Assembly: GCF_003149185.1 (NCBI RefSeq)
Contig: NZ_QGDO01000001.1
Span: 372,001-436,000, forward strand
Direction: 5' to 3'
DNA length: 64,000 nt
Source of the DNA: Sediminitomix flava
Lineage (GTDB): Bacteria; Bacteroidota; Bacteroidia; Cytophagales; Flammeovirgaceae
In this document: piece after piece, positions 1 through 64,000 of the stretch
Layout of the letters: the number at the start of each line of letters is the position of its first letter
How positions within the stretch are numbered: position 1 is the first letter of the stretch
Program-made: the position numbers and the translations under genes
The notes under the pieces: model-generated
Seen by the model: the letters and a program-made list of their open reading frames with translations, nothing else
The model's database searches: none
Told to the model about the DNA's origin: nothing

Positions 1-146
1 GCCTTGATCAGTTTTTCTTCCTTACGAGAAGCAATCAGAACCTCTGCGCCGTACTGAAGAAAGTGTTTTGCTGTAGTGTAACCAATCCCACTTCCTCCCC
101 CTGTCACAACTACTTTTTGCCCTTTGAATATATCTTTTTGAAACAT
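1..146 (-). CDS. Short-chain dehydrogenase/reductase, N-terminal fragment (cut by window edge)
   Basis: Only the first 48 or so codons lie in the window; the gene runs off the left edge. The start ATG is at 146 on the minus strand. The fragment reads as a classical Rossmann nucleotide-binding start, with VVVTGGGSGIG (the TGxxxGIG motif) near residues 12-22, followed by a second strand ending in IASR. An Arg at that point in SDRs often signals NADP(H) preference. The wording around the glycine motif resembles 2,4-dienoyl-CoA/trans-2-enoyl-CoA reductase-type SDRs, which would fit the acyl-CoA operon it belongs to. It starts 28 bp after the BKACE stop, so it is probably the next gene of the same transcript. 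The substrate cannot be decided from this piece. Confidence 0.85.
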   Translation of the reverse strand, partial: MFQKDIFKGQKVVVTGGGSGIGYTTAKHFLQYGAEVLIASRKEEKLIK

Positions 147-174
147 GGTCTAATTCACGAATTAAAAAATAGAT

Positions 175-1050
175 TTAGCTCAATTCAGCATTCTCTTTCT
201 TTGGTAAAGCAAGAATTGCCCTCGCTTCTTCAATACTTGCCGGCTCACTGTCTAACATCCTCATCATCTCAACAGCCTTTTCCACACATTCACCATTTGA
301 TTTTGACATATCGCCATTTGGCAAGTAAAGATTGTCTTCCAAACCGACACGGAAGTTTCCTCCCATGGTGATTGCAGCAGCAACCATCTTCCATTGCTTG
401 CGCCCAATGCCGACTACTTGCCAATGTGCTTCAGAAGGGATTTGCTTTACTTGATGTAAGAGGTTCTCAGTGGTAGCGGGGATACCTCCTAAGACGCCCA
501 TGATCATACTAAACTGATAAGGTGGTTTCAGGATGCCCATATCTATGAGCGGCATGGCATTGTTGAGATGCCCAGTGTCAAAACACTCCATCTCTGGCCT
601 ACAATCGGCTTCATTCATCTTTTCTAAAAAGTATTTGATGTCTTTGAAAGGGTTTGCAAAGACAAAATCATGGTAAAATTGCTTTTGCTTTTTAGAATAG
701 ATGGCATAATTCATTGATCCCATATTGAGAGCAGCCATATCGGGCTGTAGTGCAGAGATATGATGGATGCGTTCTTCTTGAGGAATGCCAATTGCACCTG
801 TAGAATAGTTGATGATCACGTTCCCACACTTGGCTTTTACGGCTTCGTCAATTTTACGGTATGATTCTACATCATAGGCAGGCATTCCGTTATCTTGACG
901 TGCATGAATGTGTAAAATACTTGCTCCCGCCTCTATCGCCCTCCTTCCTTCTTCTGCGATTTCTTCTGCAGTATATGGAATTCCTTCACATTGTGTTCTA
1001 TTCGCCAAAACACCTGTCAAAGCAGCTGAAATAATTAGTTTTTGGGGCAT
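175..1050 (-). CDS. Beta-keto acid cleavage enzyme (BKACE, 3-keto-5-aminohexanoate cleavage protein family)
   Basis: A 291-residue protein of the BKACE/DUF849 family. Known members are Zn-dependent TIM barrels that condense a beta-keto acid with acetyl-CoA to give acetoacetate and a new CoA ester. The sequence shows the family's metal-binding HIHAR motif (residues 47-51), the INYSTG segment (about 80-85), the ECFDTGH segment (about 155-161) and the late RVGLEDN motif with its Glu (about 234-240). The length is typical. It sits fourth after the TetR gene in an operon with a biotin-dependent carboxylase and an enoyl-CoA hydratase, 97 bp after the hydratase and 28 bp before an SDR. The physiological keto acid is unknown: BKACE members act on lysine-, carnitine- and other-derived keto acids. 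The family call is firm; a specific substrate would be guesswork. Confidence 0.9.
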   Translation of the reverse strand: MPQKLIISAALTGVLANRTQCEGIPYTAEEIAEEGRRAIEAGASILHIHARQDNGMPAYDVESYRKIDEAVKAKCGNVIINYSTGAIGIPQEERIHHISALQPDMAALNMGSMNYAIYSKKQKQFYHDFVFANPFKDIKYFLEKMNEADCRPEMECFDTGHLNNAMPLIDMGILKPPYQFSMIMGVLGGIPATTENLLHQVKQIPSEAHWQVVGIGRKQWKMVAAAITMGGNFRVGLEDNLYLPNGDMSKSNGECVEKAVEMMRMLDSEPASIEEARAILALPKKENAELS

Positions 1051-1104
1051 TGTATGTGTTGTTTTTTGATAAAAAGTGTCTGTTCAATACGGTATTTATT
1101 ATAA

Positions 1105-1124
1105 AGACAAGGCATGCCTTGTCT
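1105..1124. repeat. Palindromic repeat copy 1 (perfect 20-bp palindrome)
   Basis: The sequence agacaaggcatgccttgtct is a perfect 20-bp palindrome followed by ctac. It lies in the gap between the enoyl-CoA hydratase and BKACE genes. The same core recurs in the two other large gaps of this operon. It would fold into a strong hairpin in the transcript but has no T-run, so it is not a standard terminator. Confidence 0.85.
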
Positions 1125-1147
1125 CTACATGTTCTTTAATGATAAAC

Positions 1148-1969
1148 CTACTTTCCTTCCCACACGGGATTTCGTTTTTCTTTAAATGCTTGAATGCCTT
1201 CTCTTGCATCTTGGGTTTGGATGACTTTTCCCAGCATATCTCTCAAATATTTGTGTTTCTCAGACTGACTTCCTTGGCTCAGCTTTCTATAAGCTTCAAT
1301 CCCATAGTGTAGTGCAAGGGGCGCATTGGCAGAAAGCTCTTTTACAATCTTATTTACGGCTTCATCTAATTCAGATTCTTGGGCAATTTCAGTGACTAAG
1401 CCTAACTCTTTGGCTTCGTCGACAGGTAAATCATATCCTCTCAGACACCAGTCCAAGACTTTTCGTGCAGGCATGACATCCATAAGGCTCGCCATGACTT
1501 GGAAAGGGAACAATCCCCTTTTTACTTCGGGAAGCCCCAATCGGATGCCTTCTTTTGCGACAACTTGAGTTGCTCCAGCCAAAAGTAAGAAGCCACCAGC
1601 GAAGACGGGACCTTGTACCTTGACAACGCAAGGTTTGTGACACTTAAAGAAGATTTCTCCAATCAAGATTTCTTCTTCAGCAGTGGGTACCGTAGAGTCA
1701 TGTTCTTCAATGACACCCATAAATGCCTTCAAATCGGCTCCCGAACAGAAAATATCACCGTTCGCTTGTAAGAGTACCACTCGAATATCGCCATGATGAT
1801 GTGCATAAGCGAAGGCGAAGGCCATCTCATTGAGCATGACAGGGTGCAATGCGTTCTTTTTGTTTGGTCGGTTTAGCGTTACAACCAAAGCATGCTCTTT
1901 TACCGCTAGCTCAATAAAAGCGAAGTGGTAAGTAAAGATGTTTTCGGTTTGATCTTTCGTAAAATACAT
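1148..1969 (-). CDS. Enoyl-CoA hydratase/isomerase family protein (crotonase fold)
   Basis: A 273-residue crotonase-superfamily protein that presumably hydrates a 2-enoyl-CoA or a methylglutaconyl-CoA-type ester in the cytoplasm. Visible hallmarks are LNRPNKKNALHPVM near residues 33-46, the first oxyanion-hole segment FCSGADLKAF (about 73-82) and the second oxyanion segment around VQGPVFAGGFLLL. In the position usually held by the first hydratase Glu the protein has PVFAGG, so standard hydratase chemistry should not be assumed. A C-terminal EGIQAFKEKRNPVW segment matches the usual family tail. Its position beside a methylcrotonyl-type carboxylase suggests methylglutaconyl-CoA hydratase, but this is inferred from neighbours. 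The start ATG at 1969 gives a normal family length. The gaps on both sides carry palindromic repeat copies. Confidence 0.85.
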   Translation of the reverse strand: MYFTKDQTENIFTYHFAFIELAVKEHALVVTLNRPNKKNALHPVMLNEMAFAFAYAHHHGDIRVVLLQANGDIFCSGADLKAFMGVIEEHDSTVPTAEEEILIGEIFFKCHKPCVVKVQGPVFAGGFLLLAGATQVVAKEGIRLGLPEVKRGLFPFQVMASLMDVMPARKVLDWCLRGYDLPVDEAKELGLVTEIAQESELDEAVNKIVKELSANAPLALHYGIEAYRKLSQGSQSEKHKYLRDMLGKVIQTQDAREGIQAFKEKRNPVWEGK

Positions 1970-2045
1970 GTTGTCTATTGTGTTTATCTAGTCGTTGATG
2001 TTCTATTTCAGTTTTTTGTGTTGATACACTATGAATTTATGATAA

Positions 2046-2076
2046 AGACAAGGTATGACTGCGTCCGCCCTTGTCT
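2046..2076. repeat. Palindromic repeat copy 2 (interrupted)
   Basis: The outer arms agacaagg (2046-2053) and ccttgtct (2069-2076), followed by ctac, match copies 1 and 3. Here the centre is a 15-bp insert, tatgactgcgtccgc, in place of the CATG-type core. It lies between the biotin carboxylase and enoyl-CoA hydratase genes. A similar phrase (gaactgcgttcgcctc) occurs at about 4346-4361, near copy 3. Confidence 0.75.
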
Positions 2077-2125
2077 CTACGCTATGGATAGTGATTTTCC
2101 GACAGTGCGAATAGCATAAGAGCCA

Positions 2126-4105
2126 TTAATCCTCCTCAATTTTTAATAAAAGCGTACCTGCCTCTACTTGATCGTTGGTTCTGATAAATATATCCACGAT
2201 GCTTCCATCTGCATTTGCAGTGATGGTATTCTCCATCTTCATGGAAGTTAGGATTAACAAGGCTTGTCCTTTTGATACCTTGTTTCCCTTCTCTACCAAG
2301 ACCTTGATGATCTCTCCGGGCATTGGCGCGGTATACCCGCCCTTGATTTCTTCTTTCTCTGGCAAAGGCAATCGTTCCAAAAGTGTCGTTTCGGTTACTT
2401 TTGCCTTATTACTTTCTTTTACGTAATAAGTACCGCTTCCAGCTATTGTGTACGTCTTGACAGCATCATTAAGCTGTATTCTGATGCTTTGCTCATCTGT
2501 GGAAAGTACAGAAGCTTTATAGTTCTGATCATTGACCGAAATCTCAAAACCAGTTTTTACGACCTTATAATTAACTTGTACTTCGTTTTCTCCCACTTGA
2601 TACTTGTCAAATTGGGGTTGATAGAAGTTATTGCGCCATGCAGAAGGCAAGTTGCCAAGGACATGCTTCTTCTGATTTCGTTGATTCCACCTGAATAACG
2701 ATAGTGCGATCAATGGTTCAATTTGCGCAGCGCTTTGTTCTTGTTGATATTTTAAAAGAATGTCAGTTTCATCGAAAAGACGAGTGTGATATACCCCTTT
2801 TTGAATGTTTTCTTGCTCAAATAGGTATTGCAAAAAGTCTTGATTGGTAGTTAAGCCCAAGCAATCTGTTTTCCCTAAGACAAAGTGCATCTTACGAAAA
2901 GCAGCATCACGGTTTTCTGCCCAAACAACAAGCTTCGCTATCATTGGGTCATAAAATACGCTGACGTCATCGCCTGTCTGAACGGCAGATTCATAACGTA
3001 CCCCTTCCATATTTACTTCCGACCATTTCAGTACAGTACCAGTAGCGGGCAAGAAGCCTTTCATACTGTCTTCGGCATATAACCGAAGCTCTACGGCATA
3101 GCCTTTTTGAGGAATGTCATCTTGATTTGTGATTGGTAAGACTTCTCCTTGGGCTACTCTTATTTGCCACTCAACAAGATCGAGTCCTGTTATCATTTCA
3201 GTGACTGGATGCTCGACTTGTAGACGTGTATTTACTTCCAAAAAGTAGTACTGACCGTCTTCGGTAAGGATAAACTCGACAGTCCCCGCATTTACATAGT
3301 TTAATGCTTTAGCTGCGTTTATTGCAGAGCTTGCCATCTGTTCTTTCACCGATGCTGAGAGTACAGGCGAAGGTGATTCTTCTAAAATCTTCTGATGACG
3401 GCGTTGTAGTGAGCATTCTCTTTCATGAAGATGAATTGCATTGCCATGTTCATCACCAAATATTTGGAATTCGATGTGTCTAGCTCTTTCAAAATACTTT
3501 TCGAGCATCATGGCATCGTCACCGAAAGCATTTTTAGCCTCGCTTTTTGCCATTTCATAGGCACTTTGCATTTGAGACGGCTGTTCTACAATTCGCATTC
3601 CCTTTCCACCACCTCCAGCAACGGCTTTCAGTAATACGGGATAGCCAATGCTTTCTGCCTCTGTGGTGAATCGTTCTAAAGATTGGTCGTCACCTTTATA
3701 TCCCGGAATGACAGGTACATCATGTGCTTCCATCAGACTTTTTGCCAAGGATTTTGATCCCATTTGCTCGATGCTATCTGCTTTCGGTCCGATGAAAATA
3801 ATTCCGCTCTCTCTACAAGCTGTTGCAAAAGCAGCATTTTCAGCTAAAAACCCATATCCGGGATGTATCGCTGTGGCTTCAGTAGCCTTTGCCGCATTCA
3901 ATACTTTCTCAAAGTTGAGGTAAGTATCTGCGGGAGCATTTCCGCCTAATGCAATCGCCTCATCTGCCTCTTGTACAAAGAGTGCATTGGCATCTGCATC
4001 AGAAAAAATAGCAACGGAACGAATCCCCATCTTCTGACAGGCACGAATGATTCTTCGGGCAATCTCACCTCTGTTGGCAATCAGTATAGATTCAATGATA
4101 CGCAT
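2126..4105 (-). CDS. Biotin carboxylase / biotin carboxyl carrier subunit of an acyl-CoA carboxylase (methylcrotonyl-CoA type)
   Basis: About 659 residues from the chosen ATG at 4105 (an ATG at 4111 is equally possible; a further extension to a TTG at 4177 is not homologous to the family). It carries out ATP-dependent carboxylation of biotin and carries the carboxybiotin to the partner carboxyltransferase. The N-terminus ILIANRGEIARR is the biotin-carboxylase start. The ATP-grasp glycine loop GGGGKGM lies near residue 165 and FLEVNTRLQVEHPVTE near 290. The C-terminal carrier domain has the biotinylation motif SMKMENT, with the target Lys at about residue 623. The fused carboxylase-carrier layout and length are those of the alpha subunits of methylcrotonyl-, geranyl- and propionyl-CoA carboxylases. 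The carboxyltransferase gene upstream in the operon is the obvious partner. Confidence 0.93.
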   Translation of the reverse strand: MRIIESILIANRGEIARRIIRACQKMGIRSVAIFSDADANALFVQEADEAIALGGNAPADTYLNFEKVLNAAKATEATAIHPGYGFLAENAAFATACRESGIIFIGPKADSIEQMGSKSLAKSLMEAHDVPVIPGYKGDDQSLERFTTEAESIGYPVLLKAVAGGGGKGMRIVEQPSQMQSAYEMAKSEAKNAFGDDAMMLEKYFERARHIEFQIFGDEHGNAIHLHERECSLQRRHQKILEESPSPVLSASVKEQMASSAINAAKALNYVNAGTVEFILTEDGQYYFLEVNTRLQVEHPVTEMITGLDLVEWQIRVAQGEVLPITNQDDIPQKGYAVELRLYAEDSMKGFLPATGTVLKWSEVNMEGVRYESAVQTGDDVSVFYDPMIAKLVVWAENRDAAFRKMHFVLGKTDCLGLTTNQDFLQYLFEQENIQKGVYHTRLFDETDILLKYQQEQSAAQIEPLIALSLFRWNQRNQKKHVLGNLPSAWRNNFYQPQFDKYQVGENEVQVNYKVVKTGFEISVNDQNYKASVLSTDEQSIRIQLNDAVKTYTIAGSGTYYVKESNKAKVTETTLLERLPLPEKEEIKGGYTAPMPGEIIKVLVEKGNKVSKGQALLILTSMKMENTITANADGSIVDIFIRTNDQVEAGTLLLKIEED

Positions 4106-4437
4106 TGACATTGGTCTGTTGTTTTCGGGTAAAAAGTGTTTTGGTCGTAGATGATTACAAATACTCGGTGTACACAAAAAAAGTGGTTACACGTTATGTT
4201 TGACTGACTAAATTATCTGATGATAATGTCTTTGTTTATGTTGTATTTTCAGTCGTAGAGACAAGGCATGCCTTGTCTGTACCTAGTACGGTCTATCTGA
4301 TGATAATTCTCTCTATTCTAAACTTTAGAATATATTTTTCGAGTCTGAAGAACTGCGTTCGCCTCTTTCTTTCACTCATAAACTCTTAAATCACTTCGTT
4401 AACTCTAAGAATAGAGAAGGTAATCAACAAATACAGC
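4106..4437. other. 332-bp intragenic-operon gap holding repeats
   Basis: No coding sequence is seen between the carboxyltransferase and biotin carboxylase genes. The gap holds palindromic repeat copy 3 (4259-4278), a 14-bp direct repeat flanking it (4214-4227 and 4294-4307) and a further 10-bp inverted repeat (4310-4319 with 4408-4417). It is unusually long for an operon spacer in this window. Confidence 0.7.
4259..4278. repeat. Palindromic repeat copy 3 (perfect 20-bp palindrome)
   Basis: The 20-bp core is identical to copy 1 (agacaaggcatgccttgtct), with gtag before it and gtac after it, so the near-palindrome extends to 28 bp (4255-4282). It is flanked by a direct repeat, tatctgatgataat, at 4214-4227 and 4294-4307. 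This direct repeat was not seen at the other copies. Confidence 0.85.
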
Positions 4438-6036
4438 TTACATTCTGAAGACTCCATAAGAAGAAGTGCCTTCGTAGACTTTATTGTTGACGATGGCAAG
4501 GCAAAAGCCCAAATAGTTTCGGGATTCTCTCGGGTCGAGGATGCCATCATCCCAAAGTTGCCCTGTACTGTAGAAAGCTGTCGACTTCTTATCGACTTCT
4601 GCCATCATATATGCTCTCAAGTTCTTTGCTTGCTCTTCATCGTAAGGAAGTCCAGCCTTTTGTGCAGCTTCTCTTTGGATCAGTTCCATGACCCCAGCCA
4701 ATTGTTCCCCTCCCATTACCGCAATCTTTGAGTTCGGATAAGCAAAAAGGAAGTCCGGTTCGTAAGCTCTGCCATTCATTGCGTAATTCCCTGCCCCAAA
4801 TGAGGCTCCGACCATCAGCGTAATAGATGGTACTTCACTATTGGAAACCGCATTAATCAGTTTTGCACCATTTTTTATGATTCCTCCCTCTTCGTAGTCT
4901 TTTCCAACCATAAATCCAGTGATATTTTGGAGAAAGATAAGAGGTGTATTGTTCTGATTACAGAGCTGAATGAATTGTGCTCCTTTATTTGCCGATTCAG
5001 AGAATAGCACACCGTTGTTTGCGATAATCCCGACTTTATATCCGTGGATTTTGGCAAAACATGTCACTAATGTGTTTCCATAATCAGGTTTAAATTCTGA
5101 AAACTCGGAACCATCTACAATTCTCGCAATGACTTCTCTTGCATCATAAGGTACTTTAATATCTGCAGAGACAATACCGAGCAGTTCATCGATATCATAG
5201 ACCGGTTCTTGTACCTCGGTGTCTGGTACTTGTTGTGGAGTGGCATCTTTCAGTTGCGCTACAACCTCTCGGGCTAACCGGATGGCATCGTACTCGTCTT
5301 CTGCCAAATAATCGGAAACTCCAGAGACTTTAGAGTGCATGCTTGCCCCTCCTAAAGATTCATCATCTACGACTTCATTGGTCGCCATCTTGACAAGTGG
5401 AGGTCCTGCCAAAAATACCTTTGCTTTATCCTTAACGAAGATTGCATAGTCGGACATTCCAGGAACATATGCCCCACCTGCAGTGCTATTTCCGAAGACT
5501 ACCGAGATATTTGGGATGCCTTTCTTGGAACGACGGGTTATGTCACGGAAACTTGCGCCTCCGTAATTGAAAATTCTTTCTTGCTCAGGAAGATGAGCAC
5601 CCGCGGACTCCACCAAGTTGACAACAGGAAGGTGATGTTTCTCTGCGATCTCCCCCAAACGTAAACTTTTATTGAGTGTAGCGTAATCTACTGCTCCACC
5701 TTTCAAAGTTCCAATGTTTGAAATGACCATGCAGAGTTTCCCACACACGAGTCCAACTCCTCCAACGGTCGTACCGCCAACACCTAAGCCTTTTCCTCCT
5801 AAACCAACAAGTGGCATCAGTTCGAGAAAGGGAGAATCTTGGTCTAGAAGAAGTTCTACACGTTCACGAGCGAGTAATTTGCCTTTACTTCTCGCCTTGA
5901 GGATGTGTTTTTCCTTTCCTTGGAATCGACTTTTCTCCATTTTAAGGTTCAAGTCGTTCAAGAGGACTGACATTTCCTCATAATTCTTTTGATAAGCCTC
6001 TGAGTGCTTGTTTACTTGGGTTTGGAATAGACGCAT
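4438..6036 (-). CDS. Acyl-CoA carboxylase carboxyltransferase subunit (methylcrotonoyl-CoA carboxylase beta type)
   Basis: A 532-residue carboxyltransferase that moves the carboxyl group from biotin to an acyl-CoA. The N-terminal region LLARERVELLLDQDSPFLEL and the SAGAHLPEQ segment are family signatures. The oxyanion segments GNSTAGGAYVPGMSDY and GASFGAGNYAMNGRAY are intact. The closing block VMGGEQLAGV, then LWDDGILDPRESR and a final FGVFRM-like GVFRM end, match methylcrotonyl/geranyl-CoA carboxylases better than propionyl-CoA carboxylases. It is the first structural gene after the TetR regulator (46-bp gap) and is followed by the alpha subunit after a repeat-filled gap. Leucine/isovalerate catabolism is the most economical role, but isovaleryl-CoA dehydrogenase and HMG-CoA lyase genes are not in this window. 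Confidence 0.92.
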   Translation of the reverse strand: MRLFQTQVNKHSEAYQKNYEEMSVLLNDLNLKMEKSRFQGKEKHILKARSKGKLLARERVELLLDQDSPFLELMPLVGLGGKGLGVGGTTVGGVGLVCGKLCMVISNIGTLKGGAVDYATLNKSLRLGEIAEKHHLPVVNLVESAGAHLPEQERIFNYGGASFRDITRRSKKGIPNISVVFGNSTAGGAYVPGMSDYAIFVKDKAKVFLAGPPLVKMATNEVVDDESLGGASMHSKVSGVSDYLAEDEYDAIRLAREVVAQLKDATPQQVPDTEVQEPVYDIDELLGIVSADIKVPYDAREVIARIVDGSEFSEFKPDYGNTLVTCFAKIHGYKVGIIANNGVLFSESANKGAQFIQLCNQNNTPLIFLQNITGFMVGKDYEEGGIIKNGAKLINAVSNSEVPSITLMVGASFGAGNYAMNGRAYEPDFLFAYPNSKIAVMGGEQLAGVMELIQREAAQKAGLPYDEEQAKNLRAYMMAEVDKKSTAFYSTGQLWDDGILDPRESRNYLGFCLAIVNNKVYEGTSSYGVFRM

Positions 6037-6082
6037 AGTCTTTGGGTGTTCCTAAATAATCTATGTAGAAAAAGTTTTACTG

Positions 6083-6709
6083 CTATTTCAACAATGCTCG
6101 CTCAAAATTCTCTCTTCCTTTGTCTGTAAGATAAGGTTTGAACATATCCCACATTGCTTTTCGGACTTCAAGCTCCCATGCCTGTTCTGAAGGGGTGATG
6201 AATTCTTGTACTGGCCAGTGGAAGAGTGTCATCCACACGAGTTTGGCTAGTCTTTCATACTGTCCTTCTTCTTGTTCCGCGATCATATTCCCTGATCCCA
6301 CCGAATAATCGAACATTGCTTTGATATATGCGATGTGTTCATGGGCGTACTTGCTTTGTAGCTTCCCTAATTCGGGAAATTGACGAAACAAAGACATGGT
6401 ATCTAGGATGACGAACTTATATTTCTCGGTCAGACCGATGATCATAAGAGACTGACGGTTGATGACTTCAAAAGATGGAATGGCTTGTACTTCCGATAAA
6501 GCAGTTTTGCGTTCATTTTCCATCTGTACGAAGAGCATCTCGACAATCACGTTTTTATTCTTGAAATGATAAGCGAGATTGCCGGGACTCAGCCCTGCTT
6601 CCTCAGAAATATCTCGCATTGTGACTCCACCGACTCCTTTTGTATTAAAAAGCTCTAATGCCGCATCTAAAATCCTTTCTTTCGTGCTCAATTTCTTCGG
6701 TGCTGTCAT
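6083..6709 (-). CDS. TetR/AcrR-family transcriptional regulator
   Basis: A 208-residue protein with an N-terminal TetR helix-turn-helix: STKERILDAALELFNTKGVGGVTMRDISEEAGLSPGNLAYHF covers about residues 7-50 when read in pieces, including the hallmark 'GNLAYHFKNK' turn. The remainder is a helical ligand-binding domain without a recognisable subfamily signature. It stands at the head of the acyl-CoA operon, 46 bp before the carboxyltransferase gene, so it is probably an autoregulated repressor responding to an acyl-CoA or related acid. That ligand is inferred from context only. Confidence 0.9.
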   Translation of the reverse strand: MTAPKKLSTKERILDAALELFNTKGVGGVTMRDISEEAGLSPGNLAYHFKNKNVIVEMLFVQMENERKTALSEVQAIPSFEVINRQSLMIIGLTEKYKFVILDTMSLFRQFPELGKLQSKYAHEHIAYIKAMFDYSVGSGNMIAEQEEGQYERLAKLVWMTLFHWPVQEFITPSEQAWELEVRKAMWDMFKPYLTDKGRENFERALLK

Positions 6710-6929
6710 ATCATTTTCAGTTCCTCATTCTAAAATCCTTAAATAAATTAGAACAAGAATTCTAATTTTACAAGCACACTAAAGAAAAAGTTTAAAAAAT
6801 ACACTTAATAATCTTCAGTACATGGTCATTTGTCTTCAGATTTAGATAAATGATGTTAAGTACAGCTAACTCTTTGCTTAAATAGCAGTTATAGTTATAG
6901 TTTTAGTATAAGACTAAAAATTAAAGAAA

Positions 6930-7163
6930 ATGATTGAATTGACGATAAACCCTACGGACAAGAAACAACTCAAAATCAAACAGACATTAGAGGATATGTC
7001 TTTGGCTAGAAAAGTAGTTGAAAAAGAAAATCATCAAAGCCCAACACTTTCACACAGTGGTAAAACGTATTCAGGATTTGATGATATTGAAAAGTATATC
7101 GAAGAATTAGTCCAGTTACAGAAGCAGTGGTATGCTTGCCGATGTGATATGTTTGCTGATTAA
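6930..7163 (+). CDS. Small conserved-looking protein with C-terminal CRCD motif
   Basis: A 77-residue protein of no assigned function. The middle, SPTLSHSGKTYSGFDDIEKYIEEL, resembles the 'Pro - short strand - Gly - helix' half of thioredoxin/glutathione-S-transferase-like folds. The protein ends in WYACRCDMFAD, with a CxC pair that could bind metal or form a disulfide. An AAAGAAA stretch lies just upstream of the ATG. It has its own 5' region and is convergent with the SDR gene; their ends share a hairpin. The fold suggestion is weak. Confidence 0.65.
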   Translation: MIELTINPTDKKQLKIKQTLEDMSLARKVVEKENHQSPTLSHSGKTYSGFDDIEKYIEELVQLQKQWYACRCDMFAD

Positions 7164-7197
7164 ATTAAAGTGGTCTATCGCTTGACCACTTTAATTT
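7162..7197. terminator. Shared hairpin at the convergent gene ends
   Basis: The arms 7162-7175 and 7184-7197 are 14-bp perfect complements with an 8-nt loop. The hairpin overlaps the stop codons of both convergent genes (7163 plus strand, 7191 minus strand). There is no long T-run, so it may stabilise or terminate only weakly. Confidence 0.55.
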
Positions 7198-8036
7198 GTC
7201 ACTTTTTCTTCTTTTGACTTCAAAGGATTATTCCCCTCAAAATTTGCCATTGAATCGTAAATTCCCAACCCTCTTCCGATCAATAAGTCAAACCATCTTA
7301 CAGGAAGAATTCCCTTGATAAAAGGTGATAACCTATTCATAAATGGCATTCGTACAAATATTTTATTCTTACCAACTCCCTTAACAATTTGTTTCGCAAC
7401 TTCTTCTGCTGTGAGTGTTGGAGTTAAGAAATTTGATTTAAAGCCTGTAAACATTGTGGTATTTACGTGTCCTGGTTGAACAGTAGTCACTTTTATATTT
7501 GTCTTTAGCTGTTCCATTTCCAAGCGCAAAGACTCAGACCAACCTGTACTTGCCCACTTCGATGCACAATACACACTCATTTGAGGGCATGACACCAAAC
7601 CAGCTATTGAAGTTATATTTACAATGTGTCCTTGCTTTCGTTCAATCATTCTTGGTAATAATGCAGAAGCCACATACATACTCCCTTTGGCATTTACATC
7701 CATCAATAAGTCTATTTCCTCTGTCTGCATTTCATGAAAGTATTTTCCAATCATGACGCCCGCATTATTGAAAAGAATATCGATATGAATATCTTCCTCA
7801 GCTAATTGTTGTGCAATTTCTTTTACTTCGTTAGGATTAGAAATATCAACAACTTCTCCCCTCAGTTCACAATGAGTTGGTTGAAACTCATGATAAAGTC
7901 GGTGAACTTGTGTTAAATCTTTATCTAAATAAATGATTGATTTAGCCTTCTGAATTAGCCCTTGAATAAGTAAAGCTTTCCCAATTCCTGCACATGCACC
8001 AGTAATCAGAATGGTTTTATCTTTGAGTTTTGTCAT
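7191..8036 (-). CDS. SDR-family NAD(P)-dependent oxidoreductase
   Basis: 281 residues from the ATG at 8036. A TTG ten codons further upstream would overlap the TatD-like gene and was not used. It is a classical SDR with the cofactor motif TGACAGIG (about residues 11-18), NNAG near 90, the active-site Ser in NITSIAG, and the YCASKWA motif supplying the catalytic Tyr and Lys (about residues 155-159). The C-terminal part has a hydrophobic segment, ILPVRWFDLLIG, like SDRs that associate with membranes and act on lipids or acyl-CoAs. The substrate is unknown. It lies 16 bp after the TatD-like gene and is probably cotranscribed with it. Confidence 0.88.
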   Translation of the reverse strand: MTKLKDKTILITGACAGIGKALLIQGLIQKAKSIIYLDKDLTQVHRLYHEFQPTHCELRGEVVDISNPNEVKEIAQQLAEEDIHIDILFNNAGVMIGKYFHEMQTEEIDLLMDVNAKGSMYVASALLPRMIERKQGHIVNITSIAGLVSCPQMSVYCASKWASTGWSESLRLEMEQLKTNIKVTTVQPGHVNTTMFTGFKSNFLTPTLTAEEVAKQIVKGVGKNKIFVRMPFMNRLSPFIKGILPVRWFDLLIGRGLGIYDSMANFEGNNPLKSKEEKVTN

Positions 8037-8052
8037 AACTTTAAAAAAATGA

Positions 8053-8733
8053 TTAAGACAAGTCAAAAAGTCTTTTAAAAGTGATGTAAATATTTTCTTT
8101 CAGTTCCTCAAGTTCTATCCTATGTATTTGAGCAACCTGATTATAAATGTCTTTGATTTCGTACTTTTCTTGATCGTCAGTTTCAAGAAAGAATAATTCG
8201 CCTTTCAACTCTCTTATGGTTCTAAATGCTTTTGTTTTTTCATTAAATAAAAAAGCACCAAAAGAAGGAATAATACCTTTTTGAATGCATTGTTTAGCTA
8301 TTTGAATATTGGCATTAAAACCGTGAATAATCCAAGGCATTTGAGCTTTTGAAGACTTTCTTATTTCTAAAATTTCAGAATAAGCCCTTACACAATGAAT
8401 AATTAATGGCTTTTTAAGTTCTTCTGAAAGTTCAATATGCTTCAAAAATATCTCTTTTTGAAAATCTAAAGAAACTTCAATTGCTTTATCTAATCCACTT
8501 TCACCAATAGCCAACAGATCACTTTCATTTTCAATACTTTTTAGAAATTCGTTCCAATTGACCTTTTCTACTTTGTTATAATCCCAAGGATGCCAACCAA
8601 CTGAAAAAGGTATTTCAAAGCTATTTTGCTCAAAATCTTGAATGAAAATATTTTGAATACTTATCTGTTCTGCTCCTCTTTTTCCATTAAAATGTGTGTG
8701 GATATCTACAAAAGGATAATTGGTTTCTGTCAA
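8053..8733 (-). CDS. TatD-family metal-dependent hydrolase (putative DNase), TTG start
   Basis: A 226-residue TatD-like TIM-barrel hydrolase. Metal-binding signatures are FVDIHTH right at the N-terminus (residues 8-14), SVGWHPWD, IGESGLD, LIIHCVRA and WIIHGFNAN, with a late ETDD segment. The protein is shorter than typical TatD (about 260), mainly at the C-terminus. The metal motif begins eight residues in, the in-frame stop TAG is only 6 bp upstream, and no ATG lies between, so the start must be the TTG at 8733. It is followed closely by an SDR gene. A role in DNA or small-molecule hydrolysis is known for the family; the real substrate here is undetermined. Confidence 0.85.
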   Translation of the reverse strand: MTETNYPFVDIHTHFNGKRGAEQISIQNIFIQDFEQNSFEIPFSVGWHPWDYNKVEKVNWNEFLKSIENESDLLAIGESGLDKAIEVSLDFQKEIFLKHIELSEELKKPLIIHCVRAYSEILEIRKSSKAQMPWIIHGFNANIQIAKQCIQKGIIPSFGAFLFNEKTKAFRTIRELKGELFFLETDDQEKYEIKDIYNQVAQIHRIELEELKENIYITFKRLFDLS

Positions 8734-8793
8734 AAATATCTAATAATTAAAGTCCTGTGATTAGTAAACTAGAAATCAAATATATACAAGATT

Positions 8794-11610
8794 TTAGAAA
8801 GTCTGATCTTTTTGAATTATGATTCTCCCCGAATTAAAAAAAGTCCCATTCTCAAGAACTTGAAAAACATATACTCCCTCTGACAGATTTGGTAAAAAAA
8901 TCTCATCAATTTCGCCCAATAAATCTGTCTGAAAAACAGCTTTTCCATATAAATTATATAACGTAAATGTCTTTGGCTGATTTGATGATTGAATGTAAAT
9001 CGGATACTGATTAAGTACAGGATTCGGATATACAATTAAATCTTTCTCTTGGGTAAATAAAATTGAAGCCTCATCTGATAAAATCAGACTTTCATCCTCT
9101 AATATTATTGAGGCTCTAAACACTTGTCTTCCTGTTCCTTCTAGCGGGATACTTAAATTTAGTAAAGTCTCTTCAATATTATCTTGAATACTCAATACCT
9201 CTGAGAATCCATTTTCAACTCTCTCGAAATGCACTTCTTTAACTCCCAAAATACTACCAAGTTCTAAAGACAAATGTGCTAAATCATTTTCTCCTTTCTT
9301 CACCAAAAAACTTGAAATATAACATGAACTAAATTGAGTATTTAAATCAACTGCATAAGAAGACAATCCTCTTCGTTCATTTTTGAAATATGGTGTGAGA
9401 GAGAAGGTTTCGGGAATTGACACTCTTTTTTCGAAATACTTATAATTTTCTTTTTCTAAACTATAAAATGATTTAACTCCTTTACTTATTTCAGCTATTT
9501 CATAACTCTCAATATTTGAGATAGAATCCCATGCTAAAATAAATCGATCATCGCAGTTTACTGCAAAATTCAAATTCGGAATAGGATTGACTGTAAACTC
9601 ATCAGAATAAAAATATTCATTCTCAACTTTCATTCGTAACTGTCCAATACTTGTTACTTCAGGGATAAACCATTCATAATACCCTAAATTGAGATCAATA
9701 TCATTTTTAACTTCTCTCCAACTATCAGCCTCATCACTAAGATTATCCCACTTTACTTCTAAAGTTCCTAACTTACTTTCAAAAGAATTTCTCCATCTGA
9801 CAATCCTAGTTTTACCACTCTCTAATGGATCTGAAAAAGTTGGGTAAGTCCATTCAAATTTATCCTTAACTGTATAATCATATGAAATAGAAAATTTCTG
9901 AAAATCAGTATGTAACTCAGTTGATTTCACCTCTATGGTATACATTCCTTCAGTAGGTTTTTTCACCGAAATGTATTCAACATTATTAAGGTGATCTTCA
10001 GCTCTAATCGCATCCAATTTTAAACTGTCAATATGATTAGCAGAAGAAAGTACCCAAGGTAAAACTTGCCCCCCTTCATTTGTTTTAAGAACTGCATCTA
10101 GGTCATTTATTAAAGCCTTATAATCTCCTAAATTTGCCTGTGGATCAGTCCAAACTAATGAGAGTTTCAACTCTGAAACATCGGATGGTATAGAAAATGA
10201 AAAGCTTTTTATTTCATTTTCCTTCAAAGAATCTTCAAAAAACTGATGATTGATTAAAGTTGACATAGCTCTTTCCGCATCTAATCTACCATATCCAGAA
10301 ATGTAATCAGGCCCTTCATTTTCTATATCGATAGCAGTAGTTATTAAAAGAGATTTGATTAAAGATGAAAGAGCTGAACCAGCATAACGTTTTTGATAGG
10401 CTTCTTTCAATAAAATTGCAGTACCCGAAACATAAGCGGCAGCATCTGAAGAACCATTTCTTCCATAAGCTACAATTTCTGGCTTTAATCTACCATCATA
10501 AGCTGGACCTCTAGAACTTCTCAGGTCAACTTCATAATATTGATTATGTGCTCCAACCAGAAGTATATTTTTAGCCATCTTCACTTTTCCACTAAGGTTT
10601 GCAAAATTACCTATACCTTTATATGTACCTATTTCTGGGATTGAATCACCTTTATTCCCAGCCGAAAAAACATGAAGTATTTCAGGGTTTTCAAATACTT
10701 GCTGGTCATAAGCCGAGGACTCTAAACTATAGTAATTAGCAATATCAAAACCATAAGAATGATTTTGTACGTGTACATCCAAATCGGAAAACATCTTAGA
10801 CACATCGGGGAATACATTTTCATATGAAGTTGAAGCCAATGATGTTTTTGGAGCGACTCCTTTTCCTGTGATAAATGAATTCCCTGCCCCTCCTATTAAA
10901 GTCGCCATAGCAGTCGCATGGTTTGAAGTTTCTAATGCTTCAAAGTTAGTCGTTACTGATCTGTCAGATAAATCAATATCTTCTTTATTGAATTGCAATT
11001 CTTTAATTGCTACTACTTTTTCCTTACCTAAAAAATCTGCGAATTTATGATGCAAAAATTGTATTTGATTAACTGAAAGGTCTAACTCATTTAAGGGGCT
11101 TTCAGACAGAGGTTTATTAGCGATATCTATCCGAGTTACACTTTTAAGTGACTGAACTTTCACCAAATTTTCAGCACTCAGACGCAGTTGATAACTATTA
11201 TATTCAGAATACTTTTTCACAATTCCATACTTGATTTTATTCAATTGGAGTTCTTGAATAAAATCAGACTCTAAACTAAACTGAATCAGGTAATTGCGCA
11301 CATCATTTGGGGGATTGTAAAAATTTGAGGCATAGAATTTTACAGAATCATCTAAACCTATCGAATCTAATATTGAATCGCTTTTTACACCTTCAACAAT
11401 ATAACTATCCTTACCTTGCCGTCTATAAATTTTAAGTTTTCTACTGTCTTTATAAGCTTGATTAATTTCACCTTTTCCTACTTCAAATAAAGTGTTTGGT
11501 GAGCTAACTTCTATACTTTGAACTGTTTGTGAATGTATTTTTTGAAGAATAAATAGGTTTAAAATCAATATATGCGATATGTGATAGAATTTTTTTTGAA
11601 AAAAAATCAT
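8794..11610 (-). CDS. T9SS-secreted subtilase-like (S8) protein with altered catalytic residues
   Basis: 938 residues from the ATG at 11610 (a TTG five codons upstream is less likely), giving a short signal peptide ending near KIHSQ. A subtilisin-like domain spans roughly residues 190-450. The His motif appears as SNHATAM (His about 231, HGT changed to HAT), the oxyanion Asn as FSAGNKGD (about 319) and the Ser motif as GSSDAAAY (Ser about 388, GTS changed to GSS). The catalytic-Asp strand reads VVAIKELQF, with Glu where Asp is expected (about residue 204). Beta-sandwich regions follow, and the C-terminus is a type A T9SS sorting domain (IVYPNP, then LSEGVYVFQVLENG and a basic tail). Export to the cell surface or medium is likely. 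Protease activity is doubtful because of the Asp position. Confidence 0.85.
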   Translation of the reverse strand: MIFFQKKFYHISHILILNLFILQKIHSQTVQSIEVSSPNTLFEVGKGEINQAYKDSRKLKIYRRQGKDSYIVEGVKSDSILDSIGLDDSVKFYASNFYNPPNDVRNYLIQFSLESDFIQELQLNKIKYGIVKKYSEYNSYQLRLSAENLVKVQSLKSVTRIDIANKPLSESPLNELDLSVNQIQFLHHKFADFLGKEKVVAIKELQFNKEDIDLSDRSVTTNFEALETSNHATAMATLIGGAGNSFITGKGVAPKTSLASTSYENVFPDVSKMFSDLDVHVQNHSYGFDIANYYSLESSAYDQQVFENPEILHVFSAGNKGDSIPEIGTYKGIGNFANLSGKVKMAKNILLVGAHNQYYEVDLRSSRGPAYDGRLKPEIVAYGRNGSSDAAAYVSGTAILLKEAYQKRYAGSALSSLIKSLLITTAIDIENEGPDYISGYGRLDAERAMSTLINHQFFEDSLKENEIKSFSFSIPSDVSELKLSLVWTDPQANLGDYKALINDLDAVLKTNEGGQVLPWVLSSANHIDSLKLDAIRAEDHLNNVEYISVKKPTEGMYTIEVKSTELHTDFQKFSISYDYTVKDKFEWTYPTFSDPLESGKTRIVRWRNSFESKLGTLEVKWDNLSDEADSWREVKNDIDLNLGYYEWFIPEVTSIGQLRMKVENEYFYSDEFTVNPIPNLNFAVNCDDRFILAWDSISNIESYEIAEISKGVKSFYSLEKENYKYFEKRVSIPETFSLTPYFKNERRGLSSYAVDLNTQFSSCYISSFLVKKGENDLAHLSLELGSILGVKEVHFERVENGFSEVLSIQDNIEETLLNLSIPLEGTGRQVFRASIILEDESLILSDEASILFTQEKDLIVYPNPVLNQYPIYIQSSNQPKTFTLYNLYGKAVFQTDLLGEIDEIFLPNLSEGVYVFQVLENGTFFNSGRIIIQKDQTF

Positions 11611-12145
11611 AGTGAAAAAGTTCAATATTAGTTTTTGAATTGGAATATAAATGAGTTTTTGAAGTGTAAACTCATCGTTAGTAACATTATATTTAAGTTT
11701 ATTTTCTTCCTTAACTAGTGATTACATCTACAAAAACCTATACATAGAATTTTCATAAGAGCTAGCTAAATTCAAAAGATACAAACATCTGAAAAATTAC
11801 CATTTCACAGAATTATATTTCTTGTAAGTAAAATTATCAGCTTACAACATCGTAAATGAAAGAATTATAATTATTCAAGATTTTAAAATCTTATGAGTTT
11901 ACTCATTTTAAGTACAGTTGTTAATCTTACGTTATTAACATAATACAAATTCAAATCTAGCATCCCAAAAGAACTATAAAAACCTGTATTTGTACAAGTT
12001 ACAAAGTTTAATTTATATTTGACTTAAATTCATTTACAGAAAAATCCAATTCAATTCACTATTGAGTGAACTATCCCAACTTGAATTCATAGAATGTTAA
12101 TACATAAAAGGCTCATTCAAGTTTTCACTCTTAAAAACTAATTCA
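11611..12145. other. 535-bp AT-rich intergenic region between divergent genes
   Basis: No open frame of note is seen. It holds the upstream regions of the divergent subtilase-like and M57-like genes, a 7-bp hairpin (11822-11828 with 11841-11847) and a promoter-like match at 11989-12021 pointing to the metalloprotease gene. Confidence 0.6.
11989..12021 (+). promoter_or_regulatory. Bacteroidota-type promoter for the M57-like protease gene
   Basis: TTTG at 11989-11992 and TATATTTG at 12014-12021, separated by 21 bp, fit the Bacteroidota -33 TTTG / -7 TAnnTTTG pattern. It would give a leader of about 120 nt before the ATG at 12146. Confidence 0.45.
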
Positions 12146-12952
12146 ATGAAAAAAGTAACATTATTATTAATCGTTACAACACTTGTAATTTTTTCTGCAT
12201 GTACATCTACTGAAGAAAATGTTCAACCAAATGAGGTTACTCCTGAAATCATGGCTAAAATTGAGGCTCTTGGTTTCAACACTAAGGACTTCCCTGTTCA
12301 TCTTCACGATGGAAATTTAGTTGTAGAGAATGACATCGTTTTCCGTCTAGATCAACTAGACTTTATGTCTTCTCGTTCTCAATTTGCAACTGAAGAACAT
12401 TATAGTACAGATAACTTGGTTACTGGACTTCCTCGTACAATTAATGTTTACGTTAGCACTAGCTTCCCTCAAAAGTATTTTGATGCTGTGGATGCAGCTA
12501 ATGCTCGTTACAATGCTGAAAATCTAACTCTTACTTTTCAAAGAGTAGGAAATAGCAATTTAGCTGATATCAGCTTTACACCTTCTCCTTGGTGGTATAG
12601 ATTTTATGGCATATTGGGTTCTGCTGGATTCCCTACAGCAGCAGGAGATCCATACAATGAAATTTTGTTGACAAGAGCTTACTACGACAACGTGACTGAT
12701 CTAGGAGCTTTAACAACAACAATTGCTCATGAAATGGGACACTGTATTGGTTTCCGCCATACAGATTATATGGATAGAAGCTTCAGTTGTGGTGGTGCAA
12801 CAGACAACGAAGGAGCTTCAGACATTGGTGCAAATCTTATCCCAGGTACACCTTCTAGTCCAGAAGTAGGTTCATGGATGCTTGCTTGTTCAGATGGTAC
12901 GAACCGTCCATTTACAAGCGGTGACGTTACTGCATTGAACTACCTATACTAG
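12146..12952 (+). CDS. M57-like zinc metalloprotease lipoprotein ('HEIGH'-type)
   Basis: A 268-residue exported lipoprotein: the signal peptide ends in the lipobox VIFSAC, with Cys19 as the likely lipidated residue. The C-terminal catalytic half has the zinc motif HEMGHCIGFRH (residues 195-205), with two His ligands, a catalytic Glu and the third His of metzincin-like HExxHxxGxxH proteases. Downstream come a conserved-looking TDYMDRSFSCGG segment and a closing GDVTALNYLY. The layout matches the Bacteroidota 'dual-action HEIGH metallopeptidase' (M57) family. Surface or periplasmic proteolysis is expected. A decayed copy of its 3' end follows directly downstream, showing a past tandem duplication. 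Confidence 0.88.
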   Translation: MKKVTLLLIVTTLVIFSACTSTEENVQPNEVTPEIMAKIEALGFNTKDFPVHLHDGNLVVENDIVFRLDQLDFMSSRSQFATEEHYSTDNLVTGLPRTINVYVSTSFPQKYFDAVDAANARYNAENLTLTFQRVGNSNLADISFTPSPWWYRFYGILGSAGFPTAAGDPYNEILLTRAYYDNVTDLGALTTTIAHEMGHCIGFRHTDYMDRSFSCGGATDNEGASDIGANLIPGTPSSPEVGSWMLACSDGTNRPFTSGDVTALNYLY

Positions 12953-12969
12953 ACCAATTCAACATCTAA

Positions 12970-13235
12970 AGCTGACTCATAATCTTTATAATCTAGGTAA
13001 TTTGACTATAATAATCGCTCATGAAATTGGGCATTGTATAGGCTTCTGCCACACAGATTATATGGATAGAAGCTTTAGCTGCGGTGAGCTTATGATAATG
13101 AAGGTGCTTCAGATATAGGTGCAAATTATATTCTTGGTACACCTTCTAATCCTGAAGTAGGCTCTTAGATGCTTGCTGGTTCGGACTCGTCCTTTTACTA
13201 GCGGCGACCAAACTGCATTAGACTATTTATACTAA
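12970..13235 (+). pseudogene. Decayed tandem copy of the 3' end of the M57-like protease gene
   Basis: This stretch aligns by eye along its length with the last ~260 bp of the intact gene just upstream. It still encodes IIAHEIGHCIGFCHTDYMDR and SFSCG, then loses frame after GG. Another frame continues with DNEGASDIGANYILGTPSNPEVGS, where a TAG replaces the Trp codon. A deletion follows, and the stretch resumes as RPFTSGDQTALDYLY with a TAA at 13233-13235. The third zinc His survives but the preceding Arg is Cys. There is no start codon or signal peptide. It is a remnant of a tandem duplicate, with a frameshift, an internal stop and at least one deletion. Confidence 0.85.
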
Positions 13236-13274
13236 AAGTGTAAATACACTTTAAATATTAAGAATGAGCCTTTC

Positions 13275-13306
13275 ACCACCTTGCTTGAGTGAGCAAGGTG
13301 GTTTTT
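13275..13306 (+). terminator. Rho-independent terminator after the M57-like gene and its remnant
   Basis: The stem accaccttgct (13275-13285) pairs with agcaaggtggt (13292-13302) around a 6-nt loop, and the T-run continues to 13306. Confidence 0.8.
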
Positions 13307-13311
13307 AAATA

Positions 13312-13340
13312 AAAAAGACTACCCAAAAAATTGAGTAGCC
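13312..13340 (-). terminator. Rho-independent terminator of the sulfatase gene
   Basis: Read on the minus strand, ggctac (13340-13335) pairs with gtagtc (13322-13317, one G-U pair) and is followed by a T-run, 26 bp after the sulfatase stop. Confidence 0.55.
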
Positions 13341-13365
13341 TTTTAATATAATATTGACTTCAAAT

Positions 13366-14961
13366 TTATTTTTCTTGCTCAGCCATACTCTCTTGAACTT
13401 GCATCATGAATTTTTGTAATTCAAGTGTATTGTAATTGATTGCTGCAGCTGAGAAACTTCTTCCTTTTTGGAATGGATAACCTTCTAAAGAAGCAAAGAA
13501 TTTTGTTACTTCATCTGAAACTGGTACAAATAGCCACATGTTGTCGATCATCCAACGTACATACATTTCAGATTCTAAAGGTGCTTTTTCAAATGGATCG
13601 GCTCTTAAGTTCACAATTTGTGCCCAAGAAGGAACCATACGAACAGCTGAGGCCATATCTCCATCAAGTTTTGCAAAAGTCAACTTCCAATCATTCCAAC
13701 GAATCGCATTGAACTCTCCTCCTTGTCCAAAATACATTTTAGTAGTACGAGGGCTTTCCTGTACTTCTCCTTTGAAATAAGGTAAGAAATTATGGCCATC
13801 AAGATGAACTCTCCAATCTTTATTGTTGTACTCAACACCTTCTTTCATTTCGTCCACTAAATTGTCATCACCAACAGCTGCCAAAAGTGTAGGCATCCAA
13901 TCTTCATGAGACATCATGGCATTTACCTGTGTTCCTGGCTCAATTACTCCTGGCCAGCGCACGAGTTGAGGCACACGCATTCCACCTTCGTAAGTAGTAC
14001 CTTTTTCACCATGAAATGGAGTCGTACCACCGTCAGGCCATGTAAATGTTTCAGCCCCATTGTCAGTTGAATAAATTACGATAGTATTGTCTTCTATACC
14101 CAACTCTTCCAATTTATCGAGCATTACTCCAACATGTCCGTCATGCTCCAACATTCCATCCGCATAGATAGAAATACCCGACTTTCCTTTGGCTTCTTCC
14201 TTCAACCTTGTATGGACATGCATACGAGAAGTGTTCATCCATACAAAAAATGGTTTTTCTTCTTCATGTGCTTTCTCCATAAAGTCTAAGGCACCGTCCA
14301 TAAATTCTTCGTCAATGGTCTCCATACGTTTACGAGTCAATGGTCCTGTATCTTTTACTGGTCCATCTGCCGTTGATTTAATCACCCCTCTAGGTCCGTA
14401 GTTTTCTCTAAATGAAGGATCTTTTGGGTAGTAATATGTCTCTGGTTCTTCTTCGGCATTTAGGTGATAAAGATTCCCGAAGAATTCATCAAAACCATGA
14501 TTTGTAGGCAAATGCTTATCTCGATCTCCTAAGTGGTTTTTACCAAACTGACCGGTAGCATAATCATGCTCTTTTAGAAGATCTGCAATTGTAGGAGCCC
14601 AATCAGGAATACCATGATCTGAACCAGGCATTCCAATTGTCAAAAGTCCCGTACGGAAAGGTTGCTGTCCAGTAATAAATGATGCACGACCTGCTGTAGA
14701 AGATTGTTGTGCATAATGATCTGTAAAAATAGCTCCCTCTTTAGCTAAGCGGTCAATATTTGGGGTATGATAACCCATCATTCCTTGGTTGTAGGCTGAG
14801 ATATTGTAATACCCAACATCATCGCCCCAAATCACAAGTATATTTGGTCGTTCATTTTTCTTTGCCTCAGGCTTATTGCCATCTTCAGCTTGTGAAGGTA
14901 AAGCAGCTCCAACTAGCGCTGTACCTAAACTTAAGCCTTGTAATAAATCTTTAGTAGTCAT
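13366..14961 (-). CDS. Exported Ser-type sulfatase (arylsulfatase family)
   Basis: A 531-residue sulfatase with an N-terminal signal peptide (cleavage near SQA, about residue 25), so it acts in the periplasm or at the surface. The metal-binding start NILVIWGDDVGYYN (the pair Asp47-Asp48) is followed by the formylglycine signature S-T-A-G-R (Ser88 to Arg92) and then ASFITGQ. Ser rather than Cys at this position means maturation by an anaerobic-type radical-SAM sulfatase-maturating enzyme, by family knowledge. Other signatures are FGKNHLGD (about 140-147), a second metal pair in YSTDNGAE, and GEKGTTYEGGMRVP. It is divergent from an AraC-type regulator, which suggests substrate-induced expression. 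Arylsulfatase-type activity is likely; the natural sulfate ester (perhaps an algal polysaccharide) is a guess. No maturase gene is in the window. Confidence 0.92.
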   Translation of the reverse strand: MTTKDLLQGLSLGTALVGAALPSQAEDGNKPEAKKNERPNILVIWGDDVGYYNISAYNQGMMGYHTPNIDRLAKEGAIFTDHYAQQSSTAGRASFITGQQPFRTGLLTIGMPGSDHGIPDWAPTIADLLKEHDYATGQFGKNHLGDRDKHLPTNHGFDEFFGNLYHLNAEEEPETYYYPKDPSFRENYGPRGVIKSTADGPVKDTGPLTRKRMETIDEEFMDGALDFMEKAHEEEKPFFVWMNTSRMHVHTRLKEEAKGKSGISIYADGMLEHDGHVGVMLDKLEELGIEDNTIVIYSTDNGAETFTWPDGGTTPFHGEKGTTYEGGMRVPQLVRWPGVIEPGTQVNAMMSHEDWMPTLLAAVGDDNLVDEMKEGVEYNNKDWRVHLDGHNFLPYFKGEVQESPRTTKMYFGQGGEFNAIRWNDWKLTFAKLDGDMASAVRMVPSWAQIVNLRADPFEKAPLESEMYVRWMIDNMWLFVPVSDEVTKFFASLEGYPFQKGRSFSAAAINYNTLELQKFMMQVQESMAEQEK

Positions 14962-15077
14962 TTTTTAGTCTCTTGATTTGATAATGGGGGAATTCAATTC
15001 ATACGAACCTCAATCACTATTATTGAAATCTGATTGAGTTCTTATATTTTGAAAACCTTGTCTTGATTAGGATATTG

Positions 15078-15113
15078 CAAAAGTAGCTACCACAAACAGG
15101 TATTTATATACCT
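15078..15113 (-). promoter_or_regulatory. Sulfatase promoter -7 element with adjacent inverted repeat (candidate operator)
   Basis: On the minus strand TACTTTTG (15085-15078) matches the TAnnTTTG -7 element, but no TTTG lies at the usual -33 distance. In its place is an inverted repeat, ggtat-N4-atacc (within 15098-15113). This is the arrangement expected of an activator-dependent promoter. The divergent AraC-type regulator is the natural candidate, by inference. Confidence 0.4.
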
Positions 15114-15157
15114 TTTTAACTCTAAAAAATACCACTTTAACCTAAGCAATAATTAGA

Positions 15158-16180
15158 ATGTCTAGTAAGCCATCAAAAAATACAGATACAAAAGAGGAAA
15201 AAGTCTCTAAAATTGAGATTCGATCAATCCCTTTTTCGGAACAAAATTGGCTGGATGCTTTTGCTCAAATCTTAGATGAAAAAGTTGAAAATGGTAAAGT
15301 ACAGATTCCAAAGACAATTGGTACAGGTTACCTTGAATCCCTTTATCACGATGATTTAATGTCTATCATCAGTATTAAAATAAACTTGAAGAAAGATATA
15401 ATATGGCATAGGCTTCCTTGCCCAGATAAATCACGTTACCTAATCGACTTTTTCAGAACTGATCATTTACAGGGGGCATCCATTAATCAAGACTATAATT
15501 CAAAAATTCAAGAAGGAGCATTCTACTTGAATCCTTCAACTTCATTGGAATTTCAAAATAAGAAAGGAACATCTATCGAATTGATAATGGTTGGACTAGA
15601 ACATAAATGGATTGAACAATACTTCCCAGATATCTTAGAAGAATCACAAGATTTTTTAACCGTTGAACAGCCTTATTTAGCTTATGAGAGTTCTGGTCCA
15701 AAAATGAAACAGCTGTTCAATGAATTCAATAAGCCAGCTATAGAAAAAGAAGTAAGTGCTCAATATTTCAGGGCAAAATGTATGGAAGTCTTTTGTCTCA
15801 CCTATTCATACTTGAAGAAGAGAATACAATTCAGACTTAGAGGAATAAAGGAGCAAGAACTTCAAACCGTATTTGAAATAAGAAATACTTTATCTGAAAA
15901 CCTTGAGTATCCATATACGCTGAAGGGACTTTCATTGGAATATGGTATGAATAAAGATTACATGAATTCATTGTTTGAGAAAGTATTCGCAATCAGTATT
16001 CCTAATTATTTAAAAAAGGAGAGAATGGAGTTAGCTAAGTACTTATTGGAAAAAAATTATTCTGTCAAGGAAGTTGCTATAAAACTAGGTTATTCAGAAA
16101 GCCAACATTTTACAAGGGCTTTTAAAACTTACTTTCAGATACTTCCGAAAACATATCAAATAAACTTCCATAACAAATAA
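15158..16180 (+). CDS. AraC-family transcriptional regulator
   Basis: A 340-residue protein whose last ~100 residues form a double helix-turn-helix of the AraC type. The first helix pair lies around TLKGLSLEYGMNKDYMNSLFEKVF, and the second around YSVKEVAIKLGYSESQHFTRAFKTYF, with the classic GYSESQHFTRAFK signature near residues 309-321. The N-terminal ~230 residues show no recognised sensor signature and no signal peptide. It is transcribed divergently from the sulfatase across a 196-bp gap with a candidate operator, so it probably controls that gene. Confidence 0.9.
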   Translation: MSSKPSKNTDTKEEKVSKIEIRSIPFSEQNWLDAFAQILDEKVENGKVQIPKTIGTGYLESLYHDDLMSIISIKINLKKDIIWHRLPCPDKSRYLIDFFRTDHLQGASINQDYNSKIQEGAFYLNPSTSLEFQNKKGTSIELIMVGLEHKWIEQYFPDILEESQDFLTVEQPYLAYESSGPKMKQLFNEFNKPAIEKEVSAQYFRAKCMEVFCLTYSYLKKRIQFRLRGIKEQELQTVFEIRNTLSENLEYPYTLKGLSLEYGMNKDYMNSLFEKVFAISIPNYLKKERMELAKYLLEKNYSVKEVAIKLGYSESQHFTRAFKTYFQILPKTYQINFHNK

Positions 16181-16261
16181 CAATGCGATCAAGATACCCT
16201 TCATTTTGAACTTTCGCTTTCAGATTCATAGTTCTACTATTTAAAAAGGCTCTCAACTACT

Positions 16262-16684
16262 ATGAAATTACTTTCAATTACTTCTATCATTTTTATTACC
16301 CTTTTACTTTCTTCTTTTTTTGGTGTAAAACAAGATGAAGATAAAGGCTGGGTGAAAATTGCTGAAAAAGTTGTCAACTATAAAGCAGAGACTGATCAAG
16401 TTAAAGTTCAAAACTCGGATCAAGAAGTAACCAAAATAAAGATCAAGTGCATACAGGGTACCGTAAAGCTTAAAGAAATTAAGGCATTTATGTCTGATGG
16501 GAAGGATGAAAATTTAAACATTAAAGGTATCGGTGTTTTACATGATGGAATGTCTTCATTTAGTATGGATTTGCCTGGTAAAGATAATAAGCTAGAAAAA
16601 CTTGAATTTAAATATGATGCAGTGGGAAATGTTCTGGTTTCTAAAAAAGGTAAAGTGGAAGTTTGGGGGAAGAAGAAAGATTAA
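16262..16684 (+). CDS. Small exported protein, DUF2541-like beta-rich
   Basis: A 140-residue protein with an N-terminal hydrophobic signal segment (residues 1-20, LLLSSFFG) and a lysine-rich, beta-rich body. The pattern WVKIAEKVVNYKAETDQVKV, then TKIKIKCIQGTVKLKEI and LEFKYDAVGN, ends in VEVWGKK. That rhythm resembles DUF2541-type secreted proteins, but this is a by-eye impression. The function is unknown. It has its own upstream region and no obvious operon partner. Confidence 0.7.
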   Translation: MKLLSITSIIFITLLLSSFFGVKQDEDKGWVKIAEKVVNYKAETDQVKVQNSDQEVTKIKIKCIQGTVKLKEIKAFMSDGKDENLNIKGIGVLHDGMSSFSMDLPGKDNKLEKLEFKYDAVGNVLVSKKGKVEVWGKKKD

Positions 16685-16809
16685 GAAATCACTAAAAATA
16701 CCCCTATACGATCAAAATATGGATACTGTATTTTTATATCAGAATAAATCCTTGTAAATTTTGGTTACTTTTTTGGAGGTGTAATACCAAATTTTAGACT
16801 CATTAAATC

Positions 16810-17415
16810 ATGCCTAAAGAATCACTCGACAAGGACTATTGGGAAAATAAATATAAAAATTTAGATACGGGATGGGATGCGAAGGCAATCACTACACCAT
16901 TAAAAACTTATTTCGATCAGTTAGAAGATAAAAACTTAAAGATATTAATTCCGGGAGCTGGTAATTCTTATGAAGCTCAATACTTGCACGAACAAGGATT
17001 TAAAAATGTTTATGTTGTTGACATTGCTCAACAACCACTTGACAACTTGCTTCAACGCTGCCCTAGCTTTCCTAAAAAACACATGATTAAATCAGACTTT
17101 TTTGAGCTGAAAGAATCCAACTTTGATTTGATCATTGAGCAAACTTTTTTTTGTGCTTTAGATCCTTTGCTTCGTAAAAGGTATATCGTTAAGCTAAACA
17201 ACCTATTAAAAGAGAAAGGGAAAGTAGTAGGTTTACTTTTCGACCTTCCACTAAATACTGATCACCCTCCTTTTGGCGGTGATAAAACTGAATACCTCAC
17301 CTTATTCAATCCATTATTTCAAATTAAGGTCTTTGAAAAATGCTACAATAGCATTCCTCCAAGACAAGACAATGAATTCTTTTTTATTGTTCAGAAGGAA
17401 TTAATCATATTCTAA
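16810..17415 (+). CDS. TPMT-like SAM-dependent methyltransferase
   Basis: A 201-residue class I methyltransferase of the thiopurine S-methyltransferase family. The N-terminal DYWENKYKNLDTGWDAKAITTPL is the family's substrate-side lead-in. The SAM motif I reads ILIPGAGNSYEAQYL (about residues 45-59), followed by VYVVDIAQQPLDNL and the motif around FDLIIEQTFFCALDP. The length is standard. Bacterial members methylate halides, selenite, tellurite or sulfur compounds; which applies here cannot be read from the sequence. The next gene, a hotdog thioesterase, begins 38 bp downstream and may be cotranscribed. Confidence 0.88.
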   Translation: MPKESLDKDYWENKYKNLDTGWDAKAITTPLKTYFDQLEDKNLKILIPGAGNSYEAQYLHEQGFKNVYVVDIAQQPLDNLLQRCPSFPKKHMIKSDFFELKESNFDLIIEQTFFCALDPLLRKRYIVKLNNLLKEKGKVVGLLFDLPLNTDHPPFGGDKTEYLTLFNPLFQIKVFEKCYNSIPPRQDNEFFFIVQKELIIF

Positions 17416-17453
17416 TTCCTCACAACAGACTAACATTTTTGATAAACACACAC

Positions 17454-17942
17454 ATGGAGATTAAACAAGAGTACTTTCAAGATTTCATGCATGGTAATGT
17501 ATGCTATGGCTGTGGAATTGACAACAAAGATGGTTTACAGATAAAGAGCTTCTGGGATGGCGAAGAAGCTGTTTGTATATTTCACTCCGAAGAAAAATAC
17601 CATGGATGGGCAAACCTGTTGAGTGGAGGTATTTTGGCTACTATAATTGATTGCCACTGCATGGGGACTGCTATGGCAAATGCATACAAAGTTGAGAATA
17701 GACCTTTAGATTCTGAACCACACTATCGTTATGCCACAGGTACAATGAATATCAAATACCTTAAGCCTACTCCAAACACAGTTGTTGAATTAAGAGCTAA
17801 AATAACTCAAGTAAAAGGGAAAAAAACAGTGATGCATTGTACTTCTAGTGTAGATGGTGTTATAACTGCTGAAGCTGAAGTTATTGCTATTCGTGTTTTT
17901 GATAGTAATGAAGCCAAAGGAGAAAACCCTTTCAAAGAATAA
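17454..17942 (+). CDS. PaaI-type hotdog-fold thioesterase
   Basis: 162 residues from the ATG at 17454 (a TTG at 17439 is in frame but less likely). The sequence shows the hotdog thioesterase pattern: CYGCGIDNKDGLQI, then HGWANLLSGGILATIIDCHCMGTAMANA (the central helix with its acidic Asp) and NIKYLKPTPN for the partner strand. Members hydrolyse acyl-CoA thioesters in the cytoplasm. The Cys-rich start (CYGCG) recurs in a subfamily of these proteins. The substrate is unknown. It closely follows the methyltransferase gene and ends at a bidirectional terminator. Confidence 0.85.
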   Translation: MEIKQEYFQDFMHGNVCYGCGIDNKDGLQIKSFWDGEEAVCIFHSEEKYHGWANLLSGGILATIIDCHCMGTAMANAYKVENRPLDSEPHYRYATGTMNIKYLKPTPNTVVELRAKITQVKGKKTVMHCTSSVDGVITAEAEVIAIRVFDSNEAKGENPFKE

Positions 17943-17958
17943 ACATTGGCTCTAAAAA

Positions 17959-17994
17959 AGAAAGGCGACCATTTTCTAGAAATGATCGCCTTTC
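17959..17994. terminator. Bidirectional terminator between thioesterase and glutathione peroxidase genes
   Basis: Long stem built on agaaaggcga / tcgcctttct with A-run before and T-run after, suited to both convergent genes. Confidence 0.8.
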
Positions 17995-18013
17995 TTTTTT
18001 ATTTATATATTAA

Positions 18014-18613
18014 TTAACTCTTTACATCTAGAGCTGTCAATAGTTTTTCATCCATTGGAGCTACTCCTGATTCAAAATAGTGAGTTAATTTGCCGTTCTC
18101 ATCAATCACATACTTTGTGAAGTTCCACTTAGGCTCTTGATCATTCCAACCGTTTTGTGTTTTATCTGACAACCACTGATAAAGCTCAACTTTATCATCT
18201 CCTGCTACAGATACTTTCGAGAACATTTGGAATGAAACACCATAATTTTTTTGACAGAAAGCACCAATTTCTTCATTAGTACCTGGCTCTTGCTTTCCAA
18301 AATTATTGGCAGGGAAACCTAAAATTGCAACTTTTTCTCCATATTGTTCGTGTAATTTTTGAAGCTCAGTATACTGAGGAGTATAACCACACTTAGATGC
18401 AACATTGACTAATAATACCTTTTTACCTTTGTAACGTTCAAAATCAATTTCTTCTCCATCTAAAGAAGGCATTTTGAAATCGTAAAAAGCTGCTGATTCA
18501 TTTACTGATGATGTAGATTCCATTTCTTCAGGGGCTTGTTTTGCTCCTTTGAAACAAGACGTAAATCCAATTAGCAAGAAGCAAAAAGTGAGTAAAGTGT
18601 AAATACTTTTCAT
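18014..18613 (-). CDS. Glutathione-peroxidase-family lipoprotein
   Basis: A 199-residue thiol peroxidase that reduces hydroperoxides, here anchored outside the cytoplasm: the signal peptide ends in the lipobox GFTSC (Cys20). The catalytic Cys75 lies in NVASKCGYTPQY. The catalytic Gln108 lies in ANNFGKQEPG, and Trp163 lies in KWNFTKY. A second Cys in AFCQKNYG could be the resolving residue, in which case thioredoxin rather than glutathione would be the reductant, as in many bacterial members. It is convergent with the thioesterase gene and shares its terminator. Confidence 0.93.
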   Translation of the reverse strand: MKSIYTLLTFCFLLIGFTSCFKGAKQAPEEMESTSSVNESAAFYDFKMPSLDGEEIDFERYKGKKVLLVNVASKCGYTPQYTELQKLHEQYGEKVAILGFPANNFGKQEPGTNEEIGAFCQKNYGVSFQMFSKVSVAGDDKVELYQWLSDKTQNGWNDQEPKWNFTKYVIDENGKLTHYFESGVAPMDEKLLTALDVKS

Positions 18614-18720
18614 AAATAGTTGAATATGTAAAATTGAATAGATACGTTTATTTGTTAATGCTTAACTTTATACTGAATAGATTGTTTTAAATTATATACT
18701 GTAATTGCGTCAAATTTCAT

Positions 18721-19164
18721 ATGATAATAAATAGACTAAAAGATATTTTAAGAGCTGAGTTGAGTGACCGTCTTACAAGTGAAGACTCTTCATTAAAAGA
18801 CTGGTTCGAAAAAGCAGGTTTGAGTTGGGAAGAGAGTCAAACAGACTATCAAAAATATGCCGATGAATATGATAAATACTACAAAAGCAGTAGTAGTTCA
18901 TCAAGTCAGCAACAGAGTCAATACCAACAATACAACACTTCATCTAGCTCTGCAAGCTCAAAAGATCGTGAGTACTATGCTGCCTTAGAAATTCCTTATG
19001 GCTCTAGTTTCGCAGTGGTCAAAAAAGCTTATAAAAAAATGATTCGTGTTTATCACCCTGACCTTTATCACAATCAGCCCGAGAAACAAGATATAGCTCA
19101 GAAAGTAACTCGAAAAATCAATGAAGCTTACAATCACTTTGAGCAAAAAGAAAAGAATAAATAA
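18721..19164 (+). CDS. J-domain (DnaJ-like) co-chaperone protein
   Basis: A 147-residue protein with an N-terminal helical region (about 1-55), a Ser/Gln-rich low-complexity linker (about 58-80) and a C-terminal J domain (about 83-145). The J domain contains YYAALEIPYGSSFAVVKKAYKKM and the essential HPD tripeptide in VYHPDLYHNQ. Such proteins recruit and stimulate Hsp70 (DnaK). The Gly/Phe and zinc-finger regions of full DnaJ are absent, so it is a specialised class C-type co-chaperone. It stands alone and ends at a terminator shared with apt. Confidence 0.88.
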   Translation: MIINRLKDILRAELSDRLTSEDSSLKDWFEKAGLSWEESQTDYQKYADEYDKYYKSSSSSSSQQQSQYQQYNTSSSSASSKDREYYAALEIPYGSSFAVVKKAYKKMIRVYHPDLYHNQPEKQDIAQKVTRKINEAYNHFEQKEKNK

Positions 19165-19167
19165 AAA

Positions 19168-19199
19168 AAAACCTCATCGTCTAACTGATGAGGTTTTTT
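19168..19199. terminator. Bidirectional terminator between J-domain gene and apt
   Basis: Stem aacctcatc (19170-19178) with gatgaggtt (19187-19195), A-run upstream and T-run downstream. Confidence 0.85.
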
Positions 19200-19204
19200 A
19201 TTTT

Positions 19205-19723
19205 CTAGTAAGTCAATAAAGACTTTACATTATAATTTTTAATTTTTTCTTCTCCTTTTAAGAAAGCTAAATTTATAAGGAAAGAGATTAATACAATTTC
19301 TCCTCCTGCTTTCTCAACCATTTTCACTACAGCCTCAGCAGTACCTCCAGTCGCTAATACATCATCATGAATTAGTACTTTCTCTCCTTTTTCAATGGCA
19401 TCAATATGCATCTCAAGTGTATCCGTTCCATACTCCAAAGCATATTCTTGCTTATAAGTATCGAATGGTAACTTTCCTGGCTTTCTCACAGGTACAAACC
19501 CTGCATTTAAACGATCAGCAAGAACACTCCCAAAAAAGAAACCTCTAGACTCCATTGAAACCACTTTGTCAATTGAAAGTCCGTCTACTTGCTCCAGAAG
19601 TTGATTAATTGCAAGTTTAAAACCTTCTGGATGACCAATTAGAGGAGTGATGTCTTTGAACATAATTCCTTCTTTTGGAAAATCTTTGACGTCTCTGATA
19701 TATTTTTCAATTGATTCCTCCAT
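19205..19723 (-). CDS. apt: Adenine phosphoribosyltransferase
   Basis: A 172-residue purine-salvage enzyme that converts adenine and PRPP to AMP in the cytoplasm. It opens with the family start IRDVKDFPKEGIMFKDITPLI. The adenine-side segment ESRGFFFG (about 59-66) and the PRPP-binding loop VLIHDDVLATGGTA (about 116-129) are intact. The length is standard. It is monocistronic, with a terminator just past its stop and a -7-like element upstream. Confidence 0.96.
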   Translation of the reverse strand: MEESIEKYIRDVKDFPKEGIMFKDITPLIGHPEGFKLAINQLLEQVDGLSIDKVVSMESRGFFFGSVLADRLNAGFVPVRKPGKLPFDTYKQEYALEYGTDTLEMHIDAIEKGEKVLIHDDVLATGGTAEAVVKMVEKAGGEIVLISFLINLAFLKGEEKIKNYNVKSLLTY

Positions 19724-19763
19724 CTTCTTACGCTTTATTAGGTCTATTCTTAAAACAAAGTAG

Positions 19764-19771
19764 CAAAGATA
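19764..19771 (-). promoter_or_regulatory. Candidate -7 promoter element of apt
   Basis: TATCTTTG on the minus strand matches TAnnTTTG about 40 bp upstream of the apt ATG. No clear TTTG was found at -33, so the call rests on one element. Confidence 0.35.
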
Positions 19772-20017
19772 CTAGCTTCTCTCCAATAAAGAAACTTAGC
19801 ATAATTTTACCATAATAATTACTAGAGTCAGTATTAATTCACTTTTAATACAATAAGACGATTTCTTAGACGTATATAGAATAAGTGGAATTCCAAACTT
19901 GGAATTTTTTAAACATAACAAGCAAACATAAAACTTGTATGAATGCCAATTAATCACTTGATTTATTAGCTATTCACTTATCAGATATACATTCGAATTG
20001 TGAAATTTGATTATTCA

Positions 20018-21106
20018 ATGAAGAACGCAATAAAATTATTATCACTCTTACTATGTTTATTAGTCCAACCCGTTTACGCTCAATCAATCGATAAAACTTG
20101 GTGGGACGGACTTACCGAAACATGGAAAACCTGTTTTATAGAGGAAATTGAATGGGAAGGTGAAATGACCAAGGATGGCTTGGCTCAAATTGCTCAACTT
20201 AAGACTATAAATGCCGCTGGTTTTGATATTTATGGAGACGAGCGTCTTATTCGTTCGCTAGAACCTCTAAGACCACTTATTTATCTTGAAGAAGTAGATT
20301 GTTCATATACCAAGATCAAAGACATTGAGCCTTTAAGAGAACTCAAAAATATTAAAAAGCTGAATGTAAGCTATACACGCATCAAAACTTTAGAACCTAT
20401 TCATGAAGCACATAATATGGAAATCTTGCAAATGGCAGGACTAAATATTACGAGTCTAAATGAGTTAGATGATTTGCAGTCTCTTCATACTATTGATGCT
20501 TTTGAATCAAGAATTACTGATTTCAAGTCTTTCAGACACTTCCCCAATATTAAAAACATTGCGTTAGATAATACACAAGTTACTTCCTTAAAACCTTTCG
20601 CTCATATGCGTCAGTTGGAAGAACTTACATTTTCCAATACAGAGATTTCAGATCTTTCTCCTTTGAAAAGGATGAAAAACTTAAAGCGTATTCTTTTTGA
20701 AGCGGCAAAAGTTGAGTCTCTTTCTCCGTTATCTAAATTAAAGCAGCTAGTTGAAATCAACTTTGCAGATAATCCTATTGAAGATATTTCGGCTTTAGCC
20801 AACAAACCAAATCTTGAGATTATTTATGCATCACAAACTAGCTTTGAAGACCTCAGTCCATTAAAAGGAAACACAGCATTAAAAGAATTGACAATATCTC
20901 AGACCAAAGTAAGTGACCTTAGTCCTGTTCAATCTTTACCTGAGTTATACCTTTTAATATTTGTAGAAACGCCTGTTCAATCACTAAAAATACTAGAAGG
21001 ATTCCCTGCCCTAAGTGTTGTTTATTTTAGAGACACACAAGTGTCGGAAGCTGAGATGAAAGCTTATCAAGCAAAATATCCAAGTGTAGAGACTGACTAT
21101 TTTTAG
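20018..21106 (+). CDS. Exported leucine-rich-repeat protein (12 exact 22-residue repeats, internalin-like)
   Basis: 362 residues from the ATG at 20018. A GTG six codons upstream is in frame, but this ATG gives a clean signal peptide, MKNAIKLLSLLLCLLVQPVYA. After a short cap with WWDGLTETWK, the protein is almost entirely leucine-rich repeats of the 22-residue type. Twelve consecutive units all have exactly 22 residues, each opening D/S-L-x-P-L and containing L-x-x-L-x-x-L/I plus N/S-T-x-I/V. Representative openings are SLEPLRPLIYL, DIEPLRELKNI, SLKPFAHMRQL, DLSPLKRMKNL and DLSPLKGNTAL. There is no anchor or sorting domain, so a periplasmic or released binding protein is likely. The ligand is unknown. 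Confidence 0.88.
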   Translation: MKNAIKLLSLLLCLLVQPVYAQSIDKTWWDGLTETWKTCFIEEIEWEGEMTKDGLAQIAQLKTINAAGFDIYGDERLIRSLEPLRPLIYLEEVDCSYTKIKDIEPLRELKNIKKLNVSYTRIKTLEPIHEAHNMEILQMAGLNITSLNELDDLQSLHTIDAFESRITDFKSFRHFPNIKNIALDNTQVTSLKPFAHMRQLEELTFSNTEISDLSPLKRMKNLKRILFEAAKVESLSPLSKLKQLVEINFADNPIEDISALANKPNLEIIYASQTSFEDLSPLKGNTALKELTISQTKVSDLSPVQSLPELYLLIFVETPVQSLKILEGFPALSVVYFRDTQVSEAEMKAYQAKYPSVETDYF

Positions 21107-21136
21107 AGTTTATACTCCATTTAAAATATGAATTAA

Positions 21137-21177
21137 ATCCACAGAAAGGTCTTAAATGCTTTCTGTGGATTTTTTTA
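21137..21177 (+). terminator. Terminator of the leucine-rich-repeat gene
   Basis: Perfect 12-bp stem atccacagaaag / ctttctgtggat around a 10-nt loop, followed by seven T. Confidence 0.85.
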
Positions 21178-21252
21178 TGTTTATGATTTTCAAGAAGATT
21201 TCAATATCTTAATTCTCAGATACATTTTTTCAAGTTGTAATTTTTAAACTTT

Positions 21253-21894
21253 ATGGTAAGACAGATTTTTGAAAAGCATACTGCTGAATCCGTTCAAGTA
21301 ATACTAGATACTGGGGAAATTGAAAATGCTGAAGAGGCGTTAAAACAACAAGATATCAGTCCTTTAATCATCAAAAAGATCATCACAAAAGCACAAGGTG
21401 ATCTTTTTAAAAAGTATACTGAAATTGGCTATCAAAAAATCAAGCGAGGAGCTTCAAAAGCTGAGGTTGTTGAGTTGATTTCCGAAGATTTAAAAGGTAG
21501 TATTCTTGTTTCAACTCTCAATAAAATTGAGAGAAACTACAAAAACATCAGAAAGAATAAGCTAAGACTAGCTTTAAAAGAAAAAAATCAGGTTCATACA
21601 CTACTTCGTACGTATTCAGATGATTTCATTTCCCAAAAAGAAGTGGCACAATGGTTAATCGAAATTTTAAACTCTATAAAAGCTGATCAGAAGCGGAGCA
21701 AAAGAAATACGATACTCACAGGTCTTGGGCTTTTTCTTTTCGGAGGTATCTTAACTATTATGACCTCAGGACTAATTTTATATTATGGTGCCATCATTTC
21801 CGGTATCATTACGCTTGTAAAAGGACTGACCACTAAGATTGTAGAAATACCAGATCTTTCTTCTTACATGAAAGAAGAGTTACAAACCGTATAA
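21253..21894 (+). CDS. Membrane protein of unknown function with helical cytoplasmic domain
   Basis: A 213-residue protein I do not recognise. Residues 1-145 are charged and helix-rich, with a repeating look (ESVQVILDTGEIENAEEAL, then GASKAEVVELISEDL). Two adjacent membrane segments follow at about 155-195 (TGLGLFLFGGILTIMTSGLI and ILYYGAIISGIITLVKG), and a short tail ends the protein. There is no signal peptide, so it is an inner-membrane protein with most of its mass in the cytoplasm. It is monocistronic and convergent with the symporter gene. Confidence 0.7.
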   Translation: MVRQIFEKHTAESVQVILDTGEIENAEEALKQQDISPLIIKKIITKAQGDLFKKYTEIGYQKIKRGASKAEVVELISEDLKGSILVSTLNKIERNYKNIRKNKLRLALKEKNQVHTLLRTYSDDFISQKEVAQWLIEILNSIKADQKRSKRNTILTGLGLFLFGGILTIMTSGLILYYGAIISGIITLVKGLTTKIVEIPDLSSYMKEELQTV

Positions 21895-21898
21895 ATTA

Positions 21899-21934
21899 AA
21901 AAGTCCAATTAAAGACCTTTAATTGGACTTTTTT
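21899..21934. terminator. Bidirectional terminator between the membrane protein and symporter genes
   Basis: 15-bp stem aaaagtccaattaaa / tttaattggactttt around loop gacc with T-runs on both strands. Confidence 0.85.
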
Positions 21935-21948
21935 ATTAACCTTAGTTT

Positions 21949-23409
21949 TTATTTCTCCTCCCTAATCAATACCATTCCTATCATGGTCAACAAAGCATTA
22001 ACGACCAATATTTCATAACTGAATCGGTAATCAAACCAAGCAACCGAGTTTTGTTCTAAAACATAACTCAATGCCGGTGCAGCCACTACTACCAAAGGTA
22101 CTCGTTTATCCTTCACATTTATCTTGGATATAATTCCAAGTGCGAACATACCTAAGAGAGGACCATACGTGTAACTAGCTAATTTCAAGACCAAATCAAT
22201 TGCTGATTTATTATTCAATGCTTTAAATGCTAGTACCAACAAAAATAGAAGAACTGAGAATCCGATGTGCACCGTTTTTCGACTTAGCTTTTTATCATCT
22301 GATTCACTTCCTTTTCTTCCATAACCAAGAAAATCAATACAGAATGCGGTTGTCAATGCAGTCAAAGCAGAATCTGCACTTGAATAACTTGCAGCTACAA
22401 TTCCCAATACAAATACACTTGCTCCAAGAATACCAATATGTTCTTTTGCAATTAGAGGATATAACTTGTCTCCAATCACAGTGATATCATACTGCTCGGC
22501 ATACAGATATAACATTGCACCCAACCCTAAGAACAGTATATTTACAAAAAATAATACGATACTGAACCAAAACATATTCTTTTGTGCTTCCTTCAAGTTT
22601 CGGCAGCTTAAATTTTTCTGCATCATATCTTGATCAAGCCCCGTCATTACAAAAGCTAATAAAGCGCCATTAAAAAGTTGTCTGTAGAAGTTTCGCCCAT
22701 CTTCTCCAAAGAAAAATATTTGAGTCAGATCAGTTCTTTTATTCCACCAATCTCCTTCAAAAACTCCTTTTTCTCCTAAATCGACACTTAACATATAAAC
22801 GGTCACTCCTGCTGCCAAAAGCATAAAAGTTGTTTGTAGGGTATCTGTCCAGACCACTGTTTTTAAACCTCCTTTAAATGTATAGAGCCATATCAAAATG
22901 ATCGTAAAGAGCACAGTCCAGAAGAATGAAATATTCAGTTCATCGAAAATGAAAGATTGTAATACTAAAGCGACAACATAAAGCTTACTCGCCGCTTGAA
23001 GACTTCTAGATAAGAGAAAGAAAAAAGAGCCTGTTTTGTATGAAGTAATTCCGAATCTTTTTTCTAAAAAACTATATATGGATACGGAATCTAGCTTATA
23101 ATAAAGAGGCATGAGTATAGTTAAAATGGCAAAATAACCAATCATATACCCAAAAACCATCTGTAGATAGCTCATAGCAAACTTGCCCTCTCCTGCAGGA
23201 TAATCTATACCAACCATTCCTGGCACTGAAATAAAAGTGACTCCAGAAAGCGTAGTGCCAATCATTCCAAAAGCAACCAAATACCATGGGCTTTGATTAT
23301 CTGCATTAAAAAAAGAGCTACTTGTTGTATTTTTAGTTGTGAGGTGAGCTATAAAAAACAGTAGTAAGAAATAACTCGCCATTAAAAAAAATACCCACTG
23401 ATAAGACAT
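21949..23409 (-). CDS. Sodium:solute symporter (SSS family)
   Basis: A 486-residue inner-membrane transporter with about 13 hydrophobic segments. The first-helix signature AFGMIGTTLSGVTFISVPG (about 45-63) and the central GASVFVLGIVAASYSSADSALTAL, with its Ser-rich Na-site region (about 330-355), are typical of Na+-coupled SSS carriers. So is the GGLKTVVWTDTLQTTFML loop. The substrate is not readable; SSS members take up sugars, amino acids, sialic acid or similar. It stands alone. Confidence 0.92.
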   Translation of the reverse strand: MSYQWVFFLMASYFLLLFFIAHLTTKNTTSSSFFNADNQSPWYLVAFGMIGTTLSGVTFISVPGMVGIDYPAGEGKFAMSYLQMVFGYMIGYFAILTILMPLYYKLDSVSIYSFLEKRFGITSYKTGSFFFLLSRSLQAASKLYVVALVLQSFIFDELNISFFWTVLFTIILIWLYTFKGGLKTVVWTDTLQTTFMLLAAGVTVYMLSVDLGEKGVFEGDWWNKRTDLTQIFFFGEDGRNFYRQLFNGALLAFVMTGLDQDMMQKNLSCRNLKEAQKNMFWFSIVLFFVNILFLGLGAMLYLYAEQYDITVIGDKLYPLIAKEHIGILGASVFVLGIVAASYSSADSALTALTTAFCIDFLGYGRKGSESDDKKLSRKTVHIGFSVLLFLLVLAFKALNNKSAIDLVLKLASYTYGPLLGMFALGIISKINVKDKRVPLVVVAAPALSYVLEQNSVAWFDYRFSYEILVVNALLTMIGMVLIREEK

Positions 23410-23527
23410 ATTAATAGAATTGAGAAACCTAAAAATTGAAATTTGTTGTTTTAAGCAGTACTTGGAACTAATCTAATTAACAATTTTTTCCAATTAGCGT
23501 TATGTACTAAGAAAGTAAGATTTTGGC

Positions 23528-23559
23528 TTTGAATCCCGTCTTACTATTTCGTTACTTTG
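23528..23559 (+). promoter_or_regulatory. Promoter of the Nfu-type gene
   Basis: TTTG (23528-23531), 21 bp spacer, TACTTTG (23553-23559). It is close to the Bacteroidota consensus but one base short between TA and TTTG. The predicted leader is about 55 nt. Confidence 0.4.
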
Positions 23560-23618
23560 CAAAGATGCAAAGTTCATCTAATATATTCTACATCTAAAAA
23601 ATACAAAAACAGATTACG

Positions 23619-24227
23619 ATGGCTGAAGAATTCAACAGAGAGAAATTGTACGATCACACGATCACTATATATACTGAAGCAAACCCAAACCCTAACTCTA
23701 TGAAGTTCATGTTGAGCTTTATGTTGATTAAGAACGGGGATACTTTTGATTTCCCAGATTTGGAAGCTGCTAAAATTTCACCTTTAGCTACCGAATTATT
23801 TGAGAAATTCGACTTTATCGAGAGAATTTTCTACATGAGTAACTTCATCACAATCACTAAGAAAGAAGAAGTGGTTTGGAATGAAGTAATTCCTCAAATG
23901 AAAGAATACTTGACTGAATACTTCAGAGAGAAAAAACCTGTTTTCGATGAAAGTAAAGAAGTAGCTGAAGACGGTTCAGAAGATGATACTGAAGCGATCA
24001 AAATGATCAAAAGTGTATTGGAAGAGTACATTAAGCCTGCAGTGGAAATGGATGGTGGAGCAATCCAATTCCATTCATTTGACGAAGAAAGCGGTGTTGT
24101 AAAAGTATTACTTCAAGGTTCTTGTAGCGGATGTCCTTCTTCTACAATTACATTGAAGGCTGGTATCGAGAATATGCTTAAGCGTATGGTTCCTACAGTA
24201 AAAGAAGTAGTTGCTGAAGGCGTTTAA
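23619..24227 (+). CDS. NifU/NfuA-like Fe-S cluster scaffold or carrier protein
   Basis: A 202-residue protein with two domains: an N-terminal Nfu-N domain (about 12-95, opening ITIYTEANPNPNSMKFM) and a C-terminal NifU-like domain (about 122-200). The NifU-like domain has the cluster-binding CxxC motif, Cys169 and Cys172 in GSCSGCPSSTITLK. Such proteins assemble or deliver 4Fe-4S clusters in the cytoplasm. The order of domains is that of mitochondrial/alpha-proteobacterial-style Nfu and differs from NfuA, where a degenerate A-type domain is N-terminal. The acidic linker EDGSEDDTEA joins the domains. It is monocistronic. Confidence 0.92.
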   Translation: MAEEFNREKLYDHTITIYTEANPNPNSMKFMLSFMLIKNGDTFDFPDLEAAKISPLATELFEKFDFIERIFYMSNFITITKKEEVVWNEVIPQMKEYLTEYFREKKPVFDESKEVAEDGSEDDTEAIKMIKSVLEEYIKPAVEMDGGAIQFHSFDEESGVVKVLLQGSCSGCPSSTITLKAGIENMLKRMVPTVKEVVAEGV

Positions 24228-24250
24228 GTTTGTTTTTCTAAGAAATAAAA

Positions 24251-24287
24251 AAGAGTCATTCCGTGGATATATGGAATGACTCTTTTG
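24251..24287. terminator. Bidirectional terminator between Nfu and thiolase genes
   Basis: 12-bp stem aagagtcattcc / ggaatgactctt with A-run and T-run flanks. Confidence 0.85.
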
Positions 24288-24305
24288 CTTTATGGAAGCT
24301 TCAAA

Positions 24306-25484
24306 TTACATTTTCTCAATAATCATAGCTGAAGCACCTCCACCACCATTACAAATAGCAGCCATCCCTAAAGTTCCTTTCTGATGTTTTAATACACCAG
24401 TCAAAGTTGTAAGAATTCTTGCTCCAGAAGCCCCTAGCGGGTGCCCTAAAGAAACAGCTCCACCATGAACATTCATTTTTTCATTATCTACACCTAGTTC
24501 TTTTGCAAAAACCATAGGTACTACTGAAAAAGCTTCATTTACTTCAAAGAAATCTATATCTGAAATATTTTTACCAGCCTTTTTCAATGCCTTCTGAGCA
24601 GCTTGAACAGGAGCTACCGTAAACCACTCAGGGTCTGTTGCTGCATCTGCATAAGAAACAATCTTTGCAACGGGCTTTAATCCAAGCTCTTCTGCTTTTT
24701 CTTTAGATGCGATAATCAAACATGCAGCACCATCATTTATTGTAGATGCATTTGCGGCAGTAACAGTACCTTCCTTAGAGAAGACGGGTCTGAGACTAGG
24801 GATTTTCTCAAACTTTACTCTTGTATATTCTTCATCAGTCAAAACCTCTACAGGCTCTCCTTTTCGTTGAGGAACTTTTACTGATACAATTTCATCTTTT
24901 AACCAACCTTGCTCAGTTGCTTCTGCTGATCTTTGGTAAGATTGGATTGCATATTGATCTTGCTCTTCTCTAGAAATCTCATAACGAGCTGCCGTAGCAT
25001 CACCACAGTTACCCATAGCAGCACCATTGTAAGCATCAGAAAGTCCATCTTTTACGAGACCATCCAGCATTTGAGCATTTCCGTAACCATAGCCATATCT
25101 TCCTTTAGGGATGTAGTAAGGAACATTTGACATTGATTCCATTCCTCCCGCTACAACTAAATCATTATCGCCAAGCATAATGGACTGTGCAGCAAACATT
25201 ACAGCTTTCATTCCAGATGCACAAACCTTATTGATTGTTGTACATGGGACTTCCTTTCCAATTTTAGCACCTAAAGCAGCTTGTCTTGCTGGAGCTTGAC
25301 CTAAGTTTGCAGAAATGACATTTCCCATAAAAACTTCATCCACCTCAGATGGATTTAAGTTAACTTTCTCCAAGGCTCCCTCGATTGCTGCTGTACCTAA
25401 TGTTGTTGCTTGTACTGATGACAAACTTCCTCCAAAGCTTCCTAATGGTGTTCTTACTGCGGCTAAAATGTAAACTTCTTTCAT
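24306..25484 (-). CDS. Acetyl-CoA C-acetyltransferase (thiolase)
   Basis: A 392-residue thiolase interconverting two acetyl-CoA with acetoacetyl-CoA, or cleaving longer 3-ketoacyl-CoAs. The acylated nucleophile is Cys88 in NKVCASGMKA. The His-containing VNEAFSVVP segment and HPLGASGARI are both present, and the second active-site Cys is in AICNGGGGASAM near the C-terminus. The length and motifs match biosynthetic-type acetyl-CoA acetyltransferases. It lies alone between terminators, away from the acyl-CoA operon, although it could use the acetoacetyl-CoA derived from it. Confidence 0.93.
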   Translation of the reverse strand: MKEVYILAAVRTPLGSFGGSLSSVQATTLGTAAIEGALEKVNLNPSEVDEVFMGNVISANLGQAPARQAALGAKIGKEVPCTTINKVCASGMKAVMFAAQSIMLGDNDLVVAGGMESMSNVPYYIPKGRYGYGYGNAQMLDGLVKDGLSDAYNGAAMGNCGDATAARYEISREEQDQYAIQSYQRSAEATEQGWLKDEIVSVKVPQRKGEPVEVLTDEEYTRVKFEKIPSLRPVFSKEGTVTAANASTINDGAACLIIASKEKAEELGLKPVAKIVSYADAATDPEWFTVAPVQAAQKALKKAGKNISDIDFFEVNEAFSVVPMVFAKELGVDNEKMNVHGGAVSLGHPLGASGARILTTLTGVLKHQKGTLGMAAICNGGGGASAMIIEKM

Positions 25485-25635
25485 GTTGTTTAATGGTAAT
25501 TTGTGTTTTTGGTTTAGTATACTCTAACTAGTGGCTTTATTTCTTCATACGGAATTCTCTCATTACAAGATAGAGATATGACAGGATATTGTAAATAAAT
25601 ATCAATAAAAAGTGTATTTTTTATACTTAAACAAA

Positions 25636-25665
25636 AAAAGATGGATCGTTTCCAATCCATCTTTT
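25636..25665 (-). terminator. Terminator of the Prc-type protease gene
   Basis: The stem aaaagatggat / atccatctttt lies just past the protease stop. On the minus strand it is followed by a seven-T run. Confidence 0.8.
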
Positions 25666-25691
25666 CGTAATATATCTTCTCAAGAGGTTTA

Positions 25692-27773
25692 TTATTCCAT
25701 ATCCGTCAGAATATTTACACATTCTTCAAGATGGATATCTCTTACTAATTTATTCTTCCATTCTTCGGCAACATAATGAGCTACAGAATCTTGATCATTT
25801 TTAAGAACATGATCTGGTAGTACTGTAAATTTCAACCTTGTACTCTCAAAGTCACTTTCTTCAAAATTAGCTGATGCTGCATTAAGCTGTTCTTGCTGTA
25901 AAACGTAGTCGCTGTAAGAAAGAGTTTCTAAAGTCCGTTTACTCTCTTTCTCAAGACGCTCTGACTCCTTCACAATATTCAAGAATTCTGTATTATCAGC
26001 AACTCTACCCTCGCTCTTTGCTTTTAATTCTTTAAAATTTGGCTGAAATTCCCATTCTTCAAAGTCTGCTCTTTTTACACTATCCCAAGGCATCACAAAA
26101 GGTAACTCCTCCTCGCCAATATCAAGATGAACATACTTGTCTGGTAAGAAAATATCAGGTTGTACACCTTTTACTTGGGTTGCCCCACCTGATACTCTAT
26201 AAAATTTCTGAATCGTTAATTTCAAAGAACCCAAAGGTTTTAACTCTGGACTTACTTTATTTAATCGATCAAGATCAATAAATCGTTGTACGGTTCCTTT
26301 TCCATATGAAGTACTTCCAACGATCACTCCTCTTTTGTAATCTTGAATAGCAGCGGCTAAAATTTCGGAAGCTGAGGCACTAAAACGATTTACCATAACA
26401 ACTAATGGTCCATCATAAATAACTCTATCATCTTTATCGGAAAGCACTCTAGGCTTATCTACTTTACTTTTGACTTGAACGACTGGTCCTTTATCAATAA
26501 ACAAACCTGTCATTTCAATAGCATCAGAAAGTGAACCTCCGCCGTTATTTCTAAGGTCTAAAATTATACCTTCTACGTTTTCTTTTTTAAGCTTAACCAA
26601 CTCTTGACGGACATCACTTGACGAATTTCGTCCTCCTGTACCTTTAAAATCGGCATAGAAACTCGGTAAATGGATTATTCCATACTTGTTTCCAGAAATA
26701 GAGTCTGTGATTACAGAAGATTTCGCATATGATTCAGCTAGCTCTACAACATCTCTTTCGATAGGTACAATTTTAATTAAGCCATCAGGTTTACGTACCG
26801 TCAAACGAACCGTAGTACCTTTTTTACCTTTAATTAACTTCACTGCATTCTTAAGTGACATACTTTCTACAGAAACAGCTGCTTGCCCTTGTTGAGCAAC
26901 TTTCATAATTACATCACCTTCCTTAAGTCCTTTCTGTTTCCATGCTGCACTTCCTGGAATGATGGCAACTACTTTAATTTCGCCTCCTGTTTGTTGCAAA
27001 CGAGCACCAATGCCCTCAAATCGCCCAGACATTTGCTGATCAAATCGCTCTTTCTTTTCTGGTGGGTAATATTCTGTATGAGGTCCATAAACTGAAATTA
27101 TGGCATTCAGATATCTTGCATGTTGATCTTCTATATCTTGGGTTGACAAAAGATCAAACATATCTTGATAATTTTCTTTGAGTTGATTACGAATTTCAGT
27201 TTCAACTTCTGCAGGGGTTTGACTGCTTAAACTATCCTCCTCAAGTGCCTTTACTCTCTCGGTATATCTCACCAAAGCAGATAGCTTTAATTGCTTTCTC
27301 CATCGCTCTTCCAATTCATTTTTAGACTTGACATAATCCAATTTATCAGCATCAGTTTCAACCTCTTCTGAAATTGTAAAATCAAAAGGTTCGTCAAGAA
27401 TTTTAAGGCAAATGTTTTTTGAATCTTCAATTCTTTCTTCATAAATCCTTAAAGATTCATCTAGAAAAGGAATTTTGTTATCAGATGAAAAATCATCATC
27501 TATTTTATATCGAAAATTATCTAATTTTTGCACATCTTTGTCAAGGAAAAAACGCTTGTTGGGATCCAAAGCTTTCATGTACATATCGAAAGCTTCAGAA
27601 GACATTTCATCATTGACTTCTAGGTTTTTAAAATGTGCTTGATCTAGGCTCTTATAAAGTAATCTTTTCAATAAAACTTCCTTATCTGAAGGTTTGTAAT
27701 CTCTCAGATAAGAAAAACTAAAGAGGGATAAAAAGATTAGGCTTGCTATGAAAAGGTATGGCTTTTTTAACAT
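25692..27773 (-). CDS. prc: Carboxy-terminal processing protease (Prc/Tsp type, S41)
   Basis: A 693-residue periplasmic serine protease that degrades or trims proteins by their C-termini. A signal or anchor segment (residues 5-22) is followed by a long N-terminal domain. A PDZ domain is near 250-335 (FEGIGARLQQTGG, PGSAAWKQKGLKEGDVI). The S41 catalytic core contains the LDLRNNGGG strand-turn (about 406-414), the nucleophile Ser467 in RFSASASEI and the general-base Lys492 in TSYGKGTVQ, 25 residues apart as in E. coli Prc. A C-terminal domain of the Prc type (about 540-693) completes it. The length is that of Tsp/Prc rather than the shorter CtpA. Confidence 0.94.
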   Translation of the reverse strand: MLKKPYLFIASLIFLSLFSFSYLRDYKPSDKEVLLKRLLYKSLDQAHFKNLEVNDEMSSEAFDMYMKALDPNKRFFLDKDVQKLDNFRYKIDDDFSSDNKIPFLDESLRIYEERIEDSKNICLKILDEPFDFTISEEVETDADKLDYVKSKNELEERWRKQLKLSALVRYTERVKALEEDSLSSQTPAEVETEIRNQLKENYQDMFDLLSTQDIEDQHARYLNAIISVYGPHTEYYPPEKKERFDQQMSGRFEGIGARLQQTGGEIKVVAIIPGSAAWKQKGLKEGDVIMKVAQQGQAAVSVESMSLKNAVKLIKGKKGTTVRLTVRKPDGLIKIVPIERDVVELAESYAKSSVITDSISGNKYGIIHLPSFYADFKGTGGRNSSSDVRQELVKLKKENVEGIILDLRNNGGGSLSDAIEMTGLFIDKGPVVQVKSKVDKPRVLSDKDDRVIYDGPLVVMVNRFSASASEILAAAIQDYKRGVIVGSTSYGKGTVQRFIDLDRLNKVSPELKPLGSLKLTIQKFYRVSGGATQVKGVQPDIFLPDKYVHLDIGEEELPFVMPWDSVKRADFEEWEFQPNFKELKAKSEGRVADNTEFLNIVKESERLEKESKRTLETLSYSDYVLQQEQLNAASANFEESDFESTRLKFTVLPDHVLKNDQDSVAHYVAEEWKNKLVRDIHLEECVNILTDME

Positions 27774-27995
27774 ATGGGAAGTATTGTAACAGTAGCGTGT
27801 GTTGCTGGTTTACGGTCGTGAAGATTATTTCATCAGACACTTTGAGTTCATCTTGCCTGATTATGACCTCTTATTTAATAAGATAACAAGCATTTTTCAT
27901 TAAATGTTAACTTTCTTTTAAAGAGATAATTATTACAATTAATCATACAAATATTTAGTATCGCAAAACTTCATTTTTACTTTTTATATCTTGAT

Positions 27996-28925
27996 ATGAA
28001 AAAAGGTTTTCTATTTTTAGTGGCGTATATCTTGGTTTGCTTCAATTTTAATCTTTACGCACAGACTACAGAACTCAAAACAACCGAAGACTCATTATGG
28101 ACTTACGCTGGTAATATTTCAGCTAACTTTTCACAAGTAGGGCTTAGTAATTGGGCTGCAGGTGGTGAAAATACAATCACGCTGAATACTCTTTTCAGAC
28201 ATGACATGACTAGGGAAAGCAAGGTAGATATTTGGAGAAACTCAGTTATCGTAAATTACGGTATTTTGAGAAAGGATGATACAGCATATAAATTCCGTAA
28301 AACAGATGACATTTTACAGTGGAAAACTAGTTATGGTTACAAAATGTCCAAGCGATGGTCTTTAAACTTAGCTTCTGATTTCAGAACACAATTCTCACCA
28401 GGTTATACATACGGTTTGGATACTGAAAGCAATGTTGAAACACGTCAGAAAATTTCTGATTTCTTATCTCCAGGTTACTTAATCTTCAAATTAAGTGCAA
28501 ACTATTCGAATAAGGCTAAAACGCTTTTGCTAAGTGCTTCACCAATCTCGGAAAGATTAACAGTTGTCAGAAGTCAAATGCTTTCAGATCAAGGTGTATT
28601 TGGTGTTGAAGCTGGAGAGCACATGCGTTCTCAAGTCGGTTTCAACTTAAATATGATCTACGATGAAGAGGTTTTCAAAGGTATAAACTTTAGAACCGTG
28701 TTTGATTTGTTTGGTGCCTATAATGACCTTAGACATCAAGTTGTTAACTGGGAAACTCTTACCACATTTAAGATCAACTCTTTCTTAAATGCTAATATTT
28801 CCACCTTCTTAATTTATGATCATGATGTTTTGATTCCTCAAGAAGAAGGAGAGGCTAAACCTGCTACCCAATTTAAATACAGTTTTAACTTAGGTTTTGC
28901 TTATAATTTCAACTCAAGAGGTTAA
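27996..28925 (+). CDS. DUF3078 outer-membrane protein
   Basis: A 309-residue exported protein with a signal peptide ending near NLYAQ (about residue 23). The mature start contains the family phrase FSQVGLSNWAAGGENTI (about 45-61), typical of Bacteroidota DUF3078 proteins. The rest is a series of amphipathic strands ending in an aromatic residue pattern (FNLGFAYNF near the C-terminus), consistent with a small outer-membrane beta barrel. The function is unknown. It is monocistronic and divergent from the Prc-type protease gene. Confidence 0.85.
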   Translation: MKKGFLFLVAYILVCFNFNLYAQTTELKTTEDSLWTYAGNISANFSQVGLSNWAAGGENTITLNTLFRHDMTRESKVDIWRNSVIVNYGILRKDDTAYKFRKTDDILQWKTSYGYKMSKRWSLNLASDFRTQFSPGYTYGLDTESNVETRQKISDFLSPGYLIFKLSANYSNKAKTLLLSASPISERLTVVRSQMLSDQGVFGVEAGEHMRSQVGFNLNMIYDEEVFKGINFRTVFDLFGAYNDLRHQVVNWETLTTFKINSFLNANISTFLIYDHDVLIPQEEGEAKPATQFKYSFNLGFAYNFNSRG

Positions 28926-28943
28926 GAATAATTATAAACTGAA

Positions 28944-28977
28944 AAAGGGAGTTCTTATGATAAGAACTCCCTTTTTT
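28944..28977. terminator. Bidirectional terminator between DUF3078 and amidohydrolase genes
   Basis: 14-bp stem aaagggagttctta / taagaactcccttt with 3-nt loop and T-run on the plus side. Confidence 0.85.
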
Positions 28978-28999
28978 AATTTGATCTCAAATACAAGAA

Positions 29000-30313
29000 T
29001 TAATTCACCAATGGTTTCTTCTCGTATTTGGCCTTAAACTTACGATAAAGCATTTCGTGTTTATTGTCTAAGTCAAGATCACGACCTTGGATATAGGCTT
29101 TAGAAACTTTATTTCCTCTCATATCCAATAAATCGCCTTCAGATATTAAGAGTGTAGCATCTTTTCCAACTTCGAGCGATCCCATTTGATCTTCAATTCC
29201 TAAAATTTTGGCATTGTTCAGAGTCAAAAGTTGAAGAGCCTCTTCTTTTTCCATTCCGAACGCTGCTGCTGTACCTGCTCCAAATGCTAGATTTCTTTCA
29301 CCCATAATTTCACCTGTGTGTGCCAATCCGACCAAAATACCAGCATCAACTAGTTGATTTGGTAGATCATATGAAGAATCGACCGAAGCATCTTCGCCAA
29401 AAGGTAAAGAATGTGTACGCTCAACAATACATGGAATATTGTGATCTTTAATAAATTCACTCACATAAGCTCCTTGTTTCACTCCTACCAAAACTACATT
29501 TTCAACCCCTAGCTCTTTGACAAGTTGAACACTTTTAATGATATCTTTCGCCATATCCACATTAATATATAGCTTTTTACTACCATCAAAAAGTCCTTTT
29601 AGCGCCTCTAGTTTTAAGTTGATTTCTTTCACTTCAGATTTAGCGGCATAAGCTTTTGCTTCTTTCAACGTTTGCTCAATGATCTCAATATTTTTCTGAT
29701 AGCTCTTATTCTCTCTAGCTTGAGATTCTCCCATCCACCATCTAGGTCCTACATATGGAAAAGGCCAATTCAGGTGAATTCCCTCATCCATTTTCACAAC
29801 CGCATCTTCCCAGTTCCAAGCATCTAACTGTACAACTGATGAAGTACCAGGGAAAAGACCTCCTCGTGGCGTAATTTGAGCAACCAAAACACCATTTGAT
29901 CTGTTGGTTGGTGTCAAATGAGAGTCAGTATTATAAGCTATGATTGAGCGAACTTCAGGGTTAACCGTTCCCAATTCTCGGAAATCTTTCGATGGATTTA
30001 CCGCTGAAATCTCTTCCAAACCCAAAAATGTATTCAATAAAATCAGGCCTGGGTAAACATGCTTTCCATGTGCTTCTACTTTTACAAGTTCTGCTAATTC
30101 CACAGGCATATCCGCCAAAGTACCTACGTAAAGAATTTTACCATTCTCAAAAGCAATAGCTCCTTGCTCTACAACATTTCCATTTCCGATATGTAAAGTA
30201 GCGCCAGTAATCACAATACCATCTTGTTGTGCTGGAGCTGGACTCGGAACTTGTGCCCAAGCCGTAAAAGACAAGAGCAATCCGATAAAGGTATATATAT
30301 GTCTTAGTTTCAT
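29000..30313 (-). CDS. Exported amidohydrolase-like protein, N-terminal metal motif missing
   Basis: A 437-residue protein with a signal peptide (ending near AWAQ, about residue 21). It has the amidohydrolase-superfamily frame: a small N-terminal beta sandwich (ITGATLHIGNG, ENGKILYVG), then a barrel, and a C-terminal LEVGKDATLLISEGDLLDM return strand. Where active members read 'PGLID.H.H', this protein reads PGLILLNTFLGLEE, so the first pair of metal His is absent. Later positions show TLNNAKILGIEDQMGSLEVGKDA, the usual end of imidazolonepropionase-type proteins. It begins 21 bp after the two-module amidohydrolase gene and is surely cotranscribed with it. It may be a non-catalytic partner subunit. 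Confidence 0.82.
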   Translation of the reverse strand: MKLRHIYTFIGLLLSFTAWAQVPSPAPAQQDGIVITGATLHIGNGNVVEQGAIAFENGKILYVGTLADMPVELAELVKVEAHGKHVYPGLILLNTFLGLEEISAVNPSKDFRELGTVNPEVRSIIAYNTDSHLTPTNRSNGVLVAQITPRGGLFPGTSSVVQLDAWNWEDAVVKMDEGIHLNWPFPYVGPRWWMGESQARENKSYQKNIEIIEQTLKEAKAYAAKSEVKEINLKLEALKGLFDGSKKLYINVDMAKDIIKSVQLVKELGVENVVLVGVKQGAYVSEFIKDHNIPCIVERTHSLPFGEDASVDSSYDLPNQLVDAGILVGLAHTGEIMGERNLAFGAGTAAAFGMEKEEALQLLTLNNAKILGIEDQMGSLEVGKDATLLISEGDLLDMRGNKVSKAYIQGRDLDLDNKHEMLYRKFKAKYEKKPLVN

Positions 30314-30334
30314 GATTCTAAAAAAATAGGTTGA

Positions 30335-33300
30335 TTAATGAGCGTGAGAATGAGCATGATTTCCAGAGTGGTTGAAATGAAGATCATCACAATGCCACAA
30401 GTGTTGCATCATAGGCAATGCCAATTGAGGTTTTGCACCTTGCTCAATAGCTCCTTTCATCTTTTTCATGATACGTGCCTTTTCAGCTTTAATTTCATCT
30501 TTCTTCAATTTATCCTTTGCTCTGTCATAGTAGATCGTTCCATCTACGAGTGTGTAAAGAGCTTTAGCATAAACAGAAAGTGGATTTTCATCCCATAAAA
30601 CTAAATCTGCATCCTTGCCTTCTTTGATACTTCCCATTTTGTCATCTAAATGAAGAAGTTTTGCAGGATTAAGAGTGACCATTTTCCAAGCTTCTTCTTC
30701 ACTCATACCTGCATATTTCACTGACTTAGCAGCCTCTTGATTCAAACGTCGTCCCATTTCAGCATCATCAGAATTAATTGCCGTCACTACGCCTTGTTCT
30801 GCCATTAAAGCTGCATTGTGAGGAATCGCATCATACACCTCAAATTTATACGCCCACCAATCTGCAAATGTTGAAGCTCCTGCTCCATGTTTACTCATTT
30901 TGTCAGCAACTTTATAACCTTCCAAAATGTGCGTGAATGTATTGACTCTAAAACCAAATTCTTCAGCGAGTTTCATGAGCATATTTATTTCTGACTGCAC
31001 ATAAGAGTGACAAGAAATGAATCTTTCAGAATTCAAGATTTCAACCAATGCTTCTAGCTGCAAATCTTTTCTAGGTGCTGTAGTTCTTGATTTCTGCTTC
31101 TTAGAAAGTTCGTTGTAAGCATCCCATTCTTTTTGATAGGCTATAGCTCTCGTGAATCCATCTCTGTAAACTTGCTCAACCCCCATACGCGTAAGTGGAT
31201 ATCTCTGAGATGAAGACCAATTACCTCTTTTTACATTTTCACCAAGAGCAAACTTGATAAATTGATCAGCATCTTCAATAAGAAGCTCTTGAGCTGTTTT
31301 ACCCCATCTGAATTTTATCAATGCAGATTGACCTCCAACAGGATTTGCTGAACCATGCAATAATTGAGCAGCTGTAACACCACCTGCCAGTTGACGATAC
31401 ATCTGAATACTTGAAGCATCAATAGCATCTTCCATTCTTACCATAGAAGACATTTTATCTACATCATTTATACCATTTAAGGCAATGTGCGAATGTTCGT
31501 CTATAATTCCAGCAGTTAAATGTTTACCTGTAGCATCAATTATTTTAGCTTTGTTTGAAGAAAGGTTTTGACCAACTTCGATAATTTTACCATCCTTCAC
31601 TAATACGTCTGTATTGACCAAAATGCCTTCAGCTTCACTTGTCCAAACAGTCGCATTTTTAAATAAGATTACTTCTTTTTCGGGAACGATATCATTTCCA
31701 TAAGCGATAAACGGATGAATTACATCGCCTAGTTTTTCTTCTTTAGCTGTGTTTTCTTTCTTTTCTTCAGACTTCTTTTCTGAGTCTTCAACCTTTTTAG
31801 CAACTGCTGTCCAAGTCAACCAATCACCTTCTTCATTTTGTGCTTTTCCTTTAAAACCTTCAGTAGTTTTCCAACCACTTAGCTTGAAAGCGTCTGTAGA
31901 AGATTTAGCCGTATCTGTTTTGAAAGTCAAGCTGATCAAACCTTTTTCTAATTCTCCTTTCGATTCCAACTTTGTTGAATCGTTCAACATCACTTGGACT
32001 TTAGATTTTCCTTTTTCTTCAGAAATCGATAAACCCCAAGTATTCTCCGCTAATGCTAAATTATATTTCCCTGAATAATCAAAAGAAGGAATCTTTTCAA
32101 CTTCAAACTTTTTACCTCCTACCCAGTTTTCAAAAATTTTAGTTTCTTTCTCAAATAGATCTCCAGAAGTGATCACGAAGTTTGCGTACATTCCAGATTT
32201 CAACTGCCCTACTTCTCTTGAAGCGCCAATTAGTTTTGCTGGATATGAAGTCAAAGCTTTCAAAGCAGCTTGTTTACTCAAACCATTTTCAACCGCAATT
32301 CTCAAGTTTTTCAAGAAATCCTTTTTATTTTTCAAGCCTTCAGAAGTAATCGCAAATGAAATTCCTGATTGCTCCAGCATCGCTAAGTTAGATGGAGCCA
32401 ATTCCCAATCCTTTAATTGGGCTAAAGAAACATTTAGGGCTTCCAACGGATCACTTACATTATAAGGAGCAGGGAAATCTATGGGAACAATCAGCGATGC
32501 TTGCGTATTTACTAATTGATCAATTTTTTGATATTCTTTACCACTTCCTTTGATGATGTATTGAATACCAAATTCATCTCCAATTTTATCTGCCAACAAT
32601 GTATTATCTAATGTATGTGCTGAGAAAATTTGAGGAAGAACTTGATGATCATTCATTGCTTCCAATGATAAATCTCTGAACTCTTTGTAACCATCTGTTG
32701 CATACCATGAAGCATCGTAATAGGTCTGACGTAACAATGCTGCATACCCCATGATAGAAACTGGGTAAAGTTGTGAAGAACTTCCTTTGTCAAAAGCGAA
32801 ATGAGCAGCAACTGTAGGTTTGATAATTGCCAAGTTTTCATTTTCATCAGATAAAAGAACCAGTGCAGAAGTTCCTCTCGCTACCCCATCAAATCTGAAA
32901 GACAATACGGTTCCGAAACCATTGTCATGAAATTCCTTCAATGCTTTCTTATTTGTTCTGAAAGCATCTTTTGCTTGGAACTCCGCTTTGATTGATTCAT
33001 TGGCATTGTAGGCTCCAGGCGTTTTGGTTTGAATTTGCTCTGGCGCATTCCAATTGATTCCACCTTTCTTGATTTCAGGCATACCGTAATCCGTATGCAA
33101 ATCGATAAAAGAAGGGTATATAAACTTTCCTTCTAAGTTAGTTACGATTGCATCTGATGGGATTTCAAGATCGGTACCGACATCAATAATTTTACCTTCT
33201 TTGATAATTAGGCTTGCATCGGTTAAGGTTTGATTTTCATTAATTACGATAGTCGCATGGGTGAAAGCATATGCTCCTTCCCTATTATCGACCACGCCAT

Positions 33301-33412
33301 TCACAGGATGGGTTATTTGAGCTGAAGCAAAAAAGCTCACAAACATCAAACCCAATAGAAGAATACCTCTTCGCATAAGAATTGAAAGTTTTAAATAATT
33401 AGAATTGGTCAT
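30335..33412 (-). CDS. Exported double-module amidohydrolase with His-rich tail
   Basis: About 1,025 residues from the ATG at 33412 (an ATG at 33376, giving MRRGILLLGLMF, is an equally good signal-peptide start). Two amidohydrolase modules are fused. The N-terminal one (about 25-440) reads FIDLHTDYGMPE, with H-T-D instead of H-x-H, and ends LIGASREVGQLKSGMYANFVI. The C-terminal one (about 590-1000) has intact GIIDEHSHIALNG, later His positions in FISCHSYVQSE and FTHILEGYKV, INSDDAEMGRR, and ends LHLDDKMGSIKEGKDADLVLW. A lysine/glutamate-rich region joins them. The last ~24 residues are His-rich, with LHFNHSGNHAHSHAH. A periplasmic or surface hydrolase is likely; the substrate is unknown. It heads a two-gene operon. 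Confidence 0.88.
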   Translation of the reverse strand: MTNSNYLKLSILMRRGILLLGLMFVSFFASAQITHPVNGVVDNREGAYAFTHATIVINENQTLTDASLIIKEGKIIDVGTDLEIPSDAIVTNLEGKFIYPSFIDLHTDYGMPEIKKGGINWNAPEQIQTKTPGAYNANESIKAEFQAKDAFRTNKKALKEFHDNGFGTVLSFRFDGVARGTSALVLLSDENENLAIIKPTVAAHFAFDKGSSSQLYPVSIMGYAALLRQTYYDASWYATDGYKEFRDLSLEAMNDHQVLPQIFSAHTLDNTLLADKIGDEFGIQYIIKGSGKEYQKIDQLVNTQASLIVPIDFPAPYNVSDPLEALNVSLAQLKDWELAPSNLAMLEQSGISFAITSEGLKNKKDFLKNLRIAVENGLSKQAALKALTSYPAKLIGASREVGQLKSGMYANFVITSGDLFEKETKIFENWVGGKKFEVEKIPSFDYSGKYNLALAENTWGLSISEEKGKSKVQVMLNDSTKLESKGELEKGLISLTFKTDTAKSSTDAFKLSGWKTTEGFKGKAQNEEGDWLTWTAVAKKVEDSEKKSEEKKENTAKEEKLGDVIHPFIAYGNDIVPEKEVILFKNATVWTSEAEGILVNTDVLVKDGKIIEVGQNLSSNKAKIIDATGKHLTAGIIDEHSHIALNGINDVDKMSSMVRMEDAIDASSIQMYRQLAGGVTAAQLLHGSANPVGGQSALIKFRWGKTAQELLIEDADQFIKFALGENVKRGNWSSSQRYPLTRMGVEQVYRDGFTRAIAYQKEWDAYNELSKKQKSRTTAPRKDLQLEALVEILNSERFISCHSYVQSEINMLMKLAEEFGFRVNTFTHILEGYKVADKMSKHGAGASTFADWWAYKFEVYDAIPHNAALMAEQGVVTAINSDDAEMGRRLNQEAAKSVKYAGMSEEEAWKMVTLNPAKLLHLDDKMGSIKEGKDADLVLWDENPLSVYAKALYTLVDGTIYYDRAKDKLKKDEIKAEKARIMKKMKGAIEQGAKPQLALPMMQHLWHCDDLHFNHSGNHAHSHAH

Positions 33413-33532
33413 AGAATTACTCAAAAAATAAATTGAAATATATGGATTTCATTGCTTGAATCACAAATATTTCAAACAGAAAAATACAACACACAATTAG
33501 AATATATCTTTTTATTCAAGATTAAAAAGCAA

Positions 33533-33562
33533 AAAGCTGATGCCTTTTCAGACATCAGCTTT
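33533..33562 (-). terminator. Terminator of the large zinc metalloprotease gene
   Basis: 10-bp stem aaagctgatg / catcagcttt just past the stop, followed on the minus strand by a T-rich run. Confidence 0.7.
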
Positions 33563-33567
33563 AAGTA

Positions 33568-36192
33568 TTAATTCACTGAAAGAGCTTTATCAATTGACAT
33601 TTTAAGCTGCTCTTTATGAGCTCTTGAAAGAACATTTCCCGAAGGAACTTGAACTTGCGTTCTAATTTTTTTCAAGTTATACAGCGCCATTGCTCTTGCT
33701 GAGTACATGTATGGATTATTGTCTGATTTCTCAATCATCTTAATCAACTGATTTACATAGACTGTTTGCAAGTTTTGACGTGCTACACTTACATTTGATC
33801 GAATATCTTTCTTAATAATTGCATCATTCAATTCGGTCATATACGTTGCTAAATCATATTCATTTCCATACAATTCAGAATCAATGATACGTTGAACCGT
33901 ATTAGGATGAAGTAAATGTCTCATTACATTTTTCTGAATCGACAAGATTTGCTGATGAATTTTAGGGTCTTCATTATTTCCCCAATGACTAAAACCTCTA
34001 CGCTGAGACTGTAAATAAGCAAATGTATCGCTTGGCAAATTGAAAGCTGAAGGAGAAAAAACATAACGCTCCAAAGAAGCCATTGCTCTTTTCTGATCAG
34101 CTACAGAGATAGGTGTGTATGGCTGAGTTGCACCGTCCTCACCAGCAAAACCTCTTTCTACTTTTATACCACCAATATATCTACTGATTACCCCTGCCGA
34201 AGTACTGTATTGTCTCAAAAGAATATTATATGCATCTTTCAATGACTGATAAGACTCCCCTTTCTTAGAATATTTCTCCAAAAGGTTCTGCATCATTTCT
34301 TCTGAAAACTTCATGCGCTCTGTTGAATAAGAAATGGCATCGTTAGAAATATCACCAATCATTACTCTAGGGTCAATACCTCTACCAGGAGAACGCATAT
34401 CGTCAGCATCATTTCCGAACATTAAAGCTGGTTCGCTTGATCTTGCTGTAATTGCATCCAACTCTGACTTATCTGATACAGGTTTGTAACCGTACTCAAT
34501 TGCCCAAAGGTCATAAGGTCCTACAGAAGTAGAGTAATAATGCCCTTGATTTGCTCTATCTGAATTGATATTAATTTGAACATAGTCCATAACGGAGCCT
34601 GTAAGTCCTGTTTCAGAAGTTAGGCTCATATCATGCAATTGCTCAGGTGAATACAACTGTGAAGCTTTCATGTTATGGTTCAAGCCTAGCGTGTGTCCAA
34701 CCTCGTGCATAATCAACTCCATCATTGCCTCTTTTTTGAGTTTTGTTAGAATCAGAGCATTCTCTTCTTCTACTTCTTCATCTAAAAGACTTTCAGCAAT
34801 TTGTCCAAACATCATATTATTATGTAACTCATGACCATAGCTACAGAAATACTTCCCGTGAGTGTGTTCGTGATTATGAGCATCATTTACAGAATGTAAT
34901 TCATTCTCAGAGAATAATTCTAGATGAGACTCTCCTTGTACACCTAGAAGTTCTGTATACGCTACTCTATTTGTAAAGTGTACATACTCTAACATAATAT
35001 CAGCTCCAAGAATTTCTCCAGTTCTTGGGTTTGCAAAGCTTGGTCCATAACCTCCAAAAGCTGGTTTAGGCGAAGACGTCCAACGTAATACATTATATCT
35101 GATATCTCCAGCATCCCACTCTGCATCGTCTGGCTGCACTTTTACTTGCATTGCATTTTTAAAGCCTGCTTTTTCAAATGCAATATTCCACTTCAACACA
35201 GCTTCTTTGATTGTCTCTCTCCACTCTAAAGGTGTTGTGTTCTCAATCCACCAGACGATTGGTTTTTCTGGCTCAGAAATTTCTGCACTTGGGTCTTTCT
35301 TCTGCAAATCCCAACGGTGAATCAAGTCACGATATGGTGTAGCATTAGTTGCTGTCATATCTGTAACCTGCGTATTGAAATATCCGATTCGAGGGTCGTC
35401 AAAACGAGGTTCAAAATCATTTTCTGGCATTTCTATAAAAGAATGCTGAAGAATAACAGAAGTATTACGAGCATCTGTTACACTCTCATCGCCATATACT
35501 TTTGGTCTAGCGTTCTCAAAAACATATTCTACAACCACATCCGAGTTTTGAGGATATGATTTGATGTTTAAGTATTTCGATTTTGATTTTGAAAGTTTTC
35601 CTTCGCTAAAACGAGGTCTACCTGATGGAGAACTAAACGAAAGCTGAGTAAGTGTTTCACTCAAAAGGAAATCGTTTGCCTTCAACAAATACTGTGTACT
35701 GTCTTCTGAATAACCTTTAATTTCCATTGAAGCCAAAATTGAAGGCATTACATTGGCATCCGCAGACTTACTAATTGGATTATTTTCATCGAAATAAAAA
35801 GAATGATTTTCTTTTACCAATTCGATTTTATTGAAATGCTTTCTCAAGGTGAAAACTTCTGAATCTTGATAACTTCCACGAATCAAACGTCCACTTACAT
35901 TTGCATTTCCATTTTCAACATAACTAAAATAGATAAACTCTTTATCGAGTTGTGTTTTATCTACTTGCAAGAATACCTCTCCTTTTTCTTGATCTTGATA
36001 AAAGGTAAAAAGCCCATCTTCTTTCACATGGTCTTTTACCATATCCTTGATGTACTTCTTTTTCTCTGGTTTTGGTTTCTCTGTGTTTTCAGTTTTCCCT
36101 TTTTTACGTTTTTTCTGCGCAAAAGCATCGTTTGTCAATCCATGTACAAACATACATGAGCTGAGCGCAATCATGGTTAGAATTGGTTTCAT
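33568..36192 (-). CDS. Exported zinc metalloprotease with DUF5117-like N-terminal domain
   Basis: An 874-residue protein with a signal peptide (ending near DAFAQ, residue 26) and then a Lys-rich stretch (about 27-48). The N-terminal half has the look of Bacteroidota DUF5117/5118-type zinc-dependent metalloproteases (GLFTFYQDQEKGEVFLQV, then YFSYVENGNANVSGRLIRG). The catalytic core contains HEVGHTLGLNHNM, with the HExxHxxGxxH zinc motif at residues 496-506, and then the Met-turn-like SVMDYVQIN. A His-rich insertion, NDAHNHEHTHGKYF, lies at about 436-449, before the active site. The C-terminal third is helical. The cleavage target is unknown. It is monocistronic. Confidence 0.9.
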   Translation of the reverse strand: MKPILTMIALSSCMFVHGLTNDAFAQKKRKKGKTENTEKPKPEKKKYIKDMVKDHVKEDGLFTFYQDQEKGEVFLQVDKTQLDKEFIYFSYVENGNANVSGRLIRGSYQDSEVFTLRKHFNKIELVKENHSFYFDENNPISKSADANVMPSILASMEIKGYSEDSTQYLLKANDFLLSETLTQLSFSSPSGRPRFSEGKLSKSKSKYLNIKSYPQNSDVVVEYVFENARPKVYGDESVTDARNTSVILQHSFIEMPENDFEPRFDDPRIGYFNTQVTDMTATNATPYRDLIHRWDLQKKDPSAEISEPEKPIVWWIENTTPLEWRETIKEAVLKWNIAFEKAGFKNAMQVKVQPDDAEWDAGDIRYNVLRWTSSPKPAFGGYGPSFANPRTGEILGADIMLEYVHFTNRVAYTELLGVQGESHLELFSENELHSVNDAHNHEHTHGKYFCSYGHELHNNMMFGQIAESLLDEEVEEENALILTKLKKEAMMELIMHEVGHTLGLNHNMKASQLYSPEQLHDMSLTSETGLTGSVMDYVQININSDRANQGHYYSTSVGPYDLWAIEYGYKPVSDKSELDAITARSSEPALMFGNDADDMRSPGRGIDPRVMIGDISNDAISYSTERMKFSEEMMQNLLEKYSKKGESYQSLKDAYNILLRQYSTSAGVISRYIGGIKVERGFAGEDGATQPYTPISVADQKRAMASLERYVFSPSAFNLPSDTFAYLQSQRRGFSHWGNNEDPKIHQQILSIQKNVMRHLLHPNTVQRIIDSELYGNEYDLATYMTELNDAIIKKDIRSNVSVARQNLQTVYVNQLIKMIEKSDNNPYMYSARAMALYNLKKIRTQVQVPSGNVLSRAHKEQLKMSIDKALSVN

Positions 36193-36458
36193 CGTATTAA
36201 AAAGATGTGTAAAAAGTTAATTGTTCACTGCATAGAGCCTTCGTTTTAGATTATTTCATCATGAAGAAAAAATAATTATTGACACTAAAAACAAGATAAT
36301 TAAAAGGCTCTATTTGTATAATACTAAGTATTATATGGTGTATTAACAAGTTTTCATGATATATGTTCTAATCCTAGAAACATTTATATTCGTGATAGAT
36401 ATTCGTTAAAGTTTTTCCTAAAGTATATCTTAGCATTTTTACATTAACCAACAACAAC
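36193..36458. other. 266-bp AT-rich intergenic region
   Basis: Divergent spacer between the metalloprotease and GNAT genes. No open frame, repeat or clear consensus promoter was found. Confidence 0.5.
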
Positions 36459-36932
36459 GTGATCACACTAAAACGAACAGATGCTTCAAATCTAGATTTT
36501 AAAAAATTGGTACAATTCCTTGATATAGAATTAGCCATTATTGATGGGGATGACCACTCTTTTTATGCACAATACAACAAAACTGACCATATAAAATCTG
36601 TCGTGGTTGCTTACAACAATGGTCAAGCTGTGGGTTGTGGAGCTATCAAAGAGTTTGATAACGAAAGCACTGAAGTGAAACGCATGTATGTAGACAATTC
36701 TGTTAGAAATAAAGGTATTGCATCTTTAGTTCTGAAAGAATTAGAAAATTGGGCGTCAGAACTAGGCTACAAATTTACCGTTTTAGAAACAGGACTTCGC
36801 CAGCAAGATGCTATTGCACTCTATCAGAAAAATGGCTATCAAGTTATTCCGAACTACGGACAATACATCGGTGTAGATAACAGTCGTTGTTTCCAAAAAG
36901 AGCTTAATCTTCCAAAGACAAAGAATTCTTAA
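36459..36932 (+). CDS. GNAT-family N-acetyltransferase
   Basis: A 157-residue acetyl-CoA-dependent transferase starting with GTG at 36459 (no suitable ATG nearby). Motif A, VKRMYVDNSVRNKGIASLVLKELENWA, contains the acetyl-CoA pyrophosphate loop RxxGIA (about residues 84-90). ETGLRQQDAIALYQKNGYQ supplies the later motif B region. The fold and length are those of small-molecule or protein N-acetyltransferases; the substrate is unknown. A hypothetical gene follows 49 bp downstream. Confidence 0.9.
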   Translation: MITLKRTDASNLDFKKLVQFLDIELAIIDGDDHSFYAQYNKTDHIKSVVVAYNNGQAVGCGAIKEFDNESTEVKRMYVDNSVRNKGIASLVLKELENWASELGYKFTVLETGLRQQDAIALYQKNGYQVIPNYGQYIGVDNSRCFQKELNLPKTKNS

Positions 36933-36981
36933 GTTTTGATTTCTGTTTACAAGGAGGAAAAGGTTTCAAGAATTATAATGT

Positions 36982-37401
36982 ATGAATAATCAAATTGATG
37001 AATTTGTAGGAAAATGGATTCTTATTCCGGAAAGGTCAGTATTCCAAAATAATTCACCTTCTCTGAGTGGAGTATTTAAATGTAAATTATTAGATATTCA
37101 TGCCCTTGAAGTTGAATTTAATTGGGTAGACTATGCCAATCAGCCTCATTTTTTAGAATATCATATGGTTGTTGATGCTACAATTCGTCCCTTCTTTCCT
37201 CCCGAATTATTTGATGGAATTTGTACGGAGATGATAGGTAAACATCAGCTGATGTTTTCATTATACATGAAAGACACTCTATTTTCTAAAACTAAACTTG
37301 AAATTCAGGCTGAAGATATTCTGAAAATGGATGAGTGTATCTTCCTTATGAATGGTGACACTCTACGTAATGTTCAATACTTTCAAAAAGTTAAACACTA
37401 A
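36982..37401 (+). CDS. Hypothetical 139-residue cytoplasmic protein
   Basis: I do not recognise this protein. It has no signal peptide or membrane segment. The opening IDEFVGKWILIPERSVFQNNSP resembles the start of small lipocalin/calycin-like beta proteins ('GxW'), and the remaining sequence alternates as beta strands (LEVEFNWVDYANQPHF, TKLEIQAEDIL). An AAGGAGG purine run lies 25 bp upstream, too far for a normal ribosome site. Possibly cotranscribed with the GNAT gene. Confidence 0.65.
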   Translation: MNNQIDEFVGKWILIPERSVFQNNSPSLSGVFKCKLLDIHALEVEFNWVDYANQPHFLEYHMVVDATIRPFFPPELFDGICTEMIGKHQLMFSLYMKDTLFSKTKLEIQAEDILKMDECIFLMNGDTLRNVQYFQKVKH

Positions 37402-37619
37402 AACTTTCATCTTTTTGTTAGATAACATTTTAAAGAATCCTCTCACCCTCCTAAACACTTCCAACAGTTTTTTAACATATCCTAATGCAATAAACAATCA
37501 AACTGATTTAATAGTAAATTAGGGTAATGAAAGTCATCCTTTTAAGGATACTAAAGTTTCTAACTAACAACTCTTATTGTAAAAATTACAACAGAGTTTA
37601 TTTTTTGAATAAAGGTTTT

Positions 37620-38468
37620 ATGATAGTCGGGTTAAGCAACAGATTAATAATTTGTATCAGTTTACTAGTTGTGGTGATGGTAAGCTGTATCGAACAACAA
37701 AAGCTTAGTGTTTACGAAGATCAACTCGTATATGCTTTTGAGCTAGACAAACAAATGCCGTTGGTCAGTGAAGAATATCCTAACTTAAGTGAGGAGGAAG
37801 CTTATCGTATTCAAAAAGGATATGTAAATAAGCTTTTAGCTCATGAAAATATTGGTGGCTACAAAGCTAGCTTCATTGATACCAAAGTACACAATATGGA
37901 TAAAGTTGGAAATCCTATTTTCAGTGTAATCTTTGAAAGTGACATTCAACCTCATAATTCTGAGCTTTCGCTATACGGTATTCATAAACCTGTACTAGAA
38001 ACATACCTTGGCTTTACATTCAATCAGTCAATTCAAAATAAAGTCAATGATATTGACGAACTAAAAAGTCTAATCGATTCATATCGTCTAATCGGTGATA
38101 TCACTGATCTAAAGTTCCATAATCTCAATAAGACAAAAACTGTAGATTTTATTGCTACAAATGCGGTATCTTCTTTCATTCTTGTCGGAGACACAACAAA
38201 ATATACAGGACAAGACTTCCACAACTCTCTTGTCCAGATAAATTACAACAATAACCAACTGTATGAGCTTCGTCCTAAAAGAGATACGCAAAAAGCCTTA
38301 GAAGATCTGCTTTGGTTAATCAATACAACTATTGATCACGGCTACCCAATTGAGAAAGGTACTTTATTAAGCATTGGAGATAAAGCCCACTTAACCCCTG
38401 TGAGGCATGGTTCTTACGAAATGCTTACAGAAACCGCAGGAATGTTGAGTTTTAAAATTATTCAATAA
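37620..38468 (+). CDS. Lipoprotein with 2-keto-4-pentenoate hydratase / FAH-like fold
   Basis: 282 residues from the ATG at 37620. This start is chosen because it places a lipoprotein signal peptide (hydrophobic core ISLLVVVMVSC, Cys23) at the N-terminus; an ATG at 37527 only adds an unusual extension. The body resembles MhpD/FAH-superfamily hydratases: EEAYRIQKGYVNKLL, then the substrate loop GGYKASFIDTKVHNMDKVGNPIF, the metal region HKPVLETYLGFTF and the closing KGTLLSIGDKAHLTPVRHGSY. In active hydratases the metal site usually has a Glu-x-Glu pair; here only one Glu (LETY) is seen. An exported form of this normally cytoplasmic fold is unusual. Function unknown. Confidence 0.72.
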   Translation: MIVGLSNRLIICISLLVVVMVSCIEQQKLSVYEDQLVYAFELDKQMPLVSEEYPNLSEEEAYRIQKGYVNKLLAHENIGGYKASFIDTKVHNMDKVGNPIFSVIFESDIQPHNSELSLYGIHKPVLETYLGFTFNQSIQNKVNDIDELKSLIDSYRLIGDITDLKFHNLNKTKTVDFIATNAVSSFILVGDTTKYTGQDFHNSLVQINYNNNQLYELRPKRDTQKALEDLLWLINTTIDHGYPIEKGTLLSIGDKAHLTPVRHGSYEMLTETAGMLSFKIIQ

Positions 38469-38474
38469 AGAAAG

Positions 38475-38504
38475 AAGAGCTTACCCAAAAGGTAAGCTCT
38501 TTTC
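38475..38504. terminator. Terminator between FAH-like lipoprotein and T9SS protein genes
   Basis: 11-bp stem aagagcttacc / ggtaagctctt with a 5-nt loop; T-rich on both strands. Confidence 0.75.
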
Positions 38505-38536
38505 ATTTTCTAATTGGATATTGGTTGTATAGTTAG

Positions 38537-40003
38537 TTATTTAGCTTCACTTTTTTTGACCAATCTAAAAGTCTCGGTTTGATTTAAATATTGTATTTGG
38601 ATGGAGTAGACACCATCTTTCAAACCTGTTAAATCTACATCATTTGTAAACTGTCCTAGATTAGTAGTCTTGATTGGCATACCTAATAAGTCATAGATAA
38701 CAACCTCTACAGGTTCTCTTGTCAGTTTTCTCAAATTTTTAATCTTAACTATATTTTGAGCCGGAACAGGGTAAAGACCTAGAGATAAATCGGTAATCGT
38801 ATATTGATGAAGAGTAGTTGGTGAGTATTCATATGAATTATCATTATCTACCATCTTAAGACGATACAAATTGTAGCCAGCAGAAGGCTCTCTATGAATG
38901 AACTCGTAAGCTCTTAAAACTTCAGTGTCTCCACTCGCTGCTACTCTACCAATCGTTTTATAGTTCAGGCCATCAACACTATGCTGAACTTCAAAATAGT
39001 TACTATTAAATTCTGAGGCTGTTTCCCAATATAATTTCACGTTTTCTCCTTCAGATTCAGAATTGAATAATGTCAATTGGATTGGTAATGAAAAGTCAGG
39101 ATCAGCATATGAACAAAGATTACAACCCGAATTTACAGCTATAGTGTTCTGATTATAATTTACGATTGTATAAGCTCGAATTGCATCATTATCGGCAGCG
39201 CCGTCACTATGATCCCAGACATCACAATTACACAAATCTTGTTCTCCTAGCTGATCTGAACCTGAAGGCAGATCATAGAACACACCACTACTTTGATTAA
39301 TATCACCTCCTTTACACGTATTTTCAAAACCATTTTGAGGCCACGTTGAATCATTCACATCACTTTCCTTACACAGACACAAATCAAAACTTGAGAAACC
39401 TGTATCAGCTCTTCGATCTAGATTCAAAGCTTTTCCGCCATCGATTCCTGATGCTCCAATTGCGATACCCCATTGCTGGTTACCTTGTACAATACCTCTA
39501 GTTCTATAACTCGTAGAAGGACTTCCATTTACTGTAGTAGAAATAGGAGTGTTTTGTTCAAAGTACAATAAATATGCATCTGAGGGTAAAGCATCTTGAA
39601 CGATGATCGAAATAGGTACTTTAGTAATAAAGTCGAAACTTGTTGTAAGAATATCAAAGAAAGAATACTGAGGTGAGGTAAAAGTACATTGTTCAATCTG
39701 ACCATTCTCATTAGCACAAGCTGCAAATATCGTTTGTAGTTCAGCTTCGTTTGGATCACTTGCTCCTAAAGCACAGAAACAAGCTTTTATAGTCGTACTC
39801 GTTGATGGGAATTGAGAATATAAACATTGACCTTCTACATTATTTAGATTAACGGTTCCATTATCTAAATCGGTATCCTCTGTTAAATCTCCACTTATGG
39901 TATTACAAGATTCACATTGAGCCATGACATTTACACTGCTCCACATCACAAATAAAAGGATAGTACATAGCTTGAATAAGCTATTGAGTTGTTTGCTTTT
40001 CAT
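38537..40003 (-). CDS. Cys-rich T9SS-secreted protein
   Basis: A 488-residue exported protein with a signal peptide (ending near VMAQ, about residue 29). The N-terminal ~270 mature residues contain 14 Cys, mostly in close pairs: CESC, CFC, CLC, CNC and CNLC. They do not match a family I know. A fibronectin-III-like module common in Bacteroidota secreted proteins follows (VKLYWETASEFNSNYFEVQ to YNLYRLKMVDNDNSYEYS, about 325-400). The end is a type A sorting domain (LGLYPVPAQNIVKI, then LKDGVYSIQIQ). It is probably a secreted or surface protein held by disulfides or metal. It is monocistronic. Confidence 0.82.
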   Translation of the reverse strand: MKSKQLNSLFKLCTILLFVMWSSVNVMAQCESCNTISGDLTEDTDLDNGTVNLNNVEGQCLYSQFPSTSTTIKACFCALGASDPNEAELQTIFAACANENGQIEQCTFTSPQYSFFDILTTSFDFITKVPISIIVQDALPSDAYLLYFEQNTPISTTVNGSPSTSYRTRGIVQGNQQWGIAIGASGIDGGKALNLDRRADTGFSSFDLCLCKESDVNDSTWPQNGFENTCKGGDINQSSGVFYDLPSGSDQLGEQDLCNCDVWDHSDGAADNDAIRAYTIVNYNQNTIAVNSGCNLCSYADPDFSLPIQLTLFNSESEGENVKLYWETASEFNSNYFEVQHSVDGLNYKTIGRVAASGDTEVLRAYEFIHREPSAGYNLYRLKMVDNDNSYEYSPTTLHQYTITDLSLGLYPVPAQNIVKIKNLRKLTREPVEVVIYDLLGMPIKTTNLGQFTNDVDLTGLKDGVYSIQIQYLNQTETFRLVKKSEAK

Positions 40004-40460
40004 AATAGATTAATAGGTAATTAGGTGTTTGTAGTTTTGTTACTGTTTTTAGTTCTGAGCATAATTTAGTTCGCTCTTCTTTTTAGGTTAATTGTAGATT
40101 TATTTACATAGGCAAGTTTAGAATAGGTTTTATAGCTTTAGGTTACTATCTGCATTAATCCGAATCAGCTAAAAATCGTTCAAGCTTTTTTTTATGAATC
40201 AACAGATTCTATTTTAAGTCCTAATTTTAAAATGATTGTTTTAATAAATCTAAGGTAGAGAAATAGCTTACGTAGCTGAGAATCTACAATCGACTAATCA
40301 TTGATCTAATTACTAGTTTCTAACAACCTTCTTCTATCACAGTAATATCTAGATATAATTTAATTTTAGTTATTTTCACCCCTAACATTATACATTATAT
40401 CTAAGTGATTTTAAACTGAATTTTCACTTATATACTTAAACTGATAAATAGATTTTAAGA
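40004..40460. other. 457-bp AT-rich divergent intergenic region
   Basis: No open frame, repeat or clear consensus promoter was found. The region separates the divergently transcribed Cys-rich T9SS gene and a hypothetical exported protein gene. Confidence 0.5.
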
Positions 40461-41393
40461 ATGAAAAGGGTATTATTTTTAGCGTTCGTTTATTCACTTT
40501 TTAGCTATTCTGCATTGGCACAGATCAATATGAATGACTCATCGGCACAAGTCATTGGATATTGGGATATGAATGAAAAGCAAAGCTACACTATCACAGA
40601 GGAGAAATATAAAATCAGAGATGCAGATACAACAAACAGAGAATTTATCAAATATTCAGTTGATGTTACTATTGTAGACTCTACAGCAAACTCATATGAT
40701 ATTGAATGGCTTTACAAAGACTTCGATATTGATACAGAAGATGAATTCAGTAAAAAACTCATTTCAATATCGGAAAATATGGTTATAAAGATTAGAACTG
40801 ATGAAATGGGGTCACTTCAACATGTCTTGAATTGGAAAGAAGTACAAAAGTACATCTCTAAATCTTTGAAACTATTGAAAAAAGAGTTTAAAAAGCAGAT
40901 CAAGGATGCTCCTAATATGGATCAAATATTTAGACAAGTAGCAAATATGTATGCCACTAAAGAAGCGATTGAAGCTGGAGCAATTAAAGAGATATTACAG
41001 TTTTATACTTTTCATGGAGCTAGGTATGAACTTGGTGAAGAATATAAAGGTGATATGAAAACTGCAAATCTTTTAGGCGGAGAACCATTTGATACTCATA
41101 TGTCTGTTTCATTGGATGAGTTAAACCCTGAGGACAATAATTACATCATACGAATGAAATCATCTGTTGACTCACAACAATTGACAGATGCCACTTTTAA
41201 TTATTTGACACAAATGACAGCTTCTCTTAATGTATCAAACCTCAAAAGAGAAGATTTTCCTAATCTTTCAAACGATACTTGGACAGCCTCAAGAATTCAT
41301 GGATCGGGCTGGGTTATTTATACTATAGAAACCAAAGAAGTTTTTGCAGAAGGTCGTACAAATGTAGAAGAAAGAATAATTGAAATTCAATAA
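40461..41393 (+). CDS. Exported hypothetical protein
   Basis: A 310-residue protein with a signal peptide (SYSALAQ, about residue 20) that I do not recognise. The mature part begins IGYWDMNEKQSYTITEEKYKI and alternates beta strands with a charged helical region (about 125-165, KSLKLLKKEFKKQIKD). It ends in GSGWVIYTIETKEVFAEGRTNVEERIIEI, which looks like the strand pattern of a lipid-binding or beta-barrel-associated fold. There are no enzyme motifs. It is monocistronic and convergent with fabI. Confidence 0.7.
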   Translation: MKRVLFLAFVYSLFSYSALAQINMNDSSAQVIGYWDMNEKQSYTITEEKYKIRDADTTNREFIKYSVDVTIVDSTANSYDIEWLYKDFDIDTEDEFSKKLISISENMVIKIRTDEMGSLQHVLNWKEVQKYISKSLKLLKKEFKKQIKDAPNMDQIFRQVANMYATKEAIEAGAIKEILQFYTFHGARYELGEEYKGDMKTANLLGGEPFDTHMSVSLDELNPEDNNYIIRMKSSVDSQQLTDATFNYLTQMTASLNVSNLKREDFPNLSNDTWTASRIHGSGWVIYTIETKEVFAEGRTNVEERIIEIQ

Positions 41394-41419
41394 GTACAAC
41401 TAAGTAATATCAATATAAA

Positions 41420-41455
41420 AACCCCATTATTCGTCTTAAAACAAATAATGGGGTT
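41420..41455. terminator. Hairpin terminator between hypothetical gene and fabI
   Basis: 12-bp stem aaccccattatt / aataatggggtt. The T-run is better on the minus side, so it mainly serves fabI. Confidence 0.7.
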
Positions 41456-41485
41456 AAATCAATAAGCTTGAAAAAGTGAGCGATT

Positions 41486-42313
41486 CTATTCTTCTACTTC
41501 ACTCATCATTTTATCAATCAATTTCTCAGTCATACCAGATGCAGAGAAACCACCATCATGGAATAAGTTCTGCATTGTCACCTTTTTTGTAAGGTCAGAG
41601 AACATTGTTACACAGTAGTTTGCACAGTCTTCCGCTGTTGCATTTCCTAATGGAGAAAGGATATCAGCGTAGTCATAGAATACATTGAAACCTTTGATTC
41701 CTTTACCTGCTGTAGTAACTGTTGGAGATTGAGAAATTGTATTTACACGAATACCTTTGCTCTCACCCAAACGTTGTCCGAAACTTCTAGCGATAGACTC
41801 AAGCACTGCTTTAGCTTGACACATATCTCCATAGTTAGGATACGAACGCTGAGCTGCGATATATGAAAGACCCAAGATTGAAGCTCCATCTTTAAAGAAA
41901 TCCATCTTCTCTCCTACTTGCATCATTTTGTGGAATGACAAAGCAGAAATATCGATTGACTTTTGGAACCAATCATAGTTTAGGTCTGCGTAATGCTTTT
42001 TCTTTCTTACGTTCGGGCTCATCCCGATTGAGTGCAATAAGAAATCAATTTTCTCTACACCCAAAGCTTCTTTAGCTTTCTCATAAAGGTTTTCGATGTC
42101 TTCAGTAGAAGTAGCATCCGCTGGGATAATTACGGCATCAGTCAATTCAGCCAATTTGTTCAAAGTACCCATACGAAGTGCAATCGGAGCATTGGTCAAA
42201 ACGATTTTCGCTCCCTCTTCATGACATTTCAATGCTGTTTGCCAAGCAATTGAATTCTCATCGATGGCACCAGTAATGATACCATATTTCCCTTTTAATA
42301 AGTTGTAAGCCAT
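41486..42313 (-). CDS. fabI: Enoyl-[acyl-carrier-protein] reductase (NADH)
   Basis: A 275-residue enzyme of the last step of each fatty-acid elongation cycle, reducing trans-2-enoyl-ACP. It has the FabI nucleotide start GIITGAIDENSIAWQTA (about residues 11-27), the LLHSIGM strand end (about 92-98) and the catalytic Tyr-x6-Lys pattern in NYGDMCQAK (about 158-166). A further Tyr lies upstream in SYIAAQRSYP. The length is slightly above typical FabI (about 260). By family knowledge it is cytoplasmic and the target of triclosan-type inhibitors. It is monocistronic. Confidence 0.94.
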   Translation of the reverse strand: MAYNLLKGKYGIITGAIDENSIAWQTALKCHEEGAKIVLTNAPIALRMGTLNKLAELTDAVIIPADATSTEDIENLYEKAKEALGVEKIDFLLHSIGMSPNVRKKKHYADLNYDWFQKSIDISALSFHKMMQVGEKMDFFKDGASILGLSYIAAQRSYPNYGDMCQAKAVLESIARSFGQRLGESKGIRVNTISQSPTVTTAGKGIKGFNVFYDYADILSPLGNATAEDCANYCVTMFSDLTKKVTMQNLFHDGGFSASGMTEKLIDKMMSEVEE

Positions 42314-42452
42314 AATGCTTTAATATTTACAGATGATTTTTTGATTCGTCTCTTGGTGTAAAAGACGCTAAGACGATAAAAAATTTACGAATGTTCTAAA
42401 ACTTAAAGAGGCAAAAATATAATTTTTATCTAAAAAGCCACAAACTTTAGTC

Positions 42453-43496
42453 CTAGCCCTTCAAAGAAATATAATATTTTAAGCTTTCTTCTACTTCTTC
42501 CCAATTTACAAACTGGTCATATTCAGCCTTTCCAATCTTAGAGATTAAGGACATGTTAATCTTTCCACTTTCATTTTTCTTGTCTTGCAACAAATAAGAA
42601 TGAATAGCAGAAAAATCTGACTCTGAAATAGTAGGATAACCATACTCTTGCAACAAATATGCCGTTACTTCAGAAAGTTCTGAATCAGTTAGACTACATT
42701 TCTTAGTAGAAATAAACGCCTCACAAATCATTCCTACAGCAATAGCTTCCCCATGCAAAAGTTTACGTTCTGGAATATCCAACAAATAACTTTCGATAGC
42801 ATGTCCGACACTGTGTCCGTAATTCAAGATTTTTCGAAGTGAATTTTCTTTAGGATCTTGATCTACCACATCAGATTTAATACCGACAGAATGCGGAATC
42901 ATATCTGTCCAGTCTTGCTCATATACTCCTTTCTGCGTTATTTTTTTCCAATGAGAACCATCTGCGATCAAAGCATGCTTCAATATTTCAGCATAACCAG
43001 ACCTCACTTCTCTCTGAGGCAGTGACTTAATAAAATCAGGGAATATCAGTACTTGGTCAGGAATCTGAAATACCCCAATATGATTTTTGTATTTGTGGAA
43101 ATCGATACCAAGTTTTCCACCTACACTTGCGTCTACTTGAGAAAGAAGTGTCGTAGGCATTTGCCAAAACTTGATTCCTCTTTTATAAGTTGAAGCACAA
43201 AAACCACCCATATCTCCAATGACACCACCTCCCAGATTCAGGACAAAACCTTTACGGTCAAAGCCTTCATCCGTTAGCTGTTGCCAAATGTGTGTACAGG
43301 TTTGTAAGTTTTTCTCTTCTTCACCTGATTTCACTTGAATCAGTAAGTGATCTTCAGGAAGAAATTCTTTAACGATTGGATAGCAATTCTCTAATGTATT
43401 TTCATCAACAATTACAGCTACTTTTGAGTATGCTTCCAATGGTGAAAATACGTCTTTATTGATCTCAGTGAGAAAGCTAACATTGTTTAAACTCAT
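42453..43496 (-). CDS. aroB: 3-Dehydroquinate synthase
   Basis: A 347-residue shikimate-pathway enzyme that converts DAHP to 3-dehydroquinate using NAD+ and a divalent metal. Visible motifs are GEEEKNLQT (about 58-66), NLGGGVIGDMGGFCASTYKRGI (about 84-105), the metal-site segment around EILKHALI (Glu near 170), and the two metal His in NYGHSVGHAIE (about 228-238) and LLHGEAIAVGM. The start ATG at 43496 gives the family length. The next gene upstream is the DAHP synthase/chorismate mutase, transcribed the same way but separated by a large palindrome, so the two shikimate genes are neighbours with a break between. Confidence 0.95.
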   Translation of the reverse strand: MSLNNVSFLTEINKDVFSPLEAYSKVAVIVDENTLENCYPIVKEFLPEDHLLIQVKSGEEEKNLQTCTHIWQQLTDEGFDRKGFVLNLGGGVIGDMGGFCASTYKRGIKFWQMPTTLLSQVDASVGGKLGIDFHKYKNHIGVFQIPDQVLIFPDFIKSLPQREVRSGYAEILKHALIADGSHWKKITQKGVYEQDWTDMIPHSVGIKSDVVDQDPKENSLRKILNYGHSVGHAIESYLLDIPERKLLHGEAIAVGMICEAFISTKKCSLTDSELSEVTAYLLQEYGYPTISESDFSAIHSYLLQDKKNESGKINMSLISKIGKAEYDQFVNWEEVEESLKYYISLKG

Positions 43497-43604
43497 ATTG
43501 ACTAAGGTTTAGAGCTTAAATAGAAAGTATGATTATTCTTTTAAAAATCGGGATGATAAAAAATACGTTGAACGCTTTCTGATCAATTACCCCTAAAATA
43601 GCAA

Positions 43605-43653
43605 GAACCCATCCCTTTGAGCTCCTTAAAAGGGGATATAAAGGGATGGGTTC
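43605..43653. repeat. Large inverted repeat between DAHP synthase and aroB genes
   Basis: The 14-bp arms gaacccatcccttt (43605-43618) and aaagggatgggttc (43640-43653) are perfect complements around a 21-nt loop that itself contains a partial hairpin. It lies 28 bp past the stop of the DAHP synthase gene. It lacks a T-run and may be a transcript-end or repeat element. Confidence 0.75.
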
Positions 43654-43680
43654 ATCATAAGCTAAAAGCTTAATTTATGA

Positions 43681-44775
43681 TTATCCTTCAGATTTTTCAG
43701 TATTAACTACTTTAGTCTGAATACGGATAGACTCGTCATGAATCAATTTGAACATTTGCTCAACAAAAGTTTTATTCAACTCCAATTTTTGAGCTTGGTT
43801 CGGACGGTTTTGGAATACATCAATCCAACGATCAGCTTGGAATACTGTAACGTTGTTATCTCTTTTGTACTCACCGATTTTGTCTACAACCTTCATTCTG
43901 TGGTGTAGTGCTTCCAAAATCTCAGTATCGATTGTATCGATTTGCTTTCTCAAGTCCTCCAAGTTGTGAACGAACTCAGGGTTATCTGAAGAAGACTGCT
44001 TGATTTTAATAGTGTTCAAAATCTCAGCTAATCTTTCTGGCGTCACTTGTTGAGCAGCATCAGACCAAGCATTTGTTGGGTCGTAGTGCGTCTCAATCAT
44101 CAAACCATCAAAATCTAAATCAATAGCTTTTTGAGAAATTGGCAAGATTAAATCTCTGTTACCTGCAATGTGAGAAGGGTCACAAAGAATTGGAAGATTA
44201 GGAAGTTCAGACTTCAATGCGATAGCTAAAGACCACATTGGCTCATTTCTGTACTTCGATTTTTGGTGCGACGAGAATCCTCTGTGAAGTGCCGCAATAT
44301 TTCTGATACCAGAATTGTAGATACGCTCAATTGCTCCCATCCAAAGTGCTAAGTCTGGGTTGATTGGGTTTTTTACGATTACTGGTACATCAACTCCTTT
44401 CAAGGCATCAGCAATTTCTTGAATTGTGAAAGGGTTTACTGTACTACGTGCTCCAATCCAAAGAACGTCTACACCATATTTCAAAGCCAATTCTACGTGC
44501 TGCGCATTTGCAACCTCAGTAGTGATTGGCATATTTAATTCTTCTTTTACAGCCTTGAACCATTTCAAACCTTCTTCACCGATTCCTTCAAATGAACCAG
44601 GTCTTGTTCTTGGCTTCCAAATACCTGCTCTCAACAAAGAAACATCAATATTTTCTTTGATCTGGCGGCAAGTTGCTAATAATTGCTCTTCTGTCTCTGC
44701 GCTACATGGACCTGCAATTGCAATGGGAGTATCTTTGATCATACTCCAGTTCTTCAACGGTTGAATATCTTGCAT
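43681..44775 (-). CDS. Bifunctional DAHP synthase / chorismate mutase
   Basis: A 364-residue fusion. The N-terminal ~260 residues are a type Ib DAHP synthase (KDO8P-synthase-like) condensing phosphoenolpyruvate and erythrose-4-phosphate. IAGPCSAETEEQL lies near residues 18-30, RAGIWKPRTRPGSFEG near 54-69, and SHIAGNRDLILP and LMIETHYDPTNAWSD follow. The C-terminal ~90 residues (DLRKQIDTIDTEILEALHHRMKVV, then IGEYKRDNNVTVFQADRW) are an AroQ-type chorismate mutase. The same fusion is typical of Bacteroidota. The mutase domain probably also serves as a feedback-sensing domain. It belongs with aroB, just downstream, in aromatic amino-acid biosynthesis. Confidence 0.94.
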   Translation of the reverse strand: MQDIQPLKNWSMIKDTPIAIAGPCSAETEEQLLATCRQIKENIDVSLLRAGIWKPRTRPGSFEGIGEEGLKWFKAVKEELNMPITTEVANAQHVELALKYGVDVLWIGARSTVNPFTIQEIADALKGVDVPVIVKNPINPDLALWMGAIERIYNSGIRNIAALHRGFSSHQKSKYRNEPMWSLAIALKSELPNLPILCDPSHIAGNRDLILPISQKAIDLDFDGLMIETHYDPTNAWSDAAQQVTPERLAEILNTIKIKQSSSDNPEFVHNLEDLRKQIDTIDTEILEALHHRMKVVDKIGEYKRDNNVTVFQADRWIDVFQNRPNQAQKLELNKTFVEQMFKLIHDESIRIQTKVVNTEKSEG

Positions 44776-45135
44776 AAGTTGTTTTGTAAGTGAATTTGAT
44801 ACGGAAACTTTGTGATCACAGCCTTTAAAACAATAAAATTACAGCTTATGATCTTGTAATTGCGTTAATATACCTTTATAAGACACACTTTAAAGTTTTT
44901 TTAAGAAAACCCTAAATCGTATATTTTGGACAAATCTAAGCCTTTTGTTTACAAATGCAAGATTAAATATGGCTATTGGCATAAAATAGATAATATTCTT
45001 ACATTTTGTTCAAAAATAGCACAGATATCAACAATTAATAGTATTTTTGCAAGAATATTTTTTGAAATGAAGCATGAATACAATGTGTTTGACATTTAGA
45101 GCTAAACACATGATGTGTAATTAAAATGATCAACT
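44776..45135. other. 360-bp divergent intergenic region
   Basis: AT-rich spacer upstream of both the DAHP synthase and gpsA genes. A TATTTTTG at 45042-45049 fits a -7 element for gpsA but has no TTTG at -33. No open frame or repeat was seen. Confidence 0.5.
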
Positions 45136-46161
45136 GTGGGTACACTAAATACAGAATTTGATACATCTGTAAAAAGAATAGCTGTTGTTGGAGGAGGAAG
45201 TTGGGCTACTGCTCTCATTAAGATTTTCTCTGAGGGCGATCAAGTGAAACTCAATTGGTGGCTAAGAAACAAAAAAGATATAAATCATATCAGACGCTAT
45301 CATTCGAACCCAAGATACTTGGGTGCTGTAAAGATAGAACCTGAAAAAGTTACGCCTTACGAAGATTTACGTGAAGCGATAAAGAATGCAGATACAGTTA
45401 TGTTAGCTGTTCCTGCAGCATTCATTATAGAAGCTTTAGGTGATTTGACTGCTGAAGATTTTAAAGGAAAAAAAATCATTTCTACTATTAAAGGAATGAT
45501 TCCTAAACAAAATATCTTAGTCACGCAGTATATGGAAGATGTTTTTGGAATACCACATGACGCGATAGCTGTCATCGGAGGACCTTGCCATGCTGAAGAA
45601 GTTGCAATGGAAAAACAATCTTACCTCACTGTCGCTAGTTCTTGCAACGAATATGCAGAGTCTTTGGCAGATGCCATGAAATGCCGTTTTATCAAGACTG
45701 CAACTGTAGATGATTTATACGGTGTTGAATACTGTGCTGTAATGAAAAACATAATTGCAGTAGCATGCGGTGTGGCACACGGATTAAACTACGGAGATAA
45801 CTTCCAAGCCGTTCTTGTTTCTAATGCCTTACAAGAAATTAAATGTTTCTTGAAAAGAGCATATAATATTGAAAGAGACCTTGCCTCATCGGCTTATCTT
45901 GGGGATCTTTTGGTAACCACTTACTCTCAATTCAGTAGAAACCGTACTTTCGGTAATATGATTGGAAGAGGGTACTCTGTGAAAGCAGCTCAATTGGAGA
46001 TGGAAATGATTGCTGAAGGCTATTATGCCTCTAAAAGCATTTATGAAATCAATAAGGATTTAGGAGCTGAAATGCCTATTACTACAGCCGTTTTTCATAT
46101 CATCTATGAAAGAATCTCTCCTTACGTAGAGTTCAACATCTTGAAAAACAAATTGACTTAA
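45136..46161 (+). CDS. gpsA: NAD(P)H-dependent glycerol-3-phosphate dehydrogenase
   Basis: A 341-residue enzyme making glycerol-3-phosphate for phospholipid synthesis. The N-terminal Rossmann motif IAVVGGGSWATA (about residues 14-25) fits the NAD(P) site. VIGGPCHAEEVA (about 141-152) and the catalytic Lys region VEYCAVMKNIIAVACGVAHGL (about 197-217) are family signatures, as is LGDLLVTTYSQFSRNRTFG. The gene begins with GTG at 45136, just before the coding segment homologous to the family; an upstream ATG is out of frame. The length is typical. It is monocistronic. Confidence 0.94.
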   Translation: MGTLNTEFDTSVKRIAVVGGGSWATALIKIFSEGDQVKLNWWLRNKKDINHIRRYHSNPRYLGAVKIEPEKVTPYEDLREAIKNADTVMLAVPAAFIIEALGDLTAEDFKGKKIISTIKGMIPKQNILVTQYMEDVFGIPHDAIAVIGGPCHAEEVAMEKQSYLTVASSCNEYAESLADAMKCRFIKTATVDDLYGVEYCAVMKNIIAVACGVAHGLNYGDNFQAVLVSNALQEIKCFLKRAYNIERDLASSAYLGDLLVTTYSQFSRNRTFGNMIGRGYSVKAAQLEMEMIAEGYYASKSIYEINKDLGAEMPITTAVFHIIYERISPYVEFNILKNKLT

Positions 46162-46213
46162 TACTACATTATGAAATGGAGTAAACTCCATTAATCGAGG
46201 TAAAATATTATTG

Positions 46214-46260
46214 AAAAGCGTTAGTATGAGATTAATAACTCAAACTAACGCTTTTTCTTT
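46214..46260 (+). terminator. Terminator of gpsA
   Basis: 12-bp stem aaaagcgttagt / actaacgctttt with an 18-nt loop, followed by a T-rich run. Confidence 0.75.
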
Positions 46261-46540
46261 TTAGCAATATAAGTTAGAAAGTAATTATATTCTTTTCGCA
46301 TATAGTTAAATTACAATGGAATTAAAAAGAAAATTGACTATCGACTAACCTTAAACTTTCTTATATTATAGTAGGATTCAAAACGAACATTAGAAGATGT
46401 ACGCGTTTAAGAGCATCTATAGATATGATTAAAATTCTCGAAGCTATACCACTATTTACTTTTATATGGAATGAAATAGAATTAACTCTCAATTGACAAA
46501 TGCTTATTAATATGTTCAATCCTAACAAAGTCTTAGTAAC

Positions 46541-46548
46541 TATCTTTG
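46541..46548 (+). promoter_or_regulatory. Candidate -7 element upstream of the LepB-like gene
   Basis: TATCTTTG matches TAnnTTTG 22 bp before the ATG at 46571; the -33 element is weak. The leader would be very short. Confidence 0.35.
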
Positions 46549-46570
46549 AGAAATTATTTCACTTAATTTT

Positions 46571-47473
46571 ATGAATAATACAATTCAAGACAAACTAACA
46601 TCTAAAAGCCCGATAGTAGCTGGTCTCCTTTCATTTTTTTTACTAGACCTTGGATTTCTATACCTATTGGAGTTTAAAAAATGGCTTGCTTTCAGGCTAG
46701 GTATTTGGGCACTTTTCTTATTCGTAAGTTATACTGGAGTAATCTCAACTTTTTCAAACCTTGTTTTATTCATTCTAACACTCTTATTCCTTAAAATTAT
46801 CATTATTATATATACCATCAATCTAAGTTCTAAAGAATCTAAGCCTCCTTTTGAAAAGTATAATAATCTACCCAATCATCTAATCGTATTTCTATTTATC
46901 AGCATTATAAATCTTACGTTCATAAGTCCTAGCTCTAAACTTTGGTCAAAAAATCATTTCTCGCAGAATACTTCATCAGACTTGTCTTCAGCATTGACCA
47001 CTGGAGATTTCATCTCTTGGGAACAAACCAAAAAAGTTAAAACAGATGATATAATCGTATTCAAAAGATCAGATAGTGAAGGATACGAAACACAAAGATG
47101 TACAGCTATTGCAGGCGATAAGATTGAGTATAAAATAAACTCAGATAAGAATATTGATACAAAGTTCACACTTCCTTTCGCAGGTATGACAGTCACTTTA
47201 AATGAAAAAAATATACTTTTCTACAGTTCTTTAATCAGGAAGTATGAGCTTATTAATGAATTAATAATACAGAAGAACAATCAATTAGTGATCGGTAACA
47301 AAATAGTAAAAAACTATACTTTCAAGAATAATTACTATTTTACTGAAGGAGTTTATTCAAAAAATAACCCAAATTCATTTTTTCAAATGCCTATCCCAGA
47401 ATATATGGTTTGTGGTAAAGCACTTTATATTTGGTGGTCTTCAGATCTTTCTCGAATAGGTTATGCACTGTAA
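46571..47473 (+). CDS. Signal-peptidase-I-like membrane protein lacking catalytic residues
   Basis: A 300-residue protein with three or four hydrophobic segments in the first ~120 residues (LLSFFLLDLGFLYLL, WALFLFVSYTG, LVLFILTLLFLKIIIIIYTI, LIVFLFISIINLTFI). A periplasmic domain with signal peptidase I (LepB, S26) layout follows: TTGDFISW (box B end), DDIIVFKRSDSEGYETQRCTAIAGDKIEY (boxes C-D), then FAGMTVTLNEKN, NYYFTEGVYSKNNPNS in place of box E, and PEYMVCGKALYIWWSSDLSRIGY. Where LepB has the nucleophile Ser-Met, this protein reads Asp137-Leu138, and the catalytic Lys before Arg is Gln175. The GDN-S-DSR box is also lost. It is probably a non-catalytic relative. A microprotein gene follows. 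Confidence 0.72.
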   Translation: MNNTIQDKLTSKSPIVAGLLSFFLLDLGFLYLLEFKKWLAFRLGIWALFLFVSYTGVISTFSNLVLFILTLLFLKIIIIIYTINLSSKESKPPFEKYNNLPNHLIVFLFISIINLTFISPSSKLWSKNHFSQNTSSDLSSALTTGDFISWEQTKKVKTDDIIVFKRSDSEGYETQRCTAIAGDKIEYKINSDKNIDTKFTLPFAGMTVTLNEKNILFYSSLIRKYELINELIIQKNNQLVIGNKIVKNYTFKNNYYFTEGVYSKNNPNSFFQMPIPEYMVCGKALYIWWSSDLSRIGYAL

Positions 47474-47488
47474 AACACATCTCACATA

Positions 47489-47629
47489 ATGTTTGAAATT
47501 CTTATCCTATTGTGCTTTTTTGGTCTTTTAAATACCATCTCGATTCACTATAAAAAGTCAAAACGTAGAAATGAAGACTTAAGAAAACTCAAAGAATTTG
47601 AAGAAAAACATCCTTCTAAAAAAATATAA
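47489..47629 (+). CDS. 46-residue membrane microprotein
   Basis: A short open frame with ATG 15 bp after the LepB-like stop and TAA at 47627-47629. It encodes one N-terminal hydrophobic segment (MFEILILLCFFGLLNTIS) and a strongly charged Lys/Glu/Arg tail (KKSKRRNEDLRKLKEFEEK). The arrangement is that of a small single-pass inner-membrane protein with the tail in the cytoplasm. It is probably translated from the LepB-like transcript, and a terminator follows at once. It is below the usual size cutoff for gene finders. Function unknown. Confidence 0.55.
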   Translation: MFEILILLCFFGLLNTISIHYKKSKRRNEDLRKLKEFEEKHPSKKI

Positions 47630-47632
47630 AAA

Positions 47633-47667
47633 AAGCCTCTGTGATCTTAAATGACCACAGAGGCTTA
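47633..47667. terminator. Bidirectional terminator between microprotein gene and pgi
   Basis: 11-bp stem aagcctctgtg / cacagaggctt with A-run upstream; suited to both convergent genes. Confidence 0.75.
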
Positions 47668-47690
47668 TATTATTTTGCTTCTTAAAAAGC

Positions 47691-49632
<1,942 letters not shown>

Positions 49633-50286
49633 ATGTATCATTTCAGAAGACTTTTAGTTTTTACGCTTTTAAGTTTACTATTTATCAATCTCACTTCAGC
49701 ACAGAAATTTACTCGTGATGTTTGGCATGAAGGAGAAATTGATCTAAATGACGGTAGTACGGTTAAAGGTTTACTTAAAATAGATATTGAGAAAGAAAGC
49801 ATTCAGCTAAAGAGTAAAGGAACTATCCGTTCGTTTAGTGCTCAGAATATTCAAGCTTTCCAAATTATAGATTCCAGAAGTAAAAAACTTCGCTCCTTTT
49901 ATGCTCTTCCCTTTTATACACCAAATGGTTATGGCAATCCACATCTCTTCGAACTACTGACCGAAGGTGAGACCAGCCTATTGGTTAGAGAACGTATTGT
50001 AGAAAAAATAGAAAGCAATTTTGACCCTTATTGGGGGAATATGAATAGCAAACAACAATATGTAAGAGAGGATGATTTTTATCTTTTAAAACCTAGTTCA
50101 TCTATTAAAATGGTTGATCTGAGAAATAGAGAAGCCTCACTTGAACACATGAAAGATCAGAAAGAAGGACTTATGGCATATATAAAACAAGGTAAGCTGA
50201 AATATTATACAAGATCAGATATGATTAAGATTGTCAATAAGTATAATCAATTAAAGACAGTAAATAAGCAAGCTTCAAATCAATAG
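49633..50286 (+). CDS. Exported hypothetical protein
   Basis: A 217-residue protein with a signal peptide (LTSAQ, about residue 24). The N-terminal part of the mature chain has beta-strand spacing (WHEGEIDLNDGSTVKGLLKID, IQLKSKGTIRSFSAQNIQAFQI). In the middle is FYTPNGYGNPHLFELLTEG. The C-terminal half is helical and charged (IVNKYNQLKTV). I do not recognise the family; the pattern is one seen in small exported Bacteroidota proteins of unknown function. It is convergent with the giant protein gene and shares its terminator. Confidence 0.7.
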   Translation: MYHFRRLLVFTLLSLLFINLTSAQKFTRDVWHEGEIDLNDGSTVKGLLKIDIEKESIQLKSKGTIRSFSAQNIQAFQIIDSRSKKLRSFYALPFYTPNGYGNPHLFELLTEGETSLLVRERIVEKIESNFDPYWGNMNSKQQYVREDDFYLLKPSSSIKMVDLRNREASLEHMKDQKEGLMAYIKQGKLKYYTRSDMIKIVNKYNQLKTVNKQASNQ

Positions 50287-50330
50287 TTTAAATTCGACAA
50301 CTATCTATACAAACAGACTATATATAAGAA

Positions 50331-50361
50331 GAGCTCTCCATTTTGGAGAGCCCCTTTTTTT
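50331..50361. terminator. Terminator between hypothetical gene and the giant protein gene
   Basis: Stem gctctcca / tggagagc (50333-50351), then a C4 and T8 run on the plus strand. It overlaps the stop region of the giant gene at 50360. Confidence 0.75.
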
Positions 50362-53300
50362 ATTGTTTCATAATTTTTAGAATCTTTCTAGTGTCATCGT
50401 GAACGAGTTCAATGAAGTAAACTCCAGTAGGTAAATCACTGAGATCAATACTCTCATTACTTAGATCAACACGAACATTTTTCATTCGCTCTCCACTACT
50501 TGAGTAGACACTTACCATCATATCTTTAAGAAGATAACCATCAGCTACAATTCTTAACTTCCCAGTAGTTGGGTTAGGTAATAAACTTAGTTCTTTAGTT
50601 ACATCTTCAACAGATGTAATTGTCGTCTGATAATTCACTAACTGCGAATAACCAACACAACCACTCTGTGTCTCTATAGAAACCTGATAGATTCCTGAAT
50701 AAATTGGCGCATACTCCATCGAATTAGGATCAACATCCGTCATCAAGACTCCATCTTTAAACCAATACGTAGAGAACTCCTCTTGATCAGTATCTACTAT
50801 TAAAACTCCATCTTCAGATAAAACTAAGCGTACTTCAGGTGATGGTGTTTCAGAAACAGATATAGAGTTTGTAAGGATAGAACAACCTTGTTCATTTATC
50901 ACTCGAACTTGGTAATTACCAATATCATAAGTAGTTAAAATATTACCAGTCGTAAATGGTAATACTTCTCCATCTTTCAACCAAACATATGAAGAAACAC
51001 TAACATCGGTTGGTACTTCTGCCCTCAGTGTAACAGGAGTAGCGGTACCTTCACAAATCAAGGTATCAGATTCATTCACTAACCAACCATCTCCACTGAT
51101 ATCATCACAAGCAACACCTACATAATATGTATCTGTTTTTATCCTCAGATTAGGGAAGAAAATATTAGAAACATAACCATAATATACCCCACTTTCTAAT
51201 GCTGTAATATCATTGACTTGTAAAGTATCATTGATTTGATTCTCTATTTCACTTCCATCGTTATACCAAGAATAAGTATTGTAGTCACCTTCAACATCTG
51301 CTGTTAGAAGAAGCGTATCACCAACTTCTAAACTCAACTCCACTGAGTTAGTCGTAATCACTTGACCTTCATAAACCAACTCTGAAGCACCTAATAGCAT
51401 TTCTAACTGGTCAAATGCTAATTTATTTACAGATACATTGATATTCATATTAAATAAATTCAATGCACTTATTGATGTTGGTAGACTATCTAATTCATTG
51501 TTTGATAAATCTAGTCTTTCAAGTTGAGTCAAATTTTGAATAGAAGAGGAAACATTAGAGATATTGTTATTTGAAGCATACAACTCAACTAACTTTGTAT
51601 TTCCACTCATATCATAATCTAAAGAAGTTAAGTTATTATGACTTACATCTAATTGTTCTAATGATGGTATTTCTCCAACAAAATCAGGGATTTCAGTCAA
51701 TTGATTATAACTCAAAATAAGTGACTTAATTGGAATACTATCTGTATTTACTCCACTCAACAACTCATCACTATCACCTAATGTAGTTAGCTGATTGTTG
51801 AAGAATGAAATCACTTGAATAGACTCTAGTTTGAATATATCTTCAGGTAAAGAAGTAAAGTTATTATTATCCAAATCTAGGTACTCCAAATTCACAAGTT
51901 CGATTAAATCTACAGGTAAATCTGAAAGATTATTATTGAATAAAATCAATCGTTCTAATGCTTCTAGACTAAACAATTCACTTGGTAATTCAGAAATATC
52001 TAAGTCTCTAAGATCTAAAGATGTAATTCTGTCTGAATCTCCAGTACCAACTCTAGGCCACTCGCGAATCGGAGCATTTCTATCCCAGTCTTCAATTCCT
52101 AAGCTCTCAAACAATGACAATAATGCTAATGAATCCGCTTCTACAACACTACCCACTATTGTTACATCAACTGAAGAAGTATACAAAGTTAGATCAGTAT
52201 AATCATCACTATTTACGATTGCATAATAATTCCCTGCATCTGAAGAAGAAGTTCTGTTTATACTAAAGATTGAATCAGACTCTCCAATCACTTCATCCCC
52301 TTTATACCATTCATAAGTTGCATTTTCAAAAGAAGGAAGGGTGATTGTTAAAGTATCTCCAACATACACATTTTGTGTTGGAGTTAGGTAAATACTGTCT
52401 TGAGGTGAATACACAAAAGATGTCCAATCATTTTCAGATGCACTCGCCAAATCATTGAAATCTATGTTATTACCATCTACACTAACATTCTCTAAAGCAG
52501 ATAAACTTAAAATATGGCTTAAGTCTAAGTTCCTTATTCCTTGTTCAGATAAATCGATTGCTTCAATATATCCATCATCATTTAGTGTTATTCCAGTCCA
52601 AGAACTTGCTTTATCCAAACCATCTTCCATATCCCAAGGGAAATTCACACTATCAGAATTAGTATAAAGGTCTACCAACGCATCATAATCTTCTAACTGT
52701 AAACAACCTTCTGGGTAACTTAAAGTAATAGAACCACTGTATGGTTTCTCTATGGTCTCAGAAGTACGAACCATATTCACCGATATATCTGAAATAGTAC
52801 CTAGTGTAAGGTCTGAGACTCTTAAGGTATCATTGACAGCTACTACGTTTACGTTAGTTGTTTCGCTATCCTTTACATAACTAACTTGATAAGTCGTATC
52901 TGAGGTTAAAAGTGCTTCTCTTTCGATGACAATTACAAGCTCTCCATCTGACATTTCAAAAGAACAAGAAGGATCTATACCTTCGACAGAAAGAATATTA
53001 TAATCAAAAACAGCTGATGAAATCGTATAAACAACATTGACAGGTTCTCCTTCACAGCCATCAACAACTTGTGCCAACTTAAAGTTGAACACTTCATCCA
53101 TCGTTTGGTCTGTTGAACTAATACCAAGATCTGTCACGGCAATACTATTTGTTTCAGAAGCATCTTGTATTGTTAGCTCATTATCATTTGAGTCATACCA
53201 TATATAAGATTCTACATTATCTTCTCCTTCGTATCTGATCGAATCTTCACTATTAAAGTCTAAGTAATTAACCTCAAATGAATAGGTATCAGCGTCAAAA

Positions 53301-56300
53301 TCAAAACTTGAGATATTGACAAATGGTACTTCGTCTGCTATAACGACTGTAAAACGCTTTACTGAACTAGAGTTTGAATTATAAGTTCTTTGAACATCAA
53401 AATGGAATGTCCCTCCATCATTAAAGTTCGAATAAGCTGCCGCCATCTCTGACTCTGTAAGAGAAACTTCACTTACACCAGACTTCAACATTGTTCCAGT
53501 GGAATCATACCATGTGTAAGTACTTAAAGCATCATCTTCAATAGATAAAGTAGAGATATTTCCAAGGTCTAAGAAACAGTAATTCGCAACTTCAGTTGAA
53601 TTATCTGTCCAAGTTGGGACATACTCAACATCAAGATCTACGGTTATTTCTTCTCCTAAACCTGATGCATCACTACTTACAGAAGATGTCACATTAAAGC
53701 TTGCTCCACCTACATAAGATGCACTTGGCATAAACACTAATCCTACTTCGGCTTGAGCTACTGTAATAAAATCGCCATCAGTTATTTGAGTGGTGCTGTC
53801 ACTCAAATAGAGTTGTCCTTCTACAAAAGAAGAAACTTTATAATGCGTAAGCTCTCTTCCGTCATTCGCATTTTTATTTACATAGATTAAACCTGAAAAA
53901 TCATCTTGTGGAAATGATAAATCACCTGTAACGACTGCAGCTTCTGTTAAAGCATCAATTTTAACTTCACCACCATCTAAGGCTACTGGGTATGTTTCTG
54001 AGAAACTAAATTCATTACCTGCCAAATCGGTTACCACACCAGAATAACTAGAAATAGAAATGCCATCTATATCCATATCGCCAATCTGTACATCATACTC
54101 AAAGTACAATGAGTCCGTACCTGAACCTGATACATAATCCAGCTGAACAGGAATATTTACCGTATTATCTAGCGTCAGTACAAAAGAAGGATCCGTTGAA
54201 ACGAATACATCCTCCTCAAAATCAAGTAACACACTTATCGTTTCTCCATTGATATAAGTAGAATCCAAAGTAACGACACTTGGTGCTGTGATTTCTGTAT
54301 CTGCCAAAATTGTATATGTGATTGTTCGTTCAATACTCTCACAACCATCTACAACTTGTAAAACAGTGATTGTAAATACCTGATTCGAAGATGCATCACC
54401 TCTAACTACACCTAAATCTGCTACAGCTATAAAACCAACATTCTCTCCACTAGCATCGACAGTTGTATCTCCTGTGCTGTATGTCCAAACATATTGTTCT
54501 ACGTCAGATTCTCCACCGTAATACAAGCTATCTTGTTCATCAAAATCATTGTAACTAACCTCAAACGAATACACATCTCCTGTTAAACTAAAATCAGTGT
54601 TTGATATCGTTACAAGTGGTATTTCTTCAGCTATAACTACCGTAAATCGCTTAACTGAACTCGAATTTGAATTATAAGTTCTTTGAACATCAAAATGGAA
54701 CGTTCCTCCATCATTAAAGTTCGAATAAGCTGCCACCATCTCTGATTCTGTAAGAGATACTTCGCTCACTCCCGATTTCAGTTCTGCCCCTGTAGAATCA
54801 TACCATGTATAAGTACTTAAAGCATCATCCTCAATAGATAAAGTAGAGATATTTCCAAGGTCTAAGAAACAGTAATTTGCAACCTCATTTGAATTATCTG
54901 TCCAAGTTGGTACATACTCAACATCAAGATCTACAGTTATTTCTTCTCCCAAACCTGATGCATCATTACTTACAGAAGATGTCACATTAAAGCTTGCACT
55001 ACCTACATAAGATGCACTTGGCATAAACACTAATCCTGCCTCGGCTTGAGCTACTGTAATAAAATCGCCATCTGTTATTTGAGTTGTACTATCACTCAAA
55101 TAGAGTTGCCCTTCTACATAAGAGGAAACTTTATAATGCGTAAGCTCTCTTCCGTCATTCGCATTTTTATTTACATAGATTAAACCTGAAAAATCATCTT
55201 GTGGAAATGATAAATCACCTGTAACGACTGCAGCTTCTGTTAAAGCATCAATTTTAACTTCTCCACCATCCAAGGCTACTGGGTATGTTTCTGAGAAACT
55301 AAATTCATTACCTGCCAAATCGGTTACAATACCAGAATAACTAGAAATAGATATTCCATCTATATCCATATCGCCAATCTGAACATCATATTCAAAGTAC
55401 AATGAATCCGTACCTGAACCTGATACATAATCTAACTGAACAGGAATATTTACCGTATTGTCTAGCGTTAGTACAAAAGATGGGGCAGTTGAAACAAATA
55501 CATCCTCTTCAAAATCAAGTAACACACTTATCGTTTCACCATTTACATAAGTAGAATCCTGAGTCACTACTGTTGGCGCTGTAATTTCTGTATCCGCTAA
55601 GACTGTATATGTGATTGTTCGCTCGATACTCTCACAACCATCTACAACTTGTAAAACAGTGATTGTAAATACTTGATCCGACGATGCATCACCTCTAACT
55701 ACACCTAAATCTGCTACAGCTATAAAACCAACATTCTCACCACTCGCGTCGACAGTTGTATCTCCTGTGCTATATGTCCAAACATATTGTTCTACGTCAG
55801 ATTCTCCCCCGTAATACAAACTATCTTGTTCATCAAAATCATTGTAACTCACCTCAAACGAATACACATCTCCTGTTAAGCTAAAATCAGTGTTTGAGAT
55901 CGTTACAAGTGGTATTTCTTCAGCTATAACGACTGTAAAACGCTTTACTGAACTAGAATTTGAATTATAAGTTCTTTGAACATCAAAATGGAACGTTCCT
56001 CCATCATTAAAGTTCGAATAAGCTGCCGCCATCTCTGATTCTGTAAGAGATATTTCGCTCACTCCCGATTTCAGTTCTGCTCCTGTAGAATCATACCATG
56101 TGTAAGTACTTAAAGCATCATCTTCAATAGATAAAGTAGAGACACTTCCAAGATCTAAGAAACAGTAATTTGCAACCTCAGTTGAATTATCTGTCCAAGT
56201 TGGAACATACTCAACATCAAGATCTACGGTTATTTCTTCTCCTAAACCTAATGCATCACTACTTACAGAAGATGTCACATTAAAGCTTGCTCCACCTACA

Positions 56301-59300
56301 TAAGATGCATTTGGCATAAACACTAATCCAGCCTCGGCTTGAGCTACTGTTATAAAATCGCCATCAGTTATTTGAGTTGTGCTATCACTCAAATAAAGTT
56401 GTCCTTCTACAAAAGAAGAAACTTTATAATGCGTAAGTTCTCTTCCGTCATTCGCATTTTTATTTACATAGATTAAGTCTGAAAAATCATCTTGTGGGAA
56501 TGATAAATCACCTGTAACGACTGCAGCTTCTGTTAAAGCATCAATTTTAACTTCACCGCCATCTAAGGCTACTGGGTATGTTTCTGAGAAACTAAATTCA
56601 TTACCTGCCAAATCTGTTACTACACCAGAATAACTAGAAATAGATATTCCATCTATATCCATATCGCCAATCTGAACATCATATTCAAAGTACAATGAAT
56701 CCGTACCTGAACCTGATACATAATCCAACTGAACAGGAATATTTACCGTATTATCTAGCGTTAGCACAAAAGAAGGATCTGTTGAAACGAATACATCCTC
56801 TTCAAAATCAAGTAACACACTGATCGTTTCTCCATTGATATAAATAGAATCCTGAGTAACGACACTTGGTGCTGTAATTTCTGTATCTGCCAAGATTGTA
56901 TATTGGATTTCAATTAATTCAGATTCACAACCACTCTCATCCACTTGAGAGACAAATACATTGAAAACCTGATTAGAAGATGAATTTTCTATAACTCTTT
57001 CAATCCCCAAATCATATAAATCTATTTTCTGATCTTCGCCGACCTCATGTGATACCGTTGTGATTAAATTCATATCTGAAGCATACCAGTTATAATCTGT
57101 GGTATTACTCTCTCCTTGATAAATAAGAGAATCAGTACTTTCAAATTCATTGAAACTTACATCATACTCATATGTATTACCTGTAAGTATAAAGTCTGCA
57201 TTATTCACCGTAACAAGTGGCATCTGAGGAGCAATTTGAATTGTAAACCTTTTCAATTGACTCTCATACGTGTTATAAGACTTTTTGACATCAAAATGTA
57301 ATGTCACCGTATCTTCTCCACCACGATTATAATCTGCATAAGCTACTGCAATTTCAGCTTCACTAAAAGTTACCTCAGCGAGGTCAGACTTCAGCTCTGT
57401 ACCGGTTGAGTCATACCAAGTGTAAGTACTCAAAGCATCATCTACTACAACAAGGTCTGAAATCGTTCCTATTTCTGTAAAACAATATAAACTAGTATCG
57501 GGCTCAATAGATACCCAAGTTGGGGCATATTCAATATCTAAATCAACAGTTAGAAGTGTTCCCAATCCAGTATCATCATTTGTAACTGAAGGTGTCACTT
57601 CGAAAGATGTTGCTCCCCAAAAATCAGTTGTTGGTTTAAAAATCAAACCATCAGAAGCTTCTTCTGCTGTAATGAAGTCACTATTACTTATTTCAGATGT
57701 TGAATCCGCTTTGAATAACTGTCCATTAAGTATAGATGTAACCTTATAATGACTTACTTCCCTTCCATCATTGGTGTTTTTTACGACAACCAACGAGTCA
57801 GAGTAGTTATTATGAGGAAATGCCAACTCTCCAGAAATTGATGGTTGCTCAGCAATAGCATCTATGAATAGATTTCCACCTCCAAAATCATTAATAAGAA
57901 TATCAGTAAAGTCATAAGTATTTCCAACTTCATCTAATACGTCTCCGCCACTGAAATATGCGATATACAAATCATTCTTATCTTCATCACCAACTTCAAT
58001 TTCATATTGGAAGACCAAAGAATCTGTACCTGAACCTGAAGCATATTCAACTTTTATATACTTTTCTGAAGGCACATCTAATAATGCCCACAAATAAGGA
58101 AGGTCTCCATCCCAATCCACGGTTACATTTTCATTGAATTTGAAAGAGATATTCAATAATTCGCCATCAATATAAGTAGTGTCTTCAGTGATCAATGAAG
58201 GCGTCTCAATAATTCCATCAAAGTAGAAATGAAGTGTATCTGATTTGAAATTGAATGAATACGTTTCCTTTTCTTCAATTTCTTGAAGTTGAAAACCTTC
58301 TTCTCCACCTTCTTGCCCCTCTCCTTCTGGGATAATAGGTGGTTCTCCTCCTTCAAAAATAATTTCTTCTTCAAAGCCTTCAGGTAAATCAATACCTAAA
58401 TACGTTCGAGTTGTTGTGTATGAAATCGAATTATCTTTTACAAATAACCAAATCGAATCTCCTGTACTTGTCGTATTTAAAACATCAATTTCTAACGTAT
58501 AACTTCTCCCTCCACCTGTGATATTGTTTATCACTGCTTTTGGTGAAATTTCTATATCAGCTGAGGTAAAATCATCAACTCTTTTCTCAAACTCAACATC
58601 TACAAAAAGAGTAGACTGATTTGTAGGAGAACTAATACCATCAAGTTCAAGAACTGGTGTAGGAGGTATATCTAGGTACAATAAACTCTCATGAATAGCT
58701 GAATTCTCACCATCATCTAAATAGATATAATAATAAATCGAATCTCCTTCGCTAAACCCTATATCAAATAGGACTGTATCGGACAATGCTTCTCCTGCCT
58801 CAGTTATTGCATAACTACCAAAATCTAAAGCTCCAGTACCAGCCGATATAAGAGAGTGGTCAGTCATATCAATTCGACTATCAAAGGCAGCATAGTAAAT
58901 TGTACCTGTATCAGATAAATCATAATACAAAGCTGTCGAATCGTTTGTAAATGCATTATCTGTGTAAAAATTCTGAATTGTAGCTGCATTCGTTGAAGTA
59001 ACTACGGCTTGATATGTTTCTGTACTAAATGTTTTTCCATCGGAAACTTGGAATGTAAACTTATCAGTAGAGCCGCTTGGAATCTCAAACCTTAAAAGTC
59101 CATCCTCCAATTCCCAGTACTGAAAAATATACCCATCAGTTACGGTCTCATCTCCTTCTAAATTAAAAATCAATGAACCTAATGTAGGAACTGAAACAAT
59201 TTTCAACTCTGTGAATGAATCCAGGTTTGCATCTTGATAACCAAAGTCATCAGGATTAAAAAACACGATTTCTGTTCCTCCTGTATTCTCTACTTGTCTA

Positions 59301-62300
59301 GTTATATTTTGTGCTGTTGGAGGTGTATTATTAGTATAGATTGTGATACCTGTACTTGTTACTACGTACAAATCTAAATCATAATCAAATTCTAAATCAC
59401 CCAGTATTACCTTAGTTCCAAAAAGATCTGTTCCAATAGTGCTTTGGGTAAAGCTTGCAAATCCATCATTGATAAATTGCTTAGTACCATCAGTCAAACT
59501 TGTAGTCACGACATCTAAGTGTCCATCTCCATTAAGATCGCCAACATCAATATCGTCATAGCTAGTGCTGCTCTCAAAAAGAATAGGTGTCGAATTAAAA
59601 CTACCATCACCTTGGTTAAGATAAATGACATTATCATTCGAAGCTCCTGTAACGACCAATACATCAAGATTTCTATCGGCATCAAAGTCCTCTAAAACAA
59701 TAGATTGATCATTAGAAATAGCCACTGTAGCAAACTCGGTAAAAGTACCATCACCTCCGTTTAAATAAACCTTATCATCACCTGAAGTTGCAATATAAAT
59801 ATCAAGGTGTCCATCATTGTTCATGTCACCAATTGCATGATCTATGATAGATGATAATGGATAAGAATGTTCATCAGGTTCTATAAACTTTGAACCATCA
59901 TTAATCAACACTTTTAGTTCAGAAGATGTAGAATAAATAATATCTAGAAAGCCATCATTATTTATGTCTGCTAATTCTAATTCTTCTATTCCTGAATGTG
60001 TAAAATTTGTTGGAGTAGCTTCATACTCACCTAAATCAACACCCCACCAAATCTTAAGTTCTGAATCAGTAACTTCTACTAAATCTGATTCCCAATCATT
60101 ATCCAAATCATTAATATCAAAAATTTGAGAAGTACCTGAAGCTACATAACCCGATGTTCCAATACTTTGATAGTCACTAGGATCATTTGCATTGAATTGA
60201 CTGTAAACGTCAAGTCCGGCAGAAGTCATTACGAATAAGTCTGGGCGATCATTTAGCCAATGCATCACAAGTCTCACATCATTCACACCAGAAATTGGTA
60301 ATTCTGAGGTCGCCTCAGTCAACTCAAAGTTTTTACCACTTAAAGGCTTTTGGATAAATTGAAGTTGATAAGAAGAAGATAAATTTTGACTTCCTTCAAT
60401 AGTTTGTACATCACCTGTAAAAATATGACTTACCTTTTCTCCAGCTATGTATCTTTCACTGTAAGGGTTTATAAAAGTATATTTAGGTTCCGATGAACTA
60501 ACTTCTACACCTATTTCAAATCTTCGGCCATAGCTACCAAAGACTTCTGAACCTGGTAAAAAACCTTCTCCAATATCTAAATACTCTGAAGCTAAAAATT
60601 CAACAGGATTAGAATATAAAGCTAATCCATTCTGTCTTGGAGTTGTCGAATCAATATTCAGTTCATTAATAATATCAACAAGAAAATATCCTGTTTCACT
60701 CCAACTATATCCATCAAAAAGCTCGATATAAATGGTATCACTTCCTTCCAAACCTGCTTCTACTTGTATTATACCAGAAGCTAAATCAGAAAAAGTAAAG
60801 GTTTCATTTACTAGTACATCTTGATAACTTGATGTGACAAACTTTTGTAATTTAGAATCACCAGTATACTCAACTACTTTCACTAACCTTTCTGCATCTC
60901 CTCTTTGCACATCATCATCCTCATAATAGATTGTAGACAAGCTATTTGTGTTATTAGGAGAAATATAGAATGAATTCTGATTAAAAGATGGCGTATATAA
61001 TTCAGGTGCCTCATTATAGATAAACGTTTGTACACCTTCTGATGTATTCACAAAAAAGTCTACACCATTTTTAATGTTTATTTCATATGGATAGATAGCA
61101 ATTGGGCTTTCAGAACCTAAGTCAATAGATTGGGCTTCAAAACCATCAACGGTATTATTGATAAATACTTGAGCTGTATTTCCAGAAGAAGCGGTAATAA
61201 AATCTAGATAACTATCATTATTTAGGTCTATTGCTCTAATTGAGGTAGCAGAAGCCGTATTTATAGTCACCTCTTCTGAGAAGGAGTCACCACCATAGCC
61301 CAACATCAGTTTAGTATCACCGACAGCATTACCATCTAGTAAAATCAGATCAACAAAGCCATCATTCGTAAAATCTGATATTACAAAATCGACAAGGTTT
61401 ACACCCGATATATCATATTCTGTTTTAGAAAAGCCACCTACACCATCATTAATCCAAACCTTAACCTTACTTGAAGTGATTTCTACAAGGTCTAAGTCTA
61501 AATCTCCATCTAAATCATATGTATCAAACTTAATAGTAGCCGTTTCTCCAAATGCAGTAGGGGTTTCATCAAATATTGGCTCTCGGTAACTTCCACCGAC
61601 TCCATAATGTACCACTGCATTTGATGTACTTGAGCCAATAATCAGATCTAAAAATCCATCAGAATTCACATCTGATGTAATAATTGAAGAAGCTCCGGCA
61701 ATCGTATTAAACTCTAACTCTTTGCCAAAACCCTCAACCATATTATAATAGACCACATAACTATCAACACCATCATTTTCAATAGTTATAAACTTTGAAT
61801 CAGCTATACTGATTAGGTCTATTACATTCGGGTAAGTCTTATCTCCCAAAGCCCAATAAGCAAAGCCAAAAGATTCGGTATCATAATAGACTGTATTAAA
61901 CTTACCTTCATTCTCATCGAAAGCAAAAAAGTAGGCCTGGTTGTATGGGTCTACCAAAGTAGATGTATACAGACTAAAATTCTTTGTAACATCTGAGTAG
62001 TCTTCATCTAATGCTAAACTAAAATCATCTGAACCCTGACTATTTGTCACCACAAATGTCCATGAAGCTGCAGGACCGTAAAAGAAACTGTTGTTAGCCC
62101 CATACAGATTTGGATTTAATGATATTGTTACTGTTTCTCCTTCTATAAAGTCAACATTCCAAAATTCTAGATAGACTTTGTTTTGAAATGCATTAATCTG
62201 ATACTCTCCAAAATTTGATGATTCATAGTTCCATTTTAGAAGTCCACTGATACTTCCTGTTATTTGAACGCCATCAAACCCTATGATTTCAGAAAAAGAA

Positions 62301-64000
62301 GCAGTTCCGTTTATATCATCTGAAAACTCAAATGATATTCCATTATTTAATTCATCTTTAGATATAGTTGTCCTTCCGGTTGGGTCTACTCCTGTATCAT
62401 CAGAAATACCAATGAAGGTAAGGTCAGGAGCATATTCAATATCAAGTCCATATGAAAAATCATAATTTAATCCTCCATCATCACTTATACCAAATTCAAA
62501 ATAATCAATCCCTCCACTGGCAAATATGTATCTCAACTTACCAGCATCTATATCAGCAATTGCTACTTCATAATCAGTACCATCAACAAACTCAAAATCT
62601 CCAGCAGAAAAAGTACCATCTAGATCATTATCTAAGAATAGAGTTCCTGAATTATCTACTTCAGTATAAAGAATTTCTACACTTGTATGAAGCTCTCCTT
62701 CATCTCCGCTTTGGTCTGGATAATAAATATCATCTGAAGAAAAAGTATAAATAGATTCATTGATTCTATAATACGTATACTGAGGTTCATCTATTACCAT
62801 TGGTTTATCATGAAGATAGATATAAACCTGGCTCCCATCTGAAAAAATAAAATCAAGGTCTCCATCCCCATTAACATCTCCATAGTCTACAAAAGACATA
62901 TTTGAGGGTAAATTTGTAATGCTATTATTTGTAGAGAAGTCATTATTAAATACATAAGTATCTTCAGAAGCATTTACAAAGATGTATAATGGATTCCAAT
63001 CATTCCCATGTAGATCAAAAAATACATGATCTTCTACATAAGTGGTTGTACTTTTAAATACACCTGATTGGATCTCATCATTTTGAAAAAGAACAAGATC
63101 CATCCCACCTTCAAGGTCATCTTCTAAAGCTATGAATTCAAGCCCTTTATCTAAATCAAAATCGCCTTCAAGTAATAATGTATAGTCGGTTTCAAAAAGA
63201 AAACTACTTTGATTAAACTCACCACCTTGATAGGTGGCTGTAAGTAGTCCCCCAGAAAGAGTAGTAACAATATTAACCTCTCCATTTACTAGAGGAGATA
63301 TTATCACATCTAAAGAATATACAGGGTCTGGAAAATCTATGCTGTTATATTTGACCAATAAGTTAGAAAAACTTTGATCTCCATTGTTTAACCAAGCTTG
63401 ATCTCCATTTAGAGAACTTAAAGCATAAATATCTAAATAACCATCTCTATTAAGATCGCCTATAGCTAAATCAAAATAGCCACCATTATCAACACCTAGT
63501 TGAACTGGTGTTAAACTAACAGTACCATCCCCATTATTAAAATATACCTCAACATAACCATCATCATTTACTGAAACTACATCTAAATACCCGTCTCCAT
63601 CTAAATCTGCAAATTCAAAAGCAAAGGTTTTATTTGAAGATGATTCAATTTCAATTGCTGAATTAGAAAATCCACCATCTCCATTATTGAGAAAGACTTT
63701 ATTATTTTCAGAAGACAAGGCAAGAGCTAAGTCAAGAAGTCCATCTCGGTTAAAGTCTACTAATTTAATATCATTGATAGTTTCAATTGGGCTAAAGGAA
63801 AAAGCACCATCATCAATGAGACTCATACTAAGAACACCATCATTTCCGACCGTAAATTCATAGTAATATGGAGTTAATTCACCACTCAATAAGGTAATTT
63901 GATCCGTTAATGTAACAGATATTTTTTCACCAGGTAAAAAGTTCACATCAGGATCAAAGGTCATAGTATTTCCAGCAAAACTGATACTTCCGTCAATTTT
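50360..64000 (-). CDS. Giant T9SS surface protein (FG-GAP, Ig-like, tandem ~430-residue modules, LRR), 5' end outside window
   Basis: At least 4,546 residues; the frame is still open at 64000 so the N-terminus is missing. From N to C three similar blocks come first. Each is an SbsA-like Ig segment ('PGEKISVTLTDQI' type) followed by FG-GAP/VCBS repeats with Ca-binding D-x-D/N-x-D-G-x-x-D (for example DLDGDGYLDVV, DLNRDGYLDIY), then a cadherin-like segment. They occupy about 64000-62430, 62430-60660 and 60660-58990. An acidic linker (58200-58400) follows, then four modules of about 430 residues (53013-58213). Next are an LRR-like segment (52430-52700), an Ig-like domain (52160-52410), more LRRs (51370-52070) and two further Ig-like segments (50640-51370). 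It ends in a type A sorting domain (SLLPNPTTGKLRIV, LPTGVYFIELV, about 50360-50600). It is likely a surface-anchored or released adhesin or fibre; the ligand is unknown. Confidence 0.93.
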   Translation of the reverse strand, partial: KIDGSISFAGNTMTFDPDVNFLPGEKISVTLTDQITLLSGELTPYYYEFTVGNDGVLSMSLIDDGAFSFSPIETINDIKLVDFNRDGLLDLALALSSENNKVFLNNGDGGFSNSAIEIESSSNKTFAFEFADLDGDGYLDVVSVNDDGYVEVYFNNGDGTVSLTPVQLGVDNGGYFDLAIGDLNRDGYLDIYALSSLNGDQAWLNNGDQSFSNLLVKYNSIDFPDPVYSLDVIISPLVNGEVNIVTTLSGGLLTATYQGGEFNQSSFLFETDYTLLLEGDFDLDKGLEFIALEDDLEGGMDLVLFQNDEIQSGVFKSTTTYVEDHVFFDLHGNDWNPLYIFVNASEDTYVFNNDFSTNNSITNLPSNMSFVDYGDVNGDGDLDFIFSDGSQVYIYLHDKPMVIDEPQYTYYRINESIYTFSSDDIYYPDQSGDEGELHTSVEILYTEVDNSGTLFLDNDLDGTFSAGDFEFVDGTDYEVAIADIDAGKLRYIFASGGIDYFEFGISDDGGLNYDFSYGLDIEYAPDLTFIGISDDTGVDPTGRTTISKDELNNGISFEFSDDINGTASFSEIIGFDGVQITGSISGLLKWNYESSNFGEYQINAFQNKVYLEFWNVDFIEGETVTISLNPNLYGANNSFFYGPAASWTFVVTNSQGSDDFSLALDEDYSDVTKNFSLYTSTLVDPYNQAYFFAFDENEGKFNTVYYDTESFGFAYWALGDKTYPNVIDLISIADSKFITIENDGVDSYVVYYNMVEGFGKELEFNTIAGASSIITSDVNSDGFLDLIIGSSTSNAVVHYGVGGSYREPIFDETPTAFGETATIKFDTYDLDGDLDLDLVEITSSKVKVWINDGVGGFSKTEYDISGVNLVDFVISDFTNDGFVDLILLDGNAVGDTKLMLGYGGDSFSEEVTINTASATSIRAIDLNNDSYLDFITASSGNTAQVFINNTVDGFEAQSIDLGSESPIAIYPYEINIKNGVDFFVNTSEGVQTFIYNEAPELYTPSFNQNSFYISPNNTNSLSTIYYEDDDVQRGDAERLVKVVEYTGDSKLQKFVTSSYQDVLVNETFTFSDLASGIIQVEAGLEGSDTIYIELFDGYSWSETGYFLVDIINELNIDSTTPRQNGLALYSNPVEFLASEYLDIGEGFLPGSEVFGSYGRRFEIGVEVSSSEPKYTFINPYSERYIAGEKVSHIFTGDVQTIEGSQNLSSSYQLQFIQKPLSGKNFELTEATSELPISGVNDVRLVMHWLNDRPDLFVMTSAGLDVYSQFNANDPSDYQSIGTSGYVASGTSQIFDINDLDNDWESDLVEVTDSELKIWWGVDLGEYEATPTNFTHSGIEELELADINNDGFLDIIYSTSSELKVLINDGSKFIEPDEHSYPLSSIIDHAIGDMNNDGHLDIYIATSGDDKVYLNGGDGTFTEFATVAISNDQSIVLEDFDADRNLDVLVVTGASNDNVIYLNQGDGSFNSTPILFESSTSYDDIDVGDLNGDGHLDVVTTSLTDGTKQFINDGFASFTQSTIGTDLFGTKVILGDLEFDYDLDLYVVTSTGITIYTNNTPPTAQNITRQVENTGGTEIVFFNPDDFGYQDANLDSFTELKIVSVPTLGSLIFNLEGDETVTDGYIFQYWELEDGLLRFEIPSGSTDKFTFQVSDGKTFSTETYQAVVTSTNAATIQNFYTDNAFTNDSTALYYDLSDTGTIYYAAFDSRIDMTDHSLISAGTGALDFGSYAITEAGEALSDTVLFDIGFSEGDSIYYYIYLDDGENSAIHESLLYLDIPPTPVLELDGISSPTNQSTLFVDVEFEKRVDDFTSADIEISPKAVINNITGGGRSYTLEIDVLNTTSTGDSIWLFVKDNSISYTTTRTYLGIDLPEGFEEEIIFEGGEPPIIPEGEGQEGGEEGFQLQEIEEKETYSFNFKSDTLHFYFDGIIETPSLITEDTTYIDGELLNISFKFNENVTVDWDGDLPYLWALLDVPSEKYIKVEYASGSGTDSLVFQYEIEVGDEDKNDLYIAYFSGGDVLDEVGNTYDFTDILINDFGGGNLFIDAIAEQPSISGELAFPHNNYSDSLVVVKNTNDGREVSHYKVTSILNGQLFKADSTSEISNSDFITAEEASDGLIFKPTTDFWGATSFEVTPSVTNDDTGLGTLLTVDLDIEYAPTWVSIEPDTSLYCFTEIGTISDLVVVDDALSTYTWYDSTGTELKSDLAEVTFSEAEIAVAYADYNRGGEDTVTLHFDVKKSYNTYESQLKRFTIQIAPQMPLVTVNNADFILTGNTYEYDVSFNEFESTDSLIYQGESNTTDYNWYASDMNLITTVSHEVGEDQKIDLYDLGIERVIENSSSNQVFNVFVSQVDESGCESELIEIQYTILADTEITAPSVVTQDSIYINGETISVLLDFEEDVFVSTDPSFVLTLDNTVNIPVQLDYVSGSGTDSLYFEYDVQIGDMDIDGISISSYSGVVTDLAGNEFSFSETYPVALDGGEVKIDALTEAAVVTGDLSFPQDDFSDLIYVNKNANDGRELTHYKVSSFVEGQLYLSDSTTQITDGDFITVAQAEAGLVFMPNASYVGGASFNVTSSVSSDALGLGEEITVDLDVEYVPTWTDNSTEVANYCFLDLGSVSTLSIEDDALSTYTWYDSTGAELKSGVSEISLTESEMAAAYSNFNDGGTFHFDVQRTYNSNSSSVKRFTVVIAEEIPLVTISNTDFSLTGDVYSFEVSYNDFDEQDSLYYGGESDVEQYVWTYSTGDTTVDASGENVGFIAVADLGVVRGDASSDQVFTITVLQVVDGCESIERTITYTVLADTEITAPTVVTQDSTYVNGETISVLLDFEEDVFVSTAPSFVLTLDNTVNIPVQLDYVSGSGTDSLYFEYDVQIGDMDIDGISISSYSGIVTDLAGNEFSFSETYPVALDGGEVKIDALTEAAVVTGDLSFPQDDFSGLIYVNKNANDGRELTHYKVSSYVEGQLYLSDSTTQITDGDFITVAQAEAGLVFMPSASYVGSASFNVTSSVSNDASGLGEEITVDLDVEYVPTWTDNSNEVANYCFLDLGNISTLSIEDDALSTYTWYDSTGAELKSGVSEVSLTESEMVAAYSNFNDGGTFHFDVQRTYNSNSSSVKRFTVVIAEEIPLVTISNTDFSLTGDVYSFEVSYNDFDEQDSLYYGGESDVEQYVWTYSTGDTTVDASGENVGFIAVADLGVVRGDASSNQVFTITVLQVVDGCESIERTITYTILADTEITAPSVVTLDSTYINGETISVLLDFEEDVFVSTDPSFVLTLDNTVNIPVQLDYVSGSGTDSLYFEYDVQIGDMDIDGISISSYSGVVTDLAGNEFSFSETYPVALDGGEVKIDALTEAAVVTGDLSFPQDDFSGLIYVNKNANDGRELTHYKVSSFVEGQLYLSDSTTQITDGDFITVAQAEVGLVFMPSASYVGGASFNVTSSVSSDASGLGEEITVDLDVEYVPTWTDNSTEVANYCFLDLGNISTLSIEDDALSTYTWYDSTGTMLKSGVSEVSLTESEMAAAYSNFNDGGTFHFDVQRTYNSNSSSVKRFTVVIADEVPFVNISSFDFDADTYSFEVNYLDFNSEDSIRYEGEDNVESYIWYDSNDNELTIQDASETNSIAVTDLGISSTDQTMDEVFNFKLAQVVDGCEGEPVNVVYTISSAVFDYNILSVEGIDPSCSFEMSDGELVIVIEREALLTSDTTYQVSYVKDSETTNVNVVAVNDTLRVSDLTLGTISDISVNMVRTSETIEKPYSGSITLSYPEGCLQLEDYDALVDLYTNSDSVNFPWDMEDGLDKASSWTGITLNDDGYIEAIDLSEQGIRNLDLSHILSLSALENVSVDGNNIDFNDLASASENDWTSFVYSPQDSIYLTPTQNVYVGDTLTITLPSFENATYEWYKGDEVIGESDSIFSINRTSSSDAGNYYAIVNSDDYTDLTLYTSSVDVTIVGSVVEADSLALLSLFESLGIEDWDRNAPIREWPRVGTGDSDRITSLDLRDLDISELPSELFSLEALERLILFNNNLSDLPVDLIELVNLEYLDLDNNNFTSLPEDIFKLESIQVISFFNNQLTTLGDSDELLSGVNTDSIPIKSLILSYNQLTEIPDFVGEIPSLEQLDVSHNNLTSLDYDMSGNTKLVELYASNNNISNVSSSIQNLTQLERLDLSNNELDSLPTSISALNLFNMNINVSVNKLAFDQLEMLLGASELVYEGQVITTNSVELSLEVGDTLLLTADVEGDYNTYSWYNDGSEIENQINDTLQVNDITALESGVYYGYVSNIFFPNLRIKTDTYYVGVACDDISGDGWLVNESDTLICEGTATPVTLRAEVPTDVSVSSYVWLKDGEVLPFTTGNILTTYDIGNYQVRVINEQGCSILTNSISVSETPSPEVRLVLSEDGVLIVDTDQEEFSTYWFKDGVLMTDVDPNSMEYAPIYSGIYQVSIETQSGCVGYSQLVNYQTTITSVEDVTKELSLLPNPTTGKLRIVADGYLLKDMMVSVYSSSGERMKNVRVDLSNESIDLSDLPTGVYFIELVHDDTRKILKIMKQ
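51370..52070 (-). other. Leucine-rich-repeat section of the giant protein
   Basis: Successive ~23-residue repeats of the bacterial/plant-like type: LEALERLILFNNNLSDLP, LVNLEYLDLDNNNFTSLP, LESIQVISFFNNQLTTL, IPSLEQLDVSHNNLTSL, LTQLERLDLSNNELDSLP. It is flanked by Ig-like domains. The consensus (LxxLDLxxNNLxSLP) differs from the 22-residue repeats of the exported protein at 20018-21106. Confidence 0.85.
53013..54305 (-). repeat. Giant-protein module R4 (1,293-bp tandem unit, last quarter diverged)
   Basis: Third of the near-identical units, aligned to R2 and R3 without length change. Identity is high from about 53340 to 54305. The remaining 330 bp encode a related but clearly diverged segment (FVNISSFDFDADTYSFEVN versus LVTISNTDFSLTGDVYSFE). 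Confidence 0.88.
54306..55598 (-). repeat. Giant-protein module R3 (1,293-bp tandem unit)
   Basis: Begins ADTEITAPTVVTQDS and runs to YTI-L before the next copy. The unit is exactly 1,293 bp from its neighbour by three independent anchors (boundaries at 54305 and 55598, plus an internal anchor). Confidence 0.92.
55599..56891 (-). repeat. Giant-protein module R2 (1,293-bp tandem unit)
   Basis: Same length and register as R3. Visible amino-acid differences are few (for example STDPSF versus STAPSF, FSDLIY versus FSGLIY); many of the base differences are silent. Confidence 0.92.
56892..58213 (-). repeat. Giant-protein module R1 (diverged copy, ~1,320 bp)
   Basis: The same domain order as R2-R4 can be followed (INGE/IDGE start, SGSGTDSL, NDGRE, STYTWYDSTG, DSL-YxGES), but only about half the residues agree. 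R1 is therefore the oldest of the four modules. Confidence 0.8.

Follow-up and report, generated by a model that had tools for sequence, protein, structure and literature searches.

A BKACE gene beside a predicted geranyl-CoA-carboxylase-type carboxylase in Sediminitomix flava

Gene content of the locus

The window, that is the whole stretch of 64,000 nucleotides analysed here, spans positions 372001-436000 of contig NZ_QGDO01000001.1 (C1) in the 6.6 Mb genome of Sediminitomix flava. At its left edge lies a run of minus-strand genes with open frames throughout, which encode a TetR-family regulator, a carboxyltransferase (CT), a biotin carboxylase (BC), a crotonase, a BKACE and an SDR. The operon was traced leftwards on the contig, and its genes are as follows.

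6083-6709, minus strand, TetR-family regulator, 208 aa, first gene of the run (PF00440 53 bits, PF13972 49 bits)
4438-6036, minus strand, CT, beta subunit, 532 aa, of predicted geranyl-CoA-carboxylase type (Pfam Carboxyl_trans)
2126-4111 (2126-4177 in the open reading frame list), minus strand, BC-BCCP, alpha subunit (three biotin carboxylase domains and Biotin_lipoyl)
1148-1969, minus strand, crotonase-fold protein, 273 aa (Pfam ECH_1)
175-1050, minus strand, BKACE, 291 aa (PF05853, 326 bits against a cut-off of 24.8)
1-146, minus strand, SDR, 256 aa, starting at 146 and crossing the left edge to C1:371376 (adh_short_C2)
C1:369245-371017, minus strand, left of the SDR, acyl-CoA dehydrogenase (ACAD), 590 aa
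C1:367497-369218, minus strand, left of the window, AMP-ligase, 573 aa
C1:365959-367557, minus strand, left of the window, ACAD-SCP2, 532 aa, with a C-terminal SCP2 domain

Judged by the open reading frame list and Pfam, the genes named in a preliminary description of this DNA are open frames at the places it gave. The list starts BC-BCCP at a TTG at 4177; an ATG at about 4111 (MSMRII...) is likelier. A further SDR gene lies upstream, at 7191-8066. Extension to the left, which the preliminary description had proposed, revealed no HMG-CoA lyase (HMGL) and no recognisable isovaleryl-CoA dehydrogenase (IVD) beyond the left edge. A scan for promoters and terminators stayed at chance level: it gave 50 promoter-like sites where 43.0 (sd 7.1) were expected, and 6 terminator-like sites where 10.3 were.

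Conservation of the gene set

Neighbourhoods were counted in the 36 Bacteroidota loci having at least 6.5 kb upstream of the BKACE relative. The set CT-BC-crotonase-BKACE is kept complete on one strand in 26 of the 36, and gene by gene the CT is present in 31/36, BC in 32/36 and the crotonase in 28/36. Conservation of the neighbourhood, another check that the preliminary description had called for, is thus confirmed, and because the set recurs across Bacteroidota loci its grouping exceeds chance. Where the flank was long enough, related Bacteroidota loci also carry a TetR gene (27/36) and an SDR at 50% identity or more (25/33). Of 14 Chloroflexota loci with enough flank, only 7 have a CT close to BKACE, and Chloroflexota loci showed no crotonase of the window type.

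Carboxyltransferase type and phylogeny

PMC4673880 gives two guidelines that separate geranyl-CoA carboxylase (GCC) from MCC: a Gly (GCC Gly162) at the position of MCC Phe191, and no three-residue insertion just before it. All 47 BKACE-linked CTs that were aligned, the window CT included, have Gly at this position and fill none of the three insertion columns, and the HMGL-linked CTs have Phe and fill all three (4/4 for each). The window CT, which agrees with the guidelines on both counts, is by its sequence of the GCC type; a preference for geranyl-CoA is a prediction only. The label "methylcrotonyl-type" given to it earlier is therefore better withdrawn, and a second CT with the MCC signature of Phe plus insertion sits elsewhere in the genome (C7). 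Of the 32 further genomes searched, 26 also have such a separate CT, the Phe signature having been read in 30 loci. The N-terminal segment, a helix of about 30 residues that separates GCC and MCC from PCC, is present by sequence, residue 5 of the window CT aligning with chain residue 4 at the start of the match to 5ikl. In overall similarity AccD1 and MCC structures score above GCC, which ranks sixth.

In the CT tree, BKACE-linked and AtuA-linked CTs form one clade (support 100/99.9), apart from the HMGL-linked MCCs. A tree that unites all BKACE-linked CTs in a clade of their own is rejected (p-AU 0.0009), and it therefore appears that one CT lineage alternates between BKACE and AtuA.

The BKACE protein

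The window BKACE is the sole BKACE match in the genome. Residues that we take to be the zinc ligands of Kce (H46, H48, E230) and its catalytic residues (S82, E143, R226, D231) are kept in 75 of 75 BKACEs aligned, and the active-site comparison suggested by the preliminary description thus finds the catalytic residues intact. At the position of Kce E14, presumably the binder of the amino group, the aligned proteins have Ala, Leu or Val. The window protein therefore shares Pfam family and catalytic residues with Kce, deoxyribonate and other keto-acid BKACEs, but differs from them in this hydrophobic position and in having a biotin carboxylase pair as its genomic partner. Assignment as Kce of lysine fermentation was rejected (282 bits against the 382 needed in NCBIfam), as was assignment as a 3-oxoadipate or dioxohexanoate enzyme, the protein scoring below the threshold of each of the four NCBIfam BKACE models it matches. 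In the phylum sample, BKACE matches occur in 18 of 395 Bacteroidota genomes, 16 of them above the cut-off; when the window BKACE was compared with six such loci, five were 28-32% identical and one gave no match.

Crotonase and acyl-CoA dehydrogenases

At what we take to be the catalytic Glu positions of classical crotonases, the window crotonase lacks the first Glu and keeps the second, a pattern also seen in ECHs from operons of the HMGL and AtuA types. It is 21.5-28.2% identical to these ECHs; in the AtuE-type comparison it is 24.6-28.2% identical to five AtuA-operon ECHs with the same active-site pattern. We propose that it is a putative 3-substituted-glutaconyl-CoA hydratase.

The NCBIfam model that bears the name isovaleryl-CoA dehydrogenase may, we presume, be AidB-like; the operon dehydrogenases were therefore compared directly with four annotated IVDs, the first of which is 76-81% identical to the other three. 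The two operon enzymes are 31-34% identical to the four and two other dehydrogenases of the genome are closer (39-42%), the genome-wide maximum being about 42%.

Lyases, thiolase and CoA-transferase

A tblastn search with nine queries, positive in the control regions, found no HMGL, AtuA or CitE-type lyase in 80 BKACE loci. An HMG-CoA lyase, checked as a protein against NCBIfam and PDB, is encoded in the S. flava genome, unlinked to the operon. Among 33 genomes with the BKACE operon, 28 have an unlinked HMGL-sized gene, a class defined by PF00682 score and frame length (60-153 bits, 284-381 aa) for which comparison with NCBIfam and PDB covered only the S. flava protein; the five that lack one are all MAGs. 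An AtuA gene was found in none of the 33, S. flava and its operon included. The AtuA model matches 151 of 395 phylum-sample genomes and AtuA is also absent from the other 244, so the 0/33 may partly reflect lineage. The earlier statement that BKACE is present instead of HMG-CoA lyase thus stands for the operon, where no lyase is linked, and falls for the genome; on sequence comparison, a better wording is that BKACE occupies the place where related operons have AtuA.

A thiolase is present in only 4 of 80 BKACE loci, against 4 of 8 AtuA-linked regions with one at 150 bits or above, the flanks of the two sets being unmatched. The genome also has two CoA_trans-family genes, which might encode acetoacetate activators.

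Comparison with the Atu and Liu operons

The Pseudomonas Atu operon comprises atuR and atuABCDEFGH (PMC4847356). Like it, the S. flava operon combines a GCC-type pair, a crotonase, an acyl-CoA dehydrogenase, an SDR, an acyl-CoA synthase-type ligase and a regulator in one run, and its CT falls in one clade with AtuA-linked CTs; the comparison rests on AtuA-linked plasmid regions and the 5ikl chain, not on the Pseudomonas operon sequence. Unlike the Atu operon, it lacks AtuA, which was not found in the genome either, has BKACE in that place and has a crotonase apparently from another subfamily. With the Liu operon it shares an MCC/GCC-lineage carboxylase, a crotonase and an acyl-CoA dehydrogenase, but its CT has Gly rather than Phe, HMGL is unlinked and an IVD is not recognisable.

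Proposed pathway and alternatives

We give about an even chance to the reading that the operon is an Atu variant for a 3-methyl-branched acyl-CoA, served by the unlinked HMGL and then by BKACE. The AMP-ligase would activate the acid and an acyl-CoA dehydrogenase would desaturate it at the alpha,beta position, after which the GCC-type carboxylase would carboxylate the 3-methyl-branched enoyl-CoA at its gamma (methyl) carbon, and the crotonase would hydrate the product to 3-hydroxy-3-R-glutaryl-CoA. HMG-CoA lyase from elsewhere in the genome would split this into acetyl-CoA and the free beta-keto acid R-CO-CH2-COO-, exactly the two compounds that BKACE would then consume in forming R-CO-CoA and acetoacetate. 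The shortened R-CO-CoA would return to beta-oxidation, and BKACE would stand in for the thiolase that acts after AtuA in the classical pathway. Gene content, conserved order, the GCC signature, intact BKACE residues, the apparent BKACE/AtuA alternation and the unlinked HMGL are read from sequence; the operon substrate, the direction of the lyase step, the BKACE substrate and the role of the SDR we infer. The route for a terpenoid-like acid suggested in the preliminary description is favoured by the Gly-type CT and the AtuA-linked CT clade, its substrate and keto-acid step keeping their conditional standing.

Also in favour of this pathway we count the lack of AtuA in the 33 genomes, the scarcity of thiolase at BKACE loci, the AMP-ligase, aldehyde dehydrogenase, SCP2, CoA-transferase III and FMO genes, and the two CoA_trans-family genes. 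A precedent for using the unlinked HMGL is Pseudomonas LiuE, an HMGL that a review lists as cleaving the isohexenyl analogue too (PMC4097962). The products given there, 3-oxoacyl-CoA and acetate instead of acetyl-CoA and a free keto acid, count against the Atu-variant pathway, as do the lack of a retro-aldol lyase in the operon, the low identity of the crotonase to the AtuA- and HMGL-operon hydratases, the sixth rank of GCC in overall CT similarity, the five MAGs without an HMGL-sized gene, and the Chloroflexota loci, with a CT in half of them and no such crotonase.

It is unlikely that the carboxylase instead acts on a different enoyl-CoA, perhaps one derived from a long acid, a cyclic acid or a sterol side-chain acid, with BKACE cleaving a beta-keto acid made by the SDR. 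The adjacency of SDR and BKACE here and the recurrence of the SDR in related loci would suit such a route, as would the divergent crotonase and the second dehydrogenase with its SCP2 domain, and an SDR-plus-BKACE arrangement is found in deoxyribonate oxidation (PMC6365646). Carboxylases of this CT lineage, however, act at the gamma position of alpha,beta-unsaturated acids (PMC4673880), and with a 3-methyl substrate hydration would then give a tertiary alcohol, which an SDR could not oxidise. We judge it quite unlikely that BKACE itself makes the retro-aldol cut and then, in the same active site, exchanges acyl and CoA, yielding R-CO-CoA and acetoacetate and leaving HMG-CoA lyase unneeded. 3-Hydroxy-3-R-glutaryl-CoA is formally the aldol adduct of the canonical BKACE substrates, a beta-keto acid and acetyl-CoA; BKACE sits at the position of AtuA, the proposed lyase in related operons, with which it alternates; the 80 loci showed no lyase of the types sought; and in one genome (G001) no MCC-type CT and no HMGL-sized gene were seen. 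That genome is a MAG, however, and its sister (G003), likewise without HMGL, does have an MCC-type CT; most of the genomes have an HMGL-sized gene on hand, and we know of no BKACE that performs a retro-aldol reaction. Whether a genome has HMGL and a Phe-type CT does not help to tell this single-enzyme route from lyase plus BKACE.

A very improbable reading is the ordinary Liu route of leucine/isovalerate breakdown, in which BKACE would be a side enzyme. A CT of MCC/GCC lineage with good scores against MCC structures would suit it; for R = CH3, lyase plus BKACE would have the net result of the HMG-CoA lyase reaction; and with no dehydrogenase of the genome above about 42% there is no clear IVD elsewhere. 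Against it stand the Gly-type CT, the separate CT with Phe and insertion in S. flava and most other genomes, operon dehydrogenases that fall below two others in identity to the IVDs, and the unlinked HMGL.

Significance

To our knowledge, no physiological role has been assigned to many BKACE subfamilies, and the AtuA reaction, although named, is not biochemically settled. Finding BKACE or AtuA on one carboxylase lineage gives a concrete, testable function for the subfamily of the window BKACE, and makes it testable whether the lyase step yields a free beta-keto acid, usable by BKACE, or a 3-oxoacyl-CoA, usable by thiolase. If BKACE did act alone, it would represent a new HMG-CoA-lyase-like reaction type and would have taken the place of AtuA in evolution. 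No paper on BKACE in such an operon was found in the literature, going by titles and the opening of abstracts. The operon suggests that Bacteroidota and Chloroflexota have a route for terpenoid or isoprenoid acids.

Other genes of related loci

Related loci also contain AMP-ligase, aldehyde dehydrogenase and SCP2 genes, with CoA-transferase III and FMO genes in single loci. ABC-transporter genes were confirmed at one Chloroflexota locus.

Gene content and conservation of the operon

The most fitting description of the operon at the left edge of the window is a new form of the Atu (acyclic terpene utilization) type of carboxylation pathway, with a BKACE (PF05853 family protein) in the position of AtuA (PF07287). 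In the literature searched, that is, titles and abstract openings, with the original BKACE survey outside this scope, we found no operon of this kind described as containing a BKACE. The preliminary description had named a TetR gene, a carboxyltransferase (CT) of the methylcrotonyl/geranyl lineage, a crotonase (ECH), a BKACE and a short-chain dehydrogenase (SDR); all of these are present on the minus strand.

Genes of the operon inside the window, TetR to BKACE numbered in order of transcription
6083-6709, minus, TetR (first)
4438-6036, minus, CT (second)
2126 to about 4111, minus, biotin carboxylase/carrier, BC (third)
1148-1969, minus, ECH (fourth)
175-1050, minus, BKACE (fifth)
1-146, minus, start of SDR, which continues left past the window edge

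To the left of the window the run continues with the rest of the SDR and a 590-aa acyl-CoA dehydrogenase, which a FadE model of NCBIfam matches above its cut-off. A 573-aa AMP-ligase follows, then a second acyl-CoA dehydrogenase, of 532 aa, that carries an SCP2 domain. The earlier proposal of a variant route would have been refuted by HMG-CoA lyase (HMGL) and isovaleryl-CoA dehydrogenase genes just beyond this edge, and this did not happen: HMGL is absent from the operon, including its leftward extension, and both dehydrogenases have 31-34% identity to four annotated isovaleryl-CoA dehydrogenases, three of which are 76-81% identical to the first. Elsewhere in the source genome (6.6 Mb, estimated 99.4% complete), of which the window is C1:372001-436000, the best isovaleryl-CoA dehydrogenase candidates are only 42% identical to annotated ones. 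A further SDR-like ORF (7191-8066, minus) lies about 480 bp upstream of TetR on the same strand and may belong to the same regulon, since several relatives (Aquimarina loci) have a second SDR inside the cluster.

Conservation was assessed in the best 80 of 151 loci with close BKACE relatives, mostly from MAGs, which by record titles comprise 59 Bacteroidota (Saprospiraceae, Lewinella, Chitinophagales, Crocinitomicaceae, Aquimarina and others) and 21 Chloroflexota; genes were counted by set identity thresholds. Where Bacteroidota loci had at least 6.5 kb upstream (n=36), CT was found in 31, BC in 32, ECH in 28 and TetR in 27, and CT, BC, ECH and BKACE shared a strand in 26. With at least 9 kb downstream (n=33), the SDR and the SCP2-type dehydrogenase were each found in 25, the ligase in 20 and the 590-aa dehydrogenase in 16. 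Further genes that recur among the Bacteroidota loci encode a second SDR (26 loci, one SDR checked individually) and an aldehyde dehydrogenase (15 loci, two checked individually); locus L019 additionally has FMO-like, thiolase, FadB-like and CoA-transferase III genes, families that by clustering also occur in L026. Among Chloroflexota loci, CT was found in 9/21 overall and in 7 of the 14 having 4.5 kb or more downstream, an AMP-binding ligase that looks PaaK-like adjoins BKACE in 16, and ABC transporter genes of the branched-chain amino-acid type also adjoin it (Pfam check in L030 only).

Carboxylase type and phylogeny

In methylcrotonyl-CoA carboxylase (MCC) a three-residue insertion comes just ahead of Phe191, whereas geranyl-CoA carboxylase (GCC) lacks the insertion and its corresponding residue is Gly162; exchanging this residue alters substrate preference (GCC structure paper, PMC4673880). 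The window CT aligns Gly at this position without the insertion, as do all 47 aligned BKACE-linked CTs (38 from Bacteroidota, the window CT among them, and 9 from Chloroflexota). The eight AtuA-linked CTs have Gly (7) or Ala (1) and never the insertion. Phe with the insertion occurs in 4/4 HMGL-linked CTs, in both CTs from CoA-ester-lyase regions, in the source genome's second CT of this lineage (contig C7), and in a CT of 26 out of 32 further genomes searched (21 Bacteroidota, 5 Chloroflexota). The source genome thus has an MCC-like enzyme encoded away from the operon, and the operon carboxylase should take a larger substrate than MCC. The ranking by overall similarity, in which the GCC structure comes sixth for the window CT after AccD1 and MCC entries, counts against such a GCC-type reading.

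A careful tree of 31 CTs, with which a quick tree of 67 agrees, computed all 24 BKACE- and AtuA-linked CTs as one group (support 100/99.9), with the HMGL-linked and CoA-ester-lyase-linked CTs and the source genome's own MCC-type CT opposite. Within it, the BKACE-linked CTs of Bacteroidota form the sister group of the actinobacterial AtuA-linked CTs (97/92), and those linked to BKACE in Chloroflexota branch off outside that pair; a single clade of all BKACE-linked CTs was rejected (p-AU 0.0009). The BKACEs of the window, L019, L021 and L026 share a 17-row branch with BKACEs of Chloroflexota (quick tree, SH-aLRT 92), apart from other Bacteroidota BKACEs; the window CT, by contrast, groups with Bacteroidota CTs. 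These discordant groupings suggest repeated replacement of the gene in the BKACE/AtuA slot, as would happen with a step that is needed in its own right.

Seventeen plasmid regions around CT relatives were read, selected from 437 records with a match. AtuA is present in eight: in seven, of which L135 and L191 are near-identical, it adjoins the carboxylase run or lies inside it, and in L134 some 7 kb and a transposase gene separate the two. HMGL occurs together with an annotated isovaleryl-CoA dehydrogenase in four other regions and a CoA ester lyase in two (about 6 kb away in L186), one has none of AtuA, HMGL or CoA ester lyase, and two records are unannotated. On a Rhizobium sp. WL3 plasmid (L193:2872-13779), a Phe-type CT shares a run with genes for a branched-chain keto-acid dehydrogenase complex and a MaoC hydratase, in which a CoA ester lyase takes the place expected for HMGL, possibly another lyase substitution.

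AtuA was found in 0/33 BKACE-operon genomes (our own and 32 from those behind the best 80 of 151 loci) and in 151/395 genomes of a Bacteroidota phylum sample. This exclusion is suggestive only, because the phylum-sample genes mostly lie apart from any such CT: just one of 20 short flanks (L147-L166) shows one (L158, 43% identity), and many Bacteroidota AtuA-family genes may for that reason have another role.

The BKACE and the retro-aldol step

Residues H46, H48, S82, E143, R226, E230 and D231 of Kce, the BKACE of lysine fermentation (2y7d), are kept in 75/75 aligned BKACEs; they comprise the zinc ligands (H46, H48, E230) and catalytic residues. The window BKACE is thus intact at these positions. 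Kce E14, the binder of the substrate amino group, is replaced by Leu in the window and by Ala, Leu or Val across the family, and a hydrophobic keto acid would therefore fit as substrate.

Whereas gene content, signature residues and tree placement are computed results, the pathway substrate, the lyase regiochemistry and the BKACE substrate are inferred. By tblastn, HMGL, AtuA and CitE queries found nothing near BKACE in the best 80 of 151 loci, with control regions positive. The source genome has an HMGL unlinked to the operon (C3:922886-923764), whose top NCBIfam family is HMGL, below cut-off (201 vs 246 bits), with six HMGL among seven PDB matches. In HMG-CoA cleavage the CoA arm is released as acetyl-CoA, so an HMGL-type cleavage would yield a free beta-keto acid as second product. 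BKACEs take these two kinds of compound as substrates (PMC4922564, PMC6365646), and here would give a shortened acyl-CoA and acetoacetate. An HMGL acting in trans for another operon has a precedent in Pseudomonas LiuE, which a review lists as also cleaving the isohexenyl analogue (PMC4097962). The cleavage direction is the weak joint of this HMGL-then-BKACE reading, because the same review gives the isohexenyl products as 3-oxoacyl-CoA and acetate instead. The scarcity of thiolase genes at BKACE loci (4/80 of the best 80 of 151) is fitting; AtuA-linked regions have one in 4/8 at 150 bits or more, with a fifth at 52 bits, and HMGL-linked regions in 2/4, flanks not being matched between these sets.

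It is unlikely that the BKACE itself opens 3-hydroxy-3-R-glutaryl-CoA (R, side chain) and then exchanges the acyl group, though this compound is the formal aldol adduct of its two substrates and one BKACE would then stand in for both AtuA and thiolase. An HMGL-sized PF00682 match is present in 28/33 genomes, with none in G001, G003, G009, G015 (fragments only) or G029. G001, an operon-bearing MAG of 5.0 Mb, has neither this gene nor an MCC-type CT among the matches, which would suit a one-enzyme route, but MAG gaps could explain both absences. In G021 and G030 the HMGL-sized gene is present and no MCC-type CT is matched, so these absences do not all point one way.

Accessory genes

Genes for a luciferase-like monooxygenase and an APH-type phosphotransferase lie between CT and BC in L032, L034, L040 and other Chloroflexota loci, and a phosphotransferase-family gene is annotated in Rhodococcus AtuA operons as well. 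One BKACE cluster contains a fatty-acid-hydroxylase/CDGSH fusion gene (L049:13158-14243), possibly an oxygenase acting on the same substrate as the cluster. A nitronate-monooxygenase-family gene occurs in five BKACE loci (L047, L050, L051, L060 and L093; one confirmed by Pfam) and is also annotated near an Achromobacter AtuA operon (L185:1029-2003), hinting at an accessory step shared by the two settings.
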